DNA of 59,836 bases. Origin: a virus. The notes under the pieces were generated by a model that was not told the DNA's origin, ran no database searches, and worked only from the letters and a program-made list of their open reading frames with translations. The stretch lies in the IMG/VR virus record IMGVR_UViG_3300026184_000061, positions 1-59,836 of that record. One strand, given 5' to 3'. The translations under genes and the position numbers were made by a program. Position 1 is the stretch's first letter. The number at the start of each line of letters is the position of its first letter. Shown here one piece after another: positions 1 through 59,836 of this stretch.

Positions 1-89
1 CTCACAATGGTATGATCCATGTCTATTGGACGGATCACCTGGAAAGTACGGTCCCTGCGACTTGGCTCAAAGCCGTGGAGAAAAATTGA
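1..89 (+). CDS. 3' fragment of the small SH3-like gene, cut by the window edge
   Basis: Second copy of the end of the gene that is complete at 59589-59798; only about the last 28 codons are here. The stop TGA at 87-89 overlaps the ATG of the Nudix gene (TGATG). On the circular molecule this is not a separate gene. Confidence 0.85.
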   Translation, partial: HNGMIHVYWTDHLESTVPATWLKAVEKN

Positions 90-127
90 TGCAAGCGGCC
101 GGAATCCTTTTCAAGTGTGGCCCCCGC
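1..127. repeat. terminal direct repeat, left copy (circular assembly overlap)
   Basis: These 127 bases are identical to the last 127 bases of the window (59710-59836). A 127-base exact end overlap is what a de Bruijn assembler with k=127 leaves on a circular or circularly permuted molecule, so I read it as an assembly join, not a packaged terminal repeat. It holds the 3' end of the small gene at 59589-59798 (stop at 87-89) and the first codons of the Nudix gene (ATG at 89). A real short terminal repeat is not excluded. Confidence 0.9.
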
Positions 128-473
128 CGTACTGCTGCTCAAGCGTAGCGATGAGGGCGATGCCGCTGGGACCTGGGCGCTTCCGGGCGGTAAAGTGGAG
201 GAAGGAGAAACGGACCGCGACGCGGCCTTGCGTGAATTGCAAGAGGAATGCCGGATCGTATTAGATAACAGCGAGAATCTGAAACTTCTTCATGTGAAGA
301 TCGGCAATCCGCTGTGCTACACCACTTATTCGGCGAATGTACGCGAGCCGTTCACACCGCAACTGAACGACGAACATACAGGTCATGTCTGGGCGCGGAT
401 GAATGATCTACCCGAACCGCTGCATCCAGGTGTTCAAGAAATGTTTCAAGACATGGGAGAACTACCACGATGA
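89..473 (+). CDS. Nudix hydrolase, reading frame interrupted near the start
   Basis: Nudix proteins hydrolyse nucleoside diphosphates linked to another moiety, using a metal bound by the Nudix box. The box is visible: GGKVEEGE, then REL and QEEC, though the usual Gly near its end is Arg. The ATG at 89 overlaps the upstream stop and begins MQAAGILFKCG, a normal Nudix first strand, but that frame hits TAG after 19 codons. Skipping one C in the C5 run at 121-125 joins it to the open frame that continues to 473. The uninterrupted part from GTG 117 (118 aa) lacks the first strand and has no ribosome site. A base-calling or assembly error at the join, a real mutation, or +1 slippage on CCC-C are all possible. 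The stop overlaps the next gene by 4 bp. Confidence 0.75.
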
Positions 474-790
474 AGAAGTTTTTGGAGACAGCTACGCCGC
501 TCGGAGCCAGCGGGACTTATACCGGAGTAACTCGCCCGGTGAACGACACGCCGGATAAGGTCGAAGTATTCGCTGAGTTTCTCGCGGACCAAGCTTCGGC
601 CAACAACGGCGCTCAGCTCCAGGGTTCCGATGACGGCACGAATTGGTTCGTCATCGCTCAGGGAACCTTGACAGCGAGTGTTCCGCTGGCGCTCAGTGCG
701 GTGCTGCTCTATGCGAACTATCGCGTCGTCCTCACCAATGGCGGCACGGCGCAGACTTCTTTGCAGGTCAAGTCCGGCGTGACCGGCTAA
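470..790 (+). CDS. small beta-rich virion-associated protein, hypothetical
   Basis: A 106-residue protein rich in Thr, Ser, Val and Ala in short alternating stretches, as in all-beta decoration or fibre domains; no Cys and no membrane segment. It starts on an ATGA overlap with the Nudix stop and is followed closely by a second small beta-type protein, between portal/MuF and scaffold genes. A head decoration or accessory virion role is inferred from position only; I recognise no named family. Confidence 0.6.
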   Translation: MKKFLETATPLGASGTYTGVTRPVNDTPDKVEVFAEFLADQASANNGAQLQGSDDGTNWFVIAQGTLTASVPLALSAVLLYANYRVVLTNGGTAQTSLQVKSGVTG

Positions 791-809
791 TCAATTTGAG
801 GAGAGCGAC

Positions 810-1073
810 ATGCTGCTGATCAACACCCCACTGAGCAAGCTCGACAGCCCGGACGTGGCTGTAGACTTGAACACTTTGGTAGAACAAGGCGAATACACTG
901 GTCTCGGCGTGACGATGACCAATGCTCCGGCGACTGATTCGAGCACGATCTTCAAGCTTCTTGTCAGCGTAGATCCGAGTACCGGCGACGTTACTCAATT
1001 CATCATCGATGCGGCCGGTACGGCTTCGCGTACCTACACCAAAGCGACGACAACCTGGGGAGCGTGGGCATAA
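810..1073 (+). CDS. small protein ending in a pyocin-knob-like motif, hypothetical
   Basis: An 87-residue protein with a good ribosome site (GAGGAGAG) before ATG 810. The C-terminal part, an Asp-rich strand followed by RTYTKATTTWGAWA, resembles the knob repeat of some fibre proteins, which ends in W-x-x-W. Its TAA overlaps the next ATG by one base, so the two are probably translationally coupled. The likely role is a head fibre or decoration protein; this is inferred from motif and position. Confidence 0.55.
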   Translation: MLLINTPLSKLDSPDVAVDLNTLVEQGEYTGLGVTMTNAPATDSSTIFKLLVSVDPSTGDVTQFIIDAAGTASRTYTKATTTWGAWA

Positions 1074-2101
1074 TGGCTAAGCATATTCACATCCACTTAC
1101 ATCGGGCTGCGACTCGGGATCGTAAGGCGAAGGACGCTGGTGGTCCTTCCATGGTGCCTTCTATCGAAAAGGCGCTTCGCGGTTGCGAAGAGCGCCTGCG
1201 CTCTGCAAAAAGTAAAAAGGGGAAGGAACTTTTCAAGAGCGCGCTGTGGGACTACAAAGAAGCCTTGGCAATGGCGCATGAGGATTTGGATTACGACAAA
1301 TTCATGCGTCAAGCGATGTCCAAAACATCTCGCGGTGTCATGGCCGAGCAGGACTATCGGGTGAAGGGCGGAGACCGGGCGCGTGCAGGGGATATTGATC
1401 TAAAAGGTCGTGGCGAACTTACCGGCACCATCGTGCTGAAGGACGGCAAGACGTGGTATCGCAAGCCGAATGAAAAAATTCTATACGGTCCGTTCAATTC
1501 TGTGTCGGAGGCTAAAGCAGACGCGAGTAAACGGGGTGTGAAGATCGGCGATGCTAAGGACGAGCACATCGGCTGGAATGCGATGGTCAAAAAGCTGGAA
1601 AAGGAGGGTAACTCTAAGAAGTCGGCGGAAAAGATTGCCGGTGCCATCAACGCCAAGAAAAACGGCGATACGAAAGACGGAGACATCCCCACTACCGTTC
1701 GCACAGCAGACAGCCGCTGGAACGCAATTGTTGAGTGCGACAATTCAGGTACGACTTGTACTGCTGAATTCTATTCCGGCGACCGACCGATGCCGCGCCT
1801 GAACTTCACTGAACGTAACACCAATCACAGTGAAATGGTTAGGAAAGTTCAGACGATGCTACGTCGGATGAAGCCGACTGGTGACGCAGGTAAGAAGGGT
1901 TGGATTTCTTCTTGGAAAGTCACTTATCAAGGGAAGCTGATCGCCAAGGGCAGCATCGATGAGCCTGAAGAAAACCAAAGCGCAGCTCGGAGTCAAGCCA
2001 GAGAGGATGCTATCGAGAATATGCAAGCGTTTCTCGATGAAGATAAGTGGGGTAAGGCCAAAATCCAGATTGATGTCAAGTCTGTGAACATCAAAAGCTG
2101 A
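1073..2101 (+). CDS. HIHIH-leader protein with a phage Gly-Trp/Lys-rich segment, hypothetical
   Basis: A 342-residue protein. ATG 1073 overlaps the upstream stop (TAATG) and is preferred over an in-frame GTG at 1064. It begins MAKHIHIHLH, a leader whose coding DNA shares 17 identical bases with the start of the gene at 6236. The middle carries a segment beginning GWNAMVKKLEKEG, a short helical motif seen in many phage head-region proteins. The C-terminal third is a separate charged domain. It sits directly before the protease/scaffold gene, so a head morphogenesis role is likely; the reaction is unknown. Confidence 0.6.
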   Translation: MAKHIHIHLHRAATRDRKAKDAGGPSMVPSIEKALRGCEERLRSAKSKKGKELFKSALWDYKEALAMAHEDLDYDKFMRQAMSKTSRGVMAEQDYRVKGGDRARAGDIDLKGRGELTGTIVLKDGKTWYRKPNEKILYGPFNSVSEAKADASKRGVKIGDAKDEHIGWNAMVKKLEKEGNSKKSAEKIAGAINAKKNGDTKDGDIPTTVRTADSRWNAIVECDNSGTTCTAEFYSGDRPMPRLNFTERNTNHSEMVRKVQTMLRRMKPTGDAGKKGWISSWKVTYQGKLIAKGSIDEPEENQSAARSQAREDAIENMQAFLDEDKWGKAKIQIDVKSVNIKS

Positions 2102-2110
2102 GAAAACGCT

Positions 2111-3592
2111 ATGTCGACAAAAGACAAAAACTTCCACGTCATGGACCGTATGACGTTCTTCACTACTGCGAAGATCGGCCCGAAGCGCTCCACAACTCCG
2201 GAAGGTTTTTTACTGTGTGAAGAAGTGCCGATCGCCCGCACAGGTATGATGATCTACGGCCCTGATGAAACGCCGATTGAAATCGGGGACGAAGGGATCG
2301 CTAAGATCTTCCGAGAAGAAGAGGACGTATTTCGTCCGGAGACAATCGCTTCCGCGCAAGGTAAGCCAGTAGTCGATGAGCATCCGGACGATGACGTAAC
2401 GCCAGAGAACTGGCGTAAGCTCACTCACGGCGTGATGCTGAACGTGCGTCGCGGAAAGGGTGCAATGGATGATCTTCTGATAGGAGATCTCCTGATCACA
2501 ACGCCGGAAGGCATCAAGGCCGTGCAAAACGGCAAAAAGGAAGTCTCGCTCGGGTATGAAGCGGATTACGAGCCGCTAGGACCAGGCCGGGGCAAGCAGA
2601 GCAACATCATCATCAACCACATCGCTTTGGTCGACAACGGCAGGTGCGGACCACGATGTGCCATCAGTGACCATGCAACAGTGAAAGAGGAGCCTACTAT
2701 GGCAAAGCGAAAGGTGACTTCGGACAAACTGAAGGCCCTCCTGACTCGCGCCTTCACGGCGAAGACTAAGGATGAGCTGGAAGATCTGTCCAAAGAAGTA
2801 GAAGACGACTTCCCCGAAGAAGCGGGTTCGGGCGAAAGCGGCGACACGCACATCCACATCCACAGCGAGGGTGGAACCGCCCCGGCGGGCGAGGTCGCTG
2901 ATGAGGAAGAGCCGATCGGCGGCGGCGCTGAGGAAGAGGGTCGAATGGAGTTTCAGGATGATCCGGAAGATCAAAAGGTTCTGGCGCAGGTGCTCGAAGC
3001 CATTCAGAGCCTGACTGCTCGTATCGAAGCCCTGGAACAGGCTGCCACGGCGGGCAGCGCACCGGCTTCGGCCGGCGATGAGCTGACCGACGAAGGCGAT
3101 CTGGGCAAGGTGTCCGACGAAGACATGGAAGAGCAGATCAAAGACGAAGCTCCGGAAGGTCTGGGCGAGGAAGCTGTCAAGGCCAAGGATTCCGCTTATC
3201 TGGGCGAATCTTTCCGCGATACGATTTCGCTCGCCGAAATCCTCGTACCCGGTATCGCCTTCCCCACGTTCGACCGTTCGGCGAACCCTGGCGCAACCGT
3301 GAAGACGCTATGCGGCTTCCGTCGCAAGGCGCTGGATGCAGCGTACAAGGATGACACGAACCGTGCCATCATCGACGAAATCATGGGCGGTCGGGTTCTG
3401 AATACCAAGAAGATGACCTGCGACGCGGTCCGCACCGTGTTCCGTTCGGCGGCTGTCACGAAGAAGAAGTGGAACGCTGCTCAGCGTACTTCGGACTCCG
3501 CCGTGCATCAGCCTCCCACCCAGGGCCAGATGACCGGCCCGCGTTCTATCGCAGAGCTGAATCAGAAGCTTCGCGAACACTACCAGCACTAA
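2111..3592 (+). CDS. DUF2213 prohead protease/scaffold-like protein
   Basis: A 493-residue protein. Residues about 1-210 match the DUF2213 pattern (VVDEHPDDDVTPENW, later VSLGYEADYE and an HIALVDNGRCGPRCA-like segment), a family found before capsid genes and regarded as prohead protease. Residues 230-340 are very acidic with a coiled-coil stretch, like a scaffolding domain, and contain a THIHIHSEGG motif near residue 246. The C-terminal 130 residues form another globular part. Layout fits a protease-scaffold fusion that is processed during head assembly. The next gene starts 13 bases after the stop. Confidence 0.8.
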   Translation: MSTKDKNFHVMDRMTFFTTAKIGPKRSTTPEGFLLCEEVPIARTGMMIYGPDETPIEIGDEGIAKIFREEEDVFRPETIASAQGKPVVDEHPDDDVTPENWRKLTHGVMLNVRRGKGAMDDLLIGDLLITTPEGIKAVQNGKKEVSLGYEADYEPLGPGRGKQSNIIINHIALVDNGRCGPRCAISDHATVKEEPTMAKRKVTSDKLKALLTRAFTAKTKDELEDLSKEVEDDFPEEAGSGESGDTHIHIHSEGGTAPAGEVADEEEPIGGGAEEEGRMEFQDDPEDQKVLAQVLEAIQSLTARIEALEQAATAGSAPASAGDELTDEGDLGKVSDEDMEEQIKDEAPEGLGEEAVKAKDSAYLGESFRDTISLAEILVPGIAFPTFDRSANPGATVKTLCGFRRKALDAAYKDDTNRAIIDEIMGGRVLNTKKMTCDAVRTVFRSAAVTKKKWNAAQRTSDSAVHQPPTQGQMTGPRSIAELNQKLREHYQH

Positions 3593-3605
3593 GGAGCAAG
3601 AGCCA

Positions 3606-4145
3606 ATGAGCAAGACCATGCGAATGAAAACTCGTGACGCGGCTTTCACGTATCGTATGGGCGCGGGCTATCCGGGTGATGTCGATCGCACCCATCCCGC
3701 TTCCATCGAGCCGAATCTGATCGATTCGGGTGCGCCTCCGACCGCCTATGGTCAGGGTGTCATCGTGGACGGCACGTCCCATGCAATCCGTCCGCTGACG
3801 TCCGGCGATTCCGGCGTCACTGAACTGTACGGCATCACCGTTCGTCCGTATCCGACTCAGCAGTCTTCGGGTACGAACTACGGCGCGGCTAGCCTCGGTT
3901 CCGCAACGCCGCCGACCTCCGGTATCGTCGATGTCATCCGCGAGGGTTACGTCATGGCCAGCATCGTCGGTTCGCCGGTGAAGAATGGCCCGGTGTATAT
4001 CTGGACGGCGGCCAGTTCTGGCAACCATGTCCAGGGCGGCTTCGAAGCGGCTGATGGCACGACCAACACGGCCTCGATCGCGAATGCGGTCTTCAACGGT
4101 CCTGCTGATGCGAATGGCGTCGGCGAAATCTTCATCCACGCCTAA
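3606..4145 (+). CDS. capsid cement/decoration-like protein
   Basis: A 179-residue Gly, Ser, Thr and Pro-rich protein with a strong ribosome site (AAGGAG). Pattern and place, between the DUF2213 protease and the DUF2184 major capsid protein, match the small structural cement proteins of contractile phages. It has a VIREGYVMA core strand and VKNGPVYIW, as in beta-barrel cement folds. It probably stabilises the capsid surface. Assignment rests on synteny and general fold character. Confidence 0.7.
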   Translation: MSKTMRMKTRDAAFTYRMGAGYPGDVDRTHPASIEPNLIDSGAPPTAYGQGVIVDGTSHAIRPLTSGDSGVTELYGITVRPYPTQQSSGTNYGAASLGSATPPTSGIVDVIREGYVMASIVGSPVKNGPVYIWTAASSGNHVQGGFEAADGTTNTASIANAVFNGPADANGVGEIFIHA

Positions 4146-4165
4146 TCACGAGGGAAGTATCTGAA

Positions 4166-5284
4166 ATGAGCAAGCTGAATAAGATGCGAGCCAAAACGCG
4201 TGATGGCCTGACTTTCGACGCGCAGGGTTATCAGCCGATGGACGGCGTCGGTAACATGCGCGGCAAAATTCTGGACCATGCGTACAAGACTCACGACGGT
4301 GCCCGCACCGTAGACTCCACTGGCGCTTTCCTGATCGGTGAGCTGGAACGCCTGGACATGACCCTTCACGAGCCGCTGGCGGCAGTGACCTGGGGTCGTG
4401 ATGTCGATCTTCGCGAAGATGTGACCATCGCCGATGAGGTGTCGTCCTTCACGCTGTCGTCCTTCGGTTCGGCGGGCAGCTTGGGCCAGGGCAACGGTAT
4501 CGGCAACGGCAAAGCCTGGGTCGGTAAGAATACCGATCAGATCGCTGGCGTGTCCAACGACATCGCGAAGGTGCCGCACGAACTGCGTCCGTGGGCTCTC
4601 GAGCTGAAGTACACGATTCTGGAGCTCGAATCCGCTGCGAAGATGGGTCGTCCCATCGACCAGCAGAAGTACGAGGCTCTTCAGCTCAAGCATCAGATGG
4701 ACATCGACGAAATGGTGTACATCGGTGACACGAGCCTGAACGCGACCGGTCTGGTCAACAACACGTTGGTTACCAACGTCTCCAACCTGCCGAACGGCGC
4801 GGCGGCTTCGCCGACCTGGGCCAGCAAGACTCCGGACGAAATCCTCGCCGACGTCAACGCGGCGCTGACTTCCGTCTGGACGACGTCCGGTTACGCTGTG
4901 ATGCCGGGCAAGATCCTTCTGCCGCCCGAGCAGTACGGCTACATCAGCACCAAGAAGGTTTCGAATGCCGGTAACGTGTCCATCCTGAAGTATGTCCTGG
5001 AGAATAACATCCTGGCGACTTCGGGTTCTGGCAAGAAGCTGGAAATCTCGCCGCTGAAGTGGTTGGTCGGTGCGGGTTCGGGCGGTACGCTCGGTACGGC
5101 GGGCACGGTGGATCGTATGGTCGTGTACACTCAGGAGAAGAATCGGGTTCGCTATCCGATGACGCTTCTGCAGCGTACTCCGATCCAGTACGATTCCATC
5201 TACCACAAGACCACGTACTTCTGCCGTCTCGGTGAACTCGAGGTCGTGTATCCGGAGACCATCGGTTACTTCGACGGTCTGTAA
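4166..5284 (+). CDS. major capsid protein, DUF2184 family
   Basis: A 372-residue protein with GAGGGAAG upstream of ATG 4166. Features of the DUF2184/HK97-fold capsid group are visible: an N-terminal arm with LGQGNGIGNGKAWVG, the segment PWALELKYTILELESAAKMG, the E-loop-like DEMVYIGDT, and a C-terminal VRYPMTLLQRTPIQYDS. It forms the icosahedral shell. Its length is normal for the family. High GC third positions create a long antisense open frame over it that I do not regard as a gene. Confidence 0.92.
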   Translation: MSKLNKMRAKTRDGLTFDAQGYQPMDGVGNMRGKILDHAYKTHDGARTVDSTGAFLIGELERLDMTLHEPLAAVTWGRDVDLREDVTIADEVSSFTLSSFGSAGSLGQGNGIGNGKAWVGKNTDQIAGVSNDIAKVPHELRPWALELKYTILELESAAKMGRPIDQQKYEALQLKHQMDIDEMVYIGDTSLNATGLVNNTLVTNVSNLPNGAAASPTWASKTPDEILADVNAALTSVWTTSGYAVMPGKILLPPEQYGYISTKKVSNAGNVSILKYVLENNILATSGSGKKLEISPLKWLVGAGSGGTLGTAGTVDRMVVYTQEKNRVRYPMTLLQRTPIQYDSIYHKTTYFCRLGELEVVYPETIGYFDGL

Positions 5285-5298
5285 AAGGAGTCGCTATC

Positions 5299-5718
5299 AT
5301 GGCTAAGAATCAGAAGGCCAATCAGGCCGAAGAAGCGGCAGTCAAGGAAGCGGCAGCCGAAGAAGCGGCAGCCAAAGCCGCTGAAGAAGAGGCGGCCCGC
5401 AAGGCGGCGGAGGAAGCTGACGCCAAGGTCGCTCAGGCGAAGGTTGAAGCAGAAAAGGCGACTCTGACGGCTGCTGCGAAGCGGGCGGAAGAAGAGAGTA
5501 ACCTGCCTAAAGATGTGGAAGCCGTCATCGTGACGGTCCCCAAGCGGTTGGTCCTTCGCCTGACCCACCACGAGGTTCGTGTCCTCGAAGCGGGCGTTCA
5601 GAAGGTGGAGAAGCACGTCGCCGAACATTGGTGGAGCAAGGTGAACGGGGTCAAGATCTTCGACCCTGACGCCCCCATCGGTGAAAAGCAGGCCGACGCT
5701 CCTAAGGAAGGCGAGTAA
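5299..5718 (+). CDS. capsid-adjacent protein with Ala/Glu/Lys-rich coiled coil
   Basis: A 139-residue protein. The first 65 residues are almost pure Ala, Glu and Lys in heptad-like order (AAVKEAAAEEAAAKAAEEEA), predicting a long helix. A small globular domain follows, with RLVLRLTHHEVRVLEAGVQ and VAEHWWSKVNGV. The ribosome site AAAAGGAG is strong. Its place right after the capsid gene is typical of a head-associated protein of unknown role. Confidence 0.65.
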   Translation: MAKNQKANQAEEAAVKEAAAEEAAAKAAEEEAARKAAEEADAKVAQAKVEAEKATLTAAAKRAEEESNLPKDVEAVIVTVPKRLVLRLTHHEVRVLEAGVQKVEKHVAEHWWSKVNGVKIFDPDAPIGEKQADAPKEGE

Positions 5719-5776
5719 TCCATTCGGCGCTTTGTGCAGGGACGCACCTTGCGCCGACTTTTAAGAGGATACGAAC

Positions 5777-5998
5777 ATGCCACTGGAACAAAGCAGTTCG
5801 CAGGCAGCCTTCGAACACAACGTCAAGACGGAAATCGAAGCTGGGAAGCCTCAGAAACAGGCTGTCGCCATTGCTTATGAAACTCAGCGAGCAAACGACG
5901 AAGAGCCGAAGGAGTACGAACCTGATTACGAGGAAACCATTCCCGAAGAAGTTCCAGCCAGCGATTCTTGGGAACGTAGCACGGGAGGTGGGTACTGA
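5777..5998 (+). CDS. small phage protein with [12 protein letters not shown] motif
   Basis: A 73-residue acidic protein. Its core, [20 protein letters not shown] followed by VAIAYETQR, is a short helical signature common in tailed-phage structural regions but without assigned function. The C-terminus is Glu/Pro rich. The stop overlaps the next start (TGATG), so translation is probably coupled. Confidence 0.6.
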
Positions 5999-6231
5999 TG
6001 GCGACCAGCAAGTTTCAAAAAGCGCAGAAGCAGGCGGCCAAGAACTTGGATGAGCGCTACTACGCAGCCTTGGAAAACATGATGGATGACATGGCTGAAG
6101 CAGACAAACGATCAATGGAAGACGAAGCTTATCCTGCGGATCTGCATGCGATTCGACGTCGATATAACTTCGGCGTGCCGGGCAACGGCATCGTTAACGA
6201 TGCGCTAGATAAATTCGATATCGCGAGGTAG
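5998..6231 (+). CDS. small hypothetical head-region protein
   Basis: A 77-residue charged, mostly helical protein with no Cys and no membrane segment. ATG 5998 overlaps the upstream stop. It lies in the run of small genes between capsid and connector genes; nothing in the sequence gives a function. Confidence 0.55.
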   Translation: MATSKFQKAQKQAAKNLDERYYAALENMMDDMAEADKRSMEDEAYPADLHAIRRRYNFGVPGNGIVNDALDKFDIAR

Positions 6232-6235
6232 AGTC

Positions 6236-6526
6236 GTGGACAAGCATATTCACATCCATGTAACAGATAGCGGCATCGTAAAGAAGTCATCGCGAAAGAA
6301 AACGAAGGATGTTGACGGCAGCAAGCTCAGTGCGCAGGAAATGAACAGTATTCTGAAGCAGTCTGGGTACGGAGATGCGATGGTCAAGACTGCACGATGC
6401 GTAAAGCGAACTGTCATCAAGGCAGAGTATGTCTACGACATCACTTACGACGATCCGGAAGAAGGTGTCGGCCGAGGTAAAGTGTATGTCACCGAAGAAA
6501 ATGGAAGACTGAAGGCGGAGTTCTGA
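6236..6526 (+). CDS. HIHIH-leader small protein
   Basis: A 96-residue protein starting at GTG 6236 with GAGGTAGAGTC upstream. It begins (V)DKHIHIHVTDSG, nearly the same leader as the 1073 gene, including 17 identical bases. After a basic linker comes a small alpha+beta domain ending YDITYDDPEEGVGRGKVYVT. The function is unknown; the shared leader suggests a common partner or metal site. Confidence 0.55.
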   Translation: MDKHIHIHVTDSGIVKKSSRKKTKDVDGSKLSAQEMNSILKQSGYGDAMVKTARCVKRTVIKAEYVYDITYDDPEEGVGRGKVYVTEENGRLKAEF

Positions 6527-6527
6527 C

Positions 6528-6995
6528 ATGACTGTCGAAGTAGCGCAGTTCCGAGCAGATTATCCCGAATTCGGGTCAACGACCGACTTTCCAAATTCGA
6601 CGTTGCAGTATTGGATCAAGGTCGCCTATTCCATGCTGAACGCCCAGCGTTGGGGTGCGCAGCTTGACATCGGTGCAGAACTCTTCGTAGCTCACAACGT
6701 TGCACTGGAAGCAAAGGCCGCGAAGGAAGCGAAGCGAGGTGGAGTACCGGGAGAACAGACCGGCCCTGTAAACAGCAAGTCGGTGGATAAGGTGTCTGTC
6801 GGTTACGATACGAACGGGGCCGCCGAAGAAAATGCAGGTCACTGGAATCTGACTATCTACGGTACGCGCTTCATTCGTATGGCGAAGCAGTTCGGGGCAG
6901 GACCGATCTTCGTAGGTGTGGGTGTTGCGCCCCCCATGAACGGACCAGCGTGGCCTGGACCGCTGACCACACCTGGGTTCACCAATTTCGGGTGA
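6528..6995 (+). CDS. head-tail connector, DUF4054 family
   Basis: A 155-residue protein with the DUF4054 pattern: FRADYPEFGSTTDFPNSTLQ, then WIKVAYSML, GAELFVAHNVALEAKA, and the C-terminal GTRFIRMAKQFGAGPIFVG. This family contributes the first connector ring below the portal. Its position between capsid and tail-completion genes agrees. ATG 6528 is one base after the preceding stop. Confidence 0.85.
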   Translation: MTVEVAQFRADYPEFGSTTDFPNSTLQYWIKVAYSMLNAQRWGAQLDIGAELFVAHNVALEAKAAKEAKRGGVPGEQTGPVNSKSVDKVSVGYDTNGAAEENAGHWNLTIYGTRFIRMAKQFGAGPIFVGVGVAPPMNGPAWPGPLTTPGFTNFG

Positions 6996-7000
6996 TCGCG

Positions 7001-7552
7001 ATGGCTAAGAAAAACGCCGCCAAGAAAATCGCCAGCAAAGCTGGAAATCTAACGAAAGATCTGGCTCGGTTGACGAAGGATAATGTCTTGGTCGGCGTTC
7101 CTTCTAGCCACGATGCTCGTAATGGAGACAGCGGCATCAACAATGCAACGCTGGCTTATATCCACGACAATGGATCGCCCGCTCGCAATATTCCAGCGCG
7201 TCCGTTCATGAAGCCTGGAATCAATGCAGTGCAGAAGGAAATCACTAAGCTTCTGCGTGGCGGAGCTCTGGATGTTCTCAGCGGGCAGTCAGGCGCGGCG
7301 GAAAAGTGTCTTCATAAGGTAGGACTGACCGCTGTGTCTTCTATCAAAAATACGATCAACGACGGCATCGGTCCTCCGCTCAAATGGGGTACTGTGAAGG
7401 GAAGACTTCGCAATCGTATCGCGGCAAAGGGGGCAAAAGCAGCTCTGGAAAAAGGTGGCGATAAGCCGAGCATGGCTGATGCGAAACCTTTGGTGGCTAC
7501 AGGCCAGATGCGCAACTCCATCACCTACGTGATCAGGGACAAGAAAAAATGA
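7001..7552 (+). CDS. tail completion / minor tail protein of the HK97 gp10-like type
   Basis: A 183-residue protein starting at ATG 7001; longer frames reach into the previous gene. It carries the gp10/virion-morphogenesis core: VLVGVPSS, an AYIHDNGSPARNIPARPFMKPG segment (about residues 48-69), and a C-terminal PLVATGQMRNSITY. These proteins help close the head-tail interface. It overlaps the next gene by 4 bp. Confidence 0.8.
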   Translation: MAKKNAAKKIASKAGNLTKDLARLTKDNVLVGVPSSHDARNGDSGINNATLAYIHDNGSPARNIPARPFMKPGINAVQKEITKLLRGGALDVLSGQSGAAEKCLHKVGLTAVSSIKNTINDGIGPPLKWGTVKGRLRNRIAAKGAKAALEKGGDKPSMADAKPLVATGQMRNSITYVIRDKKK

Positions 7553-7995
7553 CTATTGACGTTACAGACATTCTGGTTGACGCAGAACTGACAGACACGT
7601 TCACTGTCATTCGTCGCAAGGAAACTGTAGATGTACACGGTCGCAGTTCGGTGGTGGAAACCAAGTATCCGAATACAATCGGCGTCGTGACTGCAGTCAG
7701 CCCCAATGATCTGGACCGTCAAGATGGTTATCAGGTCATGAATCGGTCAATCAGTATCGTTAGTAATTTCTTTCTGCAAGGTGAGGTAACGGGTTATCAA
7801 CCTGACCTTATCTTGTGGCGCGGTAACAAATATATCGTCAAGACTGTGGACCCCTATCCGCAGTTCGGAGAAGGCTTCATGCAGGCCGAAGCGATGAGCG
7901 AAGACCGGACTGATACAGCTTTCCCCAAAGCGCCGCCTTCTCAATTGGCGTTCAACGACGCCGCTAACTCAGGTTATATGGTGACACTATGCTGA
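7549..7995 (+). CDS. head-closure / neck protein
   Basis: A 148-residue protein with a beta-rich body, including FTVIRRKETVDVHGRSSVVE and ILWRGNKYIVKTVDPYPQFG, a pattern typical of head-closure proteins that bind below the connector. It overlaps both neighbours by a few bases (ATGA-type junctions), so it belongs to the coupled neck block. The family is assigned by pattern and order only. Confidence 0.65.
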   Translation: MTIDVTDILVDAELTDTFTVIRRKETVDVHGRSSVVETKYPNTIGVVTAVSPNDLDRQDGYQVMNRSISIVSNFFLQGEVTGYQPDLILWRGNKYIVKTVDPYPQFGEGFMQAEAMSEDRTDTAFPKAPPSQLAFNDAANSGYMVTLC

Positions 7996-8318
7996 TTCAA
8001 ATCTTAGATGCTGTCGGCAGCAACCAGACAGTCATCGTCAAGGCGCAAGAAGCTGTCGTCGACAAGTCAGCTTCGATTGTAGCGACTAACACGGCACAGG
8101 ATCTTGCAGCAGCGAACGTCAATCGCAACGGCTTTGTCATGCAGAACCTGGGGGCGAATGACATGTATGTCAGCGATGTAGGGCCGGCCGACGCCGGAGT
8201 CACGTCGTTCAAAGTTTCTCCCGGCGCATTCTGGCCTCCTGCAGACTATCCTGTCAGTACGGGTGCTATCAGCGTATACGGTACGGCGAACGATGTAGCC
8301 GTTGCGAGGGAATGGTAA
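7989..8318 (+). CDS. small beta-sandwich virion protein, hypothetical
   Basis: A 109-residue protein with the recurring phage pattern NRNGFVMQNLG, a D-P-A-D turn, SPGAFWPPADYPV and GTANDVAVAREW at the end. Similar small all-beta proteins occur in neck or tail regions of contractile phages. ATG 7989 overlaps the upstream stop. It may decorate the neck or tail; the precise role is unknown. Confidence 0.6.
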   Translation: MLIQILDAVGSNQTVIVKAQEAVVDKSASIVATNTAQDLAAANVNRNGFVMQNLGANDMYVSDVGPADAGVTSFKVSPGAFWPPADYPVSTGAISVYGTANDVAVAREW

Positions 8319-8324
8319 TTCGTC

Positions 8325-8912
8325 ATGGCGACTGACAGCTCTACCGGCGGCGCTCTTGTACCGGCTGCATCCCCCGCTCCGTTGGAAGGGGATGCCCTCG
8401 ACAATTTCATTCAGGAGTGGATCATTTCTCTTACGAATGTTGCCGGTCAGAACGCTCGTCCTCGATGGCAGGAAGACCCACCTAACATACCGCCCCACGG
8501 GACGGACTGGCTGGCCTTCGGTATCACTGACGTTGGTGCCGACTCTTTCGCGGCCGAGGTCCATGACGGTGCGGGCGGCGCTGGACTAGGGTCTACTCAG
8601 CTTCGCCGACATGAAGTGTTGGAGATCTACACAACATTCTATGGACCGAATGCTGTAGACAATGCTAAGCTTCTGAGGGATAGTGCGCAGATTGCGCAGA
8701 ACCATGAAATCTTGGATGTAAATGGGTTCGGCTTCGTAGATACAGGTGAACTCACGCGTGTACCGGAACTGATTAAGTCGAGATGGGTGCAGCGAGTAGA
8801 TATCACCATTCATCTTCGTCGTCAGGTGGTGCGTGAATATAGTGTGCTCAACATTGCTTCTGCCGACGGCACGGTGGACAATGAGCATTCGGTGGATCCT
8901 TTCAATACTTGA
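8325..8912 (+). CDS. neck/tail terminator protein (LIC_12616-like)
   Basis: A 195-residue protein. It has the family core PLEGDALDNFIQEWIISLTN, a WLAFGITDV strand, the LRRHEVLEIYTTFYGPNA segment and the C-terminal RWVQRVDITIHLRRQVVREY. The family caps the tail tube and joins it to the neck. Position immediately before the sheath gene is as expected. Confidence 0.8.
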   Translation: MATDSSTGGALVPAASPAPLEGDALDNFIQEWIISLTNVAGQNARPRWQEDPPNIPPHGTDWLAFGITDVGADSFAAEVHDGAGGAGLGSTQLRRHEVLEIYTTFYGPNAVDNAKLLRDSAQIAQNHEILDVNGFGFVDTGELTRVPELIKSRWVQRVDITIHLRRQVVREYSVLNIASADGTVDNEHSVDPFNT

Positions 8913-8924
8913 GGAATGTGACTC

Positions 8925-10415
8925 ATGCCTAATAAGCTCTCTATTAATCGCTTGGTCAAAGCGACGTTGAATCTTGCACCTACCGCCGCGCAGATGCAGA
9001 ACATCAACACGCTTTTGATCCTCGGTTCTACGGATGTCATCGATGTTCATGAACGCTATCGCGCGTATACCAGCATCGATGCAGTGGCGACGGATTTCGG
9101 TACAACTGCTCCGGAATATCTGGCTGCCGTTCTATGGTTCGAGCAGGCTCCTCAACCCTCCACGCTGCAGATCGGACGATGGGCTCAGACCGCGACTGCC
9201 GGTAAGTTGGCGTGTGCTCCGCTAACTACGACCGAACAGCTCATCGCAACGTGGCAGGCTATCACCAATGGCTCGTTCGATGTTGCCGTTGATGGCGCAG
9301 CCGCACAGAGCGTTTCAGCGCTGGATTTCAGCGGAGACACGACGCTCAATGGTGTGGCCAGCACCATCAACACTGCGTTGGCCGGGGCTGCGACTTGCGT
9401 ATGGAACTCGACCTATAGCCGATTCGAATTCACCAGCGCAACGACCGGAGCGACCTCGTCTATCAGCTTCTTGACGGCAGGTGGCGTAGGTACCGATATT
9501 TCTGGTATGCTCAAGGGTCTTTCGACGGACAGCGGTGCTTATGTCGCTGACGGCATCGCGGCTGAAACGCCTCTGGACGCCATTACGCTGTTCGACAATA
9601 ACTTCGGCCAGAACTGGTACGCAGCGATGTTCTGTGGGATTACGCAGGATTCAGATCATGTAGCCGTGGCCGGATACATCGAAGCGTCTGCGAACAAGCA
9701 TATCTACGGGGTCACTACGCAGGAAACAGGTGTGCTGATTAGTACGGATACGACTAACGTAGCTTACCAGCTTCAGCAGCTCAGCTATGATCGTTCAGTA
9801 GTGCAGTACTCCGGTTCCAACGCCTATGCCGTCGCTTCGCTTCTGGGTCGCGCGCTGACTGTGGACTATACGGCGAACAGTTCAGTCATCACGTTGATGT
9901 ACAAGCAAGAGCCGGGCATCGTAGCGGAGTATCTGACAGAAACCCAAGCCGAGGCGTTGGAAGGATTCAACTGCAACGTCTTCGCAGCATACAACAACGA
10001 TACGTCTATCGTTCAGCCGGGCAAAATGGTCTCTGGTGAATTCATCGACGTGATCACCGGAACCGATTGGCTGCTGTTGGATTTGCAGACAACTGTCTAC
10101 AATCTGCTGTATTCGAACACCACGAAAATTCCGCAGACTGACGCAGGCAACCATATCATCGCCACTGCTATGGAAGGTGTCCTCGCCCAGGCAGTCGATA
10201 ACGGCCTGCTGGCCCCCGGTGTGTGGGAGTCAGGCGGCTTCGGGGCTCTGAGTCAAGGCGATTTCTTGAAAAAGGGATTCTACATCTACGCTCCGCCTGT
10301 AGGCCAGCAGTCTGCTGCGAATCGTCAAGCCAGGAAGTCTGTTGCATTCCAAATCGCCGCCAAGTTGGCAGGTGCTATCCATACGATCGATTTTCAGGTC
10401 GACGTGAATCGTTAA
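8925..10415 (+). CDS. tail sheath protein, DUF3383 family
   Basis: A 496-residue protein with the DUF3383 layout: N-terminal LGSTDVIDVHERYRAYTSID, a WFEQAPQPSTLQIGRW segment near residue 70, an inserted beta domain, and the C-terminal KGFYIYAPPVG and RKSVAFQIAAKLAGAIHTID. It polymerises round the tube and contracts at infection, which defines the phage as a myovirus. GAGGAATGTGACTC precedes ATG 8925. Confidence 0.92.
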   Translation: MPNKLSINRLVKATLNLAPTAAQMQNINTLLILGSTDVIDVHERYRAYTSIDAVATDFGTTAPEYLAAVLWFEQAPQPSTLQIGRWAQTATAGKLACAPLTTTEQLIATWQAITNGSFDVAVDGAAAQSVSALDFSGDTTLNGVASTINTALAGAATCVWNSTYSRFEFTSATTGATSSISFLTAGGVGTDISGMLKGLSTDSGAYVADGIAAETPLDAITLFDNNFGQNWYAAMFCGITQDSDHVAVAGYIEASANKHIYGVTTQETGVLISTDTTNVAYQLQQLSYDRSVVQYSGSNAYAVASLLGRALTVDYTANSSVITLMYKQEPGIVAEYLTETQAEALEGFNCNVFAAYNNDTSIVQPGKMVSGEFIDVITGTDWLLLDLQTTVYNLLYSNTTKIPQTDAGNHIIATAMEGVLAQAVDNGLLAPGVWESGGFGALSQGDFLKKGFYIYAPPVGQQSAANRQARKSVAFQIAAKLAGAIHTIDFQVDVNR

Positions 10416-10429
10416 TGAGGAGCTAATCA

Positions 10430-10876
10430 ATGGCTGCTACATATTCATTTCTCAACGTAAACGCGTCGTTGGTTGGTCCCGGCGGTGCGATCAATCTTGG
10501 AGCTGGTTCGGGCAGTTCCGAAGAAGGTATTACTATCGAACCGAACGAGGACATCGACACTCTCACGGTGGGTGCAGACGGCACGCCGATGCATTCACTA
10601 CACGCCGACCGTTCCGGCGAAGTGACTATTCGCGTACTGAAGACTTCGCCGGTCAATCAGAAGCTGGCGTTGATGTACGCTCTACAGACTGCTGACGCTT
10701 CTCAGCATGGTCGTAACGTACTGACCATTGCGAATGCCTATACGCAGGACTTCATTTCTTGCCAGCAGGTCGCGTTCAAGCGGGCTCCTTCGCTGACTTA
10801 TGCCAAAGAAGGCGGAATGAATGAGTGGACATTCAATGCGGGTATTATCGAACGTGCGCTGGGTAACGTAACATGA
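10430..10876 (+). CDS. tail tube protein, DUF3277-like
   Basis: A 148-residue protein following the sheath gene, as tube proteins do. It shows the family pattern YSFLNVNASLVGPGG, HSLHADRSGEVTIRVLKTSP and the C-terminal NEWTFNAGIIERALG. It builds the inner tube under the sheath. It overlaps the chaperone gene by 4 bp. Confidence 0.88.
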   Translation: MAATYSFLNVNASLVGPGGAINLGAGSGSSEEGITIEPNEDIDTLTVGADGTPMHSLHADRSGEVTIRVLKTSPVNQKLALMYALQTADASQHGRNVLTIANAYTQDFISCQQVAFKRAPSLTYAKEGGMNEWTFNAGIIERALGNVT

Positions 10877-11298
10877 AGTTAAAGCTAGGAGAATTTGAAT
10901 ACTCTTCCCGGACTACTATGGACGCCTTTACTCAACTGAAGATCGTCCGTAGAATGGGTCCCGCCATGCCGCTGATGGAAGGGCTGGTTTCCCCAGAAAA
11001 TCTGGCCAAGGACCGGAGTATTGTCATGGTCCTCATGTTCTCTCATATCAGTGAAGAGGACATGCTGTTCGTTGTTCATCAATGTCTGGAATTGGTGGAC
11101 AGGCAAGGCCCTGGGGATCAAGCTCCGGTGCCGGTTCAGCGTAACGGAACAGTGATGTTTGATAACATCACTATGTCGGAAATGCTGAAAATCGCAGTGG
11201 CTGTCGTGGAGGAAAACATCGGAGATTTTTTTCGTACAACGCTTTCCGAATTGGAGGGGAAGGCGAATCAGACAAAGGAAGGCCCTTCGTTCACATGA
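10873..11298 (+). CDS. tail assembly chaperone, upstream (G-like) product
   Basis: A 141-residue mostly helical protein between tube and tape-measure genes, the fixed place of tail assembly chaperones. Residues 1-120 are followed by the in-frame heptamer T TTT TTT at 11226-11232. The -1 frame is open from there through the next small gene, so a longer product of about 193 residues is predicted. The normal termination product ends at 11298. The pair probably coats the tape measure during tail assembly and is absent from the virion. Confidence 0.8.
   Translation: MKLKLGEFEYSSRTTMDAFTQLKIVRRMGPAMPLMEGLVSPENLAKDRSIVMVLMFSHISEEDMLFVVHQCLELVDRQGPGDQAPVPVQRNGTVMFDNITMSEMLKIAVAVVEENIGDFFRTTLSELEGKANQTKEGPSFT
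11226..11232 (+). promoter_or_regulatory. candidate -1 ribosomal frameshift site (T TTT TTT)
   Basis: Seven T in a row in the exact register X XXY YYZ of the upstream chaperone frame (GAT TTT TTT CGT). After a -1 slip the frame has no stop and runs through 11453. Contractile phages such as P2 use a T-rich slippery site for the E/E' chaperone pair. No stimulatory pseudoknot was worked out. Confidence 0.65.
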
Positions 11299-11453
11299 CC
11301 AGCGAGGAGGATTGGCTCCTTCGTCCTGTAGTGAAGGGTATGTGTAAGTACGAATCTCTGTTAGATGGTAAGCTCCGCCTGATAGACATTGCCAAGATGA
11401 ACGAAGCATTGGACGTCTGGGCAGAAAACGAGCACAGAGCACGAGGTGACTAA
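11295..11453 (+). CDS. tail assembly chaperone, downstream (T-like) segment, DUF6889-like
   Basis: A 52-residue open frame in the -1 frame relative to the upstream chaperone. Its ATG overlaps that stop (ATGA) and it ends one base before the tape-measure ATG. The peptide SEEDWLLRPVVKGMCKYESL with a following DIAKMNEALDVWAENE matches the small DUF6889-type protein found at this place. It may be made alone by coupling, or as the C-terminal part of the frameshift fusion. Confidence 0.75.
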   Translation: MTSEEDWLLRPVVKGMCKYESLLDGKLRLIDIAKMNEALDVWAENEHRARGD

Positions 11454-12635
11454 ATGCCTTCTAATTCAGAAGTCTTAGAAGAATACCTGGTCAGTCTGGG
11501 CTTCCGTACGGATCAGCTCAGCTATCGTAAGTTCGAATACGGACTGACCAAGGTCGAACGTCGTGTCCTCGGGCTCGGTGCGGCTGTCGCTGGCGTAGTG
11601 ATTGCGGTAGATGCAGCAGCGTCAAAGTTTGCCTACTCCATGAGGCAGATGTACTTTAGATCTGAACTGGCGCAGTCTTCAGTGAAGAATCTCACCGGCA
11701 TGGACTACGCAGGTAAGCAGATCGGCGTAGGTGGTGAGAGGATGGCCGATGCGGTACATAGTGTCGCACAAGCGGTTCGTCTGAATCCAGGGTTGCAGGG
11801 ATTGATAGAAAGCTTCGGTATTCGTGTCAAAGGTCGAGACATGAGTGACGTAGTGGTAGATCTGGTCAAGGCGCTTCGCAACATGCCGGAGTTTGTCGGA
11901 GCCAAGTATGCCGGGATGTTCGGCATTGATCCAGACACCTACCACCAGATGATAAACCACATGGATAAGCTTCAGGCGAAGCGACGCCAGATGGCCGCCA
12001 TCTACAAAGAAATGGGATTTAATCCTGATCTGAAGAAGAATAAAGACGCTATCATGGAATATACAGGGGAGCTGGATAAGTTAGAAGAAAAGGTTAAGAT
12101 TTTAGGCCAAGCGATGTTGATTCACTTCATCAAGCCTCTAAATCGGATAACGCACAGTCTTGAAGATGGGGTTGATTGGTGGACAAAGTGGGCGGCTGGC
12201 GTCAACAAAGTTTCTTCGGCTTTCGAAGGGCTTGATGATGTATCTTTTGGGAGCAAGCTGCACGGTTTTCAGGATTATTTAGCGGGGAATCTTCTAAAGA
12301 TCCTTGGTCAAGATGAAGCTGGCAACCGATTGATACACAAAGCAACTCACCAAGATGTGGGGACGGGAGTGCGCAAAAACTTTACATCGAGCATCGGCGC
12401 ATCAACCAATTATGAAAGTATTTACAGAATGATGAATGCTCCTCGCTTAGGTACAATAGGGGATGTTCCTGGTAAAGGGGGAGTGATTATCAACCAGCCG
12501 ACAACGTTCCACGTGCACGGCAGTAATGCGCACGACACAGCCAAAGCCGTCGCAGAAAAGCAGCGACAGCTTCAAGATCGTAATAGAACAGGAATATCTA
12601 ATATCGTTCGTAACGGCAAGGGTAGTGTGCGATGA
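11454..12635 (+). CDS. tape measure protein (short)
   Basis: A 393-residue protein placed after the chaperones and before the Dit-like gene. It has an N-terminal EEYLVSLGFRTDQLSYRKFE, a hydrophobic segment near residues 40-55, long helices, and the C-terminal signature INQPTTFHVHGSNAHDTA then AEKQRQLQDRNR typical of tape measures. At about 0.15 nm per residue this predicts a tail tube of only some 60 nm. Base composition in 12,100-12,480 is more AT-rich than in neighbours. Confidence 0.85.
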   Translation: MPSNSEVLEEYLVSLGFRTDQLSYRKFEYGLTKVERRVLGLGAAVAGVVIAVDAAASKFAYSMRQMYFRSELAQSSVKNLTGMDYAGKQIGVGGERMADAVHSVAQAVRLNPGLQGLIESFGIRVKGRDMSDVVVDLVKALRNMPEFVGAKYAGMFGIDPDTYHQMINHMDKLQAKRRQMAAIYKEMGFNPDLKKNKDAIMEYTGELDKLEEKVKILGQAMLIHFIKPLNRITHSLEDGVDWWTKWAAGVNKVSSAFEGLDDVSFGSKLHGFQDYLAGNLLKILGQDEAGNRLIHKATHQDVGTGVRKNFTSSIGASTNYESIYRMMNAPRLGTIGDVPGKGGVIINQPTTFHVHGSNAHDTAKAVAEKQRQLQDRNRTGISNIVRNGKGSVR

Positions 12636-13306
12636 GTAATTTCGAAGGTTTTGTCAATGCGGCTATACAGATCGGCGTAGATGCGCTGATTGTAAAGCCT
12701 CAACGCGGAATCTACAACATTACCTTCCCGGACGGTACTACGGTGGACGACATTATTCCGCAGATAGTCGAGGAAGAACGCGGTACCGATCGCATGGAAA
12801 TCACTCGCCACCCCATTGAATTGGGAGCTCCACTGAGTGACCATGCGTACAAGGAACCGGCTGAAATAGATGTACGCTTGTGGTGGTCTAACAGTCCAAA
12901 TTCTGGAGGGTTTTTGGACCAGGCGGTCGGAGCCGCATCGCTCAATACGAATGTTCGTAGGGCGGTGAATGTATACGAGCAGATTGCTTCAGCGCAGTCT
13001 TTGCTGAATGGATCCAATGTAGATCAGCTCTCAGCGGTCTACAATGCATTGCTCGCTCTCCAGGCGAAGCGCGCGATGTTTACCCTGTACACCGGCAAGC
13101 GCATTTATCAAAATATGGCCATTAAGACCCTTGTACAGGAAACGACCAAACAGACAGAGAATTCTCTGCAGGTAGTGATGACTTGCGAGCAGCTGATCAT
13201 CGTGCAGTCGCAGAGCGCGGCGACTCCTCCAGCATTGCAGAAGTACGCGCGTAAAACTGCTCAGCGGGTTAACAAAGGTACGAAAGCCTTGAAGAAGGTA
13301 CAGTGA
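12632..13306 (+). CDS. Dit-like distal tail / baseplate protein
   Basis: A 224-residue protein with the Dit-like opening (a helix, then ITFPDGTTVDDI and EITRHPIELGAPLSDHAYKE), found directly downstream of the tape measure in contractile phages. It probably forms the ring joining tube and baseplate hub. The C-terminal 30 residues are basic. It overlaps the tape-measure stop by 4 bp and the next ATG by 1 bp. Confidence 0.78.
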   Translation: MSNFEGFVNAAIQIGVDALIVKPQRGIYNITFPDGTTVDDIIPQIVEEERGTDRMEITRHPIELGAPLSDHAYKEPAEIDVRLWWSNSPNSGGFLDQAVGAASLNTNVRRAVNVYEQIASAQSLLNGSNVDQLSAVYNALLALQAKRAMFTLYTGKRIYQNMAIKTLVQETTKQTENSLQVVMTCEQLIIVQSQSAATPPALQKYARKTAQRVNKGTKALKKVQ

Positions 13307-13617
13307 TGGCCGCTATCTATGAAATTCCGCTGACACCTGAGGCGCAGGAATTTGCTATTGCGATAGCAGGTACGACGTATCAGCTCACCTTGTATTGGAA
13401 CGAGTACTCTTCTTGCTGGGTGCTGGACATCGCTGATAAAGACGGCGTCGCTATTCTTAACGGAATTCCATTGCTTGCAGGGGAAGACTTGCTGGCACAG
13501 TACGGCTATATGAATTTTGGCGGAACTTTGACGGCGGTCGTAGATGGAGATGCTACAGCTAATCCTTCGTACGATGGTCTCGGCTCCATCGGTCATGTCT
13601 ACTTTACGGTAGCTTAG
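13306..13617 (+). CDS. baseplate plug-like protein (DUF6983 type)
   Basis: A 103-residue protein starting at ATG 13306 on a TGATG overlap. The pattern IPLTPEAQEFAIAIAGTTYQ, LTLYWNEYSSCWVLDIAD and the end GHVYFTVA is that of small baseplate plug proteins. It lies between the Dit-like and hub genes, in conserved order. Confidence 0.75.
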   Translation: MAAIYEIPLTPEAQEFAIAIAGTTYQLTLYWNEYSSCWVLDIADKDGVAILNGIPLLAGEDLLAQYGYMNFGGTLTAVVDGDATANPSYDGLGSIGHVYFTVA

Positions 13618-13621
13618 CATA

Positions 13622-14563
13622 ATGGGCGCACTATTCGGCAGAAAATTCGGCTTGCTCTTGTTCAACGAAAACGAAACGTTGGATCTCTCTGAATTTCATG
13701 TTAAGTTCAGCGTGCAGAATGCGGACGTAGAAACGCCTAATACAGCTCGCATCCGCGTGTACAATCTTAAGCAGTCCACACTGACGAAGATCAAAGGAGA
13801 ATTTCAGAACGTCTCTTTGGACGCAGGCTACGAACAAGGCAACTACGGAACAATTTTTCAAGGTACGGTGCGCCAGTTTCGCATCGGGCGTGAAAGCGCG
13901 ACAGATACCTTCTTGGAAATACTCGCAGCTGACGGAGATGTCGGGTATAACCAAGGAATCATCAGCCAAACGCTTTCCGCGGGAAGTACCCCTGCCGACG
14001 CTATAAGCGCAGCGGCCAAGGCGATGGGAGCTGATCAACCCGATTTATCGGCGCTCACCATTGACAAACAGCATGTCCCTTCCATACGTGGTACGGTTAT
14101 GTTCGGGATGGCAAGAGCTCAGCTTCGTAATCTAGCTTCCACTCTAGACGCAGGCTGGAGCATTGAAAATGGAAGGGTCGTATTCACGGACAATAAGGGC
14201 TACCGTCCTGGCACGCCTGTTCCGATTAATGTTGGCAACGGCCTTATCGGATTGCCAGAGCAGACAAATGAAGGTATTCGCATACAGTGTTTGCTGAACA
14301 GCAAGCTTCGCATCGGAGGGCTTGTAAAGCTTAACAACGAAGAAATCATTCAGTTGATGCAGGCAGATCCGAACGCGGCCCCCATTCCCTACAATCAGTG
14401 GGCGGGCATACAGTACAACGCGGCCTTATCCCCAGACGGATTCTACCGCGCTTATGTCGTAGAGCATGAAGGGGATACTCGCGGCGATGACTGGACTAGC
14501 GATCTTATCTGTCTTGCAGTGAATATTTCCCTGCCAGCAAATAAGTCTGTGGAAGCTCAGTAA
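13622..14563 (+). CDS. baseplate hub protein
   Basis: A 313-residue protein. N-terminal strands (FHVKFSVQNADVETPNTARI) and the core YEQGNYGTIFQGTVRQFRIG match hub proteins that stack on the spike (gp27/gpD-like fold group). Later segments VSLDAGYE and DGFYRAYVVEHEGDTRGDDW also occur in this class. It precedes the spike gene and shares one base with it. Confidence 0.78.
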   Translation: MGALFGRKFGLLLFNENETLDLSEFHVKFSVQNADVETPNTARIRVYNLKQSTLTKIKGEFQNVSLDAGYEQGNYGTIFQGTVRQFRIGRESATDTFLEILAADGDVGYNQGIISQTLSAGSTPADAISAAAKAMGADQPDLSALTIDKQHVPSIRGTVMFGMARAQLRNLASTLDAGWSIENGRVVFTDNKGYRPGTPVPINVGNGLIGLPEQTNEGIRIQCLLNSKLRIGGLVKLNNEEIIQLMQADPNAAPIPYNQWAGIQYNAALSPDGFYRAYVVEHEGDTRGDDWTSDLICLAVNISLPANKSVEAQ

Positions 14564-15288
14564 TGGATCGTAAAGAACGCCTTGATAGCATCAATGATGC
14601 ACTGCTATCCATTCTTACCGGATGGCAGTCCGACATCTATACGGCAATGCCAGGCATCGTCGAATCGTTCGACGCTTCTTCGGACACTTGTTCGGTTCAG
14701 CCTGCCATTAAGGCGCTTGTGACATCCCCGGTCGATGGTTCCCAGAATTGGGTGGATTTGCCGTTGCTTGTAGATTGCCCGGTCTACTTTCCTTCTGGTG
14801 GCGGAGTAACTCTTACATTCCCTGTGTCGAAGGGGGATGAATGTTTAGTGGTCTTTGCGAATCGATGCATCGATGCGTGGTGGCAGAGCGGCGACGTGCA
14901 GCAGCAAGCCGTTCTTCGGATGCATGATTTGTCAGATGGCTTCGTGTATGTTGGTGTGCGGTCTCAGCCTAATAAGATTGCTGTGAATACAGGCGCGGCG
15001 CAGTTACGGACGGACGATGGTGCTGCCGTAGTAGAAGTGAACCCAAGTTCCCATGCCATCAATATCACTACTTCCGGTCCTACGAACGTTACGGCTGGAG
15101 GAACTGCGACGGTAAAGGCGCCGAGTATCATTTTGAAGAATGCGGGTACGGCTTTGAAGAAACTGGTCAACGATACGTTCGTAGCCCTTTTCAATAGTCA
15201 TGTCCACCCAACGGGAAGTCCGAACACAGGTGTACCGACGACGCCGATGGATTCTACGAACACAACTTCGGTGGTGGAAGCAGAATGA
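14563..15288 (+). CDS. central spike protein, Gp138-like
   Basis: A 241-residue protein. Residues about 30-130 form the Gp138 N-terminal OB-like domain (MPGIVESFDASSDTCSVQPA, then VYFPSGGGVTLTFPVSKGDE). A repetitive beta stretch follows, and the end has SHVHPTGSPNTGVP, the His-x-His-type tip motif used by membrane-piercing spikes to bind metal. It punctures the outer membrane after sheath contraction. Confidence 0.85.
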   Translation: MDRKERLDSINDALLSILTGWQSDIYTAMPGIVESFDASSDTCSVQPAIKALVTSPVDGSQNWVDLPLLVDCPVYFPSGGGVTLTFPVSKGDECLVVFANRCIDAWWQSGDVQQQAVLRMHDLSDGFVYVGVRSQPNKIAVNTGAAQLRTDDGAAVVEVNPSSHAINITTSGPTNVTAGGTATVKAPSIILKNAGTALKKLVNDTFVALFNSHVHPTGSPNTGVPTTPMDSTNTTSVVEAE

Positions 15289-15638
15289 AATACAGAGCTC
15301 TTGATGCAACCGGGGACTACACCTTCGGCCGTGGAAATTCCAATTTCTTGGTAGATTCTCCGGAAGCAGTGGCGCAGGCAATAAAGACGCGACTGCTCTT
15401 AGCTCGCCAAGAATGGTTTCTGAATACCGAAGCCGGTACTCCCTATAAGTCAGAGATTCTTGGAGCTGATAAAGTAAAGAGTTATGACTTTGCAATTCAG
15501 CAGGTCATTCTCAACACGACAGGAGTGAAGAGCTTGGCGGACTATTCAAGTAAAGTAGATCCGGCAACTCGTAAGGCGTATGTGAGCGCCACTGTAGATA
15601 CAATCTACGGCGTCGCTTCTGTTCAAACTTCTCTGTAA
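15285..15638 (+). CDS. baseplate wedge protein, gp25-like
   Basis: A 117-residue protein with the wedge pattern: YRALDATGDYTFGRGNSNFL, AVAQAIKTRLLLARQEWFLN and TEAGTPYKSEILG. Members connect the hub to the wedge and help to start sheath assembly. It overlaps the spike gene by 4 bp and precedes baseplate J, the usual order. Confidence 0.82.
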   Translation: MKYRALDATGDYTFGRGNSNFLVDSPEAVAQAIKTRLLLARQEWFLNTEAGTPYKSEILGADKVKSYDFAIQQVILNTTGVKSLADYSSKVDPATRKAYVSATVDTIYGVASVQTSL

Positions 15639-15647
15639 GAGGCTGTC

Positions 15648-16826
15648 ATGGCTACGACTTACCCTTTAGGAACTTTGGCCTGTACGATCGACGCCAACGG
15701 CATCTCGTGCCCGTCTTACAACGACATTTATCAAAGCCTGATCGCCCACATGCAAGCGATCTACGGCTCGGATATCTACGTGGCCGCCGATTCGCAGGAC
15801 GGTCAAATGTTGGCTGTGGTTGCTCAGGCAATCTACGATTCCAACATGGCCGCCGTCGATGCGTATAACAGCTTCTCTCCACAAACGGCGCAGGGTGCGG
15901 CGCTTTCGTCTCGGGTAAAGGTGAATGGGCTTCAGCGCAATTCCTCTGGATTCAGCACCGTTGACCTGGATATCGTTGGTCAGGCGGGTACGCTCATCAC
16001 CAACGGAATAGCGAGTGATGGAACCTATCAGTGGGCTTTACCTGCTTCTGTGACGATTCCTACAGGCGGGTCTATCACAGTTCAGGCCACTTGTACGACG
16101 GCCGGAGCGGTCAATGCCGTTGCTGGAAGCATCACGCAAATTTCCACCCCGACTCGAGGGTGGCAGAGCGTGAACAACGCTTCGGCGGCTGTTCCCGGCG
16201 CAGCGGTGGAAGATGACGCAACGCTTCGGGCGCGACAAGCGGTGTCTACCGCGCTGCCGTCGCAAACCGTCTTGGATGGACTTGTTGGTGCGGTTTCCAA
16301 TGTGACGGGCGTTACGGCGTTGAAGGCATACGAGAATGACACTGATACGACAGACGCCAATGGAATTCCGCCTCACTCAGTCAGTTTGGTTATTGAAGGT
16401 GGCGATCCGGTGGTTGTCGCAACGACGATAGCCAACAAGAAAACACCGGGCGCGGGCACTTACGGTACGACGAGCGAAATTGTCACGGGCGTCTCTGGTG
16501 TTCCGACTGCGATTAAGTTTTACCGCCCCTCGGCCTTGGCTGTCACTGTTTCGATGACTATCAAGGCCCTCACAGGCTATGTCGCCACGACAGGAGATGC
16601 TGCCATACAGGCGATTGTTGACTATGTCAACGGCTTGGGGATCGGCGGGGGAAACGGCGACGCAGTGGAGTATGATGCGATGCTGGCCGCCGCAAAAAGC
16701 GTGAATTTCAGCGACACCTTCAACATTCAATCGCTTTCCATCACGGGCGGTTCGCCGGACTTGGCTGTGGCGTTCAATGAACTGCCTGGGATGGCGACTA
16801 CGGATGTTTCTCTGACAACGGTGTAA
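15648..16826 (+). CDS. baseplate J-like wedge protein
   Basis: A 392-residue protein with the baseplate J pattern: an N-terminal SYNDIYQSLIAHMQAIYGSD, SPQTAQGAALSSRVKVNGLQ, a middle beta domain, RGWQSVNNASAA with AVEDDATLRARQ, and GPDAI-like C-terminal strands. It builds the wedges round the hub. A GAGG ribosome site precedes ATG 15648. Confidence 0.9.
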   Translation: MATTYPLGTLACTIDANGISCPSYNDIYQSLIAHMQAIYGSDIYVAADSQDGQMLAVVAQAIYDSNMAAVDAYNSFSPQTAQGAALSSRVKVNGLQRNSSGFSTVDLDIVGQAGTLITNGIASDGTYQWALPASVTIPTGGSITVQATCTTAGAVNAVAGSITQISTPTRGWQSVNNASAAVPGAAVEDDATLRARQAVSTALPSQTVLDGLVGAVSNVTGVTALKAYENDTDTTDANGIPPHSVSLVIEGGDPVVVATTIANKKTPGAGTYGTTSEIVTGVSGVPTAIKFYRPSALAVTVSMTIKALTGYVATTGDAAIQAIVDYVNGLGIGGGNGDAVEYDAMLAAAKSVNFSDTFNIQSLSITGGSPDLAVAFNELPGMATTDVSLTTV

Positions 16827-16830
16827 TGAC

Positions 16831-18285
16831 ATGAGCGGAGATATCACACCTTACACAGATCTGATAACCAGCGAACATGCGGACAAGCCGAAGTTCACGG
16901 CGATGGTCGCGGCGTTCGTGCAGGCCTTTGCTGACGCACTTGAAACCAAGGACACGTCTTTTTCTGGTCAGAAAATTTCGGCACAGCAGTTATCAACAAC
17001 TGTTATTCACCTGGCAGACACGGATAACAATCTACTTACGCCTGAAGAGATTACGCACATAGATGGTATCTATCGCACCGACTGGCAGGGGCGGCAATTG
17101 CTCTATGACACACCGAGGACGAATTATCTGCCTTACAGTGATTTTACGACTGCGAATGCATCGCAGTGGAGAATTAATCATCCTGGAAATGTTGTAGCTG
17201 CTTTTAGCCAACCAGGACCAGATGGTGCACTTAATGCTGTGCAACTGACCGGGTTAACTCCGAATTATGATGGGATTTTCCAAGGCATAAGCACCCCTTA
17301 TCCCTTTACGGGGTTCTTGACTGAGCAGTTTTGGATAAAGGGCAATGGAACTTTCCACCTAGACTTTAATGTGTTCCCTTACGGGGATGGTCAGGTCGCT
17401 GTTGGCAGTTCCTTGAGAACAGCTACAAGCCAATGGCAACCTATGTCAAATTGGCTCCAGCAATCAGGAGCTACCTATACCCAATTTAGATGCCTGGTTT
17501 ATCCGGGTGACACTGCAACTGAACTCACGATTGCCAAGGGAATGGTGGTTGAGGGGAAATATACCGTTCCTCAATCAATGGGAGTCCAGATAGACACAAA
17601 CGGCTCCCCCCTCACCGTCACCGACTACACCGCTAAATCCGGTGTGGAATACGCGCTCGATCCACCGTTGGTGATTGGCGATTTAGTAGATTGGGACGGT
17701 GCGTATACACATGAAGAGCCTGTCGGCACGCTTGTCTCGCTTTCCAACGCATTTGATTTAGACAAGGCCGTCGGCGCTCAGCTGGATAAAATAGGCGATT
17801 GTGTCGGCATTAGTCGATACTTAGATGTTGCGCTTTCAAATGTCTATTTTTCGCTGGACACGGCTGGACTCGGGCTGGATGAAGGAACTTGGAGGCGGCC
17901 TTACGATCCGTCTACAGGGCTGACCATTTTGCCGGATGATACTTATCGCACGCTGCTTCGTGCCAAGGTCGCAGCCAATCAGTGGGATGGTAGCCTCGAA
18001 TCGGCACTGGCTATCTGGGACTTGGTATTTTCGACGCAGAATTATGGCTTGGTCATACAAGATTATGGGGACATGTCTATCTTGTTCGGTTTCCTGACGC
18101 CGAAAGGGCTGGACGCAGTGACCAAGGGGCTTATAACGAATGGGAAGTTGAACTTGAAGCCCGAAGGCGTTCGCATTCGGGATTACGTGACACCTTCGGT
18201 GTCGTCTACACCGTTTTTTGGATTGGACGCCGAAACCAACGAAGTTTCTGGGCTGGATGTTGGGGCCTGGGCTACGACTTTATAA
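16831..18285 (+). CDS. DUF2612 baseplate protein with a large inserted domain
   Basis: A 484-residue protein. Residues 1-40 (YTDLITSEHADKPKFTAMVA) are the start of DUF2612, but the family continues only from about residue 298 (LSNAFDLDKAVGAQLDKIGD). The intervening 250 residues start with TPRTNYLPYSDFT and look like a carbohydrate-binding beta domain. DNA for the insert (about 17,110-17,600) is more AT-rich than its flanks, a sign of separate origin. It probably joins the baseplate to the fibre and may itself contact host glycan. Confidence 0.82.
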   Translation: MSGDITPYTDLITSEHADKPKFTAMVAAFVQAFADALETKDTSFSGQKISAQQLSTTVIHLADTDNNLLTPEEITHIDGIYRTDWQGRQLLYDTPRTNYLPYSDFTTANASQWRINHPGNVVAAFSQPGPDGALNAVQLTGLTPNYDGIFQGISTPYPFTGFLTEQFWIKGNGTFHLDFNVFPYGDGQVAVGSSLRTATSQWQPMSNWLQQSGATYTQFRCLVYPGDTATELTIAKGMVVEGKYTVPQSMGVQIDTNGSPLTVTDYTAKSGVEYALDPPLVIGDLVDWDGAYTHEEPVGTLVSLSNAFDLDKAVGAQLDKIGDCVGISRYLDVALSNVYFSLDTAGLGLDEGTWRRPYDPSTGLTILPDDTYRTLLRAKVAANQWDGSLESALAIWDLVFSTQNYGLVIQDYGDMSILFGFLTPKGLDAVTKGLITNGKLNLKPEGVRIRDYVTPSVSSTPFFGLDAETNEVSGLDVGAWATTL

Positions 18286-18300
18286 CGCAGGAGATTAAAC

Positions 18301-19629
18301 ATGCCAGGTTCAAATGATTTTTTGACATTCGCGGGTTCTGGCGCGGCCAATGTAATTACGCAGGCCGCTTATGAAGCACTTACCGCACAGCAAAACGGCT
18401 TCTTGTCGGGTATCGCCAATTCCGATGAGTTCAACAAAGTGTGGCGTCAGTCGTCTATCATCGCTGCTTCTGTTGCTCAGGCCATCGCCGATATCACGGG
18501 CCAGAACGTTGTGGATGACGGAACGACAGCGACGATCATCGCCAACTTCAAGGCGATGTTGGCGGGCGGTGTTGTCACGACGCTGACAGCCACAGGCTCT
18601 ATCACGGAAGCCGAAGCGGGCATGGTGCTGATTGACGCGTCTTCGGCGAGCGTCGTCGGCACGCTTCCCGCCGCGAGTGCGCTGCCCGCGATGAAGATGT
18701 GGATTTACCGCATCGACACGACTGTTGGTAATTCTGCGACGATTCAGCGGGCTGGGTCCGATACGATTGACGGAGCGACGAGCTTGGAAGTGGATTCCAG
18801 CGGACCCATTTTGCTTGTGTCTGACGGCGTATCAGAATGGTACAACATGACGCCGCGCCTTGGCCATCAGATTCAACCGATTGATGTTGTGATGGCTTCC
18901 AACGCGGTGACGGTGACGCTTAACCCCACCACGTTGGAATTCCGCAGCGTCACGCTCGGCTCGGGTGTGATTGACAAGCTCAGTGCTACTTCGCCGGTCA
19001 GCATGAATATCTCAGCTGGTTCGACGTTGGGGACCATTTCAGGACAAAGCCAGCGAATCATCGTGCTGGCTTTGAATGTCAACGGCGTCATCAAGCCTGC
19101 TGTGGTCAACGAAAACTGTGGCATCAATCTGGATGAAACCGGCCTGATCAGCACCACAGCCGAGGGTGGCGCTGGCGCGGCGGACAGCGCGACTGTCGTA
19201 TACTCCGATGCTGCCTATAGCAACGTTCCGTATAGAGTTGTGGGCTTCTTCGATTCTACTCAGGTGACCGCAGGAACCTGGGCAGCCTCAGCCACGACGG
19301 TTCAAGGCTTCGGCGGCCAGGCGCTCGGCGCGATGGCGAGCATTGGTTACGGGCAGACAGCGCAGGGGGTAGGTCGATCAATAAATACGACTTATTACAA
19401 CACGACTGGTAAGCCGATCATGGTGATGATCAAGGCGGGTTCCAACGGCGGCAACGGGTATATTCTACCAACAATCAACGGCGTGCAGTGCATCTGTGGA
19501 ATGTATAACAACTCGAACGCAACTGTGGCGGGCGGCGGCACTTTCATAGTTCCTGCTGGCGCCTCGTATAGCGTAACGCTTAGTGGAGGAACATCGCCAT
19601 CCATCACCGCTTGGTACGAAATTCGATAA
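18301..19629 (+). CDS. tail fibre protein
   Basis: A 442-residue protein. The first 95 residues match the fibre N-terminal domain found in many contractile phages (GAANVITQAAYEALTAQQNG, GIANSDEFNKVWRQSSIIAA, DDGTTATIIANFKAML). The remainder is repetitive Gly/Ser/Thr-rich beta structure ending in a small aromatic-poor tip, as in receptor-binding fibres. A DUF4376 chaperone gene follows, which supports the role. Confidence 0.85.
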   Translation: MPGSNDFLTFAGSGAANVITQAAYEALTAQQNGFLSGIANSDEFNKVWRQSSIIAASVAQAIADITGQNVVDDGTTATIIANFKAMLAGGVVTTLTATGSITEAEAGMVLIDASSASVVGTLPAASALPAMKMWIYRIDTTVGNSATIQRAGSDTIDGATSLEVDSSGPILLVSDGVSEWYNMTPRLGHQIQPIDVVMASNAVTVTLNPTTLEFRSVTLGSGVIDKLSATSPVSMNISAGSTLGTISGQSQRIIVLALNVNGVIKPAVVNENCGINLDETGLISTTAEGGAGAADSATVVYSDAAYSNVPYRVVGFFDSTQVTAGTWAASATTVQGFGGQALGAMASIGYGQTAQGVGRSINTTYYNTTGKPIMVMIKAGSNGGNGYILPTINGVQCICGMYNNSNATVAGGGTFIVPAGASYSVTLSGGTSPSITAWYEIR

Positions 19630-19641
19630 GGAGAATTTGCA

Positions 19642-20172
19642 ATGACTTTTCAAGATCAACATTACGTCGATACGAATGGAGACCTACATTTCCTCTCCGC
19701 CGAAGACCAAGCCAATGCCGCAGCTCAGGGTTTGCCGCTTCCCGATCCTTCGTGGACTCCTGTCCCGCCACCGCCCGGCGACGGCTATGTGTGGAACAGC
19801 ACCAGCAACGCTTGGGAGCTACCCCTCGCAACGGCGAAGGGGCAGCAAAAAGGGCTTATCAAAGCCGCGTTCGAAAACGCCGTGGCGCAGGGGTTTGCCT
19901 GCCCTTCCACCGGCATCAAGATGGATTGTGATAGGTTGGGCATATTGCAATTCGATGGTGGTGTGCGCTATGAGCAAAAGACGGGCGGTACGTCCCTGGA
20001 TATTCGTGATTTCAACAACGTTACGCATACGGCCGTTGCTATCGCGGACGCCGACACGATGGTCGCTGAACTCACCGCGCACTATCAATCGCTGCTCGGC
20101 AAGAAATGGTCCCTGGAAGCGCAGATCGACGCCGCTACCACCGTCGCGGATGTGCAGGCGCTAGTCTGGTGA
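19642..20172 (+). CDS. tail fibre assembly chaperone, DUF4376
   Basis: A 176-residue protein with a Pro-rich middle (PSWTPVPPPPGDGYVW) and a C-terminal DUF4376 domain: the MDCDRLGILQFDGGVRY segment, the acidic core, and WSLEAQIDAATTVADVQAL at the end. Such proteins assist fibre trimerisation and follow their fibre gene. GGAGAATTTGC precedes ATG 19642. Confidence 0.85.
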   Translation: MTFQDQHYVDTNGDLHFLSAEDQANAAAQGLPLPDPSWTPVPPPPGDGYVWNSTSNAWELPLATAKGQQKGLIKAAFENAVAQGFACPSTGIKMDCDRLGILQFDGGVRYEQKTGGTSLDIRDFNNVTHTAVAIADADTMVAELTAHYQSLLGKKWSLEAQIDAATTVADVQALVW

Positions 20173-20459
20173 GGTGGTATAAGAGCAAGTGGGGTCGATG
20201 GCTTGTGGGTGACGCCGTGGCGCTTGATGAGCTCGGTAATGTGGTCGTCTTGCAGGGCAACCCACACGAGACCATCAGCGCCCACTGCGGGGCTCAGATC
20301 AAGAGCGGCGACCCGTGCCTGTTCTGCTCGGCCGTGTGCTGGTTCATCCAGCGCATCCTGGGCCGCGTCTGGCCATCACTGCGTACTCACTGCCAGGATT
20401 GCTGGAAGGCTGAAAAGCTGTTGGTCAAAGATTCGGCTAATTTGCCAGGAGTTGAATGA
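20169..20459 (+). CDS. small Cys-rich protein, probably zinc-binding
   Basis: A 96-residue protein using GTG 20169, which overlaps the previous stop (GTGA). It holds two CxxC pairs, CLFC and CQDC, plus further Cys and His, suggesting a zinc knuckle. It begins RWYKSKWGRWLVGDAVALDE, with NPHETISAHCG near residue 37. It stands at the head of the lysis block; function unknown. Confidence 0.55.
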   Translation: MRWYKSKWGRWLVGDAVALDELGNVVVLQGNPHETISAHCGAQIKSGDPCLFCSAVCWFIQRILGRVWPSLRTHCQDCWKAEKLLVKDSANLPGVE

Positions 20460-20623
20460 TGTGGCTTTCATTGCTCAGCGTTCTCCTATTCTTCACGATG
20501 CCTGCATTGTTTCTCTGGGATTTAGTGCATGATAGCGTGGGTACAGTGCAGCCGTATTTTTCCGCCTGGGTTGCGTGTTTGGCAGTGCTCGCGTTGATGC
20601 ACGGCTGGGCCTTTTCTTCTTAA
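20456..20623 (+). CDS. tiny two-segment membrane protein
   Basis: A 55-residue frame with tandem ATG codons (20456 and 20459) overlapping the previous stop. It begins MMWLSLLSVLLFFTMPALFL and has a second hydrophobic stretch (FSAWVACLAVLALMHGW), so two membrane spans are likely. Position before lysis genes suggests a holin or antiholin-like part; this is inference. Confidence 0.5.
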   Translation: MMWLSLLSVLLFFTMPALFLWDLVHDSVGTVQPYFSAWVACLAVLALMHGWAFSS

Positions 20624-20643
20624 TTTCTAAAAGGTTGCGGGTA

Positions 20644-21063
20644 ATGAGCGAACAGTTAGAAAGGAAGGTTGACGAACATGAAAAGCGTTTGGGGGCGCAC
20701 CAAGAAATCATTGATCATCTGATGGAACGCCAACAGAAGCTAGAAGAGTGGAAGGAAAAAAGTCGCGCTATTACAGACCACATAAAAGAGCGGCATAAAG
20801 ACTTTGAAGAACGACTGCGGAAAGCGCATTCTACTATAGAACGTGTTGACTTGACGCAGGAGTATATCAGAGACCAACTTAACAATATGCCCAACAGCGG
20901 AGATATTCTAGAGCTGAAAGGTCTTGTCATAGAAGCTAAAGGAGAGGCAAGGGAAAGTGTGCCGAAAAGTATCGCCGCTGTTTGGGCGTTCCTTACCGGG
21001 CTCACTGGACTAGGTGTACTGGCTTTAGCGATCTTTGAATTCTACCTCAGGTATCATGGGTGA
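20644..21063 (+). CDS. coiled-coil protein with C-terminal membrane anchor
   Basis: A 139-residue protein, start chosen at ATG 20644. Residues 1-85 are heptad-patterned and highly charged (a long coiled coil), and residues 110-135 hold a hydrophobic segment (VWAFLTGLTGLGVLALAIFE). The layout of cytoplasmic coil plus tail anchor resembles small lysis-region or superinfection proteins. No family recognised. Confidence 0.55.
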   Translation: MSEQLERKVDEHEKRLGAHQEIIDHLMERQQKLEEWKEKSRAITDHIKERHKDFEERLRKAHSTIERVDLTQEYIRDQLNNMPNSGDILELKGLVIEAKGEARESVPKSIAAVWAFLTGLTGLGVLALAIFEFYLRYHG

Positions 21064-21077
21064 ACGAGGAGAGTTTG

Positions 21078-21602
21078 ATGTTGAAATGGTATCGTGCCGT
21101 TGTCGAACGGATAGCTGAAAAAACGACGATGACGATCGGCACGGCTGAGTACGTTTCTTTGAGCGTGCTTATGTTTACAGGTTGGATTATCTGGAACACG
21201 TCTACGTCTACCTTTGCTTTTAGGTTTGACAATTATCCGTTCCTTATACTCAATCTGGTGCTATCTGCACAGGCGATGATTACAGCTCCTCTCATCATGA
21301 TTGCTCAGAACAAGGCTGCTGAGCGGGAGCGTATCTTAGAAGAAAGGCAAAAAGAAATGGATGACGCCTTTAAGGCGTTCCTGTCAGAATCAATGAAGAA
21401 CCAAGAATCGTTGCTGGCAGGCGTGGACATTGCGATGCAGGGAGTACAGCACAGTTTAGAAGCGGTGGAAGGCGTACTGTCAAAGGATATCCGTTTGGAA
21501 GATGTTAAGGATACGCTGGAAGAAGTTCGTAGGATGCTTTCGCGGGATAAGCGGAACGAAAAGGGGAGGGATCCCCGCCCTAATTGCGGAGATCGTGAAT
21601 GA
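21078..21602 (+). CDS. DUF1003-family membrane protein
   Basis: A 174-residue protein. ATG 21078 has a good ribosome site (GAGGAGAG); a GTG at 21060 is less likely. Two hydrophobic spans (YVSLSVLMFTGWIIWN and YPFLILNLVLSAQAMI) are followed by APLIMIAQNKAAERERILEE, the DUF1003 hallmark, then a long cytoplasmic helix. The function of DUF1003 is unknown. Lysis-cassette position suggests a role in membrane disruption or its control. Confidence 0.7.
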   Translation: MLKWYRAVVERIAEKTTMTIGTAEYVSLSVLMFTGWIIWNTSTSTFAFRFDNYPFLILNLVLSAQAMITAPLIMIAQNKAAERERILEERQKEMDDAFKAFLSESMKNQESLLAGVDIAMQGVQHSLEAVEGVLSKDIRLEDVKDTLEEVRRMLSRDKRNEKGRDPRPNCGDRE

Positions 21603-22195
21603 AGGCTAATCTAGGCAAGTCTATTCGCCGTATCGGCGCCGCGCTTGGACGCCTTGTACCGAAACACGAGCATCGTGTTCGTGAAACGCTGCACGTAGAC
21701 ATCTACTACCCTGACCATGAAGAAAGATCAGAATCATCAGTGTTTCGCGATACTAAGGAAGCAGGTCATACACAGGGGTTGCGTTGTGCGTTTTCAGGGC
21801 AGCCTTCTCCAGAGTATCATCACCTGTTTATCGAATGGGCCGATACGAACGCTGTGGATTGGGAATTGGTGAAGCAGATCGGCACCGGAGAAGTGAAGCG
21901 ACTGCCAGTCTTGCATCCCAAGACTGACCAGCCTACGACGGAAACTTACCCTGCGGAACATTCCTGGGTTTGGCTGGTCTGTAAAATTGCCGAACTGCGC
22001 GGTTTCGATTGGAAGTCATTCGATCCGAACCAGCCGGAGCAATTCGTCGATTCTATGGCCAACATGCTGCCGTTGTCGGAAAAGTTTCACAGGCATAAAT
22101 ATTTCGGCATTCACATGATTCCCTTCCCCATGTTGGCAGTCATGGGATTGCCGCGTGTTCCCGGTTTTGTTTTCTCAACGAAGGAGGAGGGTTGA
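21599..22195 (+). CDS. conserved lysis-region protein with HNH-like residues, hypothetical
   Basis: A 198-residue protein. A Cys-x-x-Ser-Gly turn (RCAFSGQ) followed by YHHLFIEWA and later EKFHRHKYFGIHMIPFP gives a Cys/His pattern reminiscent of a degenerate HNH nuclease, but the zinc ligands are incomplete. I recognise it only as a protein often found beside phage lysis genes. It overlaps the DUF1003 gene by 4 bp. Confidence 0.5.
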   Translation: MKANLGKSIRRIGAALGRLVPKHEHRVRETLHVDIYYPDHEERSESSVFRDTKEAGHTQGLRCAFSGQPSPEYHHLFIEWADTNAVDWELVKQIGTGEVKRLPVLHPKTDQPTTETYPAEHSWVWLVCKIAELRGFDWKSFDPNQPEQFVDSMANMLPLSEKFHRHKYFGIHMIPFPMLAVMGLPRVPGFVFSTKEEG

Positions 22196-22199
22196 AGAA

Positions 22200-22424
22200 G
22201 TGACGATGGGTGATGTGTTTGCGGTTTCACAGGTAACGAAAGCCGTATGGGCCGTGGTCGGGATGCTGTTAATTTTCGGCGTCCTTCGTCTACGGGATTA
22301 TTACTTGAAACTCAACTTGGAGAAAGTGATCGATGGTATCGAAAAAGATCCTTTGGCCTCTGCTGTGTATCTTGGCGTTACTTTTTTCGGCGCCTGCTAC
22401 CTCGTGGGCCAGCTCCTTTCCTGA
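22200..22424 (+). CDS. holin-like small membrane protein
   Basis: A 74-residue protein. GTG 22200 is preferred because AGGAGG lies about 9 bases before it; ATG 22206 is the alternative. Two hydrophobic spans (VWAVVGMLLIFGVL and ASAVYLGVTFFGACYLVG) flank a charged loop, the class II holin layout. It overlaps the endolysin gene by 92 bp in another frame. It probably permeabilises the inner membrane to time lysis. Confidence 0.65.
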   Translation: MTMGDVFAVSQVTKAVWAVVGMLLIFGVLRLRDYYLKLNLEKVIDGIEKDPLASAVYLGVTFFGACYLVGQLLS

Positions 22425-22908
22425 CAAGTACGATCATGCCATTCAGCGGGCCGCGTCCACGTGGCTGCCCGGTTGGGACTGGATGCTGTGGAAAGCTCAG
22501 CTCTATCAGGAAAGCCAACTCAATCCGAACGCCAAAAGTGGTGTCGGTGCGGCCGGGCTGGCGCAGTTTATGCCGGGCACTTGGCGACAGATAACCAAGG
22601 CAATGAACCTTGGCGATGTTTCCAGATACGAAGCTGTCCCGAGCATCGAAGCCGGAGCCTATTATATGGGAAAGCTCAGGTTGCAGTGGTCAGCGCCTCG
22701 CCCGATGATGGACAGACACGACTTGGCGGCTGCTTCCTACAACGCTGGACTCGGATCATTGCTAAAAGCTCAACGACGGTGCGGGGGTCCGTCTGCTTAT
22801 AAGGACATTGTTTCTTGCCTGCCATGCATCACAGGTAAGCAGAACGCTGCTCAGACCACGACTTACGTTGACAGAATCCACCGTTGGTGGGGGATGATGA
22901 GACTATGA
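22333..22908 (+). CDS. endolysin: secreted lytic transglycosylase (SLT fold)
   Basis: A 191-residue protein with an N-terminal signal-like segment (KKILWPLLCILALLFSAPAT) and a likely cleavage site after SWA near residue 27. The SLT domain follows, with the catalytic Glu in LYQESQLNPNAKSG and the GAAGLAQFMPGTW signature, later AASYNAGLG. It cleaves peptidoglycan between MurNAc and GlcNAc in the periplasm. The signal segment suggests export by the host Sec system or use as a release anchor. Confidence 0.88.
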   Translation: MVSKKILWPLLCILALLFSAPATSWASSFPDKYDHAIQRAASTWLPGWDWMLWKAQLYQESQLNPNAKSGVGAAGLAQFMPGTWRQITKAMNLGDVSRYEAVPSIEAGAYYMGKLRLQWSAPRPMMDRHDLAAASYNAGLGSLLKAQRRCGGPSAYKDIVSCLPCITGKQNAAQTTTYVDRIHRWWGMMRL

Positions 22909-23381
22909 GTCGCGCGACCGAGCTGCTTGTCCTCTTCGTCGTAGCGCTCGGCTTGTTCGTAGGTGGCGTCGCTGTAGGTTGGAAAATCTGCAGCGACGCC
23001 AACATGGCGAAACTGTTTCTCGCTAAGCAAGCGCTCCTGGACTATAAGGCGAAGGCTGCTTCTCATAAGGACAAGGTCATCACCAAGTACGTAGACCGCG
23101 TGCATGTCATTCACGAGCAAGGACGCACCATAACTAAGAAGGTCAAAGTCTATGTTCCGTATCCTGTTGATCGCGTTGTGCCTTTCGGCTTTGTCCGCGT
23201 GCTCAATGCTGCCGCGCGTGGAGAGCAACTGCCCGAAACCGCCGGATCTGCTGATGCGAAGCCCTCCGGCGTTCAGCTCTCTACCGTTGCCTCCAACGTC
23301 GCCGGAAACTACACAACCTGCCGCGCCGTCCGACAGCAGCTCATCTCGCTGCAAGACTGGGTCAAAGGAGTGTCGCAATGA
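22905..23381 (+). CDS. inner-membrane spanin (Rz-like)
   Basis: A 158-residue protein from ATG 22905 (ATGA overlap with the endolysin). One N-terminal membrane span (LLVLFVVALGLFVGGVAVGW) and a long charged periplasmic helix match i-spanins. A second frame inside it encodes the lipoprotein partner. Together they fuse inner and outer membranes at the end of infection. Confidence 0.85.
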   Translation: MSRATELLVLFVVALGLFVGGVAVGWKICSDANMAKLFLAKQALLDYKAKAASHKDKVITKYVDRVHVIHEQGRTITKKVKVYVPYPVDRVVPFGFVRVLNAAARGEQLPETAGSADAKPSGVQLSTVASNVAGNYTTCRAVRQQLISLQDWVKGVSQ

Positions 23382-23394
23382 AGCTAGGCCATAA
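23152..23394 (+). CDS. outer-membrane spanin lipoprotein (Rz1-like), nested
   Basis: An 80-residue frame in the +1 register inside the i-spanin gene. It begins MFRILLIALCLSALSACS, a signal peptide with the lipobox LSAC, and the mature part is Pro/Ser-rich (PPDLLMRSPPAFSSLPLPPT), as usual for Rz1. It would be lipid-modified at the Cys near residue 17 and anchored in the outer membrane. This nested pair shows the host has an outer membrane. Confidence 0.85.
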   Translation: MFRILLIALCLSALSACSMLPRVESNCPKPPDLLMRSPPAFSSLPLPPTSPETTQPAAPSDSSSSRCKTGSKECRNEARP

Positions 23395-23761
23395 GCTACG
23401 CTCCATTGAAGGCGGAGGTGTCATGTTCTTTTGTCCAGGCTGTAAGACGCATCACAGCATCTGGGTGACGGAGCCGCCTGACGGAAAGCCGCGTCCGATT
23501 TGGGGATACAACAATAACCCCGATGCGCCGACATTCGAACCGTCTGTGCTCGTTCGTTCCGGCCATTATGCTCCGAGCCACAAGCCACACGAGAATTGCT
23601 GGTGCACCTTCAACGAAGAGCGTGTGAGAAAAGGTGAAGAGCCGACGAAATACAAATGCGGAATCTGCCACTCCTTTGTACGAAACGGGCGAATCCAATT
23701 TCTGAACGACTCAACTCATGAGCTCGCCGGCCAGACCGTAGACCTGCCCGACGTCGACTAA
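23378..23761 (+). CDS. DUF6527-like zinc-binding protein
   Basis: A 127-residue protein at the end of the rightward operon. It has FFCPGCKTHHSIWV, NNPDAPTFEPSVLVRSG, a CGICHSFVRNGRIQF segment and ends LAGQTVDLPD, the DUF6527 pattern with metal-binding Cys and His. It often lies just after spanins; function unknown. It overlaps the o-spanin end. Confidence 0.75.
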   Translation: MKLGHKLRSIEGGGVMFFCPGCKTHHSIWVTEPPDGKPRPIWGYNNNPDAPTFEPSVLVRSGHYAPSHKPHENCWCTFNEERVRKGEEPTKYKCGICHSFVRNGRIQFLNDSTHELAGQTVDLPDVD

Positions 23762-23773
23762 TTCGCAGGCAGT

Positions 23774-23809
23774 AAAAAGCCCCCTCCGCCGCGAAGGCGA
23801 AGGGGGCTT
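23774..23809. terminator. intrinsic terminator between convergent operons
   Basis: AAGCCCCCT at 23777-23785 pairs with AGGGGGCTT at 23801-23809, with inner CGCC/GCGAA/GGCG. Reading leftward the stem is followed by five T (23778-23774), so it is a good minus-strand terminator. Reading rightward the T tract is weak but the stem could still stop the late transcript. Confidence 0.75.
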
Positions 23810-23873
23810 AGTTAGGTGCGTCTACTTTTCCGTTATTTAATACGATGCGCGTACCGTCCTCCAGCCAGTACAA
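23808..23873 (-). CDS. possible 21-codon minigene before a terminator
   Basis: A TTG-start frame on the minus strand encodes MYWLEDGTRIVLNNGKVDAP plus Asn, with a codon pattern that looks protein-like, and its TAA abuts the 23774-23809 terminator. A promoter-like pair lies upstream (23898-23927). There is no clear ribosome site except a G-run, so this may equally be a short untranslated RNA. Confidence 0.25.
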   Translation of the reverse strand: MYWLEDGTRIVLNNGKVDAPN

Positions 23874-24170
23874 GCCCCCGCACTAAATACCCACTAAATT
23901 AGTAGGGTATTGGCCTTTATTGGTCAAAAACTGAGCAGTTTGAGGCGTCCTAGGGGTCCGTATGGAGCCCTGTTGCGGGCTTGCAGCGGGTAGCCTAGCG
24001 GCTAGGCCCCAAACCCGCCTAGCACGGACTGTACGGCAGCCTGAGGGCGTATATGCGGCGCACGGCAGCCGCACGGCGCGTACAGGCCCTAAACGGGGCC
24101 GCTAGGGCCTGGGCGGGCAGGCCGCGCCGGGCCGCGCACCGGACACCACAGTGACCACAGCACCGCACGC
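23874..24170. other. non-coding, GC-rich convergent intergenic region
   Basis: The left part (23874-23940) holds the promoter/operator candidate. From about 23,985 the sequence becomes very GC-rich, unlike the rest of the genome, with small perfect inverted repeats such as the 7-bp arms GCCTAGC/GCTAGGC at 23993-24007. Weak antisense frames here look like composition effects. I see no gene in it. Confidence 0.5.
23898..23927 (-). promoter_or_regulatory. candidate leftward promoter overlapping an operator-like site
   Basis: On the minus strand TTGACC (23927-23922) is separated by 18 bases from ACTAAT (23903-23898). Its -35 element overlaps the motif GGTCA-N5-TGAGC at 23922-23936, one of six similar sites in the window. 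A transcript would run about 110 bases to the terminator at 23774. Confidence 0.35.
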
Positions 24171-24221
24171 AAAAAAGCCCCGCCGCACCGGGCCCAAGTA
24201 GGGCCAAGCGCGGCGGGGCTT
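24171..24221 (-). terminator. terminator of the leftward early operon
   Basis: AGCCCCGCCGC at 24176-24186 pairs perfectly with GCGGCGGGGCT at 24210-24220 (11 bp). In the leftward direction it is followed by a run of T (the A-run at 24171-24176 on the plus strand). It lies 12 bases beyond the last leftward gene. Confidence 0.85.
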
Positions 24222-24232
24222 GGGTGCATAGG

Positions 24233-24568
24233 CTAGTCGTACTTCAGTACTCCGTCCCTGTAGTCGGAAAGGATCCGACAGATACGTTGCAGCTTTTCGT
24301 GAATTTCTTCTTGCTGAGGATGCTTCTCCATGCCGGGAACATAGTCGTATTCCGTTACCGTCATCAGGCTTAGCCCATCCACAGTTAATGTACTGCAGTC
24401 TGTGTGGTCGTTCAGCAGAGAAAGGTCTATCTCAGCAAAAGGTTGGGGTAAGCTCGGAGGTTTCAGCGGATCGTGGCACTTGCCGACGACAGCCCTCGTT
24501 TCTTCGTTATAGACTATACCGTATCCGCCGCAGTCACATGGACCTATTACTGCACAGGTGTCGTTCAT
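24233..24568 (-). CDS. hypothetical protein with N-terminal Cys cluster
   Basis: A 111-residue protein, the last of the leftward operon. CAVIGPCDCGGYGIVYNEET at the start suggests a small metal site; the rest is acidic, ending in a helix (KLQRICRILSDYRDGVLKYD). It overlaps the DUF3310 gene by 4 bp. No family recognised. Confidence 0.6.
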   Translation of the reverse strand: MNDTCAVIGPCDCGGYGIVYNEETRAVVGKCHDPLKPPSLPQPFAEIDLSLLNDHTDCSTLTVDGLSLMTVTEYDYVPGMEKHPQQEEIHEKLQRICRILSDYRDGVLKYD

Positions 24569-25071
24569 GCTGAGGGCCCCCGCTGGTCTAGATCAGGGTC
24601 TATATACGAAAGCTCAGGTTCTTCGACCGGTTCGTGCAGTACCCGATATGCCACAATGTCCCAGTCGAGATCGTGATGTGCCCAATCCAACCATCGAGAA
24701 GGTCTGTTGGATTTTGATATTGTTCCGTCACGAAACTTGACCTCTACTACGGTGTCGTCCGGTACCGGGGCACGGGAGTCACCCGTCCATGGGGTCCAGT
24801 TCATCGCCCGTGCGACACCCGGAATTTCTTGCTCTCCCTTGGGTTTAGCCACATCTTCCTTCATCTTGGCTTCTTCTACCTCGATGTACTTGTCCAGGAA
24901 GTGCTTGGCTTTGTAAAGATCCTGCAGACCATTCTTGTCCTTCCACCGGCTGACGTACTTGGTGATCTGACCTTGGAAGTAATCAAGGTCATTAGCCGCC
25001 ACGAAGTCCCAATGCTGAATCTTCTGCTTCTTGTAGTGATCGCCGCCAACCTGAGTTTCGTTTGCACCCAT
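24565..25071 (-). CDS. DUF3310 protein
   Basis: A 168-residue protein. The N-terminal 70 residues show the DUF3310 pattern: QVGGDHYKKQKIQHWDFVAA, FQGQITKYVSRWKDKNGLQD, LYKAKHFLDKYIE. This family is widespread in phages and sometimes labelled nucleotide-kinase-related, without proof. The C-terminal 80 residues are a separate small domain rich in Trp and Asp. Confidence 0.8.
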   Translation of the reverse strand: MGANETQVGGDHYKKQKIQHWDFVAANDLDYFQGQITKYVSRWKDKNGLQDLYKAKHFLDKYIEVEEAKMKEDVAKPKGEQEIPGVARAMNWTPWTGDSRAPVPDDTVVEVKFRDGTISKSNRPSRWLDWAHHDLDWDIVAYRVLHEPVEEPELSYIDPDLDQRGPSA

Positions 25072-25721
25072 CAGAAATATTCTCCCGGCAATTCGTGAGA
25101 AGGGGTCGACATTTCGACCAGAATCTCGTTTACGGTATAATTGATGTAGTGAAGCATTGCAATGGCCCTCGGAGAAAGCTCGCCCAACTTAGCGGTCATG
25201 GCTCCCAAGCAGTTATTGAACATAGGCCGTACGAACTGATTGCCTAGCATGAGCTGATCGCGACAGAAAAGCATCAGATCAAACGTGTCCGCCCACTTCA
25301 GGATTTGCTGCTCTTCTGGCGTCAAATCATCATAGACCTTGATGCCGTGCCTGTCTAAGAAGGCATCTTCCTCCGCATCAATAGCTTTGCGAATATCTTC
25401 AGACGCCCATTTGATAGTTGCAGGAGCATCTCCTGTATGTTGCTCAGCTATGTCGTGAAGCAGGCAGGCTCGAAGCAGATTGGCACTTGCCTTCCCCTCC
25501 GTCAGCCAAAGAGCCATGACTGCGACGCCGTGACTGTGTTCTGCATTGGTGTGAGTCCCAACGATGTGAGGGACAACATGAGCTCGGCGAACATTCCCAC
25601 CGAACCTGACAACATTGATCCATTCTGGCTTATCCAATTTTCTTTTCTCCTGGGGTTGTAGTCTACGATGAAGCGCGGAAGCCATTTCCAATGCCGCCGC
25701 CTGGGGGGTTTTGTCTGTCAT
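25071..25721 (-). CDS. HD-domain phosphohydrolase, YfbR-like 5'-nucleotidase
   Basis: A 216-residue protein with the HD metal ligands in order: AEHSHGVAVMALWL (His), CLLHDIAEQHTGD (His-Asp) and KWADTFDLMLF (Asp). It is closest in pattern to YfbR, which dephosphorylates deoxynucleoside monophosphates. Beside dCTP deaminase and thymidylate-synthase-like genes it may shape the dUMP/dTMP pool. Overlaps of 1-4 bp with both neighbours show one operon. Confidence 0.75.
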   Translation of the reverse strand: MTDKTPQAAALEMASALHRRLQPQEKRKLDKPEWINVVRFGGNVRRAHVVPHIVGTHTNAEHSHGVAVMALWLTEGKASANLLRACLLHDIAEQHTGDAPATIKWASEDIRKAIDAEEDAFLDRHGIKVYDDLTPEEQQILKWADTFDLMLFCRDQLMLGNQFVRPMFNNCLGAMTAKLGELSPRAIAMLHYINYTVNEILVEMSTPSHELPGEYF

Positions 25722-26233
25722 TCGGCCTCCAACCCGCGAAGAGTTTCTTCTCTGCAGGCGAACATGCTGTAACCCTGCGACCGAGACAACATGGCTAACT
25801 GAATCATCATGAGACCGATATCATCAAAGATCGGTGTATCAGGTTTGCTCTGGATAGGGCGATTTGTAACCGCGAGCTGTACAATATGCAACGCATCTTC
25901 CGTGTCGCCGCCTAAGTCAGCGAATAGAACTAACGCCGCTTCTAAAAGATTAGCTCGCCTAACTTCAGTATCGTATAGTTCGCTGGGGTTGCTGTAATCC
26001 CTCAAAAGCAGTTCGTTCACCCGATCTTGGAATGTGTTGCCGTAGATACCCTTCCGACGAATCACTACCTCCATGGGGAAGCTTTCCTGCCCGTTCAAGC
26101 CGTGCTTGAGGATATGAACCTGTTCGTCGTCGAAGATTTGGCGTACAGCATCTACCTGCTCCGGCTCCGTGATTTCTTGGACGATCTGCCCTTTTTGGGC
26201 GAGCTTTTCTTCCCAGGTTTCTTCGGCTGACAT
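25718..26233 (-). CDS. hypothetical protein, helical, possibly NTP-pyrophosphatase-like
   Basis: A 171-residue acidic protein. ATG 26233 has GAGGAC about 8 bases upstream. Its C-terminal half (RRANLLEAALVLFADLGGD, then DDIGLMMIQLAMLSRSQGYS) is all-helical with acidic residues spaced as in MazG-like enzymes, but I cannot identify the full metal site. Position in the nucleotide block fits. Its first 82 bases overlap the basic tail of the upstream gene. Confidence 0.5.
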   Translation of the reverse strand: MSAEETWEEKLAQKGQIVQEITEPEQVDAVRQIFDDEQVHILKHGLNGQESFPMEVVIRRKGIYGNTFQDRVNELLLRDYSNPSELYDTEVRRANLLEAALVLFADLGGDTEDALHIVQLAVTNRPIQSKPDTPIFDDIGLMMIQLAMLSRSQGYSMFACREETLRGLEAE

Positions 26234-26496
26234 GACGTTGTCCTCTTCGTTTTGGTTGATTTCTTGGCTCTCACTTTCTTGCTAACTGCTTCCAGCATTT
26301 CTTCCAGCTTCATACAGGTGGCGCAGTCGCAGTCCTTTGCGTGCACCATGCGCATTCCACGCAGATAGCTTTTTTGCCGTTCTACGATCATAGACGGCAA
26401 TTTCTTTTGAGCTACTTTGATAACGTCCTGCTTCTTACCTGAGATGTTTACCTCCCGTGACCTGGGTGTCGCGGTTGTACTGGCCTTTCGCGGCAT
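26152..26496 (-). CDS. hypothetical protein with Lys/Ser/Arg-rich tail
   Basis: A 114-residue protein; ATG 26496 follows CAGGAGG by 6 bases. The front half has a CDCATCMKLEE Cys cluster, and from about residue 75 the chain is almost only Lys, Ser, Arg and Pro, ending in SKKSRSRSR, which suggests nucleic-acid binding. The tail is encoded over the start of the next gene in another frame. Its own start overlaps the dCTP-deaminase end by 62 bp. Confidence 0.55.
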   Translation of the reverse strand: MPRKASTTATPRSREVNISGKKQDVIKVAQKKLPSMIVERQKSYLRGMRMVHAKDCDCATCMKLEEMLEAVSKKVRAKKSTKTKRTTSCQPKKPGKKSSPKKGRSSKKSRSRSR

Positions 26497-26992
26497 AGGA
26501 CGCCTCCTGAGGAACAAGTTCATGTTCAAAGAACACCATCTGACCGATCTTCATGCCAAGCTCAATGATCAGATGATGGTGCGTGACGTTCTTGAATTCC
26601 ATGGTCAGCACCGAGCCATGCCACCCCGCATCGCACCACCCCGCCAGCATGTGCTGAAGACCGTTGCGGGCCAGCGTAGACTTCAGCTTATACTCAGCGC
26701 TGATGTATCGCGGCAGGTGGAAGACCTGCTCTGTCTGCGCCAAAATGAAGTCGCCCGGCGCTAAGATGTACTGACTTGCTTCTTCCGTCAGGACACAGGG
26801 TTTCAGCTTGATAGATTCCTTTGCGGCCAAGTTCACCATTCTCTCGTGGTATGCCTCAGGCTGTACTTCGGCTAGTATATGCTTACCTAGCGTTAAGTCA
26901 ATCGATGCCGAATTAACGTGTTCCGGCCTGGAATTTTCAATGACGCCTTCCTTGATGAGAAGAAGCAGTTGGTTATGGCTGAGTAACGACAT
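26435..26992 (-). CDS. dcd: dCTP deaminase / dUTPase-fold protein
   Basis: A 185-residue protein of the trimeric Dcd/dUTPase fold: SASIDLTLG, APGDFILAQTEQVFHLP, the active-site KSTLARNGLQHML, GWHGSVLTMEFKN with the catalytic-type Glu, and GMKIGQMVFFE with a C-terminal KGQYNRD. Dcd makes dUTP from dCTP. Here it would feed dUMP for the thymidylate-synthase-like enzyme at 27443. A GGAG ribosome site precedes ATG 26992. Confidence 0.8.
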   Translation of the reverse strand: MSLLSHNQLLLLIKEGVIENSRPEHVNSASIDLTLGKHILAEVQPEAYHERMVNLAAKESIKLKPCVLTEEASQYILAPGDFILAQTEQVFHLPRYISAEYKLKSTLARNGLQHMLAGWCDAGWHGSVLTMEFKNVTHHHLIIELGMKIGQMVFFEHELVPQEASYAAKGQYNRDTQVTGGKHLR

Positions 26993-26995
26993 GTA

Positions 26996-27121
26996 TTATT
27001 TCTCCTGCGGATTGATTCGGTGTGTACCGCACCACCAGCACAGCTTTAAGAAAGTGGTGAAGTAGAACGGCGGTCTACCGTCCATGCTTTCCACGTAAAG
27101 CGGGGACCTTAATGGCCGCAT
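26996..27121 (-). CDS. small basic Trp/Cys protein
   Basis: A 41-codon frame from ATG 27121 to TAA 26996, just before the dCTP deaminase gene. The part FYFTTFLKLCWWCGTHRINP resembles the end of the small Cys protein at 37310 (a basic helix then CWC). GAAGAAGAG precedes the start. It fills an otherwise empty gap in a tightly packed operon. A shorter start at ATG 27085 is possible. Confidence 0.45.
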   Translation of the reverse strand: MRPLRSPLYVESMDGRPPFYFTTFLKLCWWCGTHRINPQEK

Positions 27122-27222
27122 CTCTTCTTCGAGCCCCCATACTCTTCGTAACCGTCCTTATCAGAACCACTGTAAAGCCATCCTTGGGATGGCGGCACTT
27201 CATCTGTAATTGTTTCTGGCAT
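27109..27222 (-). CDS. 37-residue hypothetical protein
   Basis: Frame from ATG 27222 to TAA 27109, four bases after the upstream stop, with AAGGA about 8 bases before the start. The peptide (PETITDEVPPSQGWLYSGSD start) is acidic with a basic Cys/His end. It is too short to classify; support comes from the operon spacing. Confidence 0.4.
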   Translation of the reverse strand: MPETITDEVPPSQGWLYSGSDKDGYEEYGGSKKRCGH

Positions 27223-27225
27223 AAG

Positions 27226-27450
27226 CTAATCCTTGACTCGGCCGCAAAGTTTATAGAGAAACTTGAATCCTATGTTCTCCGGATATTTATCCAGACCGCA
27301 CTTCTCGCAACACCACGCATCACCCATGCCCCCACCGCCGGTTTTGAATCGATGCCAACAGAACCCTTGATTATGCCCGAACCAGAAAATTACAGCGGAC
27401 ACCAACATTAGTGCCCACCACGCGAGCCAGTACATATACGGATTAGGCAT
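27226..27450 (-). CDS. small membrane protein with zinc-finger-like tail
   Basis: A 74-residue protein: one membrane span (MYWLAWWALMLVSAVIFWFG) followed by Cys/His residues, including FCWHRF and CCEKCGLDKYP. A membrane-anchored metal knuckle is likely. It overlaps the thymidylate-synthase-like gene by 8 bp. Function unknown. Confidence 0.55.
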   Translation of the reverse strand: MPNPYMYWLAWWALMLVSAVIFWFGHNQGFCWHRFKTGGGGMGDAWCCEKCGLDKYPENIGFKFLYKLCGRVKD

Positions 27451-28462
27451 TCAGATTCTCCTTCGCTTTCAAGCGGCGTTCAAGCCACTGTACCATCGCT
27501 ATCGTCCAATCGACGTAGTGCGGCATGTGATGCTTTATGATTTCCAGTGCAGAACGAGTGTCGCCGCTCTTATGTCTGAACCACGCTTCGTGGGCGGGTA
27601 ATGCGACCACCCGGAAAAACGGTTCCTTGAAATGACTGGGATCCCAGATACCTGCTTCTGAGTCTATGAAGAACTGTTGTAGTTCGTCATCCCAGCATTT
27701 TGGATTCACTATCAGCGGTATAGGATTTGCACCGAGCTTTTCATATACACTCGTATCCGCGCTAGAAGGACGTATATCTTTCAAAGCGGCCCACAACGGA
27801 TTGTCTACGTAGACATGCAACGAATCTGAGATTTGCCGGTACTCCCCCACTTCCACGCCTACCATCGCTGCGATGTATTCTTGCAGCATGGAAAACTGGA
27901 CTATGTTGGCGCCGTAAGCACCCCAGATGAGATCATTGCTACGACAACAGACAGTCATGTGCAGTCTGCGCTCGCGGATCTTGAAGAAGATCATGTCATT
28001 GCAGGGTATGTCCTTACTTTCTACGTTTAGATCAAGAGTAGGTTTCCATATCGTCAGCACAGCCCGACGAGTGCTGTGTTCCCTGTGCAGCAAATCAATG
28101 ATTTCTTCTATCTGATCTATGTTGTGTGCGGAGCGTAGACGGTAGCCGTAGGGTGCATGGAAGATAAGGCCGTCGTCACTGTACGCCTTCATCTGCTGAT
28201 TGAACTGTGCCAGCCACTTGACATCAGCGCGACCACGCAAAATCCACAAAGATTCCATCAGGTGGAAAAAAGGGTTGGCGTTACGTGCGGCATTGAACAG
28301 AACGCGCTGCTTAGGAAGCTCGTACACCGTACACACCGGCTCACTGAATTCCAGCGTTTTCTGGCCATCTCTTGGGGCTATGGTTCGCGCCGTGTCTTCT
28401 TGCAGCATTTGGATGGCCTTTGGCAACGCTTCGTTGACATCATGCGCTCGGATTACAATCAC
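27443..28462 (-). CDS. thymidylate-synthase-like enzyme, probable dUMP hydroxymethylase
   Basis: A 339-residue protein of the thymidylate synthase fold. The catalytic Cys is at residue 154 (KDIPCNDMIF), followed by CCRSNDLIWGAYGANIVQF, where the Asn near residue 186 matches the position that selects uracil over cytosine, and SDSLHVYVDNP with the conserved His/Tyr. Phage members beside thymine-hypermodification genes make 5-hydroxymethyl-dUMP instead of dTMP. Its neighbours (pyrophosphorylase-like, P-loop and GT-like genes) favour that product; ordinary dTMP synthesis is the alternative. Confidence 0.8.
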   Translation of the reverse strand: MIVIRAHDVNEALPKAIQMLQEDTARTIAPRDGQKTLEFSEPVCTVYELPKQRVLFNAARNANPFFHLMESLWILRGRADVKWLAQFNQQMKAYSDDGLIFHAPYGYRLRSAHNIDQIEEIIDLLHREHSTRRAVLTIWKPTLDLNVESKDIPCNDMIFFKIRERRLHMTVCCRSNDLIWGAYGANIVQFSMLQEYIAAMVGVEVGEYRQISDSLHVYVDNPLWAALKDIRPSSADTSVYEKLGANPIPLIVNPKCWDDELQQFFIDSEAGIWDPSHFKEPFFRVVALPAHEAWFRHKSGDTRSALEIIKHHMPHYVDWTIAMVQWLERRLKAKENLNA

Positions 28463-29395
28463 CTAAATTCTCCTTTCTAATTGCTTATACAGCTTTTTCA
28501 CGCGCTTCTTCAATTGACTGCGAAAATCTTTTGCAAACCGTTCGTATTGAATCTCAGCGATGAGTTTGGATTTGGGCAGGAATTTTTCTACATCCTTAGG
28601 TCCCGCCACTATAAAATCCTTTACATCAAAGCCTGCTCGCATCAGCGTCGGCGCTGCTTCTTCGTCTATGAACTGAGCCACCTTGGCGGCCAAGCATTCA
28701 TAGAATCTGTTAGCGGGGGAGCAGTAGTAGCGATGGCTGTACTCATCCTCCATGTAGACAGTAGCGCGGTAATGTTGTAAATCTTGCAACAAGTTTCGCA
28801 TCGGACCGAGCGCGTTTATCTTTTTGTCCAGCCCCAAAAATTTTTTCTTGGCTTGCGCTGAAGAAGACGTGGTTACTTCGTACGACGTACTGGCTAGGTA
28901 TTTTTCCAAGTCCGCTTTGCGACCTTCCCGAAATGCTCCGTAGTAGAATAACCCCGGCTCTCGGTACCTATGCTGGACGAAGGTTTTGAATCGTTCAAAG
29001 GGCAGCGCATTCCAATTGACATAGGCGCTTTCCGGCGTACGAAGCTTGTGTTCCACAGTCCCCCACACGATAGGGGGCCGCAAGACTCCTCGGTCATCCA
29101 TCCAACCTTTCTTGCGCATTACCTTACCCACTTGCGATGGAGGCGCAATCGTGTAGTCGTTCTGGATGAATACGAAAGTCTTAGCTTTGCGTACCATCTC
29201 AGCCATTTCTTCACGCCAGTTGCAGAAGGCAGGCGGTCCGTTCACCATAAGAATGACGTCGTTCTTTTCGGCCTTGCCTGTACTCCTGTCCTTGATATCC
29301 AACCCCAAGGTTTCGGCCAGGAACTTAGCAATATTGATACTTGCCAACGTGCTGTTTCCATCTACCTTCGTGGGGTGAGTTATAATAGCCTTCAC
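28463..29395 (-). CDS. GT-B-like glycosyltransferase of the DNA-modification cluster
   Basis: A 310-residue protein, one base before the thymidylate-synthase-like gene. The second half has the GT-B-type pattern FYYGAFREGRKADLEKYLAS, YMEDEYSH and SPANRFYECLAAKVAQFID. The N-terminal half has ILMVNGPPAFCNW and FVFIQNDYTIAPP. It may attach sugar to modified thymine or act on another acceptor. Fold assignment is by pattern; donor and acceptor are unknown. Confidence 0.65.
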   Translation of the reverse strand: MKAIITHPTKVDGNSTLASINIAKFLAETLGLDIKDRSTGKAEKNDVILMVNGPPAFCNWREEMAEMVRKAKTFVFIQNDYTIAPPSQVGKVMRKKGWMDDRGVLRPPIVWGTVEHKLRTPESAYVNWNALPFERFKTFVQHRYREPGLFYYGAFREGRKADLEKYLASTSYEVTTSSSAQAKKKFLGLDKKINALGPMRNLLQDLQHYRATVYMEDEYSHRYYCSPANRFYECLAAKVAQFIDEEAAPTLMRAGFDVKDFIVAGPKDVEKFLPKSKLIAEIQYERFAKDFRSQLKKRVKKLYKQLERRI

Positions 29396-29396
29396 G

Positions 29397-30173
29397 TTAT
29401 TCCTCCAGCTTCAATTGTCTGGTCAGCTTACGTAGATTCTTCGCCAGGGTGGAGTCTAGTTTGTCCGCTTCATACCACGTCATCGGCGTGGATTTACGAA
29501 ACCCCGTACCGCGATTGGCCGCAGGAAGTACCGGCATGTCTACCTTCTCCAGCCCGGCTTTGCGAAGCATCCCCAGCCACTTCTTTTCCATGTCTTTCAG
29601 ACGAATAGTTTCGTCACAATTATCGCGGCAGTTCTTCATCATTTCATAAGTGACTTGAAGACATCGCAGATCTTTCGGGCGTACATAGGGGTCGTCCAGC
29701 AACCCTACTTCTGACATCCATTCATAAGTGGTCAAAGGAAAAATTTTCGCCATACTGCGAGCCACTTCCAGCGGATGACGAACAAGGTTTACGATGTACT
29801 GTGCATCGAAGTCCCCTGCGCGTTCACCTACGTGAACTGTACGTTGGTCCTTCACCCACGAATGATACGGATACCAATGGTGATCGCACTGGAAATACAG
29901 AGAAACAGTGCCGTCCTTGCCGACGTATTCGTGCCCTATGTCGAATCCAGCCGCTTGCAACGTGCGGGCAAGCCACGTTGTTCCGCATCGGCCAGTACCT
30001 ATGACAGCCAGCGGAATACGGATAGAACCGCGAAGCTTGTCTACTCCCCATCGCTCCACCTTTGTACCGCTCTTGTTAGCTGCTTCCGTATTCTCGTAAC
30101 GCCATACTTTACGACCGCTATGATGGGGGGAGAGGATTTCCGGCTTTATTTGAACTCTTCTAAGGTCAGTCAT
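29397..30173 (-). CDS. sulfotransferase-like P-loop enzyme
   Basis: A 258-residue protein; ATG 30173 lies two bases after the upstream stop (a GTG at 30179 is possible). The 5'-phosphosulfate loop GTGRCGTTWLA is at residues 59-69 and the 3'-phosphate motif LVRHPLEVARS at 130-140, the two hallmarks of PAPS-dependent sulfotransferases. It sits between the GT-like gene and the aGPT-pyrophosphorylase-like gene. It may sulfate a DNA base or host glycan, or act as a divergent hydroxyl kinase in thymine hypermodification. Confidence 0.7.
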   Translation of the reverse strand: MTDLRRVQIKPEILSPHHSGRKVWRYENTEAANKSGTKVERWGVDKLRGSIRIPLAVIGTGRCGTTWLARTLQAAGFDIGHEYVGKDGTVSLYFQCDHHWYPYHSWVKDQRTVHVGERAGDFDAQYIVNLVRHPLEVARSMAKIFPLTTYEWMSEVGLLDDPYVRPKDLRCLQVTYEMMKNCRDNCDETIRLKDMEKKWLGMLRKAGLEKVDMPVLPAANRGTGFRKSTPMTWYEADKLDSTLAKNLRKLTRQLKLEE

Positions 30174-30175
30174 GA

Positions 30176-31021
30176 TCACTTCGCTCCTGGATACTTGCTT
30201 CGCGGACGACCTTCGTTATTCTTGGTACGCATGTACTTGTCGAACTCGCACAGGCAATTCTGCAGATTCTGCGCATCCAAGAAGGGCATCTTCTTTTCAG
30301 CGATGAAATCCTGAACCAGAGTGTGCAGTGCCATCAATCTATCACGCCACGCATCTTCTAACCAGGGACTCTCTGGAGGTAGCCCGATAACCCGATTCAA
30401 TCCGCGCCGACTGCCCGGTCCGCTTGCAGCCCAATACTTCCAGTCTTTAGCTTTCTTAAGGACACCGACATGCTTTGTGTCGGCGATGACCTGCGCCGCG
30501 ATGAAGCTGCCCATGCCGTCATACTGCATCAATCGTTCGTGGAAATCGTTTAGAGTATCTCCTTTCTGAGGGCGCAACCTATTCCTGTCTCGCCACAAAG
30601 GCGTCAAAACATGGGTGGCAAGATATTCTGCCTTGTCCATAGCATTCCCATTGGTAGATACGATGTACGCACCGCTGAAAACTTTTTCACGACGCTTCTT
30701 ACGATCGTGCATCACTTTGATAAACTTCTTCGGATTCCACGGTACGGGGTAGCCTATTTCTTCCAGCGTGTCAGGCCAATTGACCAGACGGGCCACGGCC
30801 ATTGCGAACCAGACGTCAGGATCCTTAGCATTCGGCTTCAGCCAATGTTTGTGAATCCACTGCGTAACTGTGTCGTCTTCACGGTAGACGTTACAGAAGC
30901 GATAAGACTGCAAGATCGTGTCTTGCGTCCAAGGTTTAGCACTTCCACAACGACGACGCAGTAGAATACTATACCGTTCTTCTATCCAGTACAGAAGCTT
31001 TTGAAACATGTCTTTCTTCAT
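30176..31021 (-). CDS. alpha-glutamyl/putrescinyl-thymine pyrophosphorylase-like (aGPT-Pplase/HMUDK-helical)
   Basis: A 281-residue protein with the family opening: WIEERYSILLRRRCGSAKPW, TQDTILQSYRFCNVYREDD, then MAVARLVNWPDTLEEIG and a C-terminal helical part with MQYDGMGSFIAAQVIADT and CEFDKYMR. Related proteins act on 5-hydroxymethyl-dU pyrophosphate in phage DNA to replace the pyrophosphate with an amino or other group. It overlaps the genes on either side by 4 bp or less, tying it to the block from 27443. The final modification cannot be read from sequence. Confidence 0.82.
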   Translation of the reverse strand: MKKDMFQKLLYWIEERYSILLRRRCGSAKPWTQDTILQSYRFCNVYREDDTVTQWIHKHWLKPNAKDPDVWFAMAVARLVNWPDTLEEIGYPVPWNPKKFIKVMHDRKKRREKVFSGAYIVSTNGNAMDKAEYLATHVLTPLWRDRNRLRPQKGDTLNDFHERLMQYDGMGSFIAAQVIADTKHVGVLKKAKDWKYWAASGPGSRRGLNRVIGLPPESPWLEDAWRDRLMALHTLVQDFIAEKKMPFLDAQNLQNCLCEFDKYMRTKNNEGRPRSKYPGAK

Positions 31022-32052
31022 TTTTGTACCTTCACAAATGTTTGGTTGATGAGACGCCAGACAACGCTTTTAGCAATTCCACGAGACTTCGCTTCCATGA
31101 TCAGTTCTTCAACGGTGATTCCTTTCTTTTTCTTTGCTACAACACCGCACAAAGTTTCCAAAGGAGTGCCGGGCTTCGCCTCCTTTTCACCCGGCATCAT
31201 TACTATCTCATCTCCTGTCAGTACGCTCCAATCCACCTTTCCGAGTGGTGCAACCTGACCCATCTTCCGACCGGGCTTTGATTTGGCAGACACAAGCTTT
31301 TTCTTCTTTTCTTCAGCAGTGCGGCGCGGTTTCTTACCCTTGTTAGCGCGACGAGCTTGGGCGGCACGCTGCCTTTCTTCCTTGGCGGCTTCTCGTTTAG
31401 CCAGTCTGTCGGCCTTCTTTTTCTCTCGCTCAGCCTGCTTGGCTTCGCGACGCGCTTCCTTGCGTTCAGCACCCGAAAGATGGGTATACGATACCGTCGG
31501 ATTGGCCGTGCGCGGTTCCGTGTAGGTTTTATTTGGGTCTTCATTATTTCTAAACTCCAAATGAGGTTCTAGTTTAGCGTAGTCAGATATTCCGCAATGG
31601 CCAATGCGAATATCTTCCCACACTCCCAGCAGGGCAAACACAACATTCTTCGTTCTGTCGTACAGCACACTGAGCAGTTCGTCTTCCTTTGCTTTCACAC
31701 CTAAGTCTTCTAGAAGTGCGACATGTTGGCTGGGAATCAACCCCCCGATACGAGCTTTTAATTGATTTACCCAATTCCAATCTCCGGCCGGATCTGTACG
31801 GTCGTAAAGAGGAACCGACATGTGCTGTCGTAAAACGTACACTGCTTCTTCAACGCTACGAACGTCGGCCTCTGCTGCCGGGTTTTTTCTTGCCAGCGAC
31901 TTTTTTCTTGCTGGAGACTTTTTTCTTACCGGCGACTTTTTTCTTACCGGCGACTTTTTTCTTACCGGTGACTTTTTTGCGGCCGCCCTTTTTCTGGACG
32001 ACTGCACTTTCGCTTTCGTCTTCTGTGAACTTACTTGTTTTCGCGCGGCCAT
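31018..32052 (-). CDS. Lys-rich protein with KKSPVR repeats and C-terminal domain
   Basis: A 344-residue protein from ATG 32052 (AGAGG upstream). Residues 20-55 are a tandem of KKSPVR units like histone-H1 tails; the middle has a folded acidic part, then a long Lys/Arg/Glu helix, and the end (GITVEELIMEAKSRGIAKSV) looks like a small winged-helix. DNA binding is likely. The first 200 bases overlap the SNF2 gene in another frame, and both frames read the same 18-bp repeats. Confidence 0.6.
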   Translation of the reverse strand: MAARKQVSSQKTKAKVQSSRKRAAAKKSPVRKKSPVRKKSPVRKKSPARKKSLARKNPAAEADVRSVEEAVYVLRQHMSVPLYDRTDPAGDWNWVNQLKARIGGLIPSQHVALLEDLGVKAKEDELLSVLYDRTKNVVFALLGVWEDIRIGHCGISDYAKLEPHLEFRNNEDPNKTYTEPRTANPTVSYTHLSGAERKEARREAKQAEREKKKADRLAKREAAKEERQRAAQARRANKGKKPRRTAEEKKKKLVSAKSKPGRKMGQVAPLGKVDWSVLTGDEIVMMPGEKEAKPGTPLETLCGVVAKKKKGITVEELIMEAKSRGIAKSVVWRLINQTFVKVQK

Positions 32053-33595
32053 TAGGGGCACCTCTTCTAAACGAAATATTGTACCTCTGTTCCATTGCTT
32101 CTAGGAACGCTTTTTGTTGATCATCTTTTGCTTCACGCACCTTGATAACAACTTCATCAATAGTGCCTAGCGCCGTAGGGTGGTGGACACGAATCCTGGG
32201 AACTTTGACGCCTTGACGCCATACCCTCTGCAAGAACTGTTCATAATCTTCTAGGTTATAAGTTTCCGTAAAGATATAGATGTTCGAGCAGGTCCCCTCT
32301 TGCAGATTGAGCCCATGCGCGATGGAAGCTGGATTACCTGCTAAGTAGGGGAGTTCTCCGCGATTCCATTGGTCGCAGATCTTATCTGCTTCCTTATCGC
32401 TAACCCCACCACCGATGTACGGCATGTCTGGAAATATCTTGCGGATACGTTCAATTTCATGCGTATATTCGTAAGCGATAAGTAAAGGCTCACCTTGAAG
32501 TTCTTCAATGATTTCTTCCAGATCCGCCAACTTTTCTTCGTGGATTTCTAGCACCTTATGATGCTTGTCGTAAATAGCACCGCCTGTGAACTGACGTAAC
32601 TTACCTGTAGCGACAGCCGCGTTACTGGCTACGATAACCCCTTTTTCCACCTCCAAAATAAACTCTTCTTCTAGCTCCTTGTACTTTTTCATCGTTTCCT
32701 CGGAGAACTCCAAGGCTCGCGGTACATGCACAAGGGGAGGCAGATCCAACTCTTCGTTACCATAGCGAACTACGATGTCGCCAATAGCATCGTAAATCTG
32801 TTCCTCTGCGCCAGGCAAAATTTTGAAGTCATAGCCCATATACCCTGATGGGTAGAAGTAGCGGTTGCGGTACTGCGTGATGTACGCACCTAGTCTCTGA
32901 CCGCCGTCCATCATGTAGACCTGCCCAAAAATGTCCATTAGATTCTTAGGCACCGGCGAGCCCGTTAGAAGATTGATATACTTCACTGGATGCTTTTTAT
33001 CATGCACCATCTTACGGAGCATTTTGAATCGCTTAGTCTTTGTGTTTTTAATTTTACTGGATTCGTCAAACACAATCATGTCGAAGAATTCGCCCATAGC
33101 TATGCGATGCTTCTTCAACGTGCGTTGCAGCCATTCCAACCCTTCGTAGTTAATTAAGAAGACGTCGGCATTAGATTCTAGCAAACGACCTTCTTTGTGG
33201 GGTCCGTGCAGGATAGTCGTGACCCACGGCAGCATCCATTTATCAGCTTCCTTGGGCCATACGTTATATACGATACGTCGCTTCGCTACGACCAGCATGC
33301 GACGGACATGCCCGAGCTTACGGCGTAATCCGTAGATGCTGTAAGTAATCATGGTCTTTCCAAGACCAGGAGCTAAGAAAAAAGCTGCGGACGGCCGCGA
33401 AACGCCGAACCGAATAGCTTCTTCCTGATACTTGTGCGGTACGAATCGCTGAGCCTTTTTAGGAGTGTGTTCGCCTTCCAAGACTCGGTCACTGCGTTTT
33501 ACGTGCGCTGCTTTTTTCTTTGCGACGCGCTTTTTTCTTGAAGCGTTCGTAGATTTCGAGCGCTTCTTCGTAGGTGTCGACCGTCCAAACGCCAT
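31856..33595 (-). CDS. SNF2-type DEAD/DEAH helicase
   Basis: A 579-residue superfamily 2 helicase. Walker A APGLGKT is near residue 75, Walker B/DEAH-like VFDESSKI near 172, motif III LLTGSPVPK, and the C-terminal helicase domain ends with EQFLQRVWRQG (motif VI). The first 40 residues are basic and the last 45 are VAGKKK repeats. It may remodel DNA-protein complexes in replication or recombination. Both ends overlap neighbouring genes by more than 100 bp. Confidence 0.85.
   Translation of the reverse strand: MAFGRSTPTKKRSKSTNASRKKRVAKKKAAHVKRSDRVLEGEHTPKKAQRFVPHKYQEEAIRFGVSRPSAAFFLAPGLGKTMITYSIYGLRRKLGHVRRMLVVAKRRIVYNVWPKEADKWMLPWVTTILHGPHKEGRLLESNADVFLINYEGLEWLQRTLKKHRIAMGEFFDMIVFDESSKIKNTKTKRFKMLRKMVHDKKHPVKYINLLTGSPVPKNLMDIFGQVYMMDGGQRLGAYITQYRNRYFYPSGYMGYDFKILPGAEEQIYDAIGDIVVRYGNEELDLPPLVHVPRALEFSEETMKKYKELEEEFILEVEKGVIVASNAAVATGKLRQFTGGAIYDKHHKVLEIHEEKLADLEEIIEELQGEPLLIAYEYTHEIERIRKIFPDMPYIGGGVSDKEADKICDQWNRGELPYLAGNPASIAHGLNLQEGTCSNIYIFTETYNLEDYEQFLQRVWRQGVKVPRIRVHHPTALGTIDEVVIKVREAKDDQQKAFLEAMEQRYNISFRRGAPNGRAKTSKFTEDESESAVVQKKGGRKKVTGKKKVAGKKKVAGKKKVSSKKKVAGKKKPGSRGRRS
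31880..31978. repeat. 18-bp tandem repeat read in two coding frames
   Basis: About five units related to GACTTTTTTCTTACCGGC (plus strand), starting at 31898, 31916, 31934 and 31952 with degenerate edge units. On the minus strand one frame gives the SNF2 C-terminal repeats (VAGKKK) and another gives the N-terminal KKSPVR repeats of the next gene. Unit length is exactly six codons. Confidence 0.9.
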
Positions 33596-33815
33596 AGCCT
33601 AGTCCTCGTAAAATTTTGTGAATGTACTTTTGCAGCTTACGAGCTTCTTCGCCTTCACGCTTGAATTCTAGAAAGAAGAAGTGCGGAAACGTAAGCAACA
33701 CCAGTCTGTCAGGCCAACCTCGCCGCCCGTGAAGATTGAGCTTGAGCGCCACGTAGTCATCTTCTTCTACGCGCTTAGCAAACTTGTTCTCCGCTTTATT
33801 TTCTAAATCCTTCAT
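33489..33815 (-). CDS. VRR-NUC nuclease
   Basis: A 108-residue protein of the VRR-NUC family: HGRRGWPDRLVLL, then FFLEFKREGEEARKLQKYIH (the PD-ExK core) and GYGVWTVDTYEEAL. These small nucleases often partner phage SNF2 helicases, as here. The C-terminal 20 residues are Lys/Arg-rich and overlap the helicase start by 107 bp. Confidence 0.85.
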   Translation of the reverse strand: MKDLENKAENKFAKRVEEDDYVALKLNLHGRRGWPDRLVLLTFPHFFFLEFKREGEEARKLQKYIHKILRGLGYGVWTVDTYEEALEIYERFKKKARRKEKSSARKTQ

Positions 33816-33824
33816 GTCCAGTTC

Positions 33825-33887
33825 TTACTCTAAGCTGACCACAGCCTTACGCAGTTCGAGTTCTTCGGGATCTGTTGGGTGGGTCAT
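33825..33887 (-). CDS. possible 20-residue minigene
   Basis: ATG 33887 has GAGGA 8 bases upstream and the frame closes at TAA 33825, just before the VRR-NUC ATG. The peptide is THPTDPEELELRKAVVSLE after Met. It exactly fills the gap between two genes, which supports translation, but length alone makes it uncertain. Confidence 0.35.
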   Translation of the reverse strand: MTHPTDPEELELRKAVVSLE

Positions 33888-33890
33888 GAG

Positions 33891-34232
33891 TTAGTCCTCG
33901 TCGATTTTTGAGAAGTCTTCCGAGGGGCAAAACCAATCATCCTTGACGATGTGTCCAATCGCATGAACCATGGAGTACTCATGCTTTACGCGAACTGTTT
34001 TCCCAGGAAGTTGACTCCATTCGCTTACTCCTGCGACCTCCATCACTCGCCATATAAAATGACCGGCGATACTCTTTAGTTCGTGATGGCGATAGCTTTT
34101 TGGCAGGTAAAGCGCGTACCCGCCAAACCCCTGACCAGAGCCGCCGTAATCGAGGAAAACCCACGCGGATAGCACCCCATGGTCGTCGTTCGTTATTTTC
34201 ACGTCCTCGATTACTGCATTACGAATTTCCAT
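33891..34232 (-). CDS. conserved phage protein of unknown function
   Basis: A 113-residue protein with GAGGAG before ATG 34232. It begins [20 protein letters not shown] and continues with [29 protein letters not shown] and GKTVRVKHE, a pattern I know from many phages as a small conserved protein without function. It is probably a compact alpha/beta fold with exposed Gly-rich loop. Confidence 0.65.
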
Positions 34233-34371
34233 CACCTCACTCCTCGTTTAGGGTGGCGATCCACTGTACGTCCGGGAACTCAACGTGCACATTGAGACAT
34301 CAGAGTTGTCACCAGCTTCACGCCATTGAATCTTTCAATCTATTCTCACAGATGTGGCGACGCTATAGCCT

Positions 34372-34752
34372 TCAGGACAGACTCTGCATTAAATCTTCCT
34401 GGGCAGCCACCCATCTCAGATGATCTTCGATTATCATACCAACCCGCGCCGCCAAGCTGATAGCTTCGCCCTTACCTTTTGGTATGAAGTGGTTAGTGCT
34501 CGGGCTCTGTATTTCCTTCAGGTCCTTCACCACGACAGTCGGATCTACACCCGCCGCCAGTTGTCGGGTCGTCTGTACAGCGATAGCCCGCATCATCTCA
34601 TAGTGTTCCGGGTGTCCGTAGTTGATGAAGATTTCGTGAAGCTTCCCCGCTTCATCGTGATTGAGTGTTATGTACATGTGAGGCTTCTCTGGCATCTCAG
34701 CCTTCCACGTCACCCCTTGCAGTATTTCTTCTCGTTTCGGTATGTGACTCAT
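34372..34752 (-). CDS. TSCPD-domain protein
   Basis: A 126-residue protein from ATG 34752. It matches the TSCPD domain of ribonucleotide-reductase-linked proteins: HMYITLNHDEAGKLHEIFI, YEMMRAIAVQTTRQLAAGVD and PTVVVKDLKEI. The domain is found alone in many phages, with no known reaction. A role in nucleotide metabolism is plausible from its family. Confidence 0.7.
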   Translation of the reverse strand: MSHIPKREEILQGVTWKAEMPEKPHMYITLNHDEAGKLHEIFINYGHPEHYEMMRAIAVQTTRQLAAGVDPTVVVKDLKEIQSPSTNHFIPKGKGEAISLAARVGMIIEDHLRWVAAQEDLMQSLS

Positions 34753-35036
34753 TGCTTCGCACCTGTGTGACAACCAAGAATTTCTGCCGCGTGCGCACAC
34801 ACTTCGCACAAAGTGACTGTCACCCACTGATGCTGATTGGGGTGGATGATGTTGCCGGTGCTCTTTCGCACCTTATACTTCAAACGATCTACAACCAGCA
34901 TGTCCTTACCCTCACCCCGTTCAAACCCTACGCGCTCCGCATTGGATTCGCAGCTTGCGTAGTAAAACTGACACTTGGGATTGTCGCAGACGCGGACGCG
35001 TGTTTGATGTAGTTCAGTATTTGCATTATTGGCCAT
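34749..35036 (-). CDS. zinc-ribbon-like hypothetical protein
   Basis: A 95-residue protein; ATG 35036 overlaps the upstream stop. It has CDNPKCQFYYASC near the start and TLCEVCAHAAEILGCH near the end, two Cys pairs that could bind zinc. It overlaps the TSCPD gene by 4 bp. Function unknown. Confidence 0.6.
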   Translation of the reverse strand: MANNANTELHQTRVRVCDNPKCQFYYASCESNAERVGFERGEGKDMLVVDRLKYKVRKSTGNIIHPNQHQWVTVTLCEVCAHAAEILGCHTGAKQ

Positions 35037-35326
35037 CACTTTTCTCCTTCAAGGCGATATTCTGACAAGACTGCTTGAATGTACAAACGGCCATCTTCAA
35101 AGTCTTGGGTGTAGCGGAAGAAAGGTTGGTCACAAGTTCCCTGCCAGTTAGAAGAATCCTCTAGCTCTTTCTTCATACGATCCCATTCCTCTTCGAATTC
35201 AGGTGGAGGAAAAATCTCTCCATAAAGACCGCGCTGCACCAATTGAAGCATTCCTTCCCATGTTCTTGTATAGGTTGAATCTACGCCATCGCCAGTAAAG
35301 GTGACTACAAAGGCATTTTCGTTCAT
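35036..35326 (-). CDS. hypothetical acidic protein
   Basis: A 96-residue protein with N-terminal strands (FVVTFTGDGVDSTYTRTWEG) and an acidic Pro-containing middle. No motif recognised. It is coupled to neighbours by short overlaps. Confidence 0.55.
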   Translation of the reverse strand: MNENAFVVTFTGDGVDSTYTRTWEGMLQLVQRGLYGEIFPPPEFEEEWDRMKKELEDSSNWQGTCDQPFFRYTQDFEDGRLYIQAVLSEYRLEGEK

Positions 35327-35925
35327 TTCCTACCTCGCTTCTTACCAGAACTGAAATGTGATCTTTGGTTAGTGGCTTTGAGCTGTGATTTACAATTTAC
35401 ATGCTTAGGAGGACCCGGTGGTTTATTATTCTTCGGCGCCGCCTTTTCTTCGTCATCAAGATCACGCCACCAATTTTTCTGCCAAAAAATATCAACGCCG
35501 TCTGGAGTTGTTACACGCTCTACGTCGAAGCCGCCCCCTTTTTCCGACGTTTTCTTGATTCGTTCATTCGCCTCTTCTAGTGCATGACGGATCCTTGTCT
35601 CAAACATACTGCGAAATGTATCGAGCTCAAAAGAAGGTTGTCTGGGCCTGGAATCCCAAGAAGATTTTCTTCCGACTTCTTGTTTCTCCAATTCTTCCGT
35701 CAGAATATTGATGAGAGTGAGCGCTGCGGTATGTTTGTCTTGACACTGAGGGCCTGATATAGACGCGTAAGCTCCATCGCACCTGCCCTCCAACCGTAGT
35801 CCGTCGAGTTCTGGTATATCCGCCGCGCTGGCATAGGCGTTCTCCGAAACGTTTTCCTTTAACTGCTGATCTAACCAAAGCAGTTCTTCAGCGGATATAG
35901 CCACAAGAAACGGTGTCATCTTCAA
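35323..35925 (-). CDS. hypothetical protein with basic C-terminus
   Basis: A 200-residue protein. The N-terminal half is acidic-helical (ISAEELLWLDQQLKENVSE); the last 45 residues are Pro, Lys and Arg-rich, ending SSGKKRGRK, another basic tail like those of several early proteins here. It overlaps the next gene by 4 bp. No family recognised. Confidence 0.55.
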   Translation of the reverse strand: MKMTPFLVAISAEELLWLDQQLKENVSENAYASAADIPELDGLRLEGRCDGAYASISGPQCQDKHTAALTLINILTEELEKQEVGRKSSWDSRPRQPSFELDTFRSMFETRIRHALEEANERIKKTSEKGGGFDVERVTTPDGVDIFWQKNWWRDLDDEEKAAPKNNKPPGPPKHVNCKSQLKATNQRSHFSSGKKRGRK

Positions 35926-35940
35926 ACTCCTTAGGTATTA

Positions 35941-36132
35941 TTAGTCAGGAGGCAGCATGTTTCGCATAGAGCGTAAAAGCCCTTTCACTTCCATTAACTT
36001 GCTGATATCCCCTGTCTTCGTATTTTCTACGGACGCACGATGCACCGCGTTTATCAGTTCGTCGATATCCTTGCGAGTTGGGCTGTCAGCGTTGTATTGA
36101 TCTTTACGCAAAGTTAGTGTGATAGTTCTCAC
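35941..36132 (-). CDS. small hypothetical protein
   Basis: A 63-residue helical protein (RKDIDELINAVHRASVENTK core). It overlaps the upstream gene by 4 bp. Nothing indicates function. Confidence 0.5.
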   Translation of the reverse strand: MRTITLTLRKDQYNADSPTRKDIDELINAVHRASVENTKTGDISKLMEVKGLLRSMRNMLPPD

Positions 36133-36407
36133 GAGCTGATTCCGTCTAGGTTGTGTACTTCCTTCAACAGTTCTCGTATCTCTTCTATCAGACTTTCAGC
36201 CCGTATGAGCTGTATGTTCAGCCCGTGAAAAACGGGGCCGCAATAAGACCGAGACTTATGCTGCTTAGAAATACTAGAAAACACCGTTCGTTGAAGAATG
36301 TGAATGCGGTTATGAATCTGATTGCGTAATGTCAAAATCGCTTCCGACTTCCTCTCCTGAACGAGCTGTGCTTGACGTTGCTTCTCATCCACGATGATTA
36401 TCCTCAA
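36129..36407 (-). CDS. small helical hypothetical protein
   Basis: A 92-residue charged helical protein with one Cys, possibly a coiled coil in its last third (RAESLIEEIRELLKEVHNL). Its start overlaps the membrane-protein gene at 36385 by 23 bp. Confidence 0.5.
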   Translation of the reverse strand: MRIIIVDEKQRQAQLVQERKSEAILTLRNQIHNRIHILQRTVFSSISKQHKSRSYCGPVFHGLNIQLIRAESLIEEIRELLKEVHNLDGISS

Positions 36408-36612
36408 CTACTTTCCACAACGGAACTGTGGATTGGTCCTGTGTCACGCAAACCGTATGGAGACCGAGCGACGTGTGCGAACCGACGTATCCGTATTCTT
36501 CACACGCTTGTCGGTCATGGTGCGCTACACCGAAGAATATACCCAATATGAGTAGCACGCATACGAACACCACCACTTCAGACCACTTTAGCATGAGATG
36601 TAATAATTCCAT
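36385..36612 (-). CDS. small single-span membrane protein
   Basis: A 75-residue protein; ATG 36612 with GGGGG upstream is preferred to a start inside the previous gene. A strongly hydrophobic span (VVVFVCVLLILGIFFGVAHH) is followed by a soluble tail with two Cys. It is likely an inner-membrane protein of the early phase. Confidence 0.55.
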   Translation of the reverse strand: MELLHLMLKWSEVVVFVCVLLILGIFFGVAHHDRQACEEYGYVGSHTSLGLHTVCVTQDQSTVPLWKVVEDNHRG

Positions 36613-36620
36613 TATACCCC

Positions 36621-37310
36621 CTACGACTTCATCCATTCTTCACACGGGCCGCCTTCGCTAGTCTTGTAGGGGCACCACTTACACGCCTGTTCTGACGGCG
36701 TCGCCGGGAACTCTGTATCATTCATCATAGGCTTTACCCGCTTTTCCCATGCCTTGCGAATAGCTGGGAATGACTTCTTAGTATACTCGACTGGAGGGGG
36801 CATATCGTCTTGGTCCAAGTACCACAATTCCACTTCTATGGTTTCCACATCAGGGTAGTGCGCGGCAGCGAGCGGAACATACAGCTCGATTTGATCTTTG
36901 TTGGTACCGTACATACGTCCAGTCTTGAAGTCTATGAGATGCAACGCTTTACCGTCTTGCACCACGGCGTCCAGTTTGGCTCGACACCACACGTTGTTCC
37001 AATCGTCGAAAGTAGTAGGTGACCAGCTTCTCGTGACAGCAACGTCTTTTTCCGGATCTGGATTGGCTTTCTTGAGGTTGCGGAATTCTTTGTCAAAGAA
37101 CTTCAGTTCCTTGGGTATGCCGGTGATATCCCCGAGCAGATATCTTTCGGCCAGCTTATGAATGTGAATTCCACGTTCTAAAGCAGGTTTCGGCTTGGCG
37201 GGGGTCTTGACGCGGTCTATGGCGCGGTATCTTGCCTTACGGGGGCATTCTTTCCACGTCGTGTATAGTGAGTAGGACCATGCTTGCAACTTCTTTTTCA
37301 TTTCTGCCAC
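36621..37310 (-). CDS. Cas4/RecB-like PD-(D/E)XK nuclease with Fe-S cysteines
   Basis: A 229-residue protein from GTG 37310, which has GAGGAG at normal distance and overlaps the upstream stop. It shows SLYTTWKECPRKARYR (first Cys), RGIHIHKLAERYL, the nuclease core ALHLIDFKTGRMYG, and the C-terminal ACKWCPYKTSEGGPC. The four Cys match the iron-sulfur clamp of Cas4/AddB-type exonucleases. It probably processes DNA ends in replication or recombination. Confidence 0.85.
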   Translation of the reverse strand: MAEMKKKLQAWSYSLYTTWKECPRKARYRAIDRVKTPAKPKPALERGIHIHKLAERYLLGDITGIPKELKFFDKEFRNLKKANPDPEKDVAVTRSWSPTTFDDWNNVWCRAKLDAVVQDGKALHLIDFKTGRMYGTNKDQIELYVPLAAAHYPDVETIEVELWYLDQDDMPPPVEYTKKSFPAIRKAWEKRVKPMMNDTEFPATPSEQACKWCPYKTSEGGPCEEWMKS

Positions 37311-37570
37311 TAGTCAATCTCCTCATCTGGAATTGATGTTTTTGGAATATCCGCGCACCAGCAGCGTTTTCTGAACCGCATGAAGTACGCCACCCAATAT
37401 TGTCGCCGCTTTTCTTCCGGCATGTTCGCAACCGGCTCACTTCTATGGTGTATGTAGAAATTAAACCCTGTTCTCTGTGGGTCCCATACTCGGGTTATGA
37501 CCTTACCATTGAGATGAGCCTGTCTGCGAAGCGCCCGGTAACGACACCAGTTGCACTTCGGTCTAGGCAT
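37310..37570 (-). CDS. small Cys-rich basic protein
   Basis: An 86-residue protein with CNWCRYRALRRQAH at the start and RFRKRCWCADIP near the end, so a CxxC plus CxC metal site is likely. The end resembles the tiny protein at 26996. It overlaps the nuclease start by one base. It may bind nucleic acid. Confidence 0.55.
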   Translation of the reverse strand: MPRPKCNWCRYRALRRQAHLNGKVITRVWDPQRTGFNFYIHHRSEPVANMPEEKRRQYWVAYFMRFRKRCWCADIPKTSIPDEEID

Positions 37571-37844
37571 TCTTTTCCTCTTCTTCGCATAGATGCTCCA
37601 TCGCCGTTACTATATAGCGGAATCGCTCCGCTTGCCGCTTAGGTATCTTCATACCTTTTTCTAACACCCGCAGTTCTTCGTATATGATACGAAGCTTTTC
37701 TGCCGTTGTGTAATCCCTCACCAACTCACTCTCCACCACACGAGCCTTGCTGTTCTTCGGTGCTCGCTTCACCTTTTCCGCACGACTACAGTGGGACACT
37801 GTACCACCTCTGTTTTCCTGAAACGAAGTACGCATTTGATTCAC
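37563..37844 (-). CDS. hypothetical protein
   Basis: A 93-residue protein with a basic disordered start and a helical second half (TTAEKLRIIYEELRVLEKGM, RFRYIVTAMEHLC). It begins directly upstream of the zinc-like gene and after the DNA polymerase stop. No family recognised. Confidence 0.5.
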   Translation of the reverse strand: MNQMRTSFQENRGGTVSHCSRAEKVKRAPKNSKARVVESELVRDYTTAEKLRIIYEELRVLEKGMKIPKRQAERFRYIVTAMEHLCEEEEKNA

Positions 37845-39695
37845 TCATGCAGCAGCCTCCCACTTCTTCATACGAGCCCAACTAACAGCACCCTTCTTAC
37901 CGTCTGACAACATAGGTAAGTCAAACTCCACGCTCTCCATCGCTTCACGAAGCAATTTCATATTCTTACGCTCCGTACCTTTGTCACAGGTGCACAGTAG
38001 TTCGTCATGTACCTGCAACATCATGGCCGCGTCGCTGCCAAACGCGTCATAGACCCGAATCATCGCTTCTTTGGTGCAGTCAGCGGCGCTGCCTTGAATC
38101 AACAGATTCAGCATCTTGTACTCAAAAGTCTTCATGCGACCCGCTATCATACGCGGCTCTTCGACCCAATACAGCCGACCGCCCCAAGTGCGAAGCGGTT
38201 CGTCACGACGGGCCATCTTCTTCAATTCCTTACTTAGGTCTTTGACCCCAGGCAACGCACGCAGAACAGCGTTTTTCAGGGCTGAAGCTTCTTCCGGCGT
38301 ACTACCTGTACCCTTGGCCAGCTTATCCACGCCCATGCCATAGATAAGACCAAAGTTCGTGGTCTTAATCTTTGGACGTGGGTACTCTATACCCATGTTC
38401 TGCAGAATCAAACTGCCGACGAAAGTATGTACGTCCATCTTCGGGTCTTTGCGATACTGTTCTAACAGCTCGCCGTCTTCGAAATGAGCCAAGATACGCA
38501 ACTCTTGCTGCGAATAGTCTCGGCCAATCAACAGCCGACCAGGAGGAGGTATGATGTAATCTCTAAGTTTGGGGAGGCCTATGGTGTACGGCTTAGATGC
38601 GTCCTCCGGGTCGCGAGGTATGTTTTGAAAATTCGGTCGGCTAGAAGAAAATCGCCCGGTCTTCGTACCGCTGCCGCCACCGTTGAAGTCATCAGAACTA
38701 CGCACCTGATTGAACGACGGATATATAAGTCCGCCGGTCTGCTCCGCTTCTACTAACCACGGCTCGGCGAACGTGTTCATGTAGGTACTTAGAACGCCGT
38801 ATCGCGCTAACAGGGTGACCAACTTTTTGTCGTTGCAATACTTCAAAAGATTTTCGCGCTTTGTGCTGCGATTGCCTTTGGCCGTCAGTTCCCACGTAGT
38901 TACTTTGCCGGTTCGGTCTAAGGCATCCGCCAGTTGAACGGAGCTCCCTATGTTAAAATCTTCACCGACCTTTAAAGAACGTTTAATCTTGTTCTCTATT
39001 TCCTCGTGCTCTTTTTCCCATTTCAGTAAGTCCCGCTCTAGGCGCTTCTTCGCGACAGGAATACCGTGCTTTTCCATAGCCACTACAATCGGGGCCAGTT
39101 CCAATTCTCGCTCATAAGCTCCGTCCATACCCATATCTGAGATACGAGGGCGCAAGAACTTAAACAGTTTCCATGTACGTTCAACGTCGCCGATAGCATA
39201 CTTACCCACCAAATCACCAGGCGCTCGCCAGATATGTTCCCCCCAAGTCGAAGGTTTGCGCTTCGCTTCGGGGATATTGGCAATAATCCAATCTTTCAGC
39301 CGGTCCCGTTCAGCAGGGACAAGTCCGAGCAAATCTTGGGCCAAGGGCTTCAACGCCAATTCGCGCGCTCTTGGGTCGTACAGATACGCCAAAAATTGCG
39401 TATCTTCCCAATGGCGAGGCCAGCTTTTCTGACCGTGATGCGCCAAAGCCACTTCGATATCAAAAGGTCCGTTGTGGAAGACCATCTTTTTACGACTCAT
39501 CACCTTTACGATTTCGCGAGTCGCTTCTTTCTTGGTACAGTTGTTTTTACTTGAGTGCCCCCACGCGAAGTATTTTTTCATCTGGTCTGTCATGATAGCG
39601 ACACCGACAGGTTCTGGGGGATAGTGGAAGGGCCGCTTGCCGATAGGCTTTGTTTCAAAGTCCAGTACAGCAAAGTCAGACAGACTAAGTTTCAT
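37845..39695 (-). CDS. DNA polymerase, family A
   Basis: A 616-residue replicative polymerase. ATG 39695 has GGAGAG upstream. The 3'-5' exonuclease shows VLDFETKP near residue 10 and the NGPFDIEVAL region; the polymerase shows motif A GRDYSQQELRILAH, motif B IKTTNFGLIYG and motif C LQVHDELL. It copies the phage genome, and must accept modified thymidine triphosphates if the modification model is right. It lacks the 5' nuclease of bacterial Pol I. Confidence 0.93.
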   Translation of the reverse strand: MKLSLSDFAVLDFETKPIGKRPFHYPPEPVGVAIMTDQMKKYFAWGHSSKNNCTKKEATREIVKVMSRKKMVFHNGPFDIEVALAHHGQKSWPRHWEDTQFLAYLYDPRARELALKPLAQDLLGLVPAERDRLKDWIIANIPEAKRKPSTWGEHIWRAPGDLVGKYAIGDVERTWKLFKFLRPRISDMGMDGAYERELELAPIVVAMEKHGIPVAKKRLERDLLKWEKEHEEIENKIKRSLKVGEDFNIGSSVQLADALDRTGKVTTWELTAKGNRSTKRENLLKYCNDKKLVTLLARYGVLSTYMNTFAEPWLVEAEQTGGLIYPSFNQVRSSDDFNGGGSGTKTGRFSSSRPNFQNIPRDPEDASKPYTIGLPKLRDYIIPPPGRLLIGRDYSQQELRILAHFEDGELLEQYRKDPKMDVHTFVGSLILQNMGIEYPRPKIKTTNFGLIYGMGVDKLAKGTGSTPEEASALKNAVLRALPGVKDLSKELKKMARRDEPLRTWGGRLYWVEEPRMIAGRMKTFEYKMLNLLIQGSAADCTKEAMIRVYDAFGSDAAMMLQVHDELLCTCDKGTERKNMKLLREAMESVEFDLPMLSDGKKGAVSWARMKKWEAAA

Positions 39696-39697
39696 TA

Positions 39698-39973
39698 TTA
39701 CTCTCCTACGGTGATGGAAATAGCGACGACAGCCGAGACTGAACAAACACGCCAAGATACTCTACTGCGATAATACCTGTAAGCGTCGGCATACATGCTG
39801 CCGAACTGCTTCCAACTGTGTTCCCAATCAGTCTTCTGGCGGAAGAATTCAGCCTGCGCCGCTATTTCCATTCTCTGTGTCGCCGCTTTTTCTGAACCTA
39901 CATACACAGACTGCGGCCAGTCGTTGCACATGATGACATACGCTTTCGTATCCGTTGTTGTTGCTATTGTCAC
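39698..39973 (-). CDS. hypothetical protein
   Basis: A 91-residue protein immediately before the polymerase gene. It has a short alpha/beta start (KAYVIMCNDWPQSVYVGSEK) and an aromatic helix (DWEHSWKQFGSMYADAYRYY), with a hydrophobic end. Short conserved proteins of this look are common in phages; function unknown. Confidence 0.5.
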   Translation of the reverse strand: MTIATTTDTKAYVIMCNDWPQSVYVGSEKAATQRMEIAAQAEFFRQKTDWEHSWKQFGSMYADAYRYYRSRVSWRVCSVSAVVAISITVGE

Positions 39974-39985
39974 TGCATCACCTCG

Positions 39986-40225
39986 TTATTCTTCAGACAA
40001 TTTACTTTCCAGCTCCTCCTTTTCGCGTTCAATGCGAAGCGTACTAAGACGAGCATGGATACGCAGAACGTAGCTCTTACGGCGACGCCCCTTCAGCTCC
40101 ACTTTAAGCATCTTCTTCAACTCTTCCTCAGTGTACTTATGTACATTGGAGTTGAAGACCGCCCACTGATTAGACAAAAAATCACGGATAGGTTGTTTCT
40201 CATTCGTATCGTACTTATAAGACAT
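39986..40225 (-). CDS. small charged hypothetical protein
   Basis: A 79-residue protein; ATG 40225 has GGAG 9 bases upstream. The second half is strongly charged helix (HARLSTLRIEREKEELESKL). It follows the hairpin at 40264, so expression may depend on partial readthrough. Confidence 0.5.
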   Translation of the reverse strand: MSYKYDTNEKQPIRDFLSNQWAVFNSNVHKYTEEELKKMLKVELKGRRRKSYVLRIHARLSTLRIEREKEELESKLSEE

Positions 40226-40263
40226 GACAGCTATCTCCAAGGCCCCCCTTGGATTTAGGAATA

Positions 40264-40293
40264 ACGGGGTCGCCCATTACTAGGCGACCCCGT
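40264..40293. terminator. perfect 11-bp hairpin after the SSB-like gene
   Basis: ACGGGGTCGCC at 40264-40274 pairs with GGCGACCCCGT at 40283-40293. The T tract is poor in both directions, so it may be a partial terminator or an RNA-stabilising 3' structure between 40316 and 40225. Confidence 0.6.
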
Positions 40294-40315
40294 AACAGGT
40301 TAACTCGCTGATAAA

Positions 40316-41194
40316 TTAGCGAGAGTACTTATTGCGCCCAGCGCCTCTTTTCTTGGACGCAGTTTTCTTCGCGGTGGACTTCTTCTTGGCCGCCCCCTTC
40401 TTCTTTCCTCGAGCAGGCTTGCTCGCAGGTTCCGCACCGTAGTTTTCAGTGTTGAAGGGCTGCATAATCAGTTCTCGGGCTTCCGCCCGACGTTCTGCGA
40501 TAACGGCCAAGGCCGCCGGTTTGTTGATGACGTCGACCAGTTCCGGTACGATAATATCGTAATCAGCTTCCTCGTCAAACGCCAGCCGAGTGATGACGCC
40601 GTAGCTCGGGCGATGAACGGTCTTTTCCAGCTTCTTGACATAACCGCTCCAGTGCTTCACGCTGGTAGGAGCCAGCGACACCATCGCTACGTCGGCATCT
40701 TCCAGTTCGTCTACCCATTCCAGCAGAGCCAGCCGACGGCCATTCTTACAGGCTTTGCCTCGGCCGCCGTCAGGGTCCGACCCCCACTTGTTATACTCGC
40801 ATTCGGCGCAGGTATCCGCTTGCGGCTCAGGTGAACTCGGATGGGGGGCCATGTCCTCGCCGTCCTCGCTGATAGCGAAACAGCAGGGAGGCTGCGGGTT
40901 GTCGGGGTCGAATTTCGCTCCGCAATAGTATGAGTTGACGTAACTGAAATCCAGTACGGCCACGTCCATCGCATCGCCGATAACGTCCCCCTGATAGGAG
41001 AACTTACCGTTACGAGTGGAGATGCTGTGGCCCGTGCCGCCGGACTGTTCGCGCGACGAATCAGCTGATGCATCTTCAGCCAGCTTGCGCTCCCAGTCCT
41101 GCATTGACATCAGTTCCTTACCACTTCCCCGCTTAGAAGCGGATTTCTTCGAAGCAGTCTTTTTCTTCGAAGCAGTCTTTTTCTTCGTTGCCAT
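40316..41194 (-). CDS. ssDNA-binding-like protein with Lys-rich ends
   Basis: A 292-residue protein. The centre has VAVLDFSYVNSYYCGAKFDP and a zinc-ribbon pattern CAECEYNKWGSDPDGGRGKA with a further Cys, a pattern of phage proteins annotated as ssDNA-binding. Both ends are low-complexity Lys tails (KKKTASKKKTASKK at the start, KKKSTAKKTASKKRG at the end). Its place upstream of polymerase fits. Function is moderately supported; binding is not shown by sequence. Confidence 0.6.
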   Translation of the reverse strand: MATKKKTASKKKTASKKSASKRGSGKELMSMQDWERKLAEDASADSSREQSGGTGHSISTRNGKFSYQGDVIGDAMDVAVLDFSYVNSYYCGAKFDPDNPQPPCCFAISEDGEDMAPHPSSPEPQADTCAECEYNKWGSDPDGGRGKACKNGRRLALLEWVDELEDADVAMVSLAPTSVKHWSGYVKKLEKTVHRPSYGVITRLAFDEEADYDIIVPELVDVINKPAALAVIAERRAEARELIMQPFNTENYGAEPASKPARGKKKGAAKKKSTAKKTASKKRGAGRNKYSR

Positions 41195-41221
41195 TCAGTT
41201 GAATCCTCTTTAGCTGAAGCC

Positions 41222-41257
41222 AAGAAAAACGGGCCAGCGATGCGCACCGCCGACCCG
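41222..41257 (-). terminator. intrinsic terminator before the SSB-like gene
   Basis: Leftward RNA folds CGGGTCGGCG against CGCTGGCCCG (positions 41257-41248 and 41239-41230; two wobble pairs, loop of 8) and is followed by TTTTTCTTG (41229-41221). It separates the histone-like gene from the SSB-like gene, so the latter needs readthrough or its own promoter, which I could not place. Confidence 0.7.
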
Positions 41258-41271
41258 CCTAGTGAAGACAG

Positions 41272-41706
41272 TTACTCAGTCACCGTTTCGGTGCCGGTGT
41301 CGCTGCCGCTGCCGCTGAACTTGCTGCGTCCGGTGGACTTCGCCTTGGACGTAGACTTCTTCGAGGTGGATTTTTTGGACGTCGACTTCTTGGAAGTCGC
41401 TTTCTTCTTAGAAGCTGCCTTCTTACCGGCGGACTTCTTCGCTGCGGCCTTTTTCTTCCCTGAGGCCTTTTTACCACCACCCGACGGTTCCACGGACCCG
41501 CCCGCCTTTTCCAAGGCCGCAACGGCTTTGTTGAAAGCATTGCCACACGCGACCAATTCCTTGAGACCATCCTTCATGGCAGCCTCGTTTTCCTTGGTCG
41601 GTTCGTTGGCGTATGCCTTCACCGAAGCGATAACCTCCTTACGGATGGCGGTCTTGTCCTTTCGGGTCTTCCGAACGGTGGCACGCAGTTCTCGAACATC
41701 GCTCAT
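41272..41706 (-). CDS. histone-H1-like lysine-rich protein
   Basis: A 144-residue protein. Residues 1-75 form charged helices (TRKDKTAIRKEVIASVKAYA). From about residue 80 the chain is Lys, Ala, Ser and Thr repeats with TSKKS units every 15 bases, ending in a short acidic Ser/Gly tail. This resembles bacterial H1-like DNA-condensing proteins. It may coat phage DNA or the transcription complex. Confidence 0.65.
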   Translation of the reverse strand: MSDVRELRATVRKTRKDKTAIRKEVIASVKAYANEPTKENEAAMKDGLKELVACGNAFNKAVAALEKAGGSVEPSGGGKKASGKKKAAAKKSAGKKAASKKKATSKKSTSKKSTSKKSTSKAKSTGRSKFSGSGSDTGTETVTE

Positions 41707-41718
41707 GTAGCTTTCTCC

Positions 41719-41943
41719 TTAGTTTAGATGTGACGCTGTAAGCAAGGGTTTGTCTTCGTACTCAATGATGAGCTTTTGACTTCTGTTGTAAATTTCTTTT
41801 ATCAGTGCATCTGTTTCCTCCAATCGCTTGCATAGTTCAGGGATAGGGGAATCCGCAGATTCCCCCGCAGGTTCGGCGGCATGGTACTCCTGTGCTATTT
41901 GCAGGAGTTCCTTGGTTGATAGTTGAGAGTAGTAGTCCGCCAT
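41719..41943 (-). CDS. small hypothetical protein
   Basis: A 74-residue acidic helical protein (YSQLSTKELLQIAQEYHAAE, then LIKEIYNRSQKLIIEYE). It is packed between two genes with gaps of 2 and 12 bases. No family recognised. Confidence 0.5.
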   Translation of the reverse strand: MADYYSQLSTKELLQIAQEYHAAEPAGESADSPIPELCKRLEETDALIKEIYNRSQKLIIEYEDKPLLTASHLN

Positions 41944-41945
41944 AG

Positions 41946-42338
41946 CTACTTACTCTTGACGGCGGTGAAATGAAGCTTCGTAATCTTCTTCGGCTCCGTG
42001 CCGGGCACAATCTTACCCTGATTGTACCGCTCCCGCCACGCAGTCACTGAAGGGCGTTTGTGCAGTAAATCGAAAGCGCCGGTTCGTTTGATGAACTTGT
42101 AGTACTGGTCCCAGTCTGTGATGTCGGGCACCCAACTTTCGCTGTATGACACTTGCTCCAGCTTACCTGCCGCCCTGGTAAGACCCTGTTCTTTCATCAA
42201 ATCGTCGATGTCGGCTTCCACTTCTTCCAAGTCCACTTTCATCTCAGCCAGCTTTTCTTCCTGAGCCTTCACTTTCTTCTTCAATCGTGCTCTGGTGTCG
42301 ATAAGCTGACCGATATTAGATTGCTTTTTAGCAGTCAT
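41946..42338 (-). CDS. coiled-coil phage protein
   Basis: A 130-residue protein; ATG 42338 follows AAGGAG by 8 bases. An N-terminal coiled coil (RARLKKKVKAQEEKLAEMKV) leads to a globular end with SYSESWVPDITDWDQYYKFI, HKRPSVTAWRERY and GTEPKKITKLHF. I know this form from several phages as a conserved early protein, without function. Confidence 0.6.
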   Translation of the reverse strand: MTAKKQSNIGQLIDTRARLKKKVKAQEEKLAEMKVDLEEVEADIDDLMKEQGLTRAAGKLEQVSYSESWVPDITDWDQYYKFIKRTGAFDLLHKRPSVTAWRERYNQGKIVPGTEPKKITKLHFTAVKSK

Positions 42339-42351
42339 AGGTGTCAGCTCC

Positions 42352-42771
42352 TTAGTGGGTCTTTTCGGCAGGCGGGATGTCGTCATCCAGCTCTCCGTCG
42401 TTTAGCAGGTTTTCAGCCAGTTTCCGCATCATTTCCTGCTGGTACAAAGCCCGGCGCATTTCTATTTCTGACACTTCCAGCGCGCGAAGAGCTTGAAGCA
42501 AACTCGCCGATTGAATATAAGGTCCTTCATCCTTTTCCGGCATGCAGAACGAAATGAAGCGGACTTCCTTTCCTTCAGTATCATCAGTTCCTCGCAGCAT
42601 AGTTTCGGTGGTCATTTCCATCCCCAAGACCATCGGGATGTTGTGTGCGATGCAGTGCTCGTAGAGCTCAGACATCATGTCTCGCGCCTTACGTTCGGAA
42701 TCATTCAGCTCTGCAGTAACTTCCTCACTGCGAGCATCGCGATTTTGGTCAAAACCGCTATTGATAGACAT
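42352..42771 (-). CDS. hypothetical early protein
   Basis: A 139-residue acidic protein with a middle strand pattern (HNIPMVLGMEMTTETML, VRFISFCMPEKDEGPYIQ) followed by a helix. No recognised domain. Its stop lies 14 bases before the next start. Confidence 0.5.
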   Translation of the reverse strand: MSINSGFDQNRDARSEEVTAELNDSERKARDMMSELYEHCIAHNIPMVLGMEMTTETMLRGTDDTEGKEVRFISFCMPEKDEGPYIQSASLLQALRALEVSEIEMRRALYQQEMMRKLAENLLNDGELDDDIPPAEKTH

Positions 42772-42802
42772 TGGTAGTACTCCTTTATCGGTTGTGATAA
42801 GT

Positions 42803-43165
42803 TTAGATGGCAGACTTAATAATGGCGTCCGACTCAGCTAAAGCGCCGGAAATCTTTTCTGGCAGACCTTCGTCTTGGGCGCACGCCCTTTCGTATGAAT
42901 CTCCGTATCCGCAGTATTCCAGATGTTCCCGCGCCTTCTTCAGAACAGCGTTGAGTCGGATAGCGGCGGCTAGTAGATCGTTCCGTTGCTGAATAACCGT
43001 TTTCGCATCCTCTACGTGCTGCACAGCAATACGCATTGCTGTGATACCCGCGTCAAACTCTGGCAGTACATTCGGGTCGGTGTGTCCTGTGAGATTCCCT
43101 CGCCATTTCTCAGCAGCATCTACTGCCGCTTTCAGATTCACCACATCTTCTTCGGTGATGCTCAT
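42803..43165 (-). CDS. hypothetical helical protein
   Basis: A 120-residue protein, mostly helix (EEDVVNLKAAVDAAEKWRGN, AAIRLNAVLKKAREHLEYCG). It overlaps the upstream gene by 4 bp. Nothing indicates function. Confidence 0.5.
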   Translation of the reverse strand: MSITEEDVVNLKAAVDAAEKWRGNLTGHTDPNVLPEFDAGITAMRIAVQHVEDAKTVIQQRNDLLAAAIRLNAVLKKAREHLEYCGYGDSYERACAQDEGLPEKISGALAESDAIIKSAI

Positions 43166-43512
43166 TGCACGACCCTCTTGTTTTTGCGCTTGTCGCTCTT
43201 ATCTTTATGCGCTTCGATATACCACGCCTGCCACTGTCTCAAATCGGCCAGCAGTTCTTCATCGTGAGTACGGTCCTTCGCCGCGATTCCGAGGCGTATC
43301 TTCATGAGAGGCAGTGCAGCTTCCACAGCCGCCGGACTTTTCAGTCCTTTAGATGTGGAAGACATCGCGTTGAATACATGCCGAAAATGAAGAGGTTCGT
43401 GATTTTCTATACCCGGTGTAGTGTACTTCGCTGGGTTATCACGGACCGTACGATAGCTTCGCATCGCTCGCTCCACCGCGCGTTCGTAGCGGGCTTCTTT
43501 GCGTCTGTTCAT
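43162..43512 (-). CDS. hypothetical basic helical protein
   Basis: A 116-residue protein with Arg-rich ends (MNRRKEARYERAVERAMRSY and DKSDKRKNKRVVQ). It could bind nucleic acid, but no family is recognised. Confidence 0.5.
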   Translation of the reverse strand: MNRRKEARYERAVERAMRSYRTVRDNPAKYTTPGIENHEPLHFRHVFNAMSSTSKGLKSPAAVEAALPLMKIRLGIAAKDRTHDEELLADLRQWQAWYIEAHKDKSDKRKNKRVVQ

Positions 43513-43523
43513 GGTTATCTCCT

Positions 43524-43709
43524 TCAGTGGCTTGCAGCGTTGACCAACGCTCGCGGGGTTCCGCAGATAAAGCGGGTTTGCTGGTATACGAAAATGTGAC
43601 TGTCAGCTACGCACTGACGCGCGATGTTACGTTGCGCATTGTCCCAGCCCCATGAATACAGTACATAGGCCAGGACAATGGCGAGTATTAGGTAGAAAAT
43701 AGACTTCAC
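43524..43709 (-). CDS. small membrane protein
   Basis: A 61-residue protein from GTG 43709, overlapping the upstream TGA. One membrane span (SIFYLILAIVLAYVLYSWGW) precedes a short soluble part with two Cys. No family recognised. Confidence 0.5.
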   Translation of the reverse strand: MKSIFYLILAIVLAYVLYSWGWDNAQRNIARQCVADSHIFVYQQTRFICGTPRALVNAASH

Positions 43710-44269
43710 GGCTTCCAACCCCCCTTTCGCAAGTCCGCCAAGATGTCTTCCTTTTTAGCAGTGGTCTTGTCTGCAGGCGCGTGAAGATTATCCAGATACC
43801 GAGCAAATTCCGGCATCTTCTTTCGGACTTCGTCCACGGTGGAGCACTCTCTTAACAGGTTACGCACTTTGGTGCGAATAGCGTATCGACGTGACTGCTG
43901 TTCTCTATACTTCACACCCATCAACTTGACCTGAGCCTCTACCGCTTTAGGGGGTACGAAAGACATCTTCGCTCCCTCGCTCGCAAACCCTCTTTCTCTC
44001 ACTTCGTCTTCCGTATCTTTTGGATAAATCTTCACTCCTGTGAGAAAAACATCGCCGAGGAATGTGTGGGTGTTATACCGCACTACCTGCAGATAGCCGC
44101 GAAGCTCGGGGTCGTCGTACAACTTAGCCACTTCCTTCGGCATCTGTGTTCTCGCCGAGCTTTGCAACAGTTCCGTCGCTTCGGCACGGTAATCAGTTTC
44201 AGGCAAGTCGTCCAAGACCGCCTTCAGTATCAATGAACGTAGCTTTTCATTCAGCTTACCTTTTAACAT
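43706..44269 (-). CDS. conserved phage protein, possibly Nmad5-like
   Basis: A 187-residue protein with an N-terminal helix (KLNEKLRSLILKAVLDDLPE), a YDDPELRGYLQVVRYN core and a long C-terminal helical part. The outline resembles Nmad5, a domain named for association with nucleotide modification, but I am not certain. If confirmed it would strengthen the DNA-modification reading of this genome. Confidence 0.45.
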   Translation of the reverse strand: MLKGKLNEKLRSLILKAVLDDLPETDYRAEATELLQSSARTQMPKEVAKLYDDPELRGYLQVVRYNTHTFLGDVFLTGVKIYPKDTEDEVRERGFASEGAKMSFVPPKAVEAQVKLMGVKYREQQSRRYAIRTKVRNLLRECSTVDEVRKKMPEFARYLDNLHAPADKTTAKKEDILADLRKGGWKP

Positions 44270-44280
44270 TGTTCGTTCTC

Positions 44281-45153
44281 CTATATTTGTGGAGTATGGG
44301 TGTGGCCAGCTTCCTCGTCCAACTGTGTGGCGCAGTTACTGATGACTCTCAGCGCATCTTCCTTGCTGAAGGTGTCGCCCGGTATGTGTAAAATGTGTCC
44401 CGCGTCGCGAACAATGCGCGGGACATGGTTGGCCAACGGATAGCCGAAATGATAGTGGATATCTTCCGGCTGCGAAGCGAGGGACCTGAACACGAAGCCA
44501 CGAAAAGCGGCTGTACTGGTCATCACGGCAACATACTCAAGGTCCATCATATCGTCGAAGTCCTTGATGAGATAGGAAATCACGACTCTTCTACCAAATC
44601 TTGGTATCAAGTCATGCACCGGAGTGACCGCCCAAAGCTGCACGTTTCGCCCGCTAGAAATCAGCATGTCTACCAAAGCAGCCGCTGCGAATCCTCTCCA
44701 GCGAGCCTGCTCAGCCGGTACGTAGCCGCTAGCAACCAAGTTCACTAGAATGACAGCGTTATTACTGCCATGCTGATTATGCGCTTCTCGCTCCGTGGTC
44801 TGCCACGCACGGTCCAGGTTGCCGCTGTACACCCGTTGTATGTCCAGGAAATCTCCTGCATTAGAAAACTGCCTGCGGCGACGGGCTGAACGAATTTGCG
44901 CGAACTGTGGCGTAGCTTCGGCCAGTTCGTTACGAATGATTTCCGCACCTTCCGGCCAACCTACCTTCACCTTGTTCAGAAGCTCTGCAAATCCTCCTTG
45001 CCACCCCCACCAACTCGTCTGGAGATTATCTGCTTCTCGCTGCCAGCGCCTTTTATTGGCGTAGGTTGCGCCGTCTAGGTTTTCCTTCATCAAGTCTTCG
45101 ATAGAATCGTAGGAGATTTCCCGCGCGTCGCTATACTCTTCTACACGTTTCAT
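44281..45153 (-). CDS. CobT/VWA-partner-like protein (DUF7192-like)
   Basis: A 290-residue protein directly downstream of the MoxR/CobS-like ATPase. It has WWGWQGGFAELLNKVKVGWP, FLDIQRVYSGNLDRAWQT, then alternating strands such as AVILVNLVASGY and NVQLWAVTPVHDL, a layout resembling VWA-type partners of MoxR ATPases, though a clear MIDAS DxSxS is missing. The pair probably forms a remodelling machine with unknown target. Confidence 0.55.
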   Translation of the reverse strand: MKRVEEYSDAREISYDSIEDLMKENLDGATYANKRRWQREADNLQTSWWGWQGGFAELLNKVKVGWPEGAEIIRNELAEATPQFAQIRSARRRRQFSNAGDFLDIQRVYSGNLDRAWQTTEREAHNQHGSNNAVILVNLVASGYVPAEQARWRGFAAAALVDMLISSGRNVQLWAVTPVHDLIPRFGRRVVISYLIKDFDDMMDLEYVAVMTSTAAFRGFVFRSLASQPEDIHYHFGYPLANHVPRIVRDAGHILHIPGDTFSKEDALRVISNCATQLDEEAGHTHTPQI

Positions 45154-45165
45154 AGCAGCGTTCTC

Positions 45166-46410
45166 CTATAAAAGTTCGTCGTGGTCTACCTTAGACCGCT
45201 CGTTATCAGACCAATCTGCGAAGTAAACCTCGCGCACCTTTTCCAATTCCCACACACCCGCTTCAAGGGCTTTTGTAGCGTCGATGAGAAACCGGGTAGA
45301 CATCACCCGGCGAAGCTTGTGAGAACGAATGGCGCTACGGATACTAAGCCCCCACTTCAGCACGTCAGGATGAACCAGGGTCTGCTCCACCTTGGGGCTA
45401 TAATCCATGTGAATGACGCCGGACCGGAAGCGGTCCAAGGTGGCCGCGTCCAACTGATTGCGACCCACGAACATCATATCTGCTCCGTTGCCGTAGGTGT
45501 TACCAGCCGCGATGAGAACGAAGTCCTTATGCTTCGTCACCTTCGGCTTCTTGTACCGCTGCGGAATGAAGAAGTGGTCGTTGGCGATGGCCTGATTGAT
45601 ATACACCATCGTGTTCGGGTCCGCTGCATCCACTTCATCCAGCAGAAACACGCCGCCGTTCTCGTACATATCCACGAAAGACGACTGCACGTATTCAAAG
45701 CGACCGCTGGCTCCGGTGGGCAGCAACCATCCAATAAGCATGGATTCGCTCATGCCTGCGGAGCAGGAAATGGAAGCAAATCGACGCTTCATGGCGACCG
45801 CTACCTGCTCGCTGATAAAAGTCTTACCACACCCGGACGGACCCACGAGCATCAGGTTATAGCCCAATGACGCGCGTTGCAGGATGTCTTCGAATTCTTC
45901 AGGCATCGTGTGCTTCATACGAACGCCCGTCTTTGCCTTGGGCTGAACGATATTCAGCTTGCGGTAAGTCTTAGACGCTTCGGCCAGCGCCTGTTCCGCT
46001 TCCTTTTTCAGAAGTGTGCTGACCTTGGTAACGGCGTTCTGTATCGCAGATTCCACTTCAGACTTGGCGTCGCTACCAACCACTTCTTCGTGAACGATTT
46101 TACGAAGCAATTCTTCGTCCACTTCGGCGACCGGCTGGTCCGGTTTGTCGCTGTCCAATTGCAGCAGCTTATAACTGCGCACTTTGTCATATACTTCGCG
46201 GAACTTGTTCGGGTCTTGTTCTTGGATACGAAGGAGCATATCAACCTTCGCCTGCTTCTTAGCGGGGTGCCTGCGCACCTGCACGCCCAGACTTTCCAGC
46301 ATCAGGCGAAGCTTATACTGCACCAGACGACCAAGGTCAAATTCACAGACTCCGTCCCGAGCAGCTTCATTGACCTTATCTTCTTGCGTTTTGAAATCAC
46401 CGAATTTCAT
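45166..46410 (-). CDS. MoxR/CobS-like AAA+ ATPase
   Basis: A 414-residue protein. An N-terminal helical part (1-165) precedes the AAA+ core: Walker A GPSGCGKT at 190-197, Walker B VFLLDEVDAADPN near 250, sensor LIAAGNTYGNG, and the Arg-finger region ATLDRFRSGVIHMDY. It resembles CobS and MoxR ATPases that work with a VWA partner, here the 44281 product. Its start uses the repeated leader AAAGGAGCAATCCAATGAA. Confidence 0.82.
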   Translation of the reverse strand: MKFGDFKTQEDKVNEAARDGVCEFDLGRLVQYKLRLMLESLGVQVRRHPAKKQAKVDMLLRIQEQDPNKFREVYDKVRSYKLLQLDSDKPDQPVAEVDEELLRKIVHEEVVGSDAKSEVESAIQNAVTKVSTLLKKEAEQALAEASKTYRKLNIVQPKAKTGVRMKHTMPEEFEDILQRASLGYNLMLVGPSGCGKTFISEQVAVAMKRRFASISCSAGMSESMLIGWLLPTGASGRFEYVQSSFVDMYENGGVFLLDEVDAADPNTMVYINQAIANDHFFIPQRYKKPKVTKHKDFVLIAAGNTYGNGADMMFVGRNQLDAATLDRFRSGVIHMDYSPKVEQTLVHPDVLKWGLSIRSAIRSHKLRRVMSTRFLIDATKALEAGVWELEKVREVYFADWSDNERSKVDHDELL

Positions 46411-46423
46411 TGGATTGCTCCTT

Positions 46424-46816
46424 TTAGTTGGTTAGCCCTTCGCCGTACCATTCCCGCTGCCGCTTCCGCTCCTTGTCTTCTTCGGAATCTTCTTCATCGC
46501 CCGGCTGATTCAGCGGCATCAAGCATTCCGTAGGCCAGCTTACAATAGCTCTGTAAGGACCTACTATCGTTTCCATTGTTGGACTGTATTCCGCACCGTC
46601 TACAATCCAGCCGGTCATAAACCCGGCCCCGGAGTGCGGTAGGCTGCCCGGCGAGAATACGTCCGACGGATGTCCCTTAACCACACCGACATGCCATAAG
46701 CAGTCATGGAAAAACTTTTTGATGACCGCAGGTACGTTCGGCCGATTAACTTCTCCAGGAATCTTGATAATCATCACCACCACGCCCGCTTTGATTTCTC
46801 CTTTCATGGGTTCCAT
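46424..46816 (-). CDS. hypothetical protein
   Basis: A 130-residue protein; ATG 46816 has AAAGGAGG 7-8 bases upstream. It has strands around GVVVMIIKIPGEVNRPNVPA and CLWHVGVVKGHPSD and a very acidic-basic tail (DEEDSEEDKERKRQREW). Possibly an SH3-like domain; no family recognised. Confidence 0.55.
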   Translation of the reverse strand: MEPMKGEIKAGVVVMIIKIPGEVNRPNVPAVIKKFFHDCLWHVGVVKGHPSDVFSPGSLPHSGAGFMTGWIVDGAEYSPTMETIVGPYRAIVSWPTECLMPLNQPGDEEDSEEDKERKRQREWYGEGLTN

Positions 46817-46817
46817 G

Positions 46818-47240
46818 TTATCGACCTCCTTTTTCTTTGTGACGAAGATTTTCAACTACTGAATCCCAGGCATTTTCATCAGCTTCCCAATCTACGTCAT
46901 TCCATGCGGGATGACTGAATAAAAACCGCCCTTCTTCAGACAGAACTTTTACAGTCAGCGGTTGCTGAGGTTCCCCGTGACTGGGGTAGTAGACTTCCAC
47001 TTCCAGAATGGGTACCTGAACGATGTAATCCACGAAACGACGTTCATCTAGCTCACACTTCCATTCTGCGATGAGCTCCACCTTGTGCGGTGGCATAAAA
47101 TCCATATCCGTGTAAACCAGACTCGGCGCGGATTCCAGGGTATTCATGCACACTAAGCGTTCTCCGCACCAGTCCCATACGTATCGGCTGTTGTCATCTT
47201 CGTAGGGAGACGCGACGCCATATTCATCTAGGTCATCCAC
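46818..47240 (-). CDS. hypothetical acidic protein
   Basis: A 140-residue acidic protein with mixed strands and helices (VYTDMDFMPPHKVELIAEWK, VDYIVQVPILEVEVYYP). It ends one base before the next ATG. Function unknown. Confidence 0.5.
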   Translation of the reverse strand: MDDLDEYGVASPYEDDNSRYVWDWCGERLVCMNTLESAPSLVYTDMDFMPPHKVELIAEWKCELDERRFVDYIVQVPILEVEVYYPSHGEPQQPLTVKVLSEEGRFLFSHPAWNDVDWEADENAWDSVVENLRHKEKGGR

Positions 47241-47250
47241 AACACACCTC

Positions 47251-47457
47251 CTACCAGCCGAACAGTTCGACGACGGAATCTTCGTCGTCTATAGATTCGT
47301 AAGCCTCGCGCGCGGCGGACTCAGATTCGAAGGTCTTCAGGTCCGCTGAAGCAACCTCACCCACCATGAATCGGCCGTCTTCGACGTCGCGAAGCAGTTG
47401 TACAATCAGGTCAGCGTTGTCTATAACTACCTTTTCACTAAGCAGTTCAATATTCAT
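47251..47457 (-). CDS. small acidic protein
   Basis: A 68-residue acidic protein (MNIELLSEKVVIDNADLIVQ start), possibly alpha/beta. Its leader AAAGGGGAATCCCAATGAA is a variant of the repeated start element. It is the first gene after the terminator at 47485, so a promoter should lie in 47458-47790. Confidence 0.5.
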   Translation of the reverse strand: MNIELLSEKVVIDNADLIVQLLRDVEDGRFMVGEVASADLKTFESESAAREAYESIDDEDSVVELFGW

Positions 47458-47469
47458 TGGGATTCCCCT

Positions 47470-47738
47470 TTATATGTCTAGCTTAAAAAGACGAGCCCTG
47501 CACAATGCGTACAGGGCTCGCCGGTCTATTCCTCTAGAGTGTTCCGCTGCTCCAGCGTAACTTACATTAACCTGTCCTCCAATTACGATGCGAACTTGAA
47601 TCGCGCGGGGACCGTCACATCGTTCGGTCAAATCTTCGTGCACCGAGGCTGCGCATTCCGTTCGGTGGCTGACGTTTCTATATTCGTAGTAACAATCAAG
47701 TTATGACTAGGTAGCTACCTTCATCGTCGCCAAGTCAT
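47470..47738 (-). pseudogene. interrupted open frame between two terminators
   Basis: A strong ribosome site (AAAGGAGG at 47751-47744) precedes ATG 47738, which opens only 5 codons. In another register the frame from TTG 47733 has TAG at 47709-47707 and TAA at 47703-47701 and then stays open to TAA 47470, with a protein-like end (AIQVRIVIGGQVNVSYAGAA). The open part from GTG 47643 is 57 codons. It may be a decayed gene, a short regulatory leader, or a region with recoding. Confidence 0.35.
47485..47520 (-). terminator. intrinsic terminator (leftward)
   Basis: CGAGCCCTG at 47492-47500 pairs with CAGGGCTCG at 47512-47520; leftward it runs into TCTTTTT (47491-47485). It lies between the 47251 gene and the odd region upstream, inside the 3' end of the interrupted frame described there. 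Confidence 0.7.
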
Positions 47739-47790
47739 GGTCACCTCCTTTATAGTTGTGGCCATCTGGAGTGGGGGGTGTAGATGGAAT
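47521..47790. other. intergenic stretch between two leftward terminators
   Basis: About 270 bases isolated by terminators at both ends. It contains the interrupted frame and its ribosome site and should contain a leftward promoter for 47251 and the genes after it; TATAAAG at 47754-47748 on the minus strand is a weak -10 candidate without a convincing -35. Nothing else is visible. Confidence 0.4.
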
Positions 47791-47842
47791 AAAAAAGAAC
47801 GAGGCGGCGAAGTAGGAGGATTGCGAGGAGTGCCGCCTCGTT
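47791..47842 (-). terminator. strong intrinsic terminator (leftward)
   Basis: AACGAGGCGGC at 47798-47808 pairs with GCCGCCTCGTT at 47832-47842 (11 bp). Leftward it is followed by CTTTTTT (47797-47791). It closes the two-gene unit 47871-48411. Confidence 0.85.
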
Positions 47843-47870
47843 GCTAGAAACTGTTAGTAGTGATTCTTGC

Positions 47871-48110
47871 TTATGCCTGCACATCTACTTCTATGCTGTA
47901 CACACCGCCACGAATATAGTGCAGTTCCAACCGCGTACCGTCTAAGATGAGAATGTACTCTTCACCCTCCGCATTCGTGGCTTCCGCTACAGCGGGGTCG
48001 GCGGATTCAACCCCGGAAAACGCCATGTAGTCCGATTTATCAAAGGGCTGTAAATCTGGCAGGGCGTTGGTCAGGTCACGCAGAATCTTAGGCATCATTT
48101 CACTGTTCAT
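47871..48110 (-). CDS. hypothetical acidic protein
   Basis: A 79-residue protein with a short alpha/beta pattern (EEYILILDGTRLELHYIRGG). It uses the repeated start leader AAAGGAGCAATCCAATGAA and overlaps the upstream gene by 11 bp. Function unknown. Confidence 0.5.
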   Translation of the reverse strand: MNSEMMPKILRDLTNALPDLQPFDKSDYMAFSGVESADPAVAEATNAEGEEYILILDGTRLELHYIRGGVYSIEVDVQA

Positions 48111-48411
48111 TGGATTGCTCCTTTAAGATTTCGCCCATGTCGCCTCGGCCGTATTCTTCAAACGTATAGTGCAGCGGCATCCCCTTACGAACACGGACGC
48201 GCCTGTACTCATACGTGAACTTGGCCAGCGGCCAGATGTCTTCCACGTATTCCGTCTGCAGTTCTTCGGTAGCAGCTTCAAAGGCGGCTTCCTTAGCATC
48301 GGCTTTCGTCGGAAAAGCTTCTTCCAGTGGAATCTTTTTGGAAAGCTTCTTGCCGCGATTATCAAATATTTGAACGGTTACTTTCCAGCCATGATTTTTT
48401 ACGCGTTTCAT
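48100..48411 (-). CDS. hypothetical protein
   Basis: A 103-residue protein with mixed charge (WKVTVQIFDNRGKKLSKKIP, FPTKADAKEAAFEAATEELQ). Its start uses the same 19-base leader as two other early genes. It is the first gene of a small operon preceded by a long non-coding stretch. Confidence 0.5.
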   Translation of the reverse strand: MKRVKNHGWKVTVQIFDNRGKKLSKKIPLEEAFPTKADAKEAAFEAATEELQTEYVEDIWPLAKFTYEYRRVRVRKGMPLHYTFEEYGRGDMGEILKEQSNEQ

Positions 48412-49048
48412 TGGATTGCTCCTTTATTGGTGTAAGCGTTTCGCCCGGCATCAGGGCTCATCAGGGTAGGTGCCGTCCTACCGACGCACCCCTTTTTCAT
48501 CCGGAGGGGTGGCCGTCGCCGACAAGGCTCACGCTTTCGGGGATGTCCCGAGCTGGCTGATTCCGTACGCTGAACGTTCCGGGTCGCTACTCCGAAACGC
48601 TGTACGCTATAACATGGGGTGACTCACTCGCAGGTATCGCGCCTGGGGATTGCATCGCTGCAATCTGTCTTATGCTTGACGAGGACGATTTGGACGAGGT
48701 CCGAATGGAAAGGATCGCGGAAGTGTGCGCTGCAATGCGCGTCCGGTCTTTGCTTTGGGCATAGCTCCGCCCATGCTGCCTTGACGACAGTGCCGCAATC
48801 GTGCGGCCCGACCTAATTTCTAGTATGGCATTGCACCGCCACTTGTAACGCGCTGGCTCCATACTCGGTAACTTGGCCAGCGGGCCACAGCCTTTTCGGT
48901 GCGCCGCTATGGGGCTTAGGCTGCCGGGTACAGTGCGGGGGGCTTGCCCTATATAAGGTGTGCCGCGTGCCGTGCTGTACCGTTAAACAGTACCCTAGCG
49001 CATACCGCCAGGCAGTGCAAGCCCCTTCAAACCCTTGTTTTGGTTACT
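48412..49048. other. long untranslated region upstream of a small early operon
   Basis: The largest gene-free stretch in the early half. It holds a CACCCCT/AGGGGTG hairpin near 48487-48511, GC-rich segments near 48880-49020, and a TATATAA at 48951-48957. On the plus strand a frame ending at TAG 48764 contains ATG 48672 (start MLDEDDLDEVRMERIAEVCA) and is open some 35 codons upstream without an ATG, so a small antisense gene is possible. I see no convincing gene and no tRNA; a leader RNA or replication element is possible. Confidence 0.4.
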
Positions 49049-49096
49049 AAAAAAGCCCCCAAAACGGCCGCACCAAGCCGCCAGGGGGCGATTTTT
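49049..49096. terminator. bidirectional intrinsic terminator
   Basis: GCCCCC at 49055-49060 pairs with GGGGGC at 49084-49089, with an inner CGGC/GCCG helix. Six A on the left and five T on the right give T tracts in both directions. It ends the leftward transcript through 49183. Confidence 0.8.
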
Positions 49097-49161
49097 CGGT
49101 CATTTTGTGACCGGGTAGTGGTCAGTTTTTGAGCAGCTATTTCGCTCAGATTTTGATCAGC
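49097..49161. promoter_or_regulatory. three operator-like GGTCA-N5-TGA repeats
   Basis: A perfect GGTCA-TTTTG-TGACC lies at 49098-49112, GGTCA-GTTTT-TGAGC at 49120-49134 and GCTCA-GATTT-TGATC at 49144-49158, spaced 22 and 24 bases, i.e. about two helical turns. Related sites occur at 23922 and 54776-54807. They look like a cooperative binding array for a dimeric regulator. I see no clear promoter here. Confidence 0.5.
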
Positions 49162-49182
49162 GCCCAGGCCGTCCGGCGCGGC

Positions 49183-49755
49183 CTAGTACGCGGCCCACAG
49201 GTACTGAAAATTCATGGCCGTGTTGCGCGTGTTCCAGAACAACGTGGTCCAAAAGTTGAAGAACGGATACCGCGCACGTACGTCACCTAGGTCAAAAGCA
49301 TTGCCGTACACGACACTCTTCAGTTTCGCGTTCATCAGTTGTTTGCGGAACAATCGAGCGAAGAACCCATGGCGCCGATCACCTGTGATCAAGGTCTGAA
49401 TGTAATCACGTGACGTGGTGTCTTCGTTGGCATCGTCATCCAAGAACATCCACGGCAGTACCGCCAGTATAAATAGTGCAAAGCTCACGTCTCTTTTCCT
49501 GCGCAGTATATAGCCGGTTCTGCTCGGTTTCGTATGTCCAGGAGGTGTCGCCCTTAACAGCCAACTACGAACCGGCGGATCATACGTTGGTCGCCGCTGC
49601 CACAACCTGCCAAGCCAGTTTCTTTTCTCGTTCAGCAAGACATAGTTATAGACTACGCTCCGTGCCCAGGCTCGGAAAGGCGTAGCAGGGAAGACCATGA
49701 CGAGTCCCAGAATCTTCAGAAAGAAGGTGACAATGTTCAGCAGTAAGCTTTTCAT
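49183..49755 (-). CDS. early membrane protein, hypothetical
   Basis: A 190-residue protein from ATG 49755 (GAGGG upstream; overlaps the upstream stop). Hydrophobic spans at LLLNIVTFFLKILGLVMVF and VSFALFILAVLPWMFL flank a basic loop, and the end FWNTRNTAMNFQYLW resembles a motif of conserved phage membrane proteins. It may alter the host envelope. The function is not known. Confidence 0.55.
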   Translation of the reverse strand: MKSLLLNIVTFFLKILGLVMVFPATPFRAWARSVVYNYVLLNEKRNWLGRLWQRRPTYDPPVRSWLLRATPPGHTKPSRTGYILRRKRDVSFALFILAVLPWMFLDDDANEDTTSRDYIQTLITGDRRHGFFARLFRKQLMNAKLKSVVYGNAFDLGDVRARYPFFNFWTTLFWNTRNTAMNFQYLWAAY

Positions 49756-49916
49756 TTCGCAACCCTCTCGCAACAATACGCCTGAGTGGAATAGCGTACG
49801 CCGTCGTCACCTTTGACGATCATACCTCCTTCGCTGCTGATGTACTCCACAGTTCCTGCGGTTTTCTTGTAGCGCATTTGCACGCGCTCACCTTTTTTCA
49901 GTTTCTTCTTCGGCAT
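49752..49916 (-). CDS. small SH3/KOW-like protein
   Basis: A 54-residue frame from ATG 49916 with AAAGGAG upstream, overlapping the next start by 4 bp. A Lys-rich start (MPKKKLKKGERVQMRYKKTA) leads to strands GTVEYISSEGGMIVKGDD and GVRYSTQAYCC, the look of a tiny SH3-like barrel. It comes right after the APS kinase gene. Confidence 0.6.
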   Translation of the reverse strand: MPKKKLKKGERVQMRYKKTAGTVEYISSEGGMIVKGDDGVRYSTQAYCCERVAK

Positions 49917-49917
49917 G

Positions 49918-50526
49918 TCAGGCTCCTTTCTTGAAGGGATGTGCCGACGCTTTAATGAGTATCTTATCCATCAGCACGCCGATGATTGAATGGATGTGAC
50001 TGTCCAGATCGCCGGCGGCTGTGTTCAGGTATATATCCGGCTCCATCGGCGCTTCGTACGGTGCGTCCAGGCCGGTCAGCCCCTCTACGTCACCCATTTC
50101 CGCACGGGCGTACAACCCTTTCGGATCTCGGCTGGCGCACACACGCACGGGCGCATCGCAGTGAACCTCAAGGAAGTCCTTACCGAACAGCTTGCGCACT
50201 TCTTCTCGGTCGCGGGAGTATGGCGACACCATCGCTACGATTGTAATAGTACCCACACGGAGGAACTGATTGGCTACGGCAGCCACGCGCCGCACCGCTT
50301 CGTGTCGGTCAAGGCGTTGGAATCCCAGATCGCGGTTCAGATCTTCTCGGAGTTCGTCACCGTCTAGAACCGTTGACTTGAGCCCCATATCAAACAGCAG
50401 TTGGTCCAGCGCCTGCGCAATCGTGGTCTTCCCCGAAGCGGGTAGTCCCGTGAGCCAGACGATACAACCTCGGTGCTGATTGGCCTGCTCATGACTTTCG
50501 CGAACGTTGCGTACTTCTTCAGTCAT
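49918..50526 (-). CDS. cysC: adenylylsulfate (APS) kinase
   Basis: A 202-residue protein, ATG 50526 chosen. It has the full CysC pattern: Walker A GLPASGKT at 27-34, VLDGDELREDLNRDLGF, HEAVRRVAAVAN, VSPYSRDREEVR, then DPKGLYARAEMGDVEG and LTGLDAPYEAPMEPDI. CysC phosphorylates APS at the 3' position to give PAPS, the universal sulfuryl donor. The sulfotransferase-like protein at 29397 would use PAPS. No sulfate-reduction gene (CysH) is seen, so supplying sulfation is the likelier purpose than sulfur assimilation. Confidence 0.9.
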   Translation of the reverse strand: MTEEVRNVRESHEQANQHRGCIVWLTGLPASGKTTIAQALDQLLFDMGLKSTVLDGDELREDLNRDLGFQRLDRHEAVRRVAAVANQFLRVGTITIVAMVSPYSRDREEVRKLFGKDFLEVHCDAPVRVCASRDPKGLYARAEMGDVEGLTGLDAPYEAPMEPDIYLNTAAGDLDSHIHSIIGVLMDKILIKASAHPFKKGA

Positions 50527-50941
50527 TATCAATCCCCTTCAAAATGCCGTTCAGACGATCAGCCGCTTCGTCGTAAGGGGTAGCCGACTGAACCAATCGG
50601 TCCCGAACAAATTGTAGATCTTCTTTACTTACTAGCGTATAGCCTTCTGGAACGACTGTTTTCTGCTGTTGTAGTGACATACGTAACGCGACCATTCCGT
50701 TGTCTAGATCCACCCATTCGCCGACGCGTACAGACTTTCCATTTGAGTCGTGTACGTCGACAAAGTAGCTATGCCCTGGTCCTGGCGGCTTGTCGAATAC
50801 GACGTCTACATAATCAGGAGGAACTATTTCTGGGTCCGTCATTATATTCTCAAACAGATGCGAAATGAATTCCTTATCTTCAGTATTCTTCGCAGTTTGT
50901 GAAAGAGCCATCAGCATCCACCACAGTTTGGTTTTAGCCAT
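50519..50941 (-). CDS. hypothetical protein
   Basis: A 140-residue protein; ATG 50941 overlaps the upstream stop. It has VGEWVDLDNGMVALRMSLQQ and VPEGYTLVSKEDLQFVRDRL, the second a common C-terminal helix of phage proteins. It overlaps the APS kinase gene by 8 bp. Function unknown. Confidence 0.55.
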   Translation of the reverse strand: MAKTKLWWMLMALSQTAKNTEDKEFISHLFENIMTDPEIVPPDYVDVVFDKPPGPGHSYFVDVHDSNGKSVRVGEWVDLDNGMVALRMSLQQQKTVVPEGYTLVSKEDLQFVRDRLVQSATPYDEAADRLNGILKGIDND

Positions 50942-51173
50942 TTTTCTTCTCCTCGAGATCAGTTCGAGTTTCGATCGCTCGTTTAACGAACAGAAATTCT
51001 GGCCAGTCGCTTTCAACGACCAGGGCCTGAAACTGCCCCGGCACTCCACGCGACAGACGAGCTTGCGTTACTTTTTTAGTCACACTGACCAGGGCTTCCC
51101 ATTCTTCGTTGGTCAATCCCGCCGCTTCGATGTCCTTGACCTTAAAGATGATATAACGACGTTCCCATTCCAT
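50934..51173 (-). CDS. small conserved early protein
   Basis: A 79-residue protein with the pattern RRYIIFKVKDIEAAGLTNEE and ALVVESDWPEFLFVKRAIE. Similar small alpha/beta proteins occur in many phages without known function. It overlaps the next gene by 8 bp. Confidence 0.55.
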   Translation of the reverse strand: MEWERRYIIFKVKDIEAAGLTNEEWEALVSVTKKVTQARLSRGVPGQFQALVVESDWPEFLFVKRAIETRTDLEEKKNG

Positions 51174-51174
51174 C

Positions 51175-51411
51175 TCAGAGTCTCCTCATGATGTCGGTGA
51201 TTGCCAGGATCTCTTTCTTGAATTTATCCACACCTTGGGTATCGCCACGTTTGTCAGCGTCCCGTAAGTAGTCGATCGTATTCAGCAAATCCTGACGACA
51301 ACGATTCAACATCTTCGCCCGCTGTACGCGCTTGTAATAGGCAATCATCATGATGACAACCGCCACGACGATGATGTTGACTGCAATCACGAAACTGTTC
51401 GGCCCTAGCAT
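51175..51411 (-). CDS. small membrane protein with cytoplasmic helix
   Basis: A 78-residue protein; ATG 51411 overlaps the exonuclease stop by 7 bp (an in-frame ATG at 51438 is less likely). One span (FVIAVNIIVVAVVIMMIAYY) is followed by a charged helix (RCRQDLLNTIDYLRDADKRG). Function unknown. Confidence 0.5.
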   Translation of the reverse strand: MLGPNSFVIAVNIIVVAVVIMMIAYYKRVQRAKMLNRCRQDLLNTIDYLRDADKRGDTQGVDKFKKEILAITDIMRRL

Positions 51412-51968
51412 TTCCACGTCCCCCGCAGCTTGCGCCATGCACGACTAATCACTTCCGCCTGAAACACCGCGTCATCCAGGGCGTTGTGGTGCGTACCTTC
51501 GCGCTTCAAGTCGTTTTTGTCAACGGCAGCAACATCTACGATCGTACGCATGTCTCGGATATTCCAGAACTCCCACGGCGGCAGCAGCTTACATCCCTGG
51601 AAGGCGTGCTCCAGGATTGAGATATCGAATGTCGCACCGTTACCCCACGGCTTGACACGCTTCTTTTCTTCGATCCCAAGCATCCAAGTGTGCATGTTCG
51701 TCAGTGCGTCCGGCAGCGGTATACCGTCGGCGTTCTTATTAATCAACGCCAACCGCGCTTCTTCGCTTTGCTTCAGCCACCACTGCATCGTTCCCGGCTG
51801 TAGCGCCCGACCGAGTTCTACGTTGCTGTGCCAATCCACGTTCAGGTAGAACTTGTCGAAGATAGTGCCGTCGTCGATGTTGAAGGCCGCAACGCCGATG
51901 GCAATCACAGGCGCGTTGAACGACAGACCCAATGTTTCCAGATCAATGCTGAATTGAATATTATCCAC
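51405..51968 (-). CDS. 3'-5' exonuclease, DnaQ-like (DEDDh)
   Basis: A 187-residue protein from GTG 51968, which has GAGGAG at good distance. Motif I FSIDLETLG, motif II KPWGNGATFDISIL and motif III HHNALDDAVFQAEVI give the DEDDh catalytic set. Related phage enzymes trim RNA or DNA 3' ends; proofreading or recombination roles are possible, as the polymerase already has its own exonuclease. Confidence 0.82.
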   Translation of the reverse strand: MDNIQFSIDLETLGLSFNAPVIAIGVAAFNIDDGTIFDKFYLNVDWHSNVELGRALQPGTMQWWLKQSEEARLALINKNADGIPLPDALTNMHTWMLGIEEKKRVKPWGNGATFDISILEHAFQGCKLLPPWEFWNIRDMRTIVDVAAVDKNDLKREGTHHNALDDAVFQAEVISRAWRKLRGTWKC

Positions 51969-51981
51969 TTGGCTCTCCTCT

Positions 51982-52164
51982 TTAGTTTCGCGGAGCGACA
52001 ACTCGCTCCCAGACATCGTTGATCATTTCTACCTGGCGAGTGTACAACTCGTCTCCATCCTCTATCTGGCGCTTGTACGCCTTTAAGCAGTCACGCTCCC
52101 AATTTGACATATTCTCTGGGTAGCGTAGACATTCGTCAATCATGCACAATGTTTCCACGCTCAT
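51982..52164 (-). CDS. small hypothetical protein
   Basis: A 60-residue helical protein (SNWERDCLKAYKRQIEDGDE core) with two Cys. It overlaps the upstream gene by 4 bp and ends 13 bases before the exonuclease start. Confidence 0.5.
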   Translation of the reverse strand: MSVETLCMIDECLRYPENMSNWERDCLKAYKRQIEDGDELYTRQVEMINDVWERVVAPRN

Positions 52165-52541
52165 CTCCGAGTTCCCCCGTCATGAAAGAAAAGAACCTGC
52201 GCCGGTAAGCCCGCGCCGAACAGCATATTGCTCACACCGCTTCGCAGGTGCGTGCAGAAGTAATAGTCTGGGCGACTGTACTCGCCGAACTTCGGCACGT
52301 TTTCTCCAATCCCCAATAACCAGTTCCGAACCCGCTCGGTTTCATAATTAGAAATAGGTACGCCTTCTACGACGACTGCGTCCAGGTTCTTTTCGTCGAA
52401 GGCGCGAAGCAATCCAGGATTTGGGGTTATTAGTTGTATCAGATCAACTATGATCAGATCACCCTTACGTCGCGCTTCTTTCATCGCTTCCGCAGTAGCG
52501 CCGCTACCTTGTGCTCCGGTGTAGATGTAAATCTTGTTCAC
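52161..52541 (-). CDS. P-loop-like hypothetical protein
   Basis: A 126-residue protein beginning MNKIYIYTGAQGSGATAEAM, which has the glycine-rich loop shape of a P-loop but lacks the Lys. Later KGDLIIVDLIQLITPNP and DAVVVEGVPIS give a Rossmann-like order. It may bind a nucleotide or be a degenerate kinase. It lies directly downstream of the primase gene with 4 bp overlap. Confidence 0.55.
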   Translation of the reverse strand: MNKIYIYTGAQGSGATAEAMKEARRKGDLIIVDLIQLITPNPGLLRAFDEKNLDAVVVEGVPISNYETERVRNWLLGIGENVPKFGEYSRPDYYFCTHLRSGVSNMLFGAGLPAQVLFFHDGGTRR

Positions 52542-54568
52542 TTCCCCTTACCTCCTTTGATGACCTTGAACTTCTCAGTCTTCTTTTCGGCGTTGGCTTT
52601 GTCCAAAGGGCTGCGACTTCGTTCGTACTCCTTGGCCCACAACCTCGTTTCTTTGCGATTCCATTTATGGGGGTCGCGAATGGCCCACAGCCTCACGCGT
52701 TGTCCATTGCCCATGTAGCCTTGTCGCTGAGCAGGAAACCCCGCCCGACGCAGCGCCCCACCCAAAGCCTTTTCGGTCGTACGTTTCATACCGTCAGGGT
52801 CGTATAGAAAAATGAGCTCCTTGCTGGTAAACATGGCCCGCTCTATCGGCACGCCGTTCACCGTCAAGGTGCTGTCAGGATCGCTGTATAATTGATGGGC
52901 GAAATTGTCCAGGTCCGAACGAGAAAGGTCGATCATATCCATCTTCGCCGAAGTCATCATGGCGTGCGCCTTGGGGTTGAACCCTTCTAGGCTGACTTCG
53001 TTCATGAGATGGTAGAGGAGGTGGGACGCGCCGTCTTCGTGATTGATCCAATGGTCAATGCGATCGTAGAAGCTCATCGGCTTCGGTTTCGCAGTTATTT
53101 CATGCACGGCCACTCGTCGGTCGTTGGTCTCTATGAACAAGGCGTCTGCGTAGTTACTGGTGAAGAACCAATTAGTGCAGTCGCGTAGATTATAATGCGG
53201 TTGGAATTTTTCGTTGATCAGGACTGATTCCTGAGTAATGAGGTCTCGCAGTTTCGCCGCTTCTCTTCGTTTGTCTGATGCGGTCACCTCTTCGCCCATG
53301 ATGAACTGCTTCCCGGCCATCCAGCCGTTGTGCGAAGCGTGCAGGTGCTCTTGACCGATTTTGACGAAGTTACTTTCGCCATAGACACGGCCCATGATAT
53401 AGCCGATGAATGATTTGCCCGTACCGTGCGCGTTGCTGTGCAGTAGTACACAGGAATTCAACTTCGTACCAGGGTGTTGGATCGGATAAGCCAGCCATTG
53501 AATAAACCATTTTTTAAACTTCTTGTCTTCGCTGAAGATGAAGTCCAACAGGTCGTTCCAAGGTTTGATGTTCCCACGCTTCGGTTCCACGCCCCAACCT
53601 GTCCAGGTGTTCAGGTAGTTGTCTTCGGTAATCTGCGGTTCCCCCGGTGCGTACTTCAGTCCTCGGTGCGTGCGCCGCAGCGGCCATGATATCCATTCTT
53701 TCGCCGTACTGACTTTTTTCATATCCCCCGAAGCGGTGAAAGCTACGTGCTGCCGCGTAGCCAAGACCGCGTTGACCAACTTGGTTTCGTTCCACATCTT
53801 CCGAGTACTGAATTCGTAGAACGCGCCGTGTTCTTCAATATAGGCAACCTCGTCGTTGAGCGCCCAGAGCATCGCGCTTTCTTCGTAGGCTACTACATTG
53901 ATATCGTCGACGTCTCCCCCGTCTACGATATAATCGTCTAAGCCTGCTTTCGCTACTTCGCCCGCCGGTACAGGCGGCGCAGGTACTGAACCAATGAAGA
54001 CCTGAGCGCCGAGAGCTGTCAGTTCATCGGCGAGCTTGCGAATGGCTTGTAGAATATTTTGATTCGTGTTCATGTCACTGTCGAACACCAACCAAACTGG
54101 ACGTTCTTCCCATTTAATAAGGTCGAAGTCTTCGATCAAATTCTGACGATGCTTCTTACTGCGAAACGACCACACGCCGCCCAGTCCTATGCAAGGGACG
54201 CCGGACTTGCAAGTCGTCGCAGCTTTTTTCTCACCTTCGGTGATAACAATGCGTTCTTCGGTATCTTCGCCGATGCCTTCCCAATCCATGAGCGGAGGAA
54301 AGTAGAGCCTCGGTGCGGTGCCGCTCGGCTGTTGATAGCGTATTAGCTTCTTACTAAAAGGCTGCTTGACCGGCTCCAAGAAACGGAGTCGGTAAAAATC
54401 GGTAAGCTTTCCTGATGGATCAGGATATGGAATTTTGTAAGATAGGACCTTATGTCGTCCCCCGGTCAACTTGCCGGTTTGCTCAGCGGATAGAAGCTTC
54501 AGCTTCAGTTTCTTCGCATCGTTGGCGCTGAGTCCAGAGCGAGCGAGATCCTCAAGGACTTCTTTCAC
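52538..54568 (-). CDS. primase-helicase, DUF3854 (TOPRIM-like) plus DUF5906
   Basis: A 676-residue protein starting at GTG 54568. The N-terminal third has a DUF3854 TOPRIM-like core (IVITEGEKKAATTCKSG near residue 109, and VWLVFDSD). The C-terminal half has a viral helicase ATPase: LHSNAHGTGKSFIGY near residue 380, KQFIMGEEVTASDK, and WFFTSNYADALFIETNDRR. It is the first gene of the leftward early operon and probably primes and unwinds at the nearby origin candidate. Confidence 0.85.
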   Translation of the reverse strand: MKEVLEDLARSGLSANDAKKLKLKLLSAEQTGKLTGGRHKVLSYKIPYPDPSGKLTDFYRLRFLEPVKQPFSKKLIRYQQPSGTAPRLYFPPLMDWEGIGEDTEERIVITEGEKKAATTCKSGVPCIGLGGVWSFRSKKHRQNLIEDFDLIKWEERPVWLVFDSDMNTNQNILQAIRKLADELTALGAQVFIGSVPAPPVPAGEVAKAGLDDYIVDGGDVDDINVVAYEESAMLWALNDEVAYIEEHGAFYEFSTRKMWNETKLVNAVLATRQHVAFTASGDMKKVSTAKEWISWPLRRTHRGLKYAPGEPQITEDNYLNTWTGWGVEPKRGNIKPWNDLLDFIFSEDKKFKKWFIQWLAYPIQHPGTKLNSCVLLHSNAHGTGKSFIGYIMGRVYGESNFVKIGQEHLHASHNGWMAGKQFIMGEEVTASDKRREAAKLRDLITQESVLINEKFQPHYNLRDCTNWFFTSNYADALFIETNDRRVAVHEITAKPKPMSFYDRIDHWINHEDGASHLLYHLMNEVSLEGFNPKAHAMMTSAKMDMIDLSRSDLDNFAHQLYSDPDSTLTVNGVPIERAMFTSKELIFLYDPDGMKRTTEKALGGALRRAGFPAQRQGYMGNGQRVRLWAIRDPHKWNRKETRLWAKEYERSRSPLDKANAEKKTEKFKVIKGGKGK

Positions 54569-54611
54569 GACGGATTCTCCATCTTATAATTCGTAAAAAA
54601 TGCCGCGCCAC
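54552..54611 (-). CDS. candidate leader peptide overlapping the primase start
   Basis: GTG 54611 has a near-perfect ribosome site (AGGAGGAG at 54623-54616) and opens a 19-codon Arg-rich frame (ARHFLRIIRWRIRRERSP after the start) that ends at TGA 54552, inside the primase gene. Its start lies in the 3' arm of the leader hairpin. Translation could couple to primase or control the hairpin. Confidence 0.35.
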   Translation of the reverse strand: MARHFLRIIRWRIRRERSP

Positions 54612-54684
54612 GTCTCTCCTCCTCTAAGGTTCGACAAGGGGGGAGAGCCAAGACCGGAGTCGGAGATATACGACGTGGCGCGGC
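54595..54684 (-). promoter_or_regulatory. leader hairpin followed by T run (possible attenuator)
   Basis: GCCGCGCCACGTC at 54602-54614 and GACGTGGCGCGGC at 54672-54684 pair perfectly over 13 bp. In the leftward RNA the stem is followed by ATTTTTT (54601-54595), an intrinsic-terminator form, between the promoter and the primase start. A ribosome site sits in the loop side. The 57-base interior is rich in purine/pyrimidine tracts that could form alternatives. Confidence 0.6.
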
Positions 54685-54726
54685 CAACAACGTTGTCTAG
54701 TGCCCCAGGCGGGTACACTAGCGGCA

Positions 54727-54756
54727 AATATACTGTGAAACGGTGCACCCCTGCAA
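54727..54756 (-). promoter_or_regulatory. candidate early leftward promoter
   Basis: On the minus strand TTGCAG (54756-54751) and TATATT (54732-54727) are 18 bases apart. A start near 54720 would give a 150-base leader containing the hairpin. The operator-like palindrome lies upstream, centred near -71. The -35 is weak, which fits dependence on an activator. Confidence 0.5.
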
Positions 54757-54775
54757 CTACCAATTTTTAGCCAGC

Positions 54776-54807
54776 GGTCACTGTTTGATCTGGATCAAAA
54801 CGTGACC
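54776..54807. promoter_or_regulatory. 32-bp operator-like palindrome
   Basis: Two 15-bp arms, GGTCACTGTTTGATC and GATCAAAACGTGACC, separated by TG; each arm matches the site type GGTCA-N5-TGATC seen elsewhere. The centre TTGAT-CTGG-ATCAA also fits the FNR/Anr box exactly. It lies between the early promoter and the iteron array. Confidence 0.6.
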
Positions 54808-54902
54808 AAACAAAATTTTTACGCTTGATTTCGGAGCACTTTGATCTGAGTACGGGGGAGCTGCGACGCGTTGCGCGAAAACTCTCGGAATGGTCCGATT
54901 TT

Positions 54903-55286
54903 AACTCACGTTGGCCCTGGTGGGGTGCGAGATAGATCGGAGCTATTTCGCGGATGGGTGAAAAAGGTCGGATAACTCAGGTTCGAAGGCCTATAACACA
55001 CGTTTAACTCACGTTTTTTGGCATTAGGAAATTCTGCACTTAGATCGAGTATTCTCTGGGATAATTAAAATTTTAACTCGCTTTACTCACTTTACTCACG
55101 TTCGACGCGAACGCATTTATATATCCCCAGCCAGGGCCCTCCCCATCGAAGTTCTAATTTCTTTCCTAAAGTGAGTAAAGTGAGTTAAAAAATAGATATT
55201 CCCTATAAATACTCGAATAAACCTCCGAATTTCCGTTTGGCTCGAACGTGAGTTTTAACTCACGTTGTACCCGAGTAACGTGAGTT
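54903..55286. repeat. iteron-like array of AACTCACGTT (candidate origin)
   Basis: Exact AACTCACGTT at 54903-54912, 55006-55015 and 55257-55266, and its reverse AACGTGAGTT at 55245-55254 and 55277-55286. The copies at 55245 and 55257 make a perfect 22-bp palindrome. One-mismatch copies lie at 54974, 54995 and 55093. A TTTACTCAC doublet at 55082-55099 is mirrored by GTGAGTAAAGTGAGTT at 55171-55186 around an AT-rich, TATATA-containing segment. The rest of this 900-base region holds no gene. Iterons plus AT-rich DNA suggest a replication origin; an operator array is the alternative. Confidence 0.7.
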
Positions 55287-55406
55287 ATTTCGCTGTCGTC
55301 CTCCCCCACCCATTCGAGCGTCGACTCACCCAAGCACGATCTATGCTACCCGAACGAAGTTACTCCGATATTGCGTCCCCAGGGCCTTGTGCCCCGCACC
55401 CGCGTA

Positions 55407-55436
55407 TTGTCCCCGCCTACTGGTTTTAGGTAGTAT
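55407..55436 (+). promoter_or_regulatory. candidate rightward promoter for the packaging operon
   Basis: TTGTCC at 55407-55412 and TAGTAT at 55431-55436 with 18-base spacing, about 38 bases before the GTG of the small terminase gene. Match to the sigma-70 consensus is moderate. Confidence 0.4.
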
Positions 55437-55473
55437 ATTCACCATCGTTGGTCAATCAGTAGCAGGGGGCTCC

Positions 55474-55782
55474 GTGCCGCGTAGCCGAGAAACATCTTCC
55501 AGAGGTCGGAAGACATCGTCAAAGACGAAGTCCGAGAAGACTGATCTGATCGAACCGAAAAAGTCGAAGAAGCAGGACGTTTCCAAGATGCTGCCTCACG
55601 AACTTCTTCTTGCGATCTCACGAGGCCAAGTCATCAACGGTCATCGCCCGACATTCCAAGAACGATTGCACGCCGCCAAGGCCGCTGCTCCGTTCTATGC
55701 TCCGAAGCTTCAGAGTACGACGATGAAAGGGAGCGAAGACGAGCCAGTCGTTACGCACGCCAAGGTGAGCTTCGTAGAATGA
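55474..55782 (+). CDS. small terminase-like subunit
   Basis: A 102-residue protein from GTG 55474 with AGGGGG upstream; longer frames run into the promoter region. A basic, Ser/Lys-rich start is followed by MLPHELLLAISRGQ and PTFQERLHAAKAAAPFYAPK, a helical pattern found in small DNA-binding proteins encoded just before the large terminase. It overlaps terL by 4 bp. It would recognise the packaging site. Confidence 0.7.
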   Translation: MPRSRETSSRGRKTSSKTKSEKTDLIEPKKSKKQDVSKMLPHELLLAISRGQVINGHRPTFQERLHAAKAAAPFYAPKLQSTTMKGSEDEPVVTHAKVSFVE

Positions 55783-57032
55783 GCGTGCCACTCGGAACTC
55801 TTTCGGAACGAATCGTAGATGTTGAGATTCCGAAGAAGCTCAAGTTTCTATTTGAACCGCATCGCTACAAGGTCGCTCATGGAGGACGCGGAGGAACGAA
55901 GTCGTGGAACTTCGCTCGCGCGCTCCTAGTTATCGGAGTGACTCGCCCTATCCGCGTACTCTGCACTCGCGAACTTCAGACTTCAATTCAAGAATCCGTA
56001 CACAAGGTTCTGTCATCTCAGATAGAATTACTTGGCTTTGATTCATTCTACAAAATTCAGAAGACAACGATCGAAGGAATCAACGGTACAGAATTCATCT
56101 TCGCGGGCGTTCGCAACAATGTCACGAAGATCAAATCCATGGAAGGGATTGATATTTGCTGGGTAGAGGAAGCCGAGAAAGTCTCGGACGATTCATGGAA
56201 AGTTCTCATTCCTACGATCCGAGAAGCTGGTTCTGAAATCTGGGTTAGCTTCAATCCCCATGAGGCGACAGATCCTACTTATAAACGTTTCGTGCTGCAT
56301 CCTCCGCCGGATGCGAAGGTCGTAGAAATTGGCTGGCAAGATAATCCTTGGTTCCCTGAAGAATTAGAAAAAGAACGTCAGTACTCGTTGAGTCTGATTG
56401 AAGAAGCGAAGGACGAGCACGAACGACAGCAAGCTCAGATGGATTATGATCACATCTGGGAGGGCAAGGTCCGCACCAATACGAAGGCGGGTGTCATCAA
56501 ACGCTGGAGAATTGAAGCGTTTGAAACTCCAGCTAAAGCTCGCTTCTATCACGGTGCGGATTGGGGCTTCGCTAACGATCCGACAGTCCTCATTCGGTGT
56601 TTCGTAGAAGATGATATTCTATACATTGATCAGGAAGCATTTGGCTATGGTGTAGAAATCGACGAGATTCCGCAGCTCTTTGATACGATAGAGACCGCTC
56701 GGAAATGGCCGATCAAAGCGGATAACGCTCGCCCCGAAACGATTTCGTATCTGAAACGTCAGGGCTTTAGCATTTCGCCCGCCGATAAATGGAAAGGCAA
56801 CGTTGAAGATGGCGTCGCGCATATCAACGGATTCAAGCGTATCGTCATTCATCCGAGATGCAGACACATCGCCGAAGAAGCGCGGCTGTATTCCTATAAG
56901 ATAGACAAAGTCACTGAGGAAATCCTTCCCATCATCGTAGACGCATACAATCACGGATGGGATTCCGTGCGCTACGCTCTGGATAAATACATTAAACGAC
57001 GCGGCGGAACGGGCGTCTGGGCTAAACTTTAG
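55779..57032 (+). CDS. terL: terminase large subunit
   Basis: A 417-residue packaging motor of the PBSX/Terminase_3 type. Walker A GGRGGTKS is at 35-42, Walker B CWVEEAE at about 127-133, the coupling segment VSFNPHEATDP follows, and the RNase-H-like nuclease starts FYHGADWGFANDPTVLI with later KADNARPETISYL. It cuts and pumps DNA into the prohead through the portal encoded next. Confidence 0.94.
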   Translation: MSVPLGTLSERIVDVEIPKKLKFLFEPHRYKVAHGGRGGTKSWNFARALLVIGVTRPIRVLCTRELQTSIQESVHKVLSSQIELLGFDSFYKIQKTTIEGINGTEFIFAGVRNNVTKIKSMEGIDICWVEEAEKVSDDSWKVLIPTIREAGSEIWVSFNPHEATDPTYKRFVLHPPPDAKVVEIGWQDNPWFPEELEKERQYSLSLIEEAKDEHERQQAQMDYDHIWEGKVRTNTKAGVIKRWRIEAFETPAKARFYHGADWGFANDPTVLIRCFVEDDILYIDQEAFGYGVEIDEIPQLFDTIETARKWPIKADNARPETISYLKRQGFSISPADKWKGNVEDGVAHINGFKRIVIHPRCRHIAEEARLYSYKIDKVTEEILPIIVDAYNHGWDSVRYALDKYIKRRGGTGVWAKL

Positions 57033-57045
57033 TCGGAGTAATTTC

Positions 57046-58653
57046 ATGGCAACGAAGAAGCGACAGCAGAAGACTCGGCGAGTCAGCGTTCGTAGCGCGG
57101 CGCAGAAAGCAGCCCGAGAAGAGAAAAAGGTCCGAGACGCTCAGCAAGGGGGAAAGTCGTCCGTGGCGGCTCCGACTGCAGATTCCTTCGTGAACTTCGG
57201 GATGAATCTCGGCATTGGCTCCGACAACCCTATGACGGGGAGCTCGTATGGATTCAATCCAATCACGAGGAATCGCACGCTCCTTGAGTGGATTCACCGA
57301 GGTTCGTGGGTTGGCGGCATGGCGGTCGACGTGGTTGCGGATGACATGACTCGCGCCGGAATCACCTTGAAGGGAGAACTGGCTCCTGAGGATTCTGATG
57401 CAATCCACGAAGAAGCGACGCGACTGGGGATCTGGAATCAGATCAACGATTCGATCAAATGGGCTAGGCTGTATGGCGGTTCCATCGCAGTGATGCTCAT
57501 CGACGGTCAGGACCTGGAAACGCCGCTTCGTCTTGAAACGGTTCGCAAGAATCAGTTCGGCGGGCTGCTCGTCTTGGATCGTTGGATGGTTGAGCCGAGT
57601 CTTGAGAATCTCGTTACCGACTACGGCCCTGAGCTCGGCTTGCCGAAGTTCTATCGCGTCAATGAGTTCGGCCCGGCGCTTCGCAACATGAAGATTCACC
57701 ATTCCAGATGTCTCCGATTGGAGGGACTGCGACTGCCGTACTGGCAGCGACTCATGGAGAATCTCTGGGGTCTTTCTGTGTTGGAGCGTCTCTACGATCG
57801 GATGGTGGCGTTTGATTCAGCGACGACCGGAGCAGCGCAACTCGTGTACAAGTCATATCTCCGCACGCTGAAGGTGGAGGGTCTTCGAGAACTCGTAGCG
57901 GCAGGCGGAGATGCACTGAACGGGTTGACAGCCTACGTAGATATGATGCGCCGATTCCAAGGAATCGAAGGTATCACGCTTCTTGATAAAGAAGATGAAA
58001 TGACAGCTGAAGCACACGGCGCTTTCGGTGGATTGTCCGACGCGCTCGCAGAGTTTGGTCAGCAGCTTTCTGGCGCTCTTCAGATTCCGTTGGTTCGCAT
58101 GTTCGGTCAATCACCTGCTGGATTCAGTACTGGCGACACCGATCTGAGAAACTACTACGATACGATCAAACAGCAGCAGGAAAAAGAACTACGAGTCGAC
58201 GTAACTCGGATCTATCGCTGCATCGCGGCTGGGTTGGACATCGATCTTCCAGAAGGATTTACGATTGAGTTCAATTCGCTATGGCAGCTTGCGGACGATG
58301 AAAAGGCGAACATCGCGAACACTGTTACTCAAGCAGTCAGTCAGGTTGAAGAATCCGGACTGATTGACTCGGCCACGGCGCTCAAGGAACTGAAGCAGTC
58401 GTCGCAGATAACCGGCATCTTCTCCAATATCACGGAAGACATGATCAAGGATGCCGAGCAGGCAGGGCCGCCTCTGCCGGAGAGTCTTGGCGGCGAAGGA
58501 AATAATCCTTTAGATCTGAACCCGCCGACCAGTCCGCACGAAGAGCCGACAGCCGCTGAAGGCGTGGAGTCTGATCAAAAAGGAAATGCGCCCGATGCAG
58601 GCAGTCCTCCCGCTGCGATACGAGACAAGTCTCGGGACGATGTTCAGGAGTAA
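57046..58653 (+). CDS. portal protein, DUF1073
   Basis: A 535-residue protein. After a basic N-terminus (residues 1-35) comes the DUF1073 portal pattern: YGFNPITRNRTLLEWIHRGS, VGGMAVDVVADDMTRAGI, INDSIKWARLYGGSIAVMLI, a Gly-rich GVS-type middle, and GQQLSGALQIPLVRMFGQSP. The C-terminal 80 residues are acidic, Pro-rich and likely flexible. It forms the dodecameric ring for packaging and tail joining. Confidence 0.92.
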   Translation: MATKKRQQKTRRVSVRSAAQKAAREEKKVRDAQQGGKSSVAAPTADSFVNFGMNLGIGSDNPMTGSSYGFNPITRNRTLLEWIHRGSWVGGMAVDVVADDMTRAGITLKGELAPEDSDAIHEEATRLGIWNQINDSIKWARLYGGSIAVMLIDGQDLETPLRLETVRKNQFGGLLVLDRWMVEPSLENLVTDYGPELGLPKFYRVNEFGPALRNMKIHHSRCLRLEGLRLPYWQRLMENLWGLSVLERLYDRMVAFDSATTGAAQLVYKSYLRTLKVEGLRELVAAGGDALNGLTAYVDMMRRFQGIEGITLLDKEDEMTAEAHGAFGGLSDALAEFGQQLSGALQIPLVRMFGQSPAGFSTGDTDLRNYYDTIKQQQEKELRVDVTRIYRCIAAGLDIDLPEGFTIEFNSLWQLADDEKANIANTVTQAVSQVEESGLIDSATALKELKQSSQITGIFSNITEDMIKDAEQAGPPLPESLGGEGNNPLDLNPPTSPHEEPTAAEGVESDQKGNAPDAGSPPAAIRDKSRDDVQE

Positions 58654-58656
58654 TTC

Positions 58657-58746
58657 GTGCACGATCTTTCCTCGACTTATATCAACGCACTCCGTGCGGA
58701 GCTCTGGGGTTCGGCGTGGGTTTTGCCGTCGCGACTTCCTTCGTAG
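58657..58746 (+). CDS. possible 29-residue frame between portal and MuF genes
   Basis: GTG 58657 opens HDLSSTYINALRAELWGSAW plus VLPSRLPS, ending at TAG 58746. The peptide looks coding, but no ribosome site is clear and about 55 bases follow without a gene. It could be a remnant of a lost gene such as a head protein N-terminus. Confidence 0.3.
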   Translation: MHDLSSTYINALRAELWGSAWVLPSRLPS

Positions 58747-58800
58747 AGCAGCGATAACCGGAGCCGACACAAATGAAGAAATTCTCTGGGAAAATCTCCG

Positions 58801-59589
58801 ATGTCTGACGTCATTCTGAAAACTTCGGTCCGCGATGTCAGCGCCAAAACCCTCCGCCGCAAGGCGAAGGAACGGTTTGCAATCGCCAAGAAATATGAGC
58901 GACAATATCTACGTTCATTAAGGCAAGTCACGCGGCAGGTAGACCACTTGGTCAAGGGTATGATTCCGGAGACAGGATTCGGACAGTCGCACGAGCTTCA
59001 ACGTGCGCTGCATCAATATTCTCAGGTCATCACGCCGTGGGCTCGTGCTGTCGCAGGACGGATGCTTTGGGACATCGCTCGGAAGGACGAAGCAGCTTGG
59101 ATCCGACTTGGCGATGAAATCGGCAGAGGACTACGCGAGGAACTTCAGGATGCTCCGGTAGGAGTATTCCTAAACAAGATGCTTGAGGAACAGGTTCATT
59201 TGATTACGAGCCTACCAACGAACGCTGCGAAGCGTGTGCATCTCCTGACTGCTGAAGCATTAACGTCGGGACGTCGCGCTGCCGATATCACAAACGAAAT
59301 TCTTCAGACCGGTGATGTAACCGAATCACGCGCTAAGCTCATCGCCCGCACCGAAGTCGCCCGCACCGCATCCGGGTTGACTATGGCGCGGGCGACGCAT
59401 ATTGGCAGCACGCATTATATATGGCGCACGTCGCGCGATTCAACGGTACGTGAATCGCACAAGAACATGGAAGGCAAGGTCTGCGCCTGGGACGATCCTC
59501 CTGAGGTAGAACCCGGCAAGCACTATCACGCTGGGATGTTTCCGAATTGTCGCTGCTTCCCCGAGCCGATTGTTGGGGAGTACGACTAA
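58801..59589 (+). CDS. MuF-like head morphogenesis protein
   Basis: A 262-residue protein. The C-terminal 110 residues are the SPP1 gp7/MuF domain: KLIARTEVARTASGLTMARA, HYIWRTSRDSTVRESHKNME, then an AWDDPPEVEPGKHYHAG linker and PNCRCFPEP. The N-terminal part is helical. It binds the portal and is a minor head protein. The stop overlaps the next ATG by one base. Confidence 0.88.
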   Translation: MSDVILKTSVRDVSAKTLRRKAKERFAIAKKYERQYLRSLRQVTRQVDHLVKGMIPETGFGQSHELQRALHQYSQVITPWARAVAGRMLWDIARKDEAAWIRLGDEIGRGLREELQDAPVGVFLNKMLEEQVHLITSLPTNAAKRVHLLTAEALTSGRRAADITNEILQTGDVTESRAKLIARTEVARTASGLTMARATHIGSTHYIWRTSRDSTVRESHKNMEGKVCAWDDPPEVEPGKHYHAGMFPNCRCFPEPIVGEYD

Positions 59590-59798
59590 TGGACGATCTG
59601 TACTTTGAAGTGGATGACTGCGTTGTTCTGAATGCGCCGATGGGACGTCTTCGCACACCGGAGTATATGGAAGATTTGAAGAACGGACATACAGGTGTTG
59701 TACTGAGCGCTCACAATGGTATGATCCATGTCTATTGGACGGATCACCTGGAAAGTACGGTCCCTGCGACTTGGCTCAAAGCCGTGGAGAAAAATTGA
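59589..59798 (+). CDS. small SH3-like protein, hypothetical
   Basis: A 69-residue protein starting at ATG 59589 on a TAATG overlap. Strands such as YFEVDDCVVLNA, HTGVVLSAHNGMIHVYW and a final TWLKAVEKN suggest a small SH3/KOW barrel. It precedes the Nudix gene across the circle junction (TGATG overlap). Function unknown. Confidence 0.6.
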   Translation: MDDLYFEVDDCVVLNAPMGRLRTPEYMEDLKNGHTGVVLSAHNGMIHVYWTDHLESTVPATWLKAVEKN

Positions 59799-59836
59799 TG
59801 CAAGCGGCCGGAATCCTTTTCAAGTGTGGCCCCCGC
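59710..59836. repeat. terminal direct repeat, right copy
   Basis: Identical to bases 1-127; see the left copy. It ends seven bases into the C-rich stretch where the Nudix frame breaks, so both copies carry the same C5 run. Confidence 0.9.

Follow-up and report, generated by a model that had tools for sequence, protein, structure and literature searches.

A phage operon encoding a predicted thymidylate-synthase-family hydroxymethylase, a GT-B-like protein and a candidate sulfotransferase for modified thymine

The DNA analysed (the window) is the whole of virus record IMGVR_UViG_3300026184_000061, 59,836 bases in length; the phage is uncultured and known from sequence alone. Four ORFs at 27443–31021, all on the minus strand, form a single tight leftward operon, as a first-pass annotation had proposed. 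Junctions between them are −4, +1 and 0 bp; RBS-like sequences lie 5' of most starts. Features are listed in Table 1, and proteins are designated by the lower coordinate of their genes. That annotation was incomplete: the APS kinase and the dCTP deaminase belong with the four genes. The HD phosphohydrolase is a regular neighbour of the hydroxymethylase across related loci. In two related records, L069 and L115, the gene immediately 5' of the sulfotransferase encodes a basic protein similar to that heading the operon. The putative Family A DNA polymerase, presumed to be the hmdUTP-incorporating enzyme, resembles those of phages M6 and Pam3 in its position relative to the hydroxymethylase.

Table 1. 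Coordinates of the operon genes and associated features in the window
Feature	Coordinates	Strand	Basis
HD-family nucleotide phosphohydrolase	25071..25721	-	YfbR-like 3.7e-10; phrog_6047 1.6e-36
dCTP deaminase, supplies dUTP/dUMP	26435..26992	-	PF22769 5e-31; TIGR02274 98.4 bits, cut-off 92.8
dUMP 5-hydroxymethylase-like protein, thymidylate synthase superfamily	27443..28462	-	Pfam Thymidylat_synt 4e-21; phrog_5131 1e-110
GT-B-fold glycosyltransferase-like protein	28463..29395	-	AF2 model and Foldseek
Sulfotransferase-like protein	29397..30179	-	PAPS-binding motifs GTGRCGTTW 61-69, RHPLEVARS 134-142
HMUDK_hel protein, 5-hmdU DNA kinase helical-domain family	30176..31021	-	Pfam PF18723 7e-45
Lys/Ser/Pro-rich basic protein, heads operon	31018..32061	-	ORF; 4 bp overlap with HMUDK_hel
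Family A DNA polymerase, putative	37845..39755	-	Sequence reading and position relative to hydroxymethylase
APS kinase (CysC), PAPS-forming	49918..50526	-	PF01583 4.8e-59; TIGR00455

Protein 27443 had been read as a thymidylate-synthase-like enzyme with the uracil-selecting Asn, and both parts of that reading agree with the family matches and with the location of Asn186, which occupies the uracil-selecting position (Asp179 in the T4 dCMP enzyme). Catalytic residues are Glu70 and Cys154. The best solved match is CMP 5-hydroxymethylase (2.9e-19); thymidylate synthases follow at 1e-12. Asp151, three residues N-terminal of Cys154, aligns with Asp145 of T4 dCMP hydroxymethylase and with the Asp of MilA; the position is Leu143 in E. 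coli thymidylate synthase and Asp in the T4 and MilA hydroxymethylases (PMC6400193). Tyr94 aligns to Trp83 of E. coli thymidylate synthase (PMC6400193). Production of hmdU, predicted from these residues and scores, is the best-supported step of the pathway proposed below.

Protein 30176 is a clear member of Pfam HMUDK_hel (154 bits, cut-off 25) and shares about 35–61% identity with many phage homologs; no match in the PDB is obtained by sequence. The earlier designation of 30176 as an aGPT-pyrophosphorylase/HMUDK-helical protein is correct in its second half; the pyrophosphorylase label is misleading. PF18723 is called aGPT-PPlase1 in some records, its present name being HMUDK_hel, and is distinct from the amino acid:DNA transferase family (ADDT), PF18724. 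Neither the 5hmdU DNA kinase PF18748 nor ADDT PF18724 is matched in the window at E ≤ 10. The amino-thymine route of M6 and ViI is therefore unlikely, and the link drawn earlier to the amino and putrescinyl thymines of M6, ViI and phiW-14 is weak.

HMUDK_hel adjoins a true PF18748 kinase in M6, Pam3 and RHph_I65. A survey collected 80 HMUDK_hel loci, 68 of them distinct (window included). Among the distinct loci the neighbours are a kinase in 20, a TAGT glycosyltransferase in 17 and a GT-B protein in 11; kinase and TAGT occur together in none of the 68, against 5 expected (p=9e-4), and ADDT, present nearby four times, always comes with a kinase. The mutual exclusion of kinase and TAGT indicates that HMUDK_hel serves at least two branches, one of them kinase-free with glycosylation. 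By its gene content the window belongs to this kinase-free, glycosyltransferase branch, a better comparison than M6 or ViI.

The GT-B-like character attributed to 28463 is borne out by its predicted fold; no confident family is assigned by sequence. The AF2 model (8-row alignment, pLDDT 62) gives 14 Foldseek matches at E ≤ 0.001, nearly all to GT-B enzymes, the best at 1.3e-4 with probability 1.0. Three relatives match Glyco_trans_1_2, weakly, and E233 in the C-terminal domain is invariant. Homologs adjoin HMUDK_hel in Escherichia phage EP_H11 and at about 10 further loci. Nothing is found in PHROGs or NCBIfam, or in the PDB by sequence. A match to AtTam9 (0.0078, below the cut-off, in one of ten family members) was discarded. 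On the strength of the model, 28463 is predicted to have the fold of a GT-B glycosyltransferase.

Protein 29397 carries both PAPS-binding motifs that the first-pass annotation had ascribed to this P-loop protein, and its predicted fold concurs. In the 5'-phosphosulfate-binding loop GTGRCGTTW, residues G61, G66 and T67 are invariant among 13 homologs; in the 3'-phosphate-binding motif RHPLEVARS, R134 and P136 are invariant and S142 is conserved in at least 90% of them. No Walker A lysine is present. By P-loop spacing, H83/E84 lie at what we take to be the site of the catalytic Glu in tyrosylprotein and heparan sulfate sulfotransferases; E84 is replaced by Gln in the related record L116. Pfam Sulfotransfer_3 (PF13469) is matched over the P-loop part alone at 2.7e-4 and 21.7 bits, below the gathering score of 27, so the protein is filed as sulfotransferase-like and not as a PF13469 member; 8 of the 13 members of its family match that model. 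The 12 best PDB fold matches of the predicted structure are all PAPS sulfotransferases, the top Foldseek match having probability 0.99 with a marginal E of 0.02 on a model of pLDDT 69. Among viral proteins with a name, too, sulfotransferases match best.

Other searches with 29397 gave little. Nothing was found in PHROGs or NCBIfam, by tblastn against 50,697 phage records, or in a scan of genome contigs with the subfamily; the single sequence had no meaningful match in the PDB, and the profile reached only E about 0.01 there. The CurM ST domain, HS 3-O-sulfotransferase 1 and tyrosylprotein sulfotransferase share both PAPS motifs with 29397 and have a fold like the one that its model, with marginal E, predicts; sequence identity to these characterised enzymes is very low. 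An assignment of 29397 as the missing 5hmdU kinase was rejected: it has no Walker lysine, no PF18748 match and a predicted fold that is sulfotransferase-like and not that of a kinase. From motifs and model it is a candidate PAPS-dependent sulfotransferase. To our knowledge, no PAPS sulfotransferase acting on DNA has been described.

The APS kinase gene lies 19 kb away from the operon. Its product is canonical in every profile and motif check: it scores 199 bits against PF01583 (cut-off 21.1) and 213 bits against TIGR00455 (cut-off 138.7), with all motifs intact: GLPASGKT, DGD, SPYSRDR and RDPKGLY. The start is placed at the ATG at 50526; the listed ORF begins with TTG at 50532. In a set of 50,697 phage records only 5 give a match at 1e-10, and these include at least one bacterial chromosome; 62 cysC genes are reported among 7,334 high-quality freshwater phage genomes (PMC10914622). 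An APS kinase of comparable quality is found in 0 of the 49 other HMUDK_hel records, and no canonical cysC in the three other records of the sulfotransferase clade described below. A so-called APS kinase in record G001 was not counted: the match is weak, and the protein combines a divergent P-loop domain with a part that resembles nucleotidyltransferases. Phage cysC is usually interpreted as support of sulfur assimilation (PMC10914622, PMC9529941). The window enzyme belongs to the same family as those auxiliary CysC proteins but stands alongside a sulfotransferase in a base-modification phage. No PAPS reductase was found in the window, so phage-made PAPS has no obvious destination in sulfate reduction.

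Three alignment-guided scans for relatives of 29397 recovered three close full-length ones, followed by a sharp drop in similarity. The sulfotransferases of the window, L093/L069, L115/L041 and L116 form a single clade (support 85/88) with the clade-specific motifs DHDWYP and GERRSDF. Thymine-hypermodification genes lie on the same contig in 4/4 clade members, cases not fully independent because the gene order of G001 and G003 is similar to that of the window phage, and in 0/43 remoter relatives (Fisher p=6e-6). For the 43, flanks were checked for HMUDK_hel, hydroxymethylase, ADDT and TAGT; for 16 of them the whole record was also checked, for HMUDK_hel and the thymidylate-synthase family. Remoter relatives are found in clusters of tail or glycan genes; in L008 a relative and cysC occupy a polysaccharide-like cluster.

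Gene order in L093/L069 is basic protein, sulfotransferase, small ORF, TAGT, HMUDK_hel, hydroxymethylase, HD. In L115/L041 the basic protein gene is followed directly by the sulfotransferase and, several kb on, by radical SAM, TAGT-like, HMUDK_hel and hydroxymethylase genes. The general gene order is shared by the window, L069 and L115; the context pattern therefore partly reflects common descent. L116 has an independent arrangement: its sulfotransferase is longer and stands immediately between ADDT, on the upstream side, and a P-loop kinase (PF18751), on the downstream side, and no glycosyltransferase is seen. Consequently the acceptor is not a sugar in every case. Judged from these genes, the common theme may be the final decoration of a prior attachment, amino acid or sugar. 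In all three HMUDK_hel records that have a sulfotransferase, a glycosyltransferase accompanies it.

Known thymine hypermodifications of phages attach amines, phosphates or sugars. Pseudomonas phage M6 encodes hydroxymethylase, HMUDK_hel, HD phosphohydrolase and DNA polymerase in an order similar to that of the window. M6 and ViI combine the HMUDK kinase, HMUDK_hel and ADDT, whereas the window has a sulfotransferase, a GT-B protein and an APS kinase, with neither PF18748 nor PF18724. Kinase-free HMUDK_hel clusters of uncultured phages, with TAGT or GT-B, resemble the window in that the glycosyltransferase adjoins HMUDK_hel and hydroxymethylase, but most have no sulfotransferase. In Escherichia phage EP_H11 the GT-B homolog adjoins HMUDK_hel, a P-loop gene and a thymidylate-synthase-family gene; it differs from the window in having, in addition, an AAA_28 P-loop gene. 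In Bacillus phage SP-15 a thymine derivative bears, like the predicted product of the window, both a sugar and additional negative charge, which shows that a charged sugar is tolerated there; its groups are phosphoglucuronolactone and glucose on dihydroxypentyluracil, and no sulfate is reported (PMC5977210). A literature search, with the main reviews outside its reach, yielded no sulfated DNA base and no sulfotransferase in phage base modification.

The evidence leans slightly towards PAPS-derived sulfate esters on a thymine replacement, either sulfo-glycosyl-hmdU or sulfooxymethyl-dU, formed by a DNA-dedicated sulfotransferase and a phage APS kinase. The first-pass proposal of a modified thymine, possibly glycosylated or sulfated, fits as a prediction and is strengthened by the APS kinase and by the conserved context of the subfamily. 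The full route to sulfo-glycosyl-hmdU, in which hmdU is incorporated, glycosylated by the GT-B protein and then sulfated on the sugar from PAPS, is put forward tentatively, its probability falling somewhat short of even. Several observations count against it: the sub-threshold Pfam score and marginal fold match of 29397, the use of cysC as an auxiliary gene by other phages, its distance from the operon and the lack of a canonical copy in the other clade records, the arrangement in L116, and the incomplete independence of the four clade members. dCTP deaminase 26435 would feed dUMP to hydroxymethylase 27443, which would convert it to hmdUMP, and the phage polymerase would put hmdU into DNA. HMUDK_hel 30176 would presumably present the hmdU base within DNA, and 28463 would glycosylate its hydroxyl with a host sugar nucleotide as donor. 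APS kinase 49918 would convert host APS to PAPS, from which 29397 would transfer sulfate to a sugar hydroxyl. The sequence itself shows the gene layout, the family assignments, the key residues, the APS kinase, the lack of PF18748 and ADDT, and the conserved context; we infer in what order the steps occur, what HMUDK_hel does, the sugar, the position of sulfate, the use of PAPS, DNA as acceptor and the product. Glycosylation before sulfation is favoured because three HMUDK_hel records pair a sulfotransferase with a glycosyltransferase and because sugar hydroxyls are common acceptors of sulfotransferases.

The main alternative, considered unlikely, is direct sulfation of the 5-hydroxymethyl group of hmdU in place of the kinase step, with 5-sulfooxymethyl-dU as the end product or with sulfate as a leaving group in a later substitution. 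Benzylic-type sulfates are good leaving groups, the PF18748 kinase was found neither in the window nor in the three other clade records, and the sulfotransferase gene overlaps HMUDK_hel by 4 bp, in the place taken by the kinase in many relatives. Against this reading, a glycosyltransferase accompanies the sulfotransferase in three HMUDK_hel records, the window offers no ADDT that could use an activated base, and L116 has a P-loop kinase besides its sulfotransferase.

That sulfotransferase and APS kinase have some target besides DNA, for instance a glycan of the host surface or a protein of the virion, and that their position is incidental, is improbable. The tail and glycan clusters of the remoter relatives, the L008 pairing with cysC and the usual metabolic reading of phage cysC all speak for it; the start/stop overlap with HMUDK_hel, resembling translational coupling, the contrast in genomic context and the clade-specific motifs speak against it. 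That 29397 keeps the fold and has abandoned PAPS, having become a partner of HMUDK_hel for DNA binding or for transfer of another group, is quite improbable: similarity to characterised enzymes is low, the model is weak and Glu84 is Gln in L116, but both PAPS-contact motifs are kept in a divergent family and the phage encodes a PAPS maker. Glycosylation of hmdU alone, with sulfotransferase and APS kinase as inactive passengers, is very improbable; kinase-free clusters of glycosyltransferase, HMUDK_hel and hydroxymethylase without a sulfotransferase are common, but the APS kinase retains all its catalytic motifs and the sulfotransferase motifs are conserved. An ordinary thymidylate synthase and unmodified DNA are extremely improbable, since 27443, although within the thymidylate synthase superfamily, scores higher with hydroxymethylases, has the hydroxymethylase-type Asp151 and has HMUDK_hel for company.

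DNA with sulfated bases would represent a class of modification for which no earlier description was found. With the gene sets of the window, L069/L093, L115 and L116, recombinant enzymes can put the question to a direct test. If sulfo-glycosyl-hmdU or sulfooxymethyl-dU is indeed formed, enzymes for placing a sulfate handle on DNA would become available. Sulfate would give the DNA a permanent negative charge and a new means of blocking restriction systems or of attracting them. The activation of sulfate by phages, until now interpreted as a contribution to host metabolism, would then be linked to DNA protection.

Histone-H1-like basic proteins of the window and of L069 and L115, two loci with close relatives of the window's sulfotransferase, are encoded first in the modification operon or immediately ahead of the sulfotransferase gene. 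The short basic ORF lies between the dCTP deaminase and 25718, overlapping each. The Nmad5 match adjoins an AAA_5 gene and DUF7192. L116, another locus with such a relative, carries a different hypermodification cluster, one that contains the window's sulfotransferase subfamily; the enzyme has an N-terminal extension of 220 aa. The L091 fusion protein matches APS kinase weakly. The gene row of L008, a viral contig of 89 kb, is possibly a sulfated-glycan cluster.

Features in the window and related loci
Record	Position	Strand	Feature
Window	26152-26529	-	Short basic ORF, Lys/Arg/Ser-rich
Window	31018-32061	-	Lys-rich basic protein, Histone-H1-like
L069	4709-5878		Lys-rich basic protein, Histone-H1-like
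L115	8999-9922		Lys-rich basic protein, Histone-H1-like
Window	43706-44269	-	Nmad5 (nucleotide modification associated), weak match slightly under cut-off
L116	8367-11287		ADDT, sulfotransferase, P-loop kinase, in that order
L091 (G001 record)	973-1848	-	P-loop kinase-like and nucleotidyltransferase-like domain (GRFQPFHGGHK), fused
L008	4903-9181		Row of APS kinase, UDP-sugar dehydrogenase-like gene, glycosyltransferase, several sulfotransferase-like genes

In the window and L009-L088, which together give 68 HMUDK_hel loci, the gene adjoining HMUDK_hel is interchangeable (5hmdU DNA kinase, TAGT glycosyltransferase or GT-B), and TAGT and kinase are mutually exclusive nearby. 'Kinase helical domain' is therefore probably too narrow a name for the family.

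Follow-up and report, generated by a model that had tools for sequence, protein, structure and literature searches.

A candidate P4/SaPI-like iteron origin upstream of the primase-helicase gene in an autonomous phage

The closest described counterparts of the locus analysed here are P4, the PICIs, SCCmec Cch2, and a group of cultured phages. The P4 record (NC_001609) annotates 'ori type 1 repeats' TGTTCACC/GGTGAACA. In its crr, a tandem pair with a 9-bp step lies 35 bp from the inverted pair that it faces; in its ori, a single copy faces two others, and the gap between them is AT-rich and 35 bp long. P4 alpha carries TOPRIM, DUF5906, and Pox_D5 C-terminal domains, of which DUF5906 is common to the protein considered below. 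PICI origins consist of two iteron sets around an AT-rich region (PMC6092414). In SCCmec, the C-terminal domain of Cch2 binds its origin repeats, which have an AAGTG iteron (PMC7581432). Among the Mesyanzhinovviridae and related phages, AXL3 and PW916 encode a homologue of our primase at about 37% identity, PW916 has terL and portal divergent from the primase as in the window, and a large inverted repeat occupies the corresponding region. The searched passages of the AXL3 and Lydia papers report no origin.

Here we describe a repeat array that is probably a replication origin of the P4/SaPI-like iteron type, bound by the phage's own primase-helicase.

The repeat array and its genome setting

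The window is the whole virus record of 59,836 bp. A 127-bp repeat at its ends indicates that the record is a complete closed circle of 59,709 bp; the report on Lydia, a circularly permuted, headful-packaging relative, describes the same 127-bp assembly repeat (PMC11946847). On the minus strand, replication and nucleotide genes extend from 54.6 kb down to ~24 kb; on the plus strand, genes for packaging, head, and tail begin at 55.4 kb and continue across the record end as far as ~24 kb. The minus strand also encodes an APS kinase (49918-50532; PF01583 E 5e-59), a 5-hmdU DNA kinase (29397-30179), a thymidylate synthase homologue (30176-31021), and a weak sulfotransferase match (27443-28462; E 2.7e-4, below cutoff). 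Together these four point to a possible thymine hypermodification pathway, perhaps with sulfate.

The array lies where the two operons diverge. Its neighbours are those given in the preliminary description, which placed it between divergent operons next to the primase-helicase gene: the latter on one side and the genes for terminase large subunit, portal, and head morphogenesis on the plus strand. As that description also held, the array contains no gene. The features, with strand where one applies, are:

54569-55473: divergent intergenic region with putative origin; no ORF of at least 60 aa overlaps 54569-55386
54903-55286: iteron array, 12 copies of the AACTCACGTT family
54903-54912, plus: iteron, exact
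54974-54983, plus: iteron, one mismatch, AACTCAGGTT
54995-55004, plus: iteron, one mismatch, AACACACGTT
55006-55015, plus: iteron, exact
55041-55080: AT-rich stretch, 70% AT, left of the core
55075-55084, plus: degenerate iteron AACTCGCTTT with two mismatches, 9 bp ahead of the following copy
55084-55102, plus: inner tandem pair of iterons TACTCACTT-TACTCACGTT with a 9-bp period, oriented inward
55103-55167: 65-bp core spacer between the facing iterons; proposed site of first strand opening or helicase loading
55168-55186, minus: inner tandem pair of iterons AAAGTGAGT-AAAGTGAGTT with a 9-bp period, oriented towards the left set
55161-55200: AT-rich stretch, 75% AT, right of the core
55245-55266: inverted pair of exact iterons with TT spacer; a hairpin as single strand
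55277-55286, minus: iteron, exact

Across the whole 59,836-bp record, AACTCACGTT occurs as five exact copies, at 54903 (+), 55006 (+), 55245 (-), 55257 (+), and 55277 (-), with none outside 54903-55286; the genome-wide count thus bears out the five copies in both orientations noted earlier and finds none scattered over coding DNA. Four one-mismatch copies fall in the array (54974, 54995, 55093, and 55177), where at least three had been claimed, and only four in the remaining genome. With up to one mismatch allowed, the genome holds 13 matches, compared with a shuffle mean of 3.8 and a maximum of 9. The 9-mer ACTCACGTT, with one mismatch allowed, has 11 copies within 384 bp. A twelfth, weaker copy read from the sequence, AACTCGCTTT, lengthens the left tandem and brings the total to 12, five exact and seven degenerate. 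The best motif of any kind reached 5 copies in 600 dinucleotide shuffles of 54569-55473, against 11 in the real sequence, and the best motif elsewhere in the genome has 7. The array is far above chance and unique in the genome, and it has the pattern of an iteron-type origin, one short sequence clustered in a non-coding region and absent elsewhere. No Rfam family matches the array region.

At the centre, the facing tandems TTTACTCACTTTACTCACGTT (55082-55102) and AAAGTGAGTAAAGTGAGTTAA (55168-55188) stand 65 bp apart, each with a 9-bp period, and outlying copies lie 68-78 bp past the inner tandems on both sides, beyond the AT-rich flanks. As in PICI/SaPI origins, two iteron sets (55084-55102 and 55168-55186) surround a central region. 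AT-rich DNA, at 70-75% AT, flanks the inner pairs just outside the tandems, and the mid-core is GC-rich; the earlier statement that the repeats are surrounded by AT-rich DNA holds for 55041-55080 and 55161-55200 and fails for the mid-core. A second claim needs correction: 55245-55266, taken for a perfect 22-bp palindrome, is two perfect 10-bp arms around TT, or 20 of 22 bp.

GC skew, proposed earlier as a check, has its minimum near 55 kb. Because gene orientation switches at the same place, we set the skew aside as independent evidence. The arms from the array to the operon convergence near 24 kb are nearly equal, at 28.4-28.8 and 30.9-31.3 kb. Skew and arm lengths are both compatible with a bidirectional origin, but gene orientation confounds the two of them.

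The adjoining primase-helicase and its leader

The primase-helicase gene starts 335 bp from the array, which places a candidate initiator gene close to the iterons.

52538-54568, minus: primase-helicase, proposed initiator, with DUF3854 TOPRIM-type primase, DUF5906 SF3/D5-type helicase, and C-terminal winged-helix-like domain
52634-52951, minus: C-terminal winged-helix-like domain, residues 540-645, proposed iteron-binding domain

The 676-aa protein matches DUF3854 and DUF5906 (DUF5906 E 1.2e-18). It combines the two parts of a self-loading primase-helicase of the P4 alpha or SaPI Rep kind, an SF3/D5-type helicase with a Walker A motif (GTGKS) and a primase domain with TOPRIM-type motifs (TEGE and DSD). 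In VIA-align, the AlphaFold model of the protein (mean pLDDT 92.6) aligns with the C-terminal region of the NrS-1 primase (Z 28.4, rmsd 4.4 A, 375 residues) and, over residues 229-651, with the SaPI5 primase-helicase PriRep (Z 18.5-18.7, 352-354 residues). It also aligns with the dsDNA-bound form of PriRep1 (Z 15.3), and its N-terminal part resembles DnaG primases (Z about 14-15). Folded alone, the last domain matches winged-helix regulators as well as the C-terminal region of NrS-1, at modest Z values (about 5-6). The window protein gave no Pox_D5 sequence match, and a profile comparison with P4 alpha aligned the helicase core alone, with a probability of 21%. The P4 origin-binding domain is absent from the PDB matches listed for the C-terminal domain, an absence that excludes nothing. 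As modelled, the protein appears to have the architecture of self-loading, origin-binding primase-helicases.

Between the array and this gene lies a further structure:

54602-54684, minus: long GC-rich hairpin in the primase 5' leader, 13-bp stem, z -5.2

Many relatives likewise have a long leader hairpin between array and primase. In our stem test, a score of at least 20 was reached in 35 of 87 regions upstream of the gene, in 9 of 85 downstream regions, and in 8 of 87 segments within the gene; some of the stems counted are iteron arrays themselves. About 30 loci, including AXL3 and PW916, have CCUCAGCAA invariant in the loop of a long leader stem. The elements run in the order TAGAAT-like box, long stem (sequence varying, pairing kept), CCUCAGCAA loop, small hairpin, and GCUGAGG, which is complementary to CCUCAGC. 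The loop of the small hairpin, GGCUG(A/G)G, is invariant, and five of its base pairs show compensatory changes. Examples are L139:3740-3915, L142:1736-1911, L168:3072-3247, L087:746-853, and L088:3691-3798, with about 25 more. The window is not among them, and the CCUCAGCAA signature is absent from the corresponding place in its hairpin at 54602-54684. The element, for which Rfam gave no match, looks like an undescribed structured leader RNA.

Recurrence in relatives and competing readings

Primase homologues were gathered from virus contigs, genomes, and phage records. An array was scored where one motif had at least 7 copies, with at least 2 on each strand; the both-strand requirement was adopted because plain repeat counting scored high in coding low-complexity repeats. 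Arrays lie upstream of the homologous primase in at least 14 of 79 relatives, as against 1 of 73 downstream stretches and 0 of 40 stretches of the window, and many relatives have no array detectable by this both-strand test. Each lineage has its own repeat (L006 TTATTTCGC, L098 AGGTGTAAC, L164 TGTGTAAAT, L140 TGTTACGA, L113 AAGTGTAAA, L119 GTGATACAG), as do L112, L117, L126, L129, L134, and others, which is why a nucleotide search for AACTCACGTT in the loci collected at that stage returned no cluster. Conservation in relatives, suggested earlier as a check, thus takes the form of a recurring period, orientation, and spacing with unrelated repeat sequences. The step between neighbouring same-strand copies clusters at 8-9 bp, and the facing sets are 59-69 bp apart in 11 of the 14 loci aligned on their centre, some of these centres having been picked with the geometry in mind. 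In the aligned loci, mean AT drops from about 0.7 in the DNA up to about 60 bp from the centre to about 0.48 at distances above 200 bp. When motifs were oriented by similarity to the P4 iteron instead, the pattern was broader: divergent pairs were most frequent at 60-90 bp, convergent ones at 30-70 bp.

These loci bear on which protein would recognise the repeats. In several relatives a further gene separates the array from the primase (L006, 95 aa; L091, 195 aa; L129, 200 aa), and iteron sequence co-varies with the C-terminal domain of the primase-helicase weakly and without significance (Mantel r 0.22, p 0.06). Both facts would suit an origin recognised by another protein, a small phage initiator or a host protein, which is a variant that overlaps our preferred reading. 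We regard it as unlikely: the window and other relatives have no gene between array and primase, the primase-helicase is the one neighbour they all have in common, and proteins of its fold class are known to bind their own origins.

The position between divergent operons would also suit transcriptional control. The genome has just two copies of the octamer AGTATATT, which flank the array in divergent orientation:

54727-54734, minus: AGTATATT, lying 169 bp from the array, putative -10 region for the primase operon
55432-55439, plus: AGTATATT, lying 146 bp from the array, putative -10 region for the packaging operon

If both are -10 regions, the array lies between the putative promoters and not on them; a sigma-70 consensus scan found nothing above chance. 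The repeats could be operators through which a transcription regulator of phage or host origin switches the divergent early and late operons, and the inverted pair at 55245-55266 does resemble a dimer operator. Simple occlusion would be unlikely, however, with the putative promoters 146-169 bp away, and the subset of early proteins examined includes no Pfam transcription factor. A regulator would not account for the P4-like tandem pairs and AT-rich core, and the same facing geometry recurs beside different primases with different neighbours. We consider an operator array an improbable explanation.

Terminase genes adjoin the array on its other side:

55474-55782, plus: probable terminase small subunit (terS), assigned by position, with probable start GTG at 55474
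55779-57032, plus: terminase large subunit (phrog_3717, E 1.4e-63)

The terS candidate is weakly similar to small ORFs upstream of terL in relatives and has no family or database match. Across relatives, arrays follow primase-helicase genes and do not follow terminase genes, as a pac site would. In L134, L126, L091, and L140 the array is kept by the primase, and the gene on the divergent side encodes a large terminase from a different family; TerL families beside primase-associated arrays include phrog_3717/2, phrog_9, phrog_979, and phrog_5902. The array is also kept in L119, with a lysozyme-like divergent gene, and in L175, with no adjoining terminase. TerL relatives without a homologous primase usually lack an array, and the control arrays they do show mostly adjoin another primase-helicase: a Toprim_2 protein with a VapE-like domain in L016 and L018, and AAA_25 primase-helicases in L043, L046, and L053. 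Left over are L061 and L066, both counted against the origin reading; the copies in L066:3550-4030 fall within a long ORF whose imperfect direct repeats are spaced by about 230 bp, apparently a coding repeat scored as an array. Although the array ends 188 bp from the start of the probable terS, pac sites are often near terS, and the 127-bp end repeat is of the kind seen in the headful-packaging relative Lydia (PMC11946847), a pac site marked by repeats that bind the small terminase subunit is very improbable, given that the array persists with unrelated TerL families or none adjoining and that close TerL relatives without the homologous primase are mostly array-free, most exceptions adjoining another primase-helicase.

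Some of the loci beside primase-helicases of other families show another repeat style (CCGGTGCAA; GGAACC), namely L018:1349-4640, L043:1498-3980, and L046:1190-3750. This suggests that the iteron principle extends beyond the primase family of the window.

A proposed origin and its place among known systems

We propose that the array is a replication origin recognised by the phage's own primase-helicase, a reading we hold to be likely. The origin suggested in the preliminary description is supported in kind, as the geometry recurs in distant relatives, follows the primase-helicase, and matches the P4 repeats in polarity and tandem period. From the array, its geometry and recurrence, its association with the primase, and the domain architecture we infer protein binding, strand opening, and initiation as follows. 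The C-terminal winged-helix-like domain would bind the 9-bp iterons, and the inner sets, facing across the 65-bp core, would position two helicase rings in opposite orientations. The core or the AT-rich flanks would then open and the rings be loaded. The TOPRIM domain would prime and the phage family-A polymerase extend, sending two forks, co-directional with transcription, into both divergent operons.

Origins of this kind are already known. The open-access literature searched gave no account of their systematic occurrence in such phages, upstream of the primase gene and with facing sets separated by a spacer of roughly 65 bp. It is an even call whether a large unrecognised group of autonomous tailed phages initiates like P4 and satellites, with facing iterons, about 65 bp apart, that place two primase-helicase rings head to head, and with a lineage-specific iteron 'password'. 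If so, a layout described as limited to PICIs would be a design shared by phages and satellites with D5-type primase-helicases, tying the two together through their origins. The origins of dozens of uncultivated phages and of cultured relatives would be predictable from sequence alone, many natural initiator-iteron pairs would be available for deriving the recognition rule of this helicase class, and origin incompatibility between phage and satellite would become testable.

Set against the known systems, the window is like P4 in its 9-bp tandem pairs, its inward-facing sets, and their polarity, with the GTG-containing strand outward; read outward from the centre, the repeats are GGTGAACA in P4, GGTGTAACA in L098, AAGTGTAAA in L113, and AAAGTGAGT in the window. 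P4 differs in that its facing sets are 35 bp apart instead of about 65 bp and its function is split between ori and crr instead of held in one region, and the window protein has DUF3854 in place of the Toprim_3 of P4 alpha and lacks a Pox_D5 sequence match. In the Mesyanzhinovviridae and related phages, the arrays are short and poorly resolved by our test. Cch2 parallels the proposed use of a helicase C-terminal domain as binder of short direct repeats, but has only three iterons, no facing array, a separate polymerase-primase, and a putative origin downstream of the helicase gene. SaPIs and PICIs share with the window two iteron sets around a centre, lineage-specific repeats, and a D5-class helicase (PMC6092414). 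PICI origins lie 3' of the rep gene, whereas the window array lies 5' of the primase-helicase gene, between divergent operons, and the SaPI5 primase is of AEP type (PMC7581432) whereas that of the window is TOPRIM. Unlike SaPIs and PICIs, the phage is autonomous, with no integrase detected and no sign of satellite life. By their anatomy, the arrays would work like the origins of P4, PICIs, and Cch2, and would differ from them in position, in spacer length, and in belonging to phages that are not satellites.
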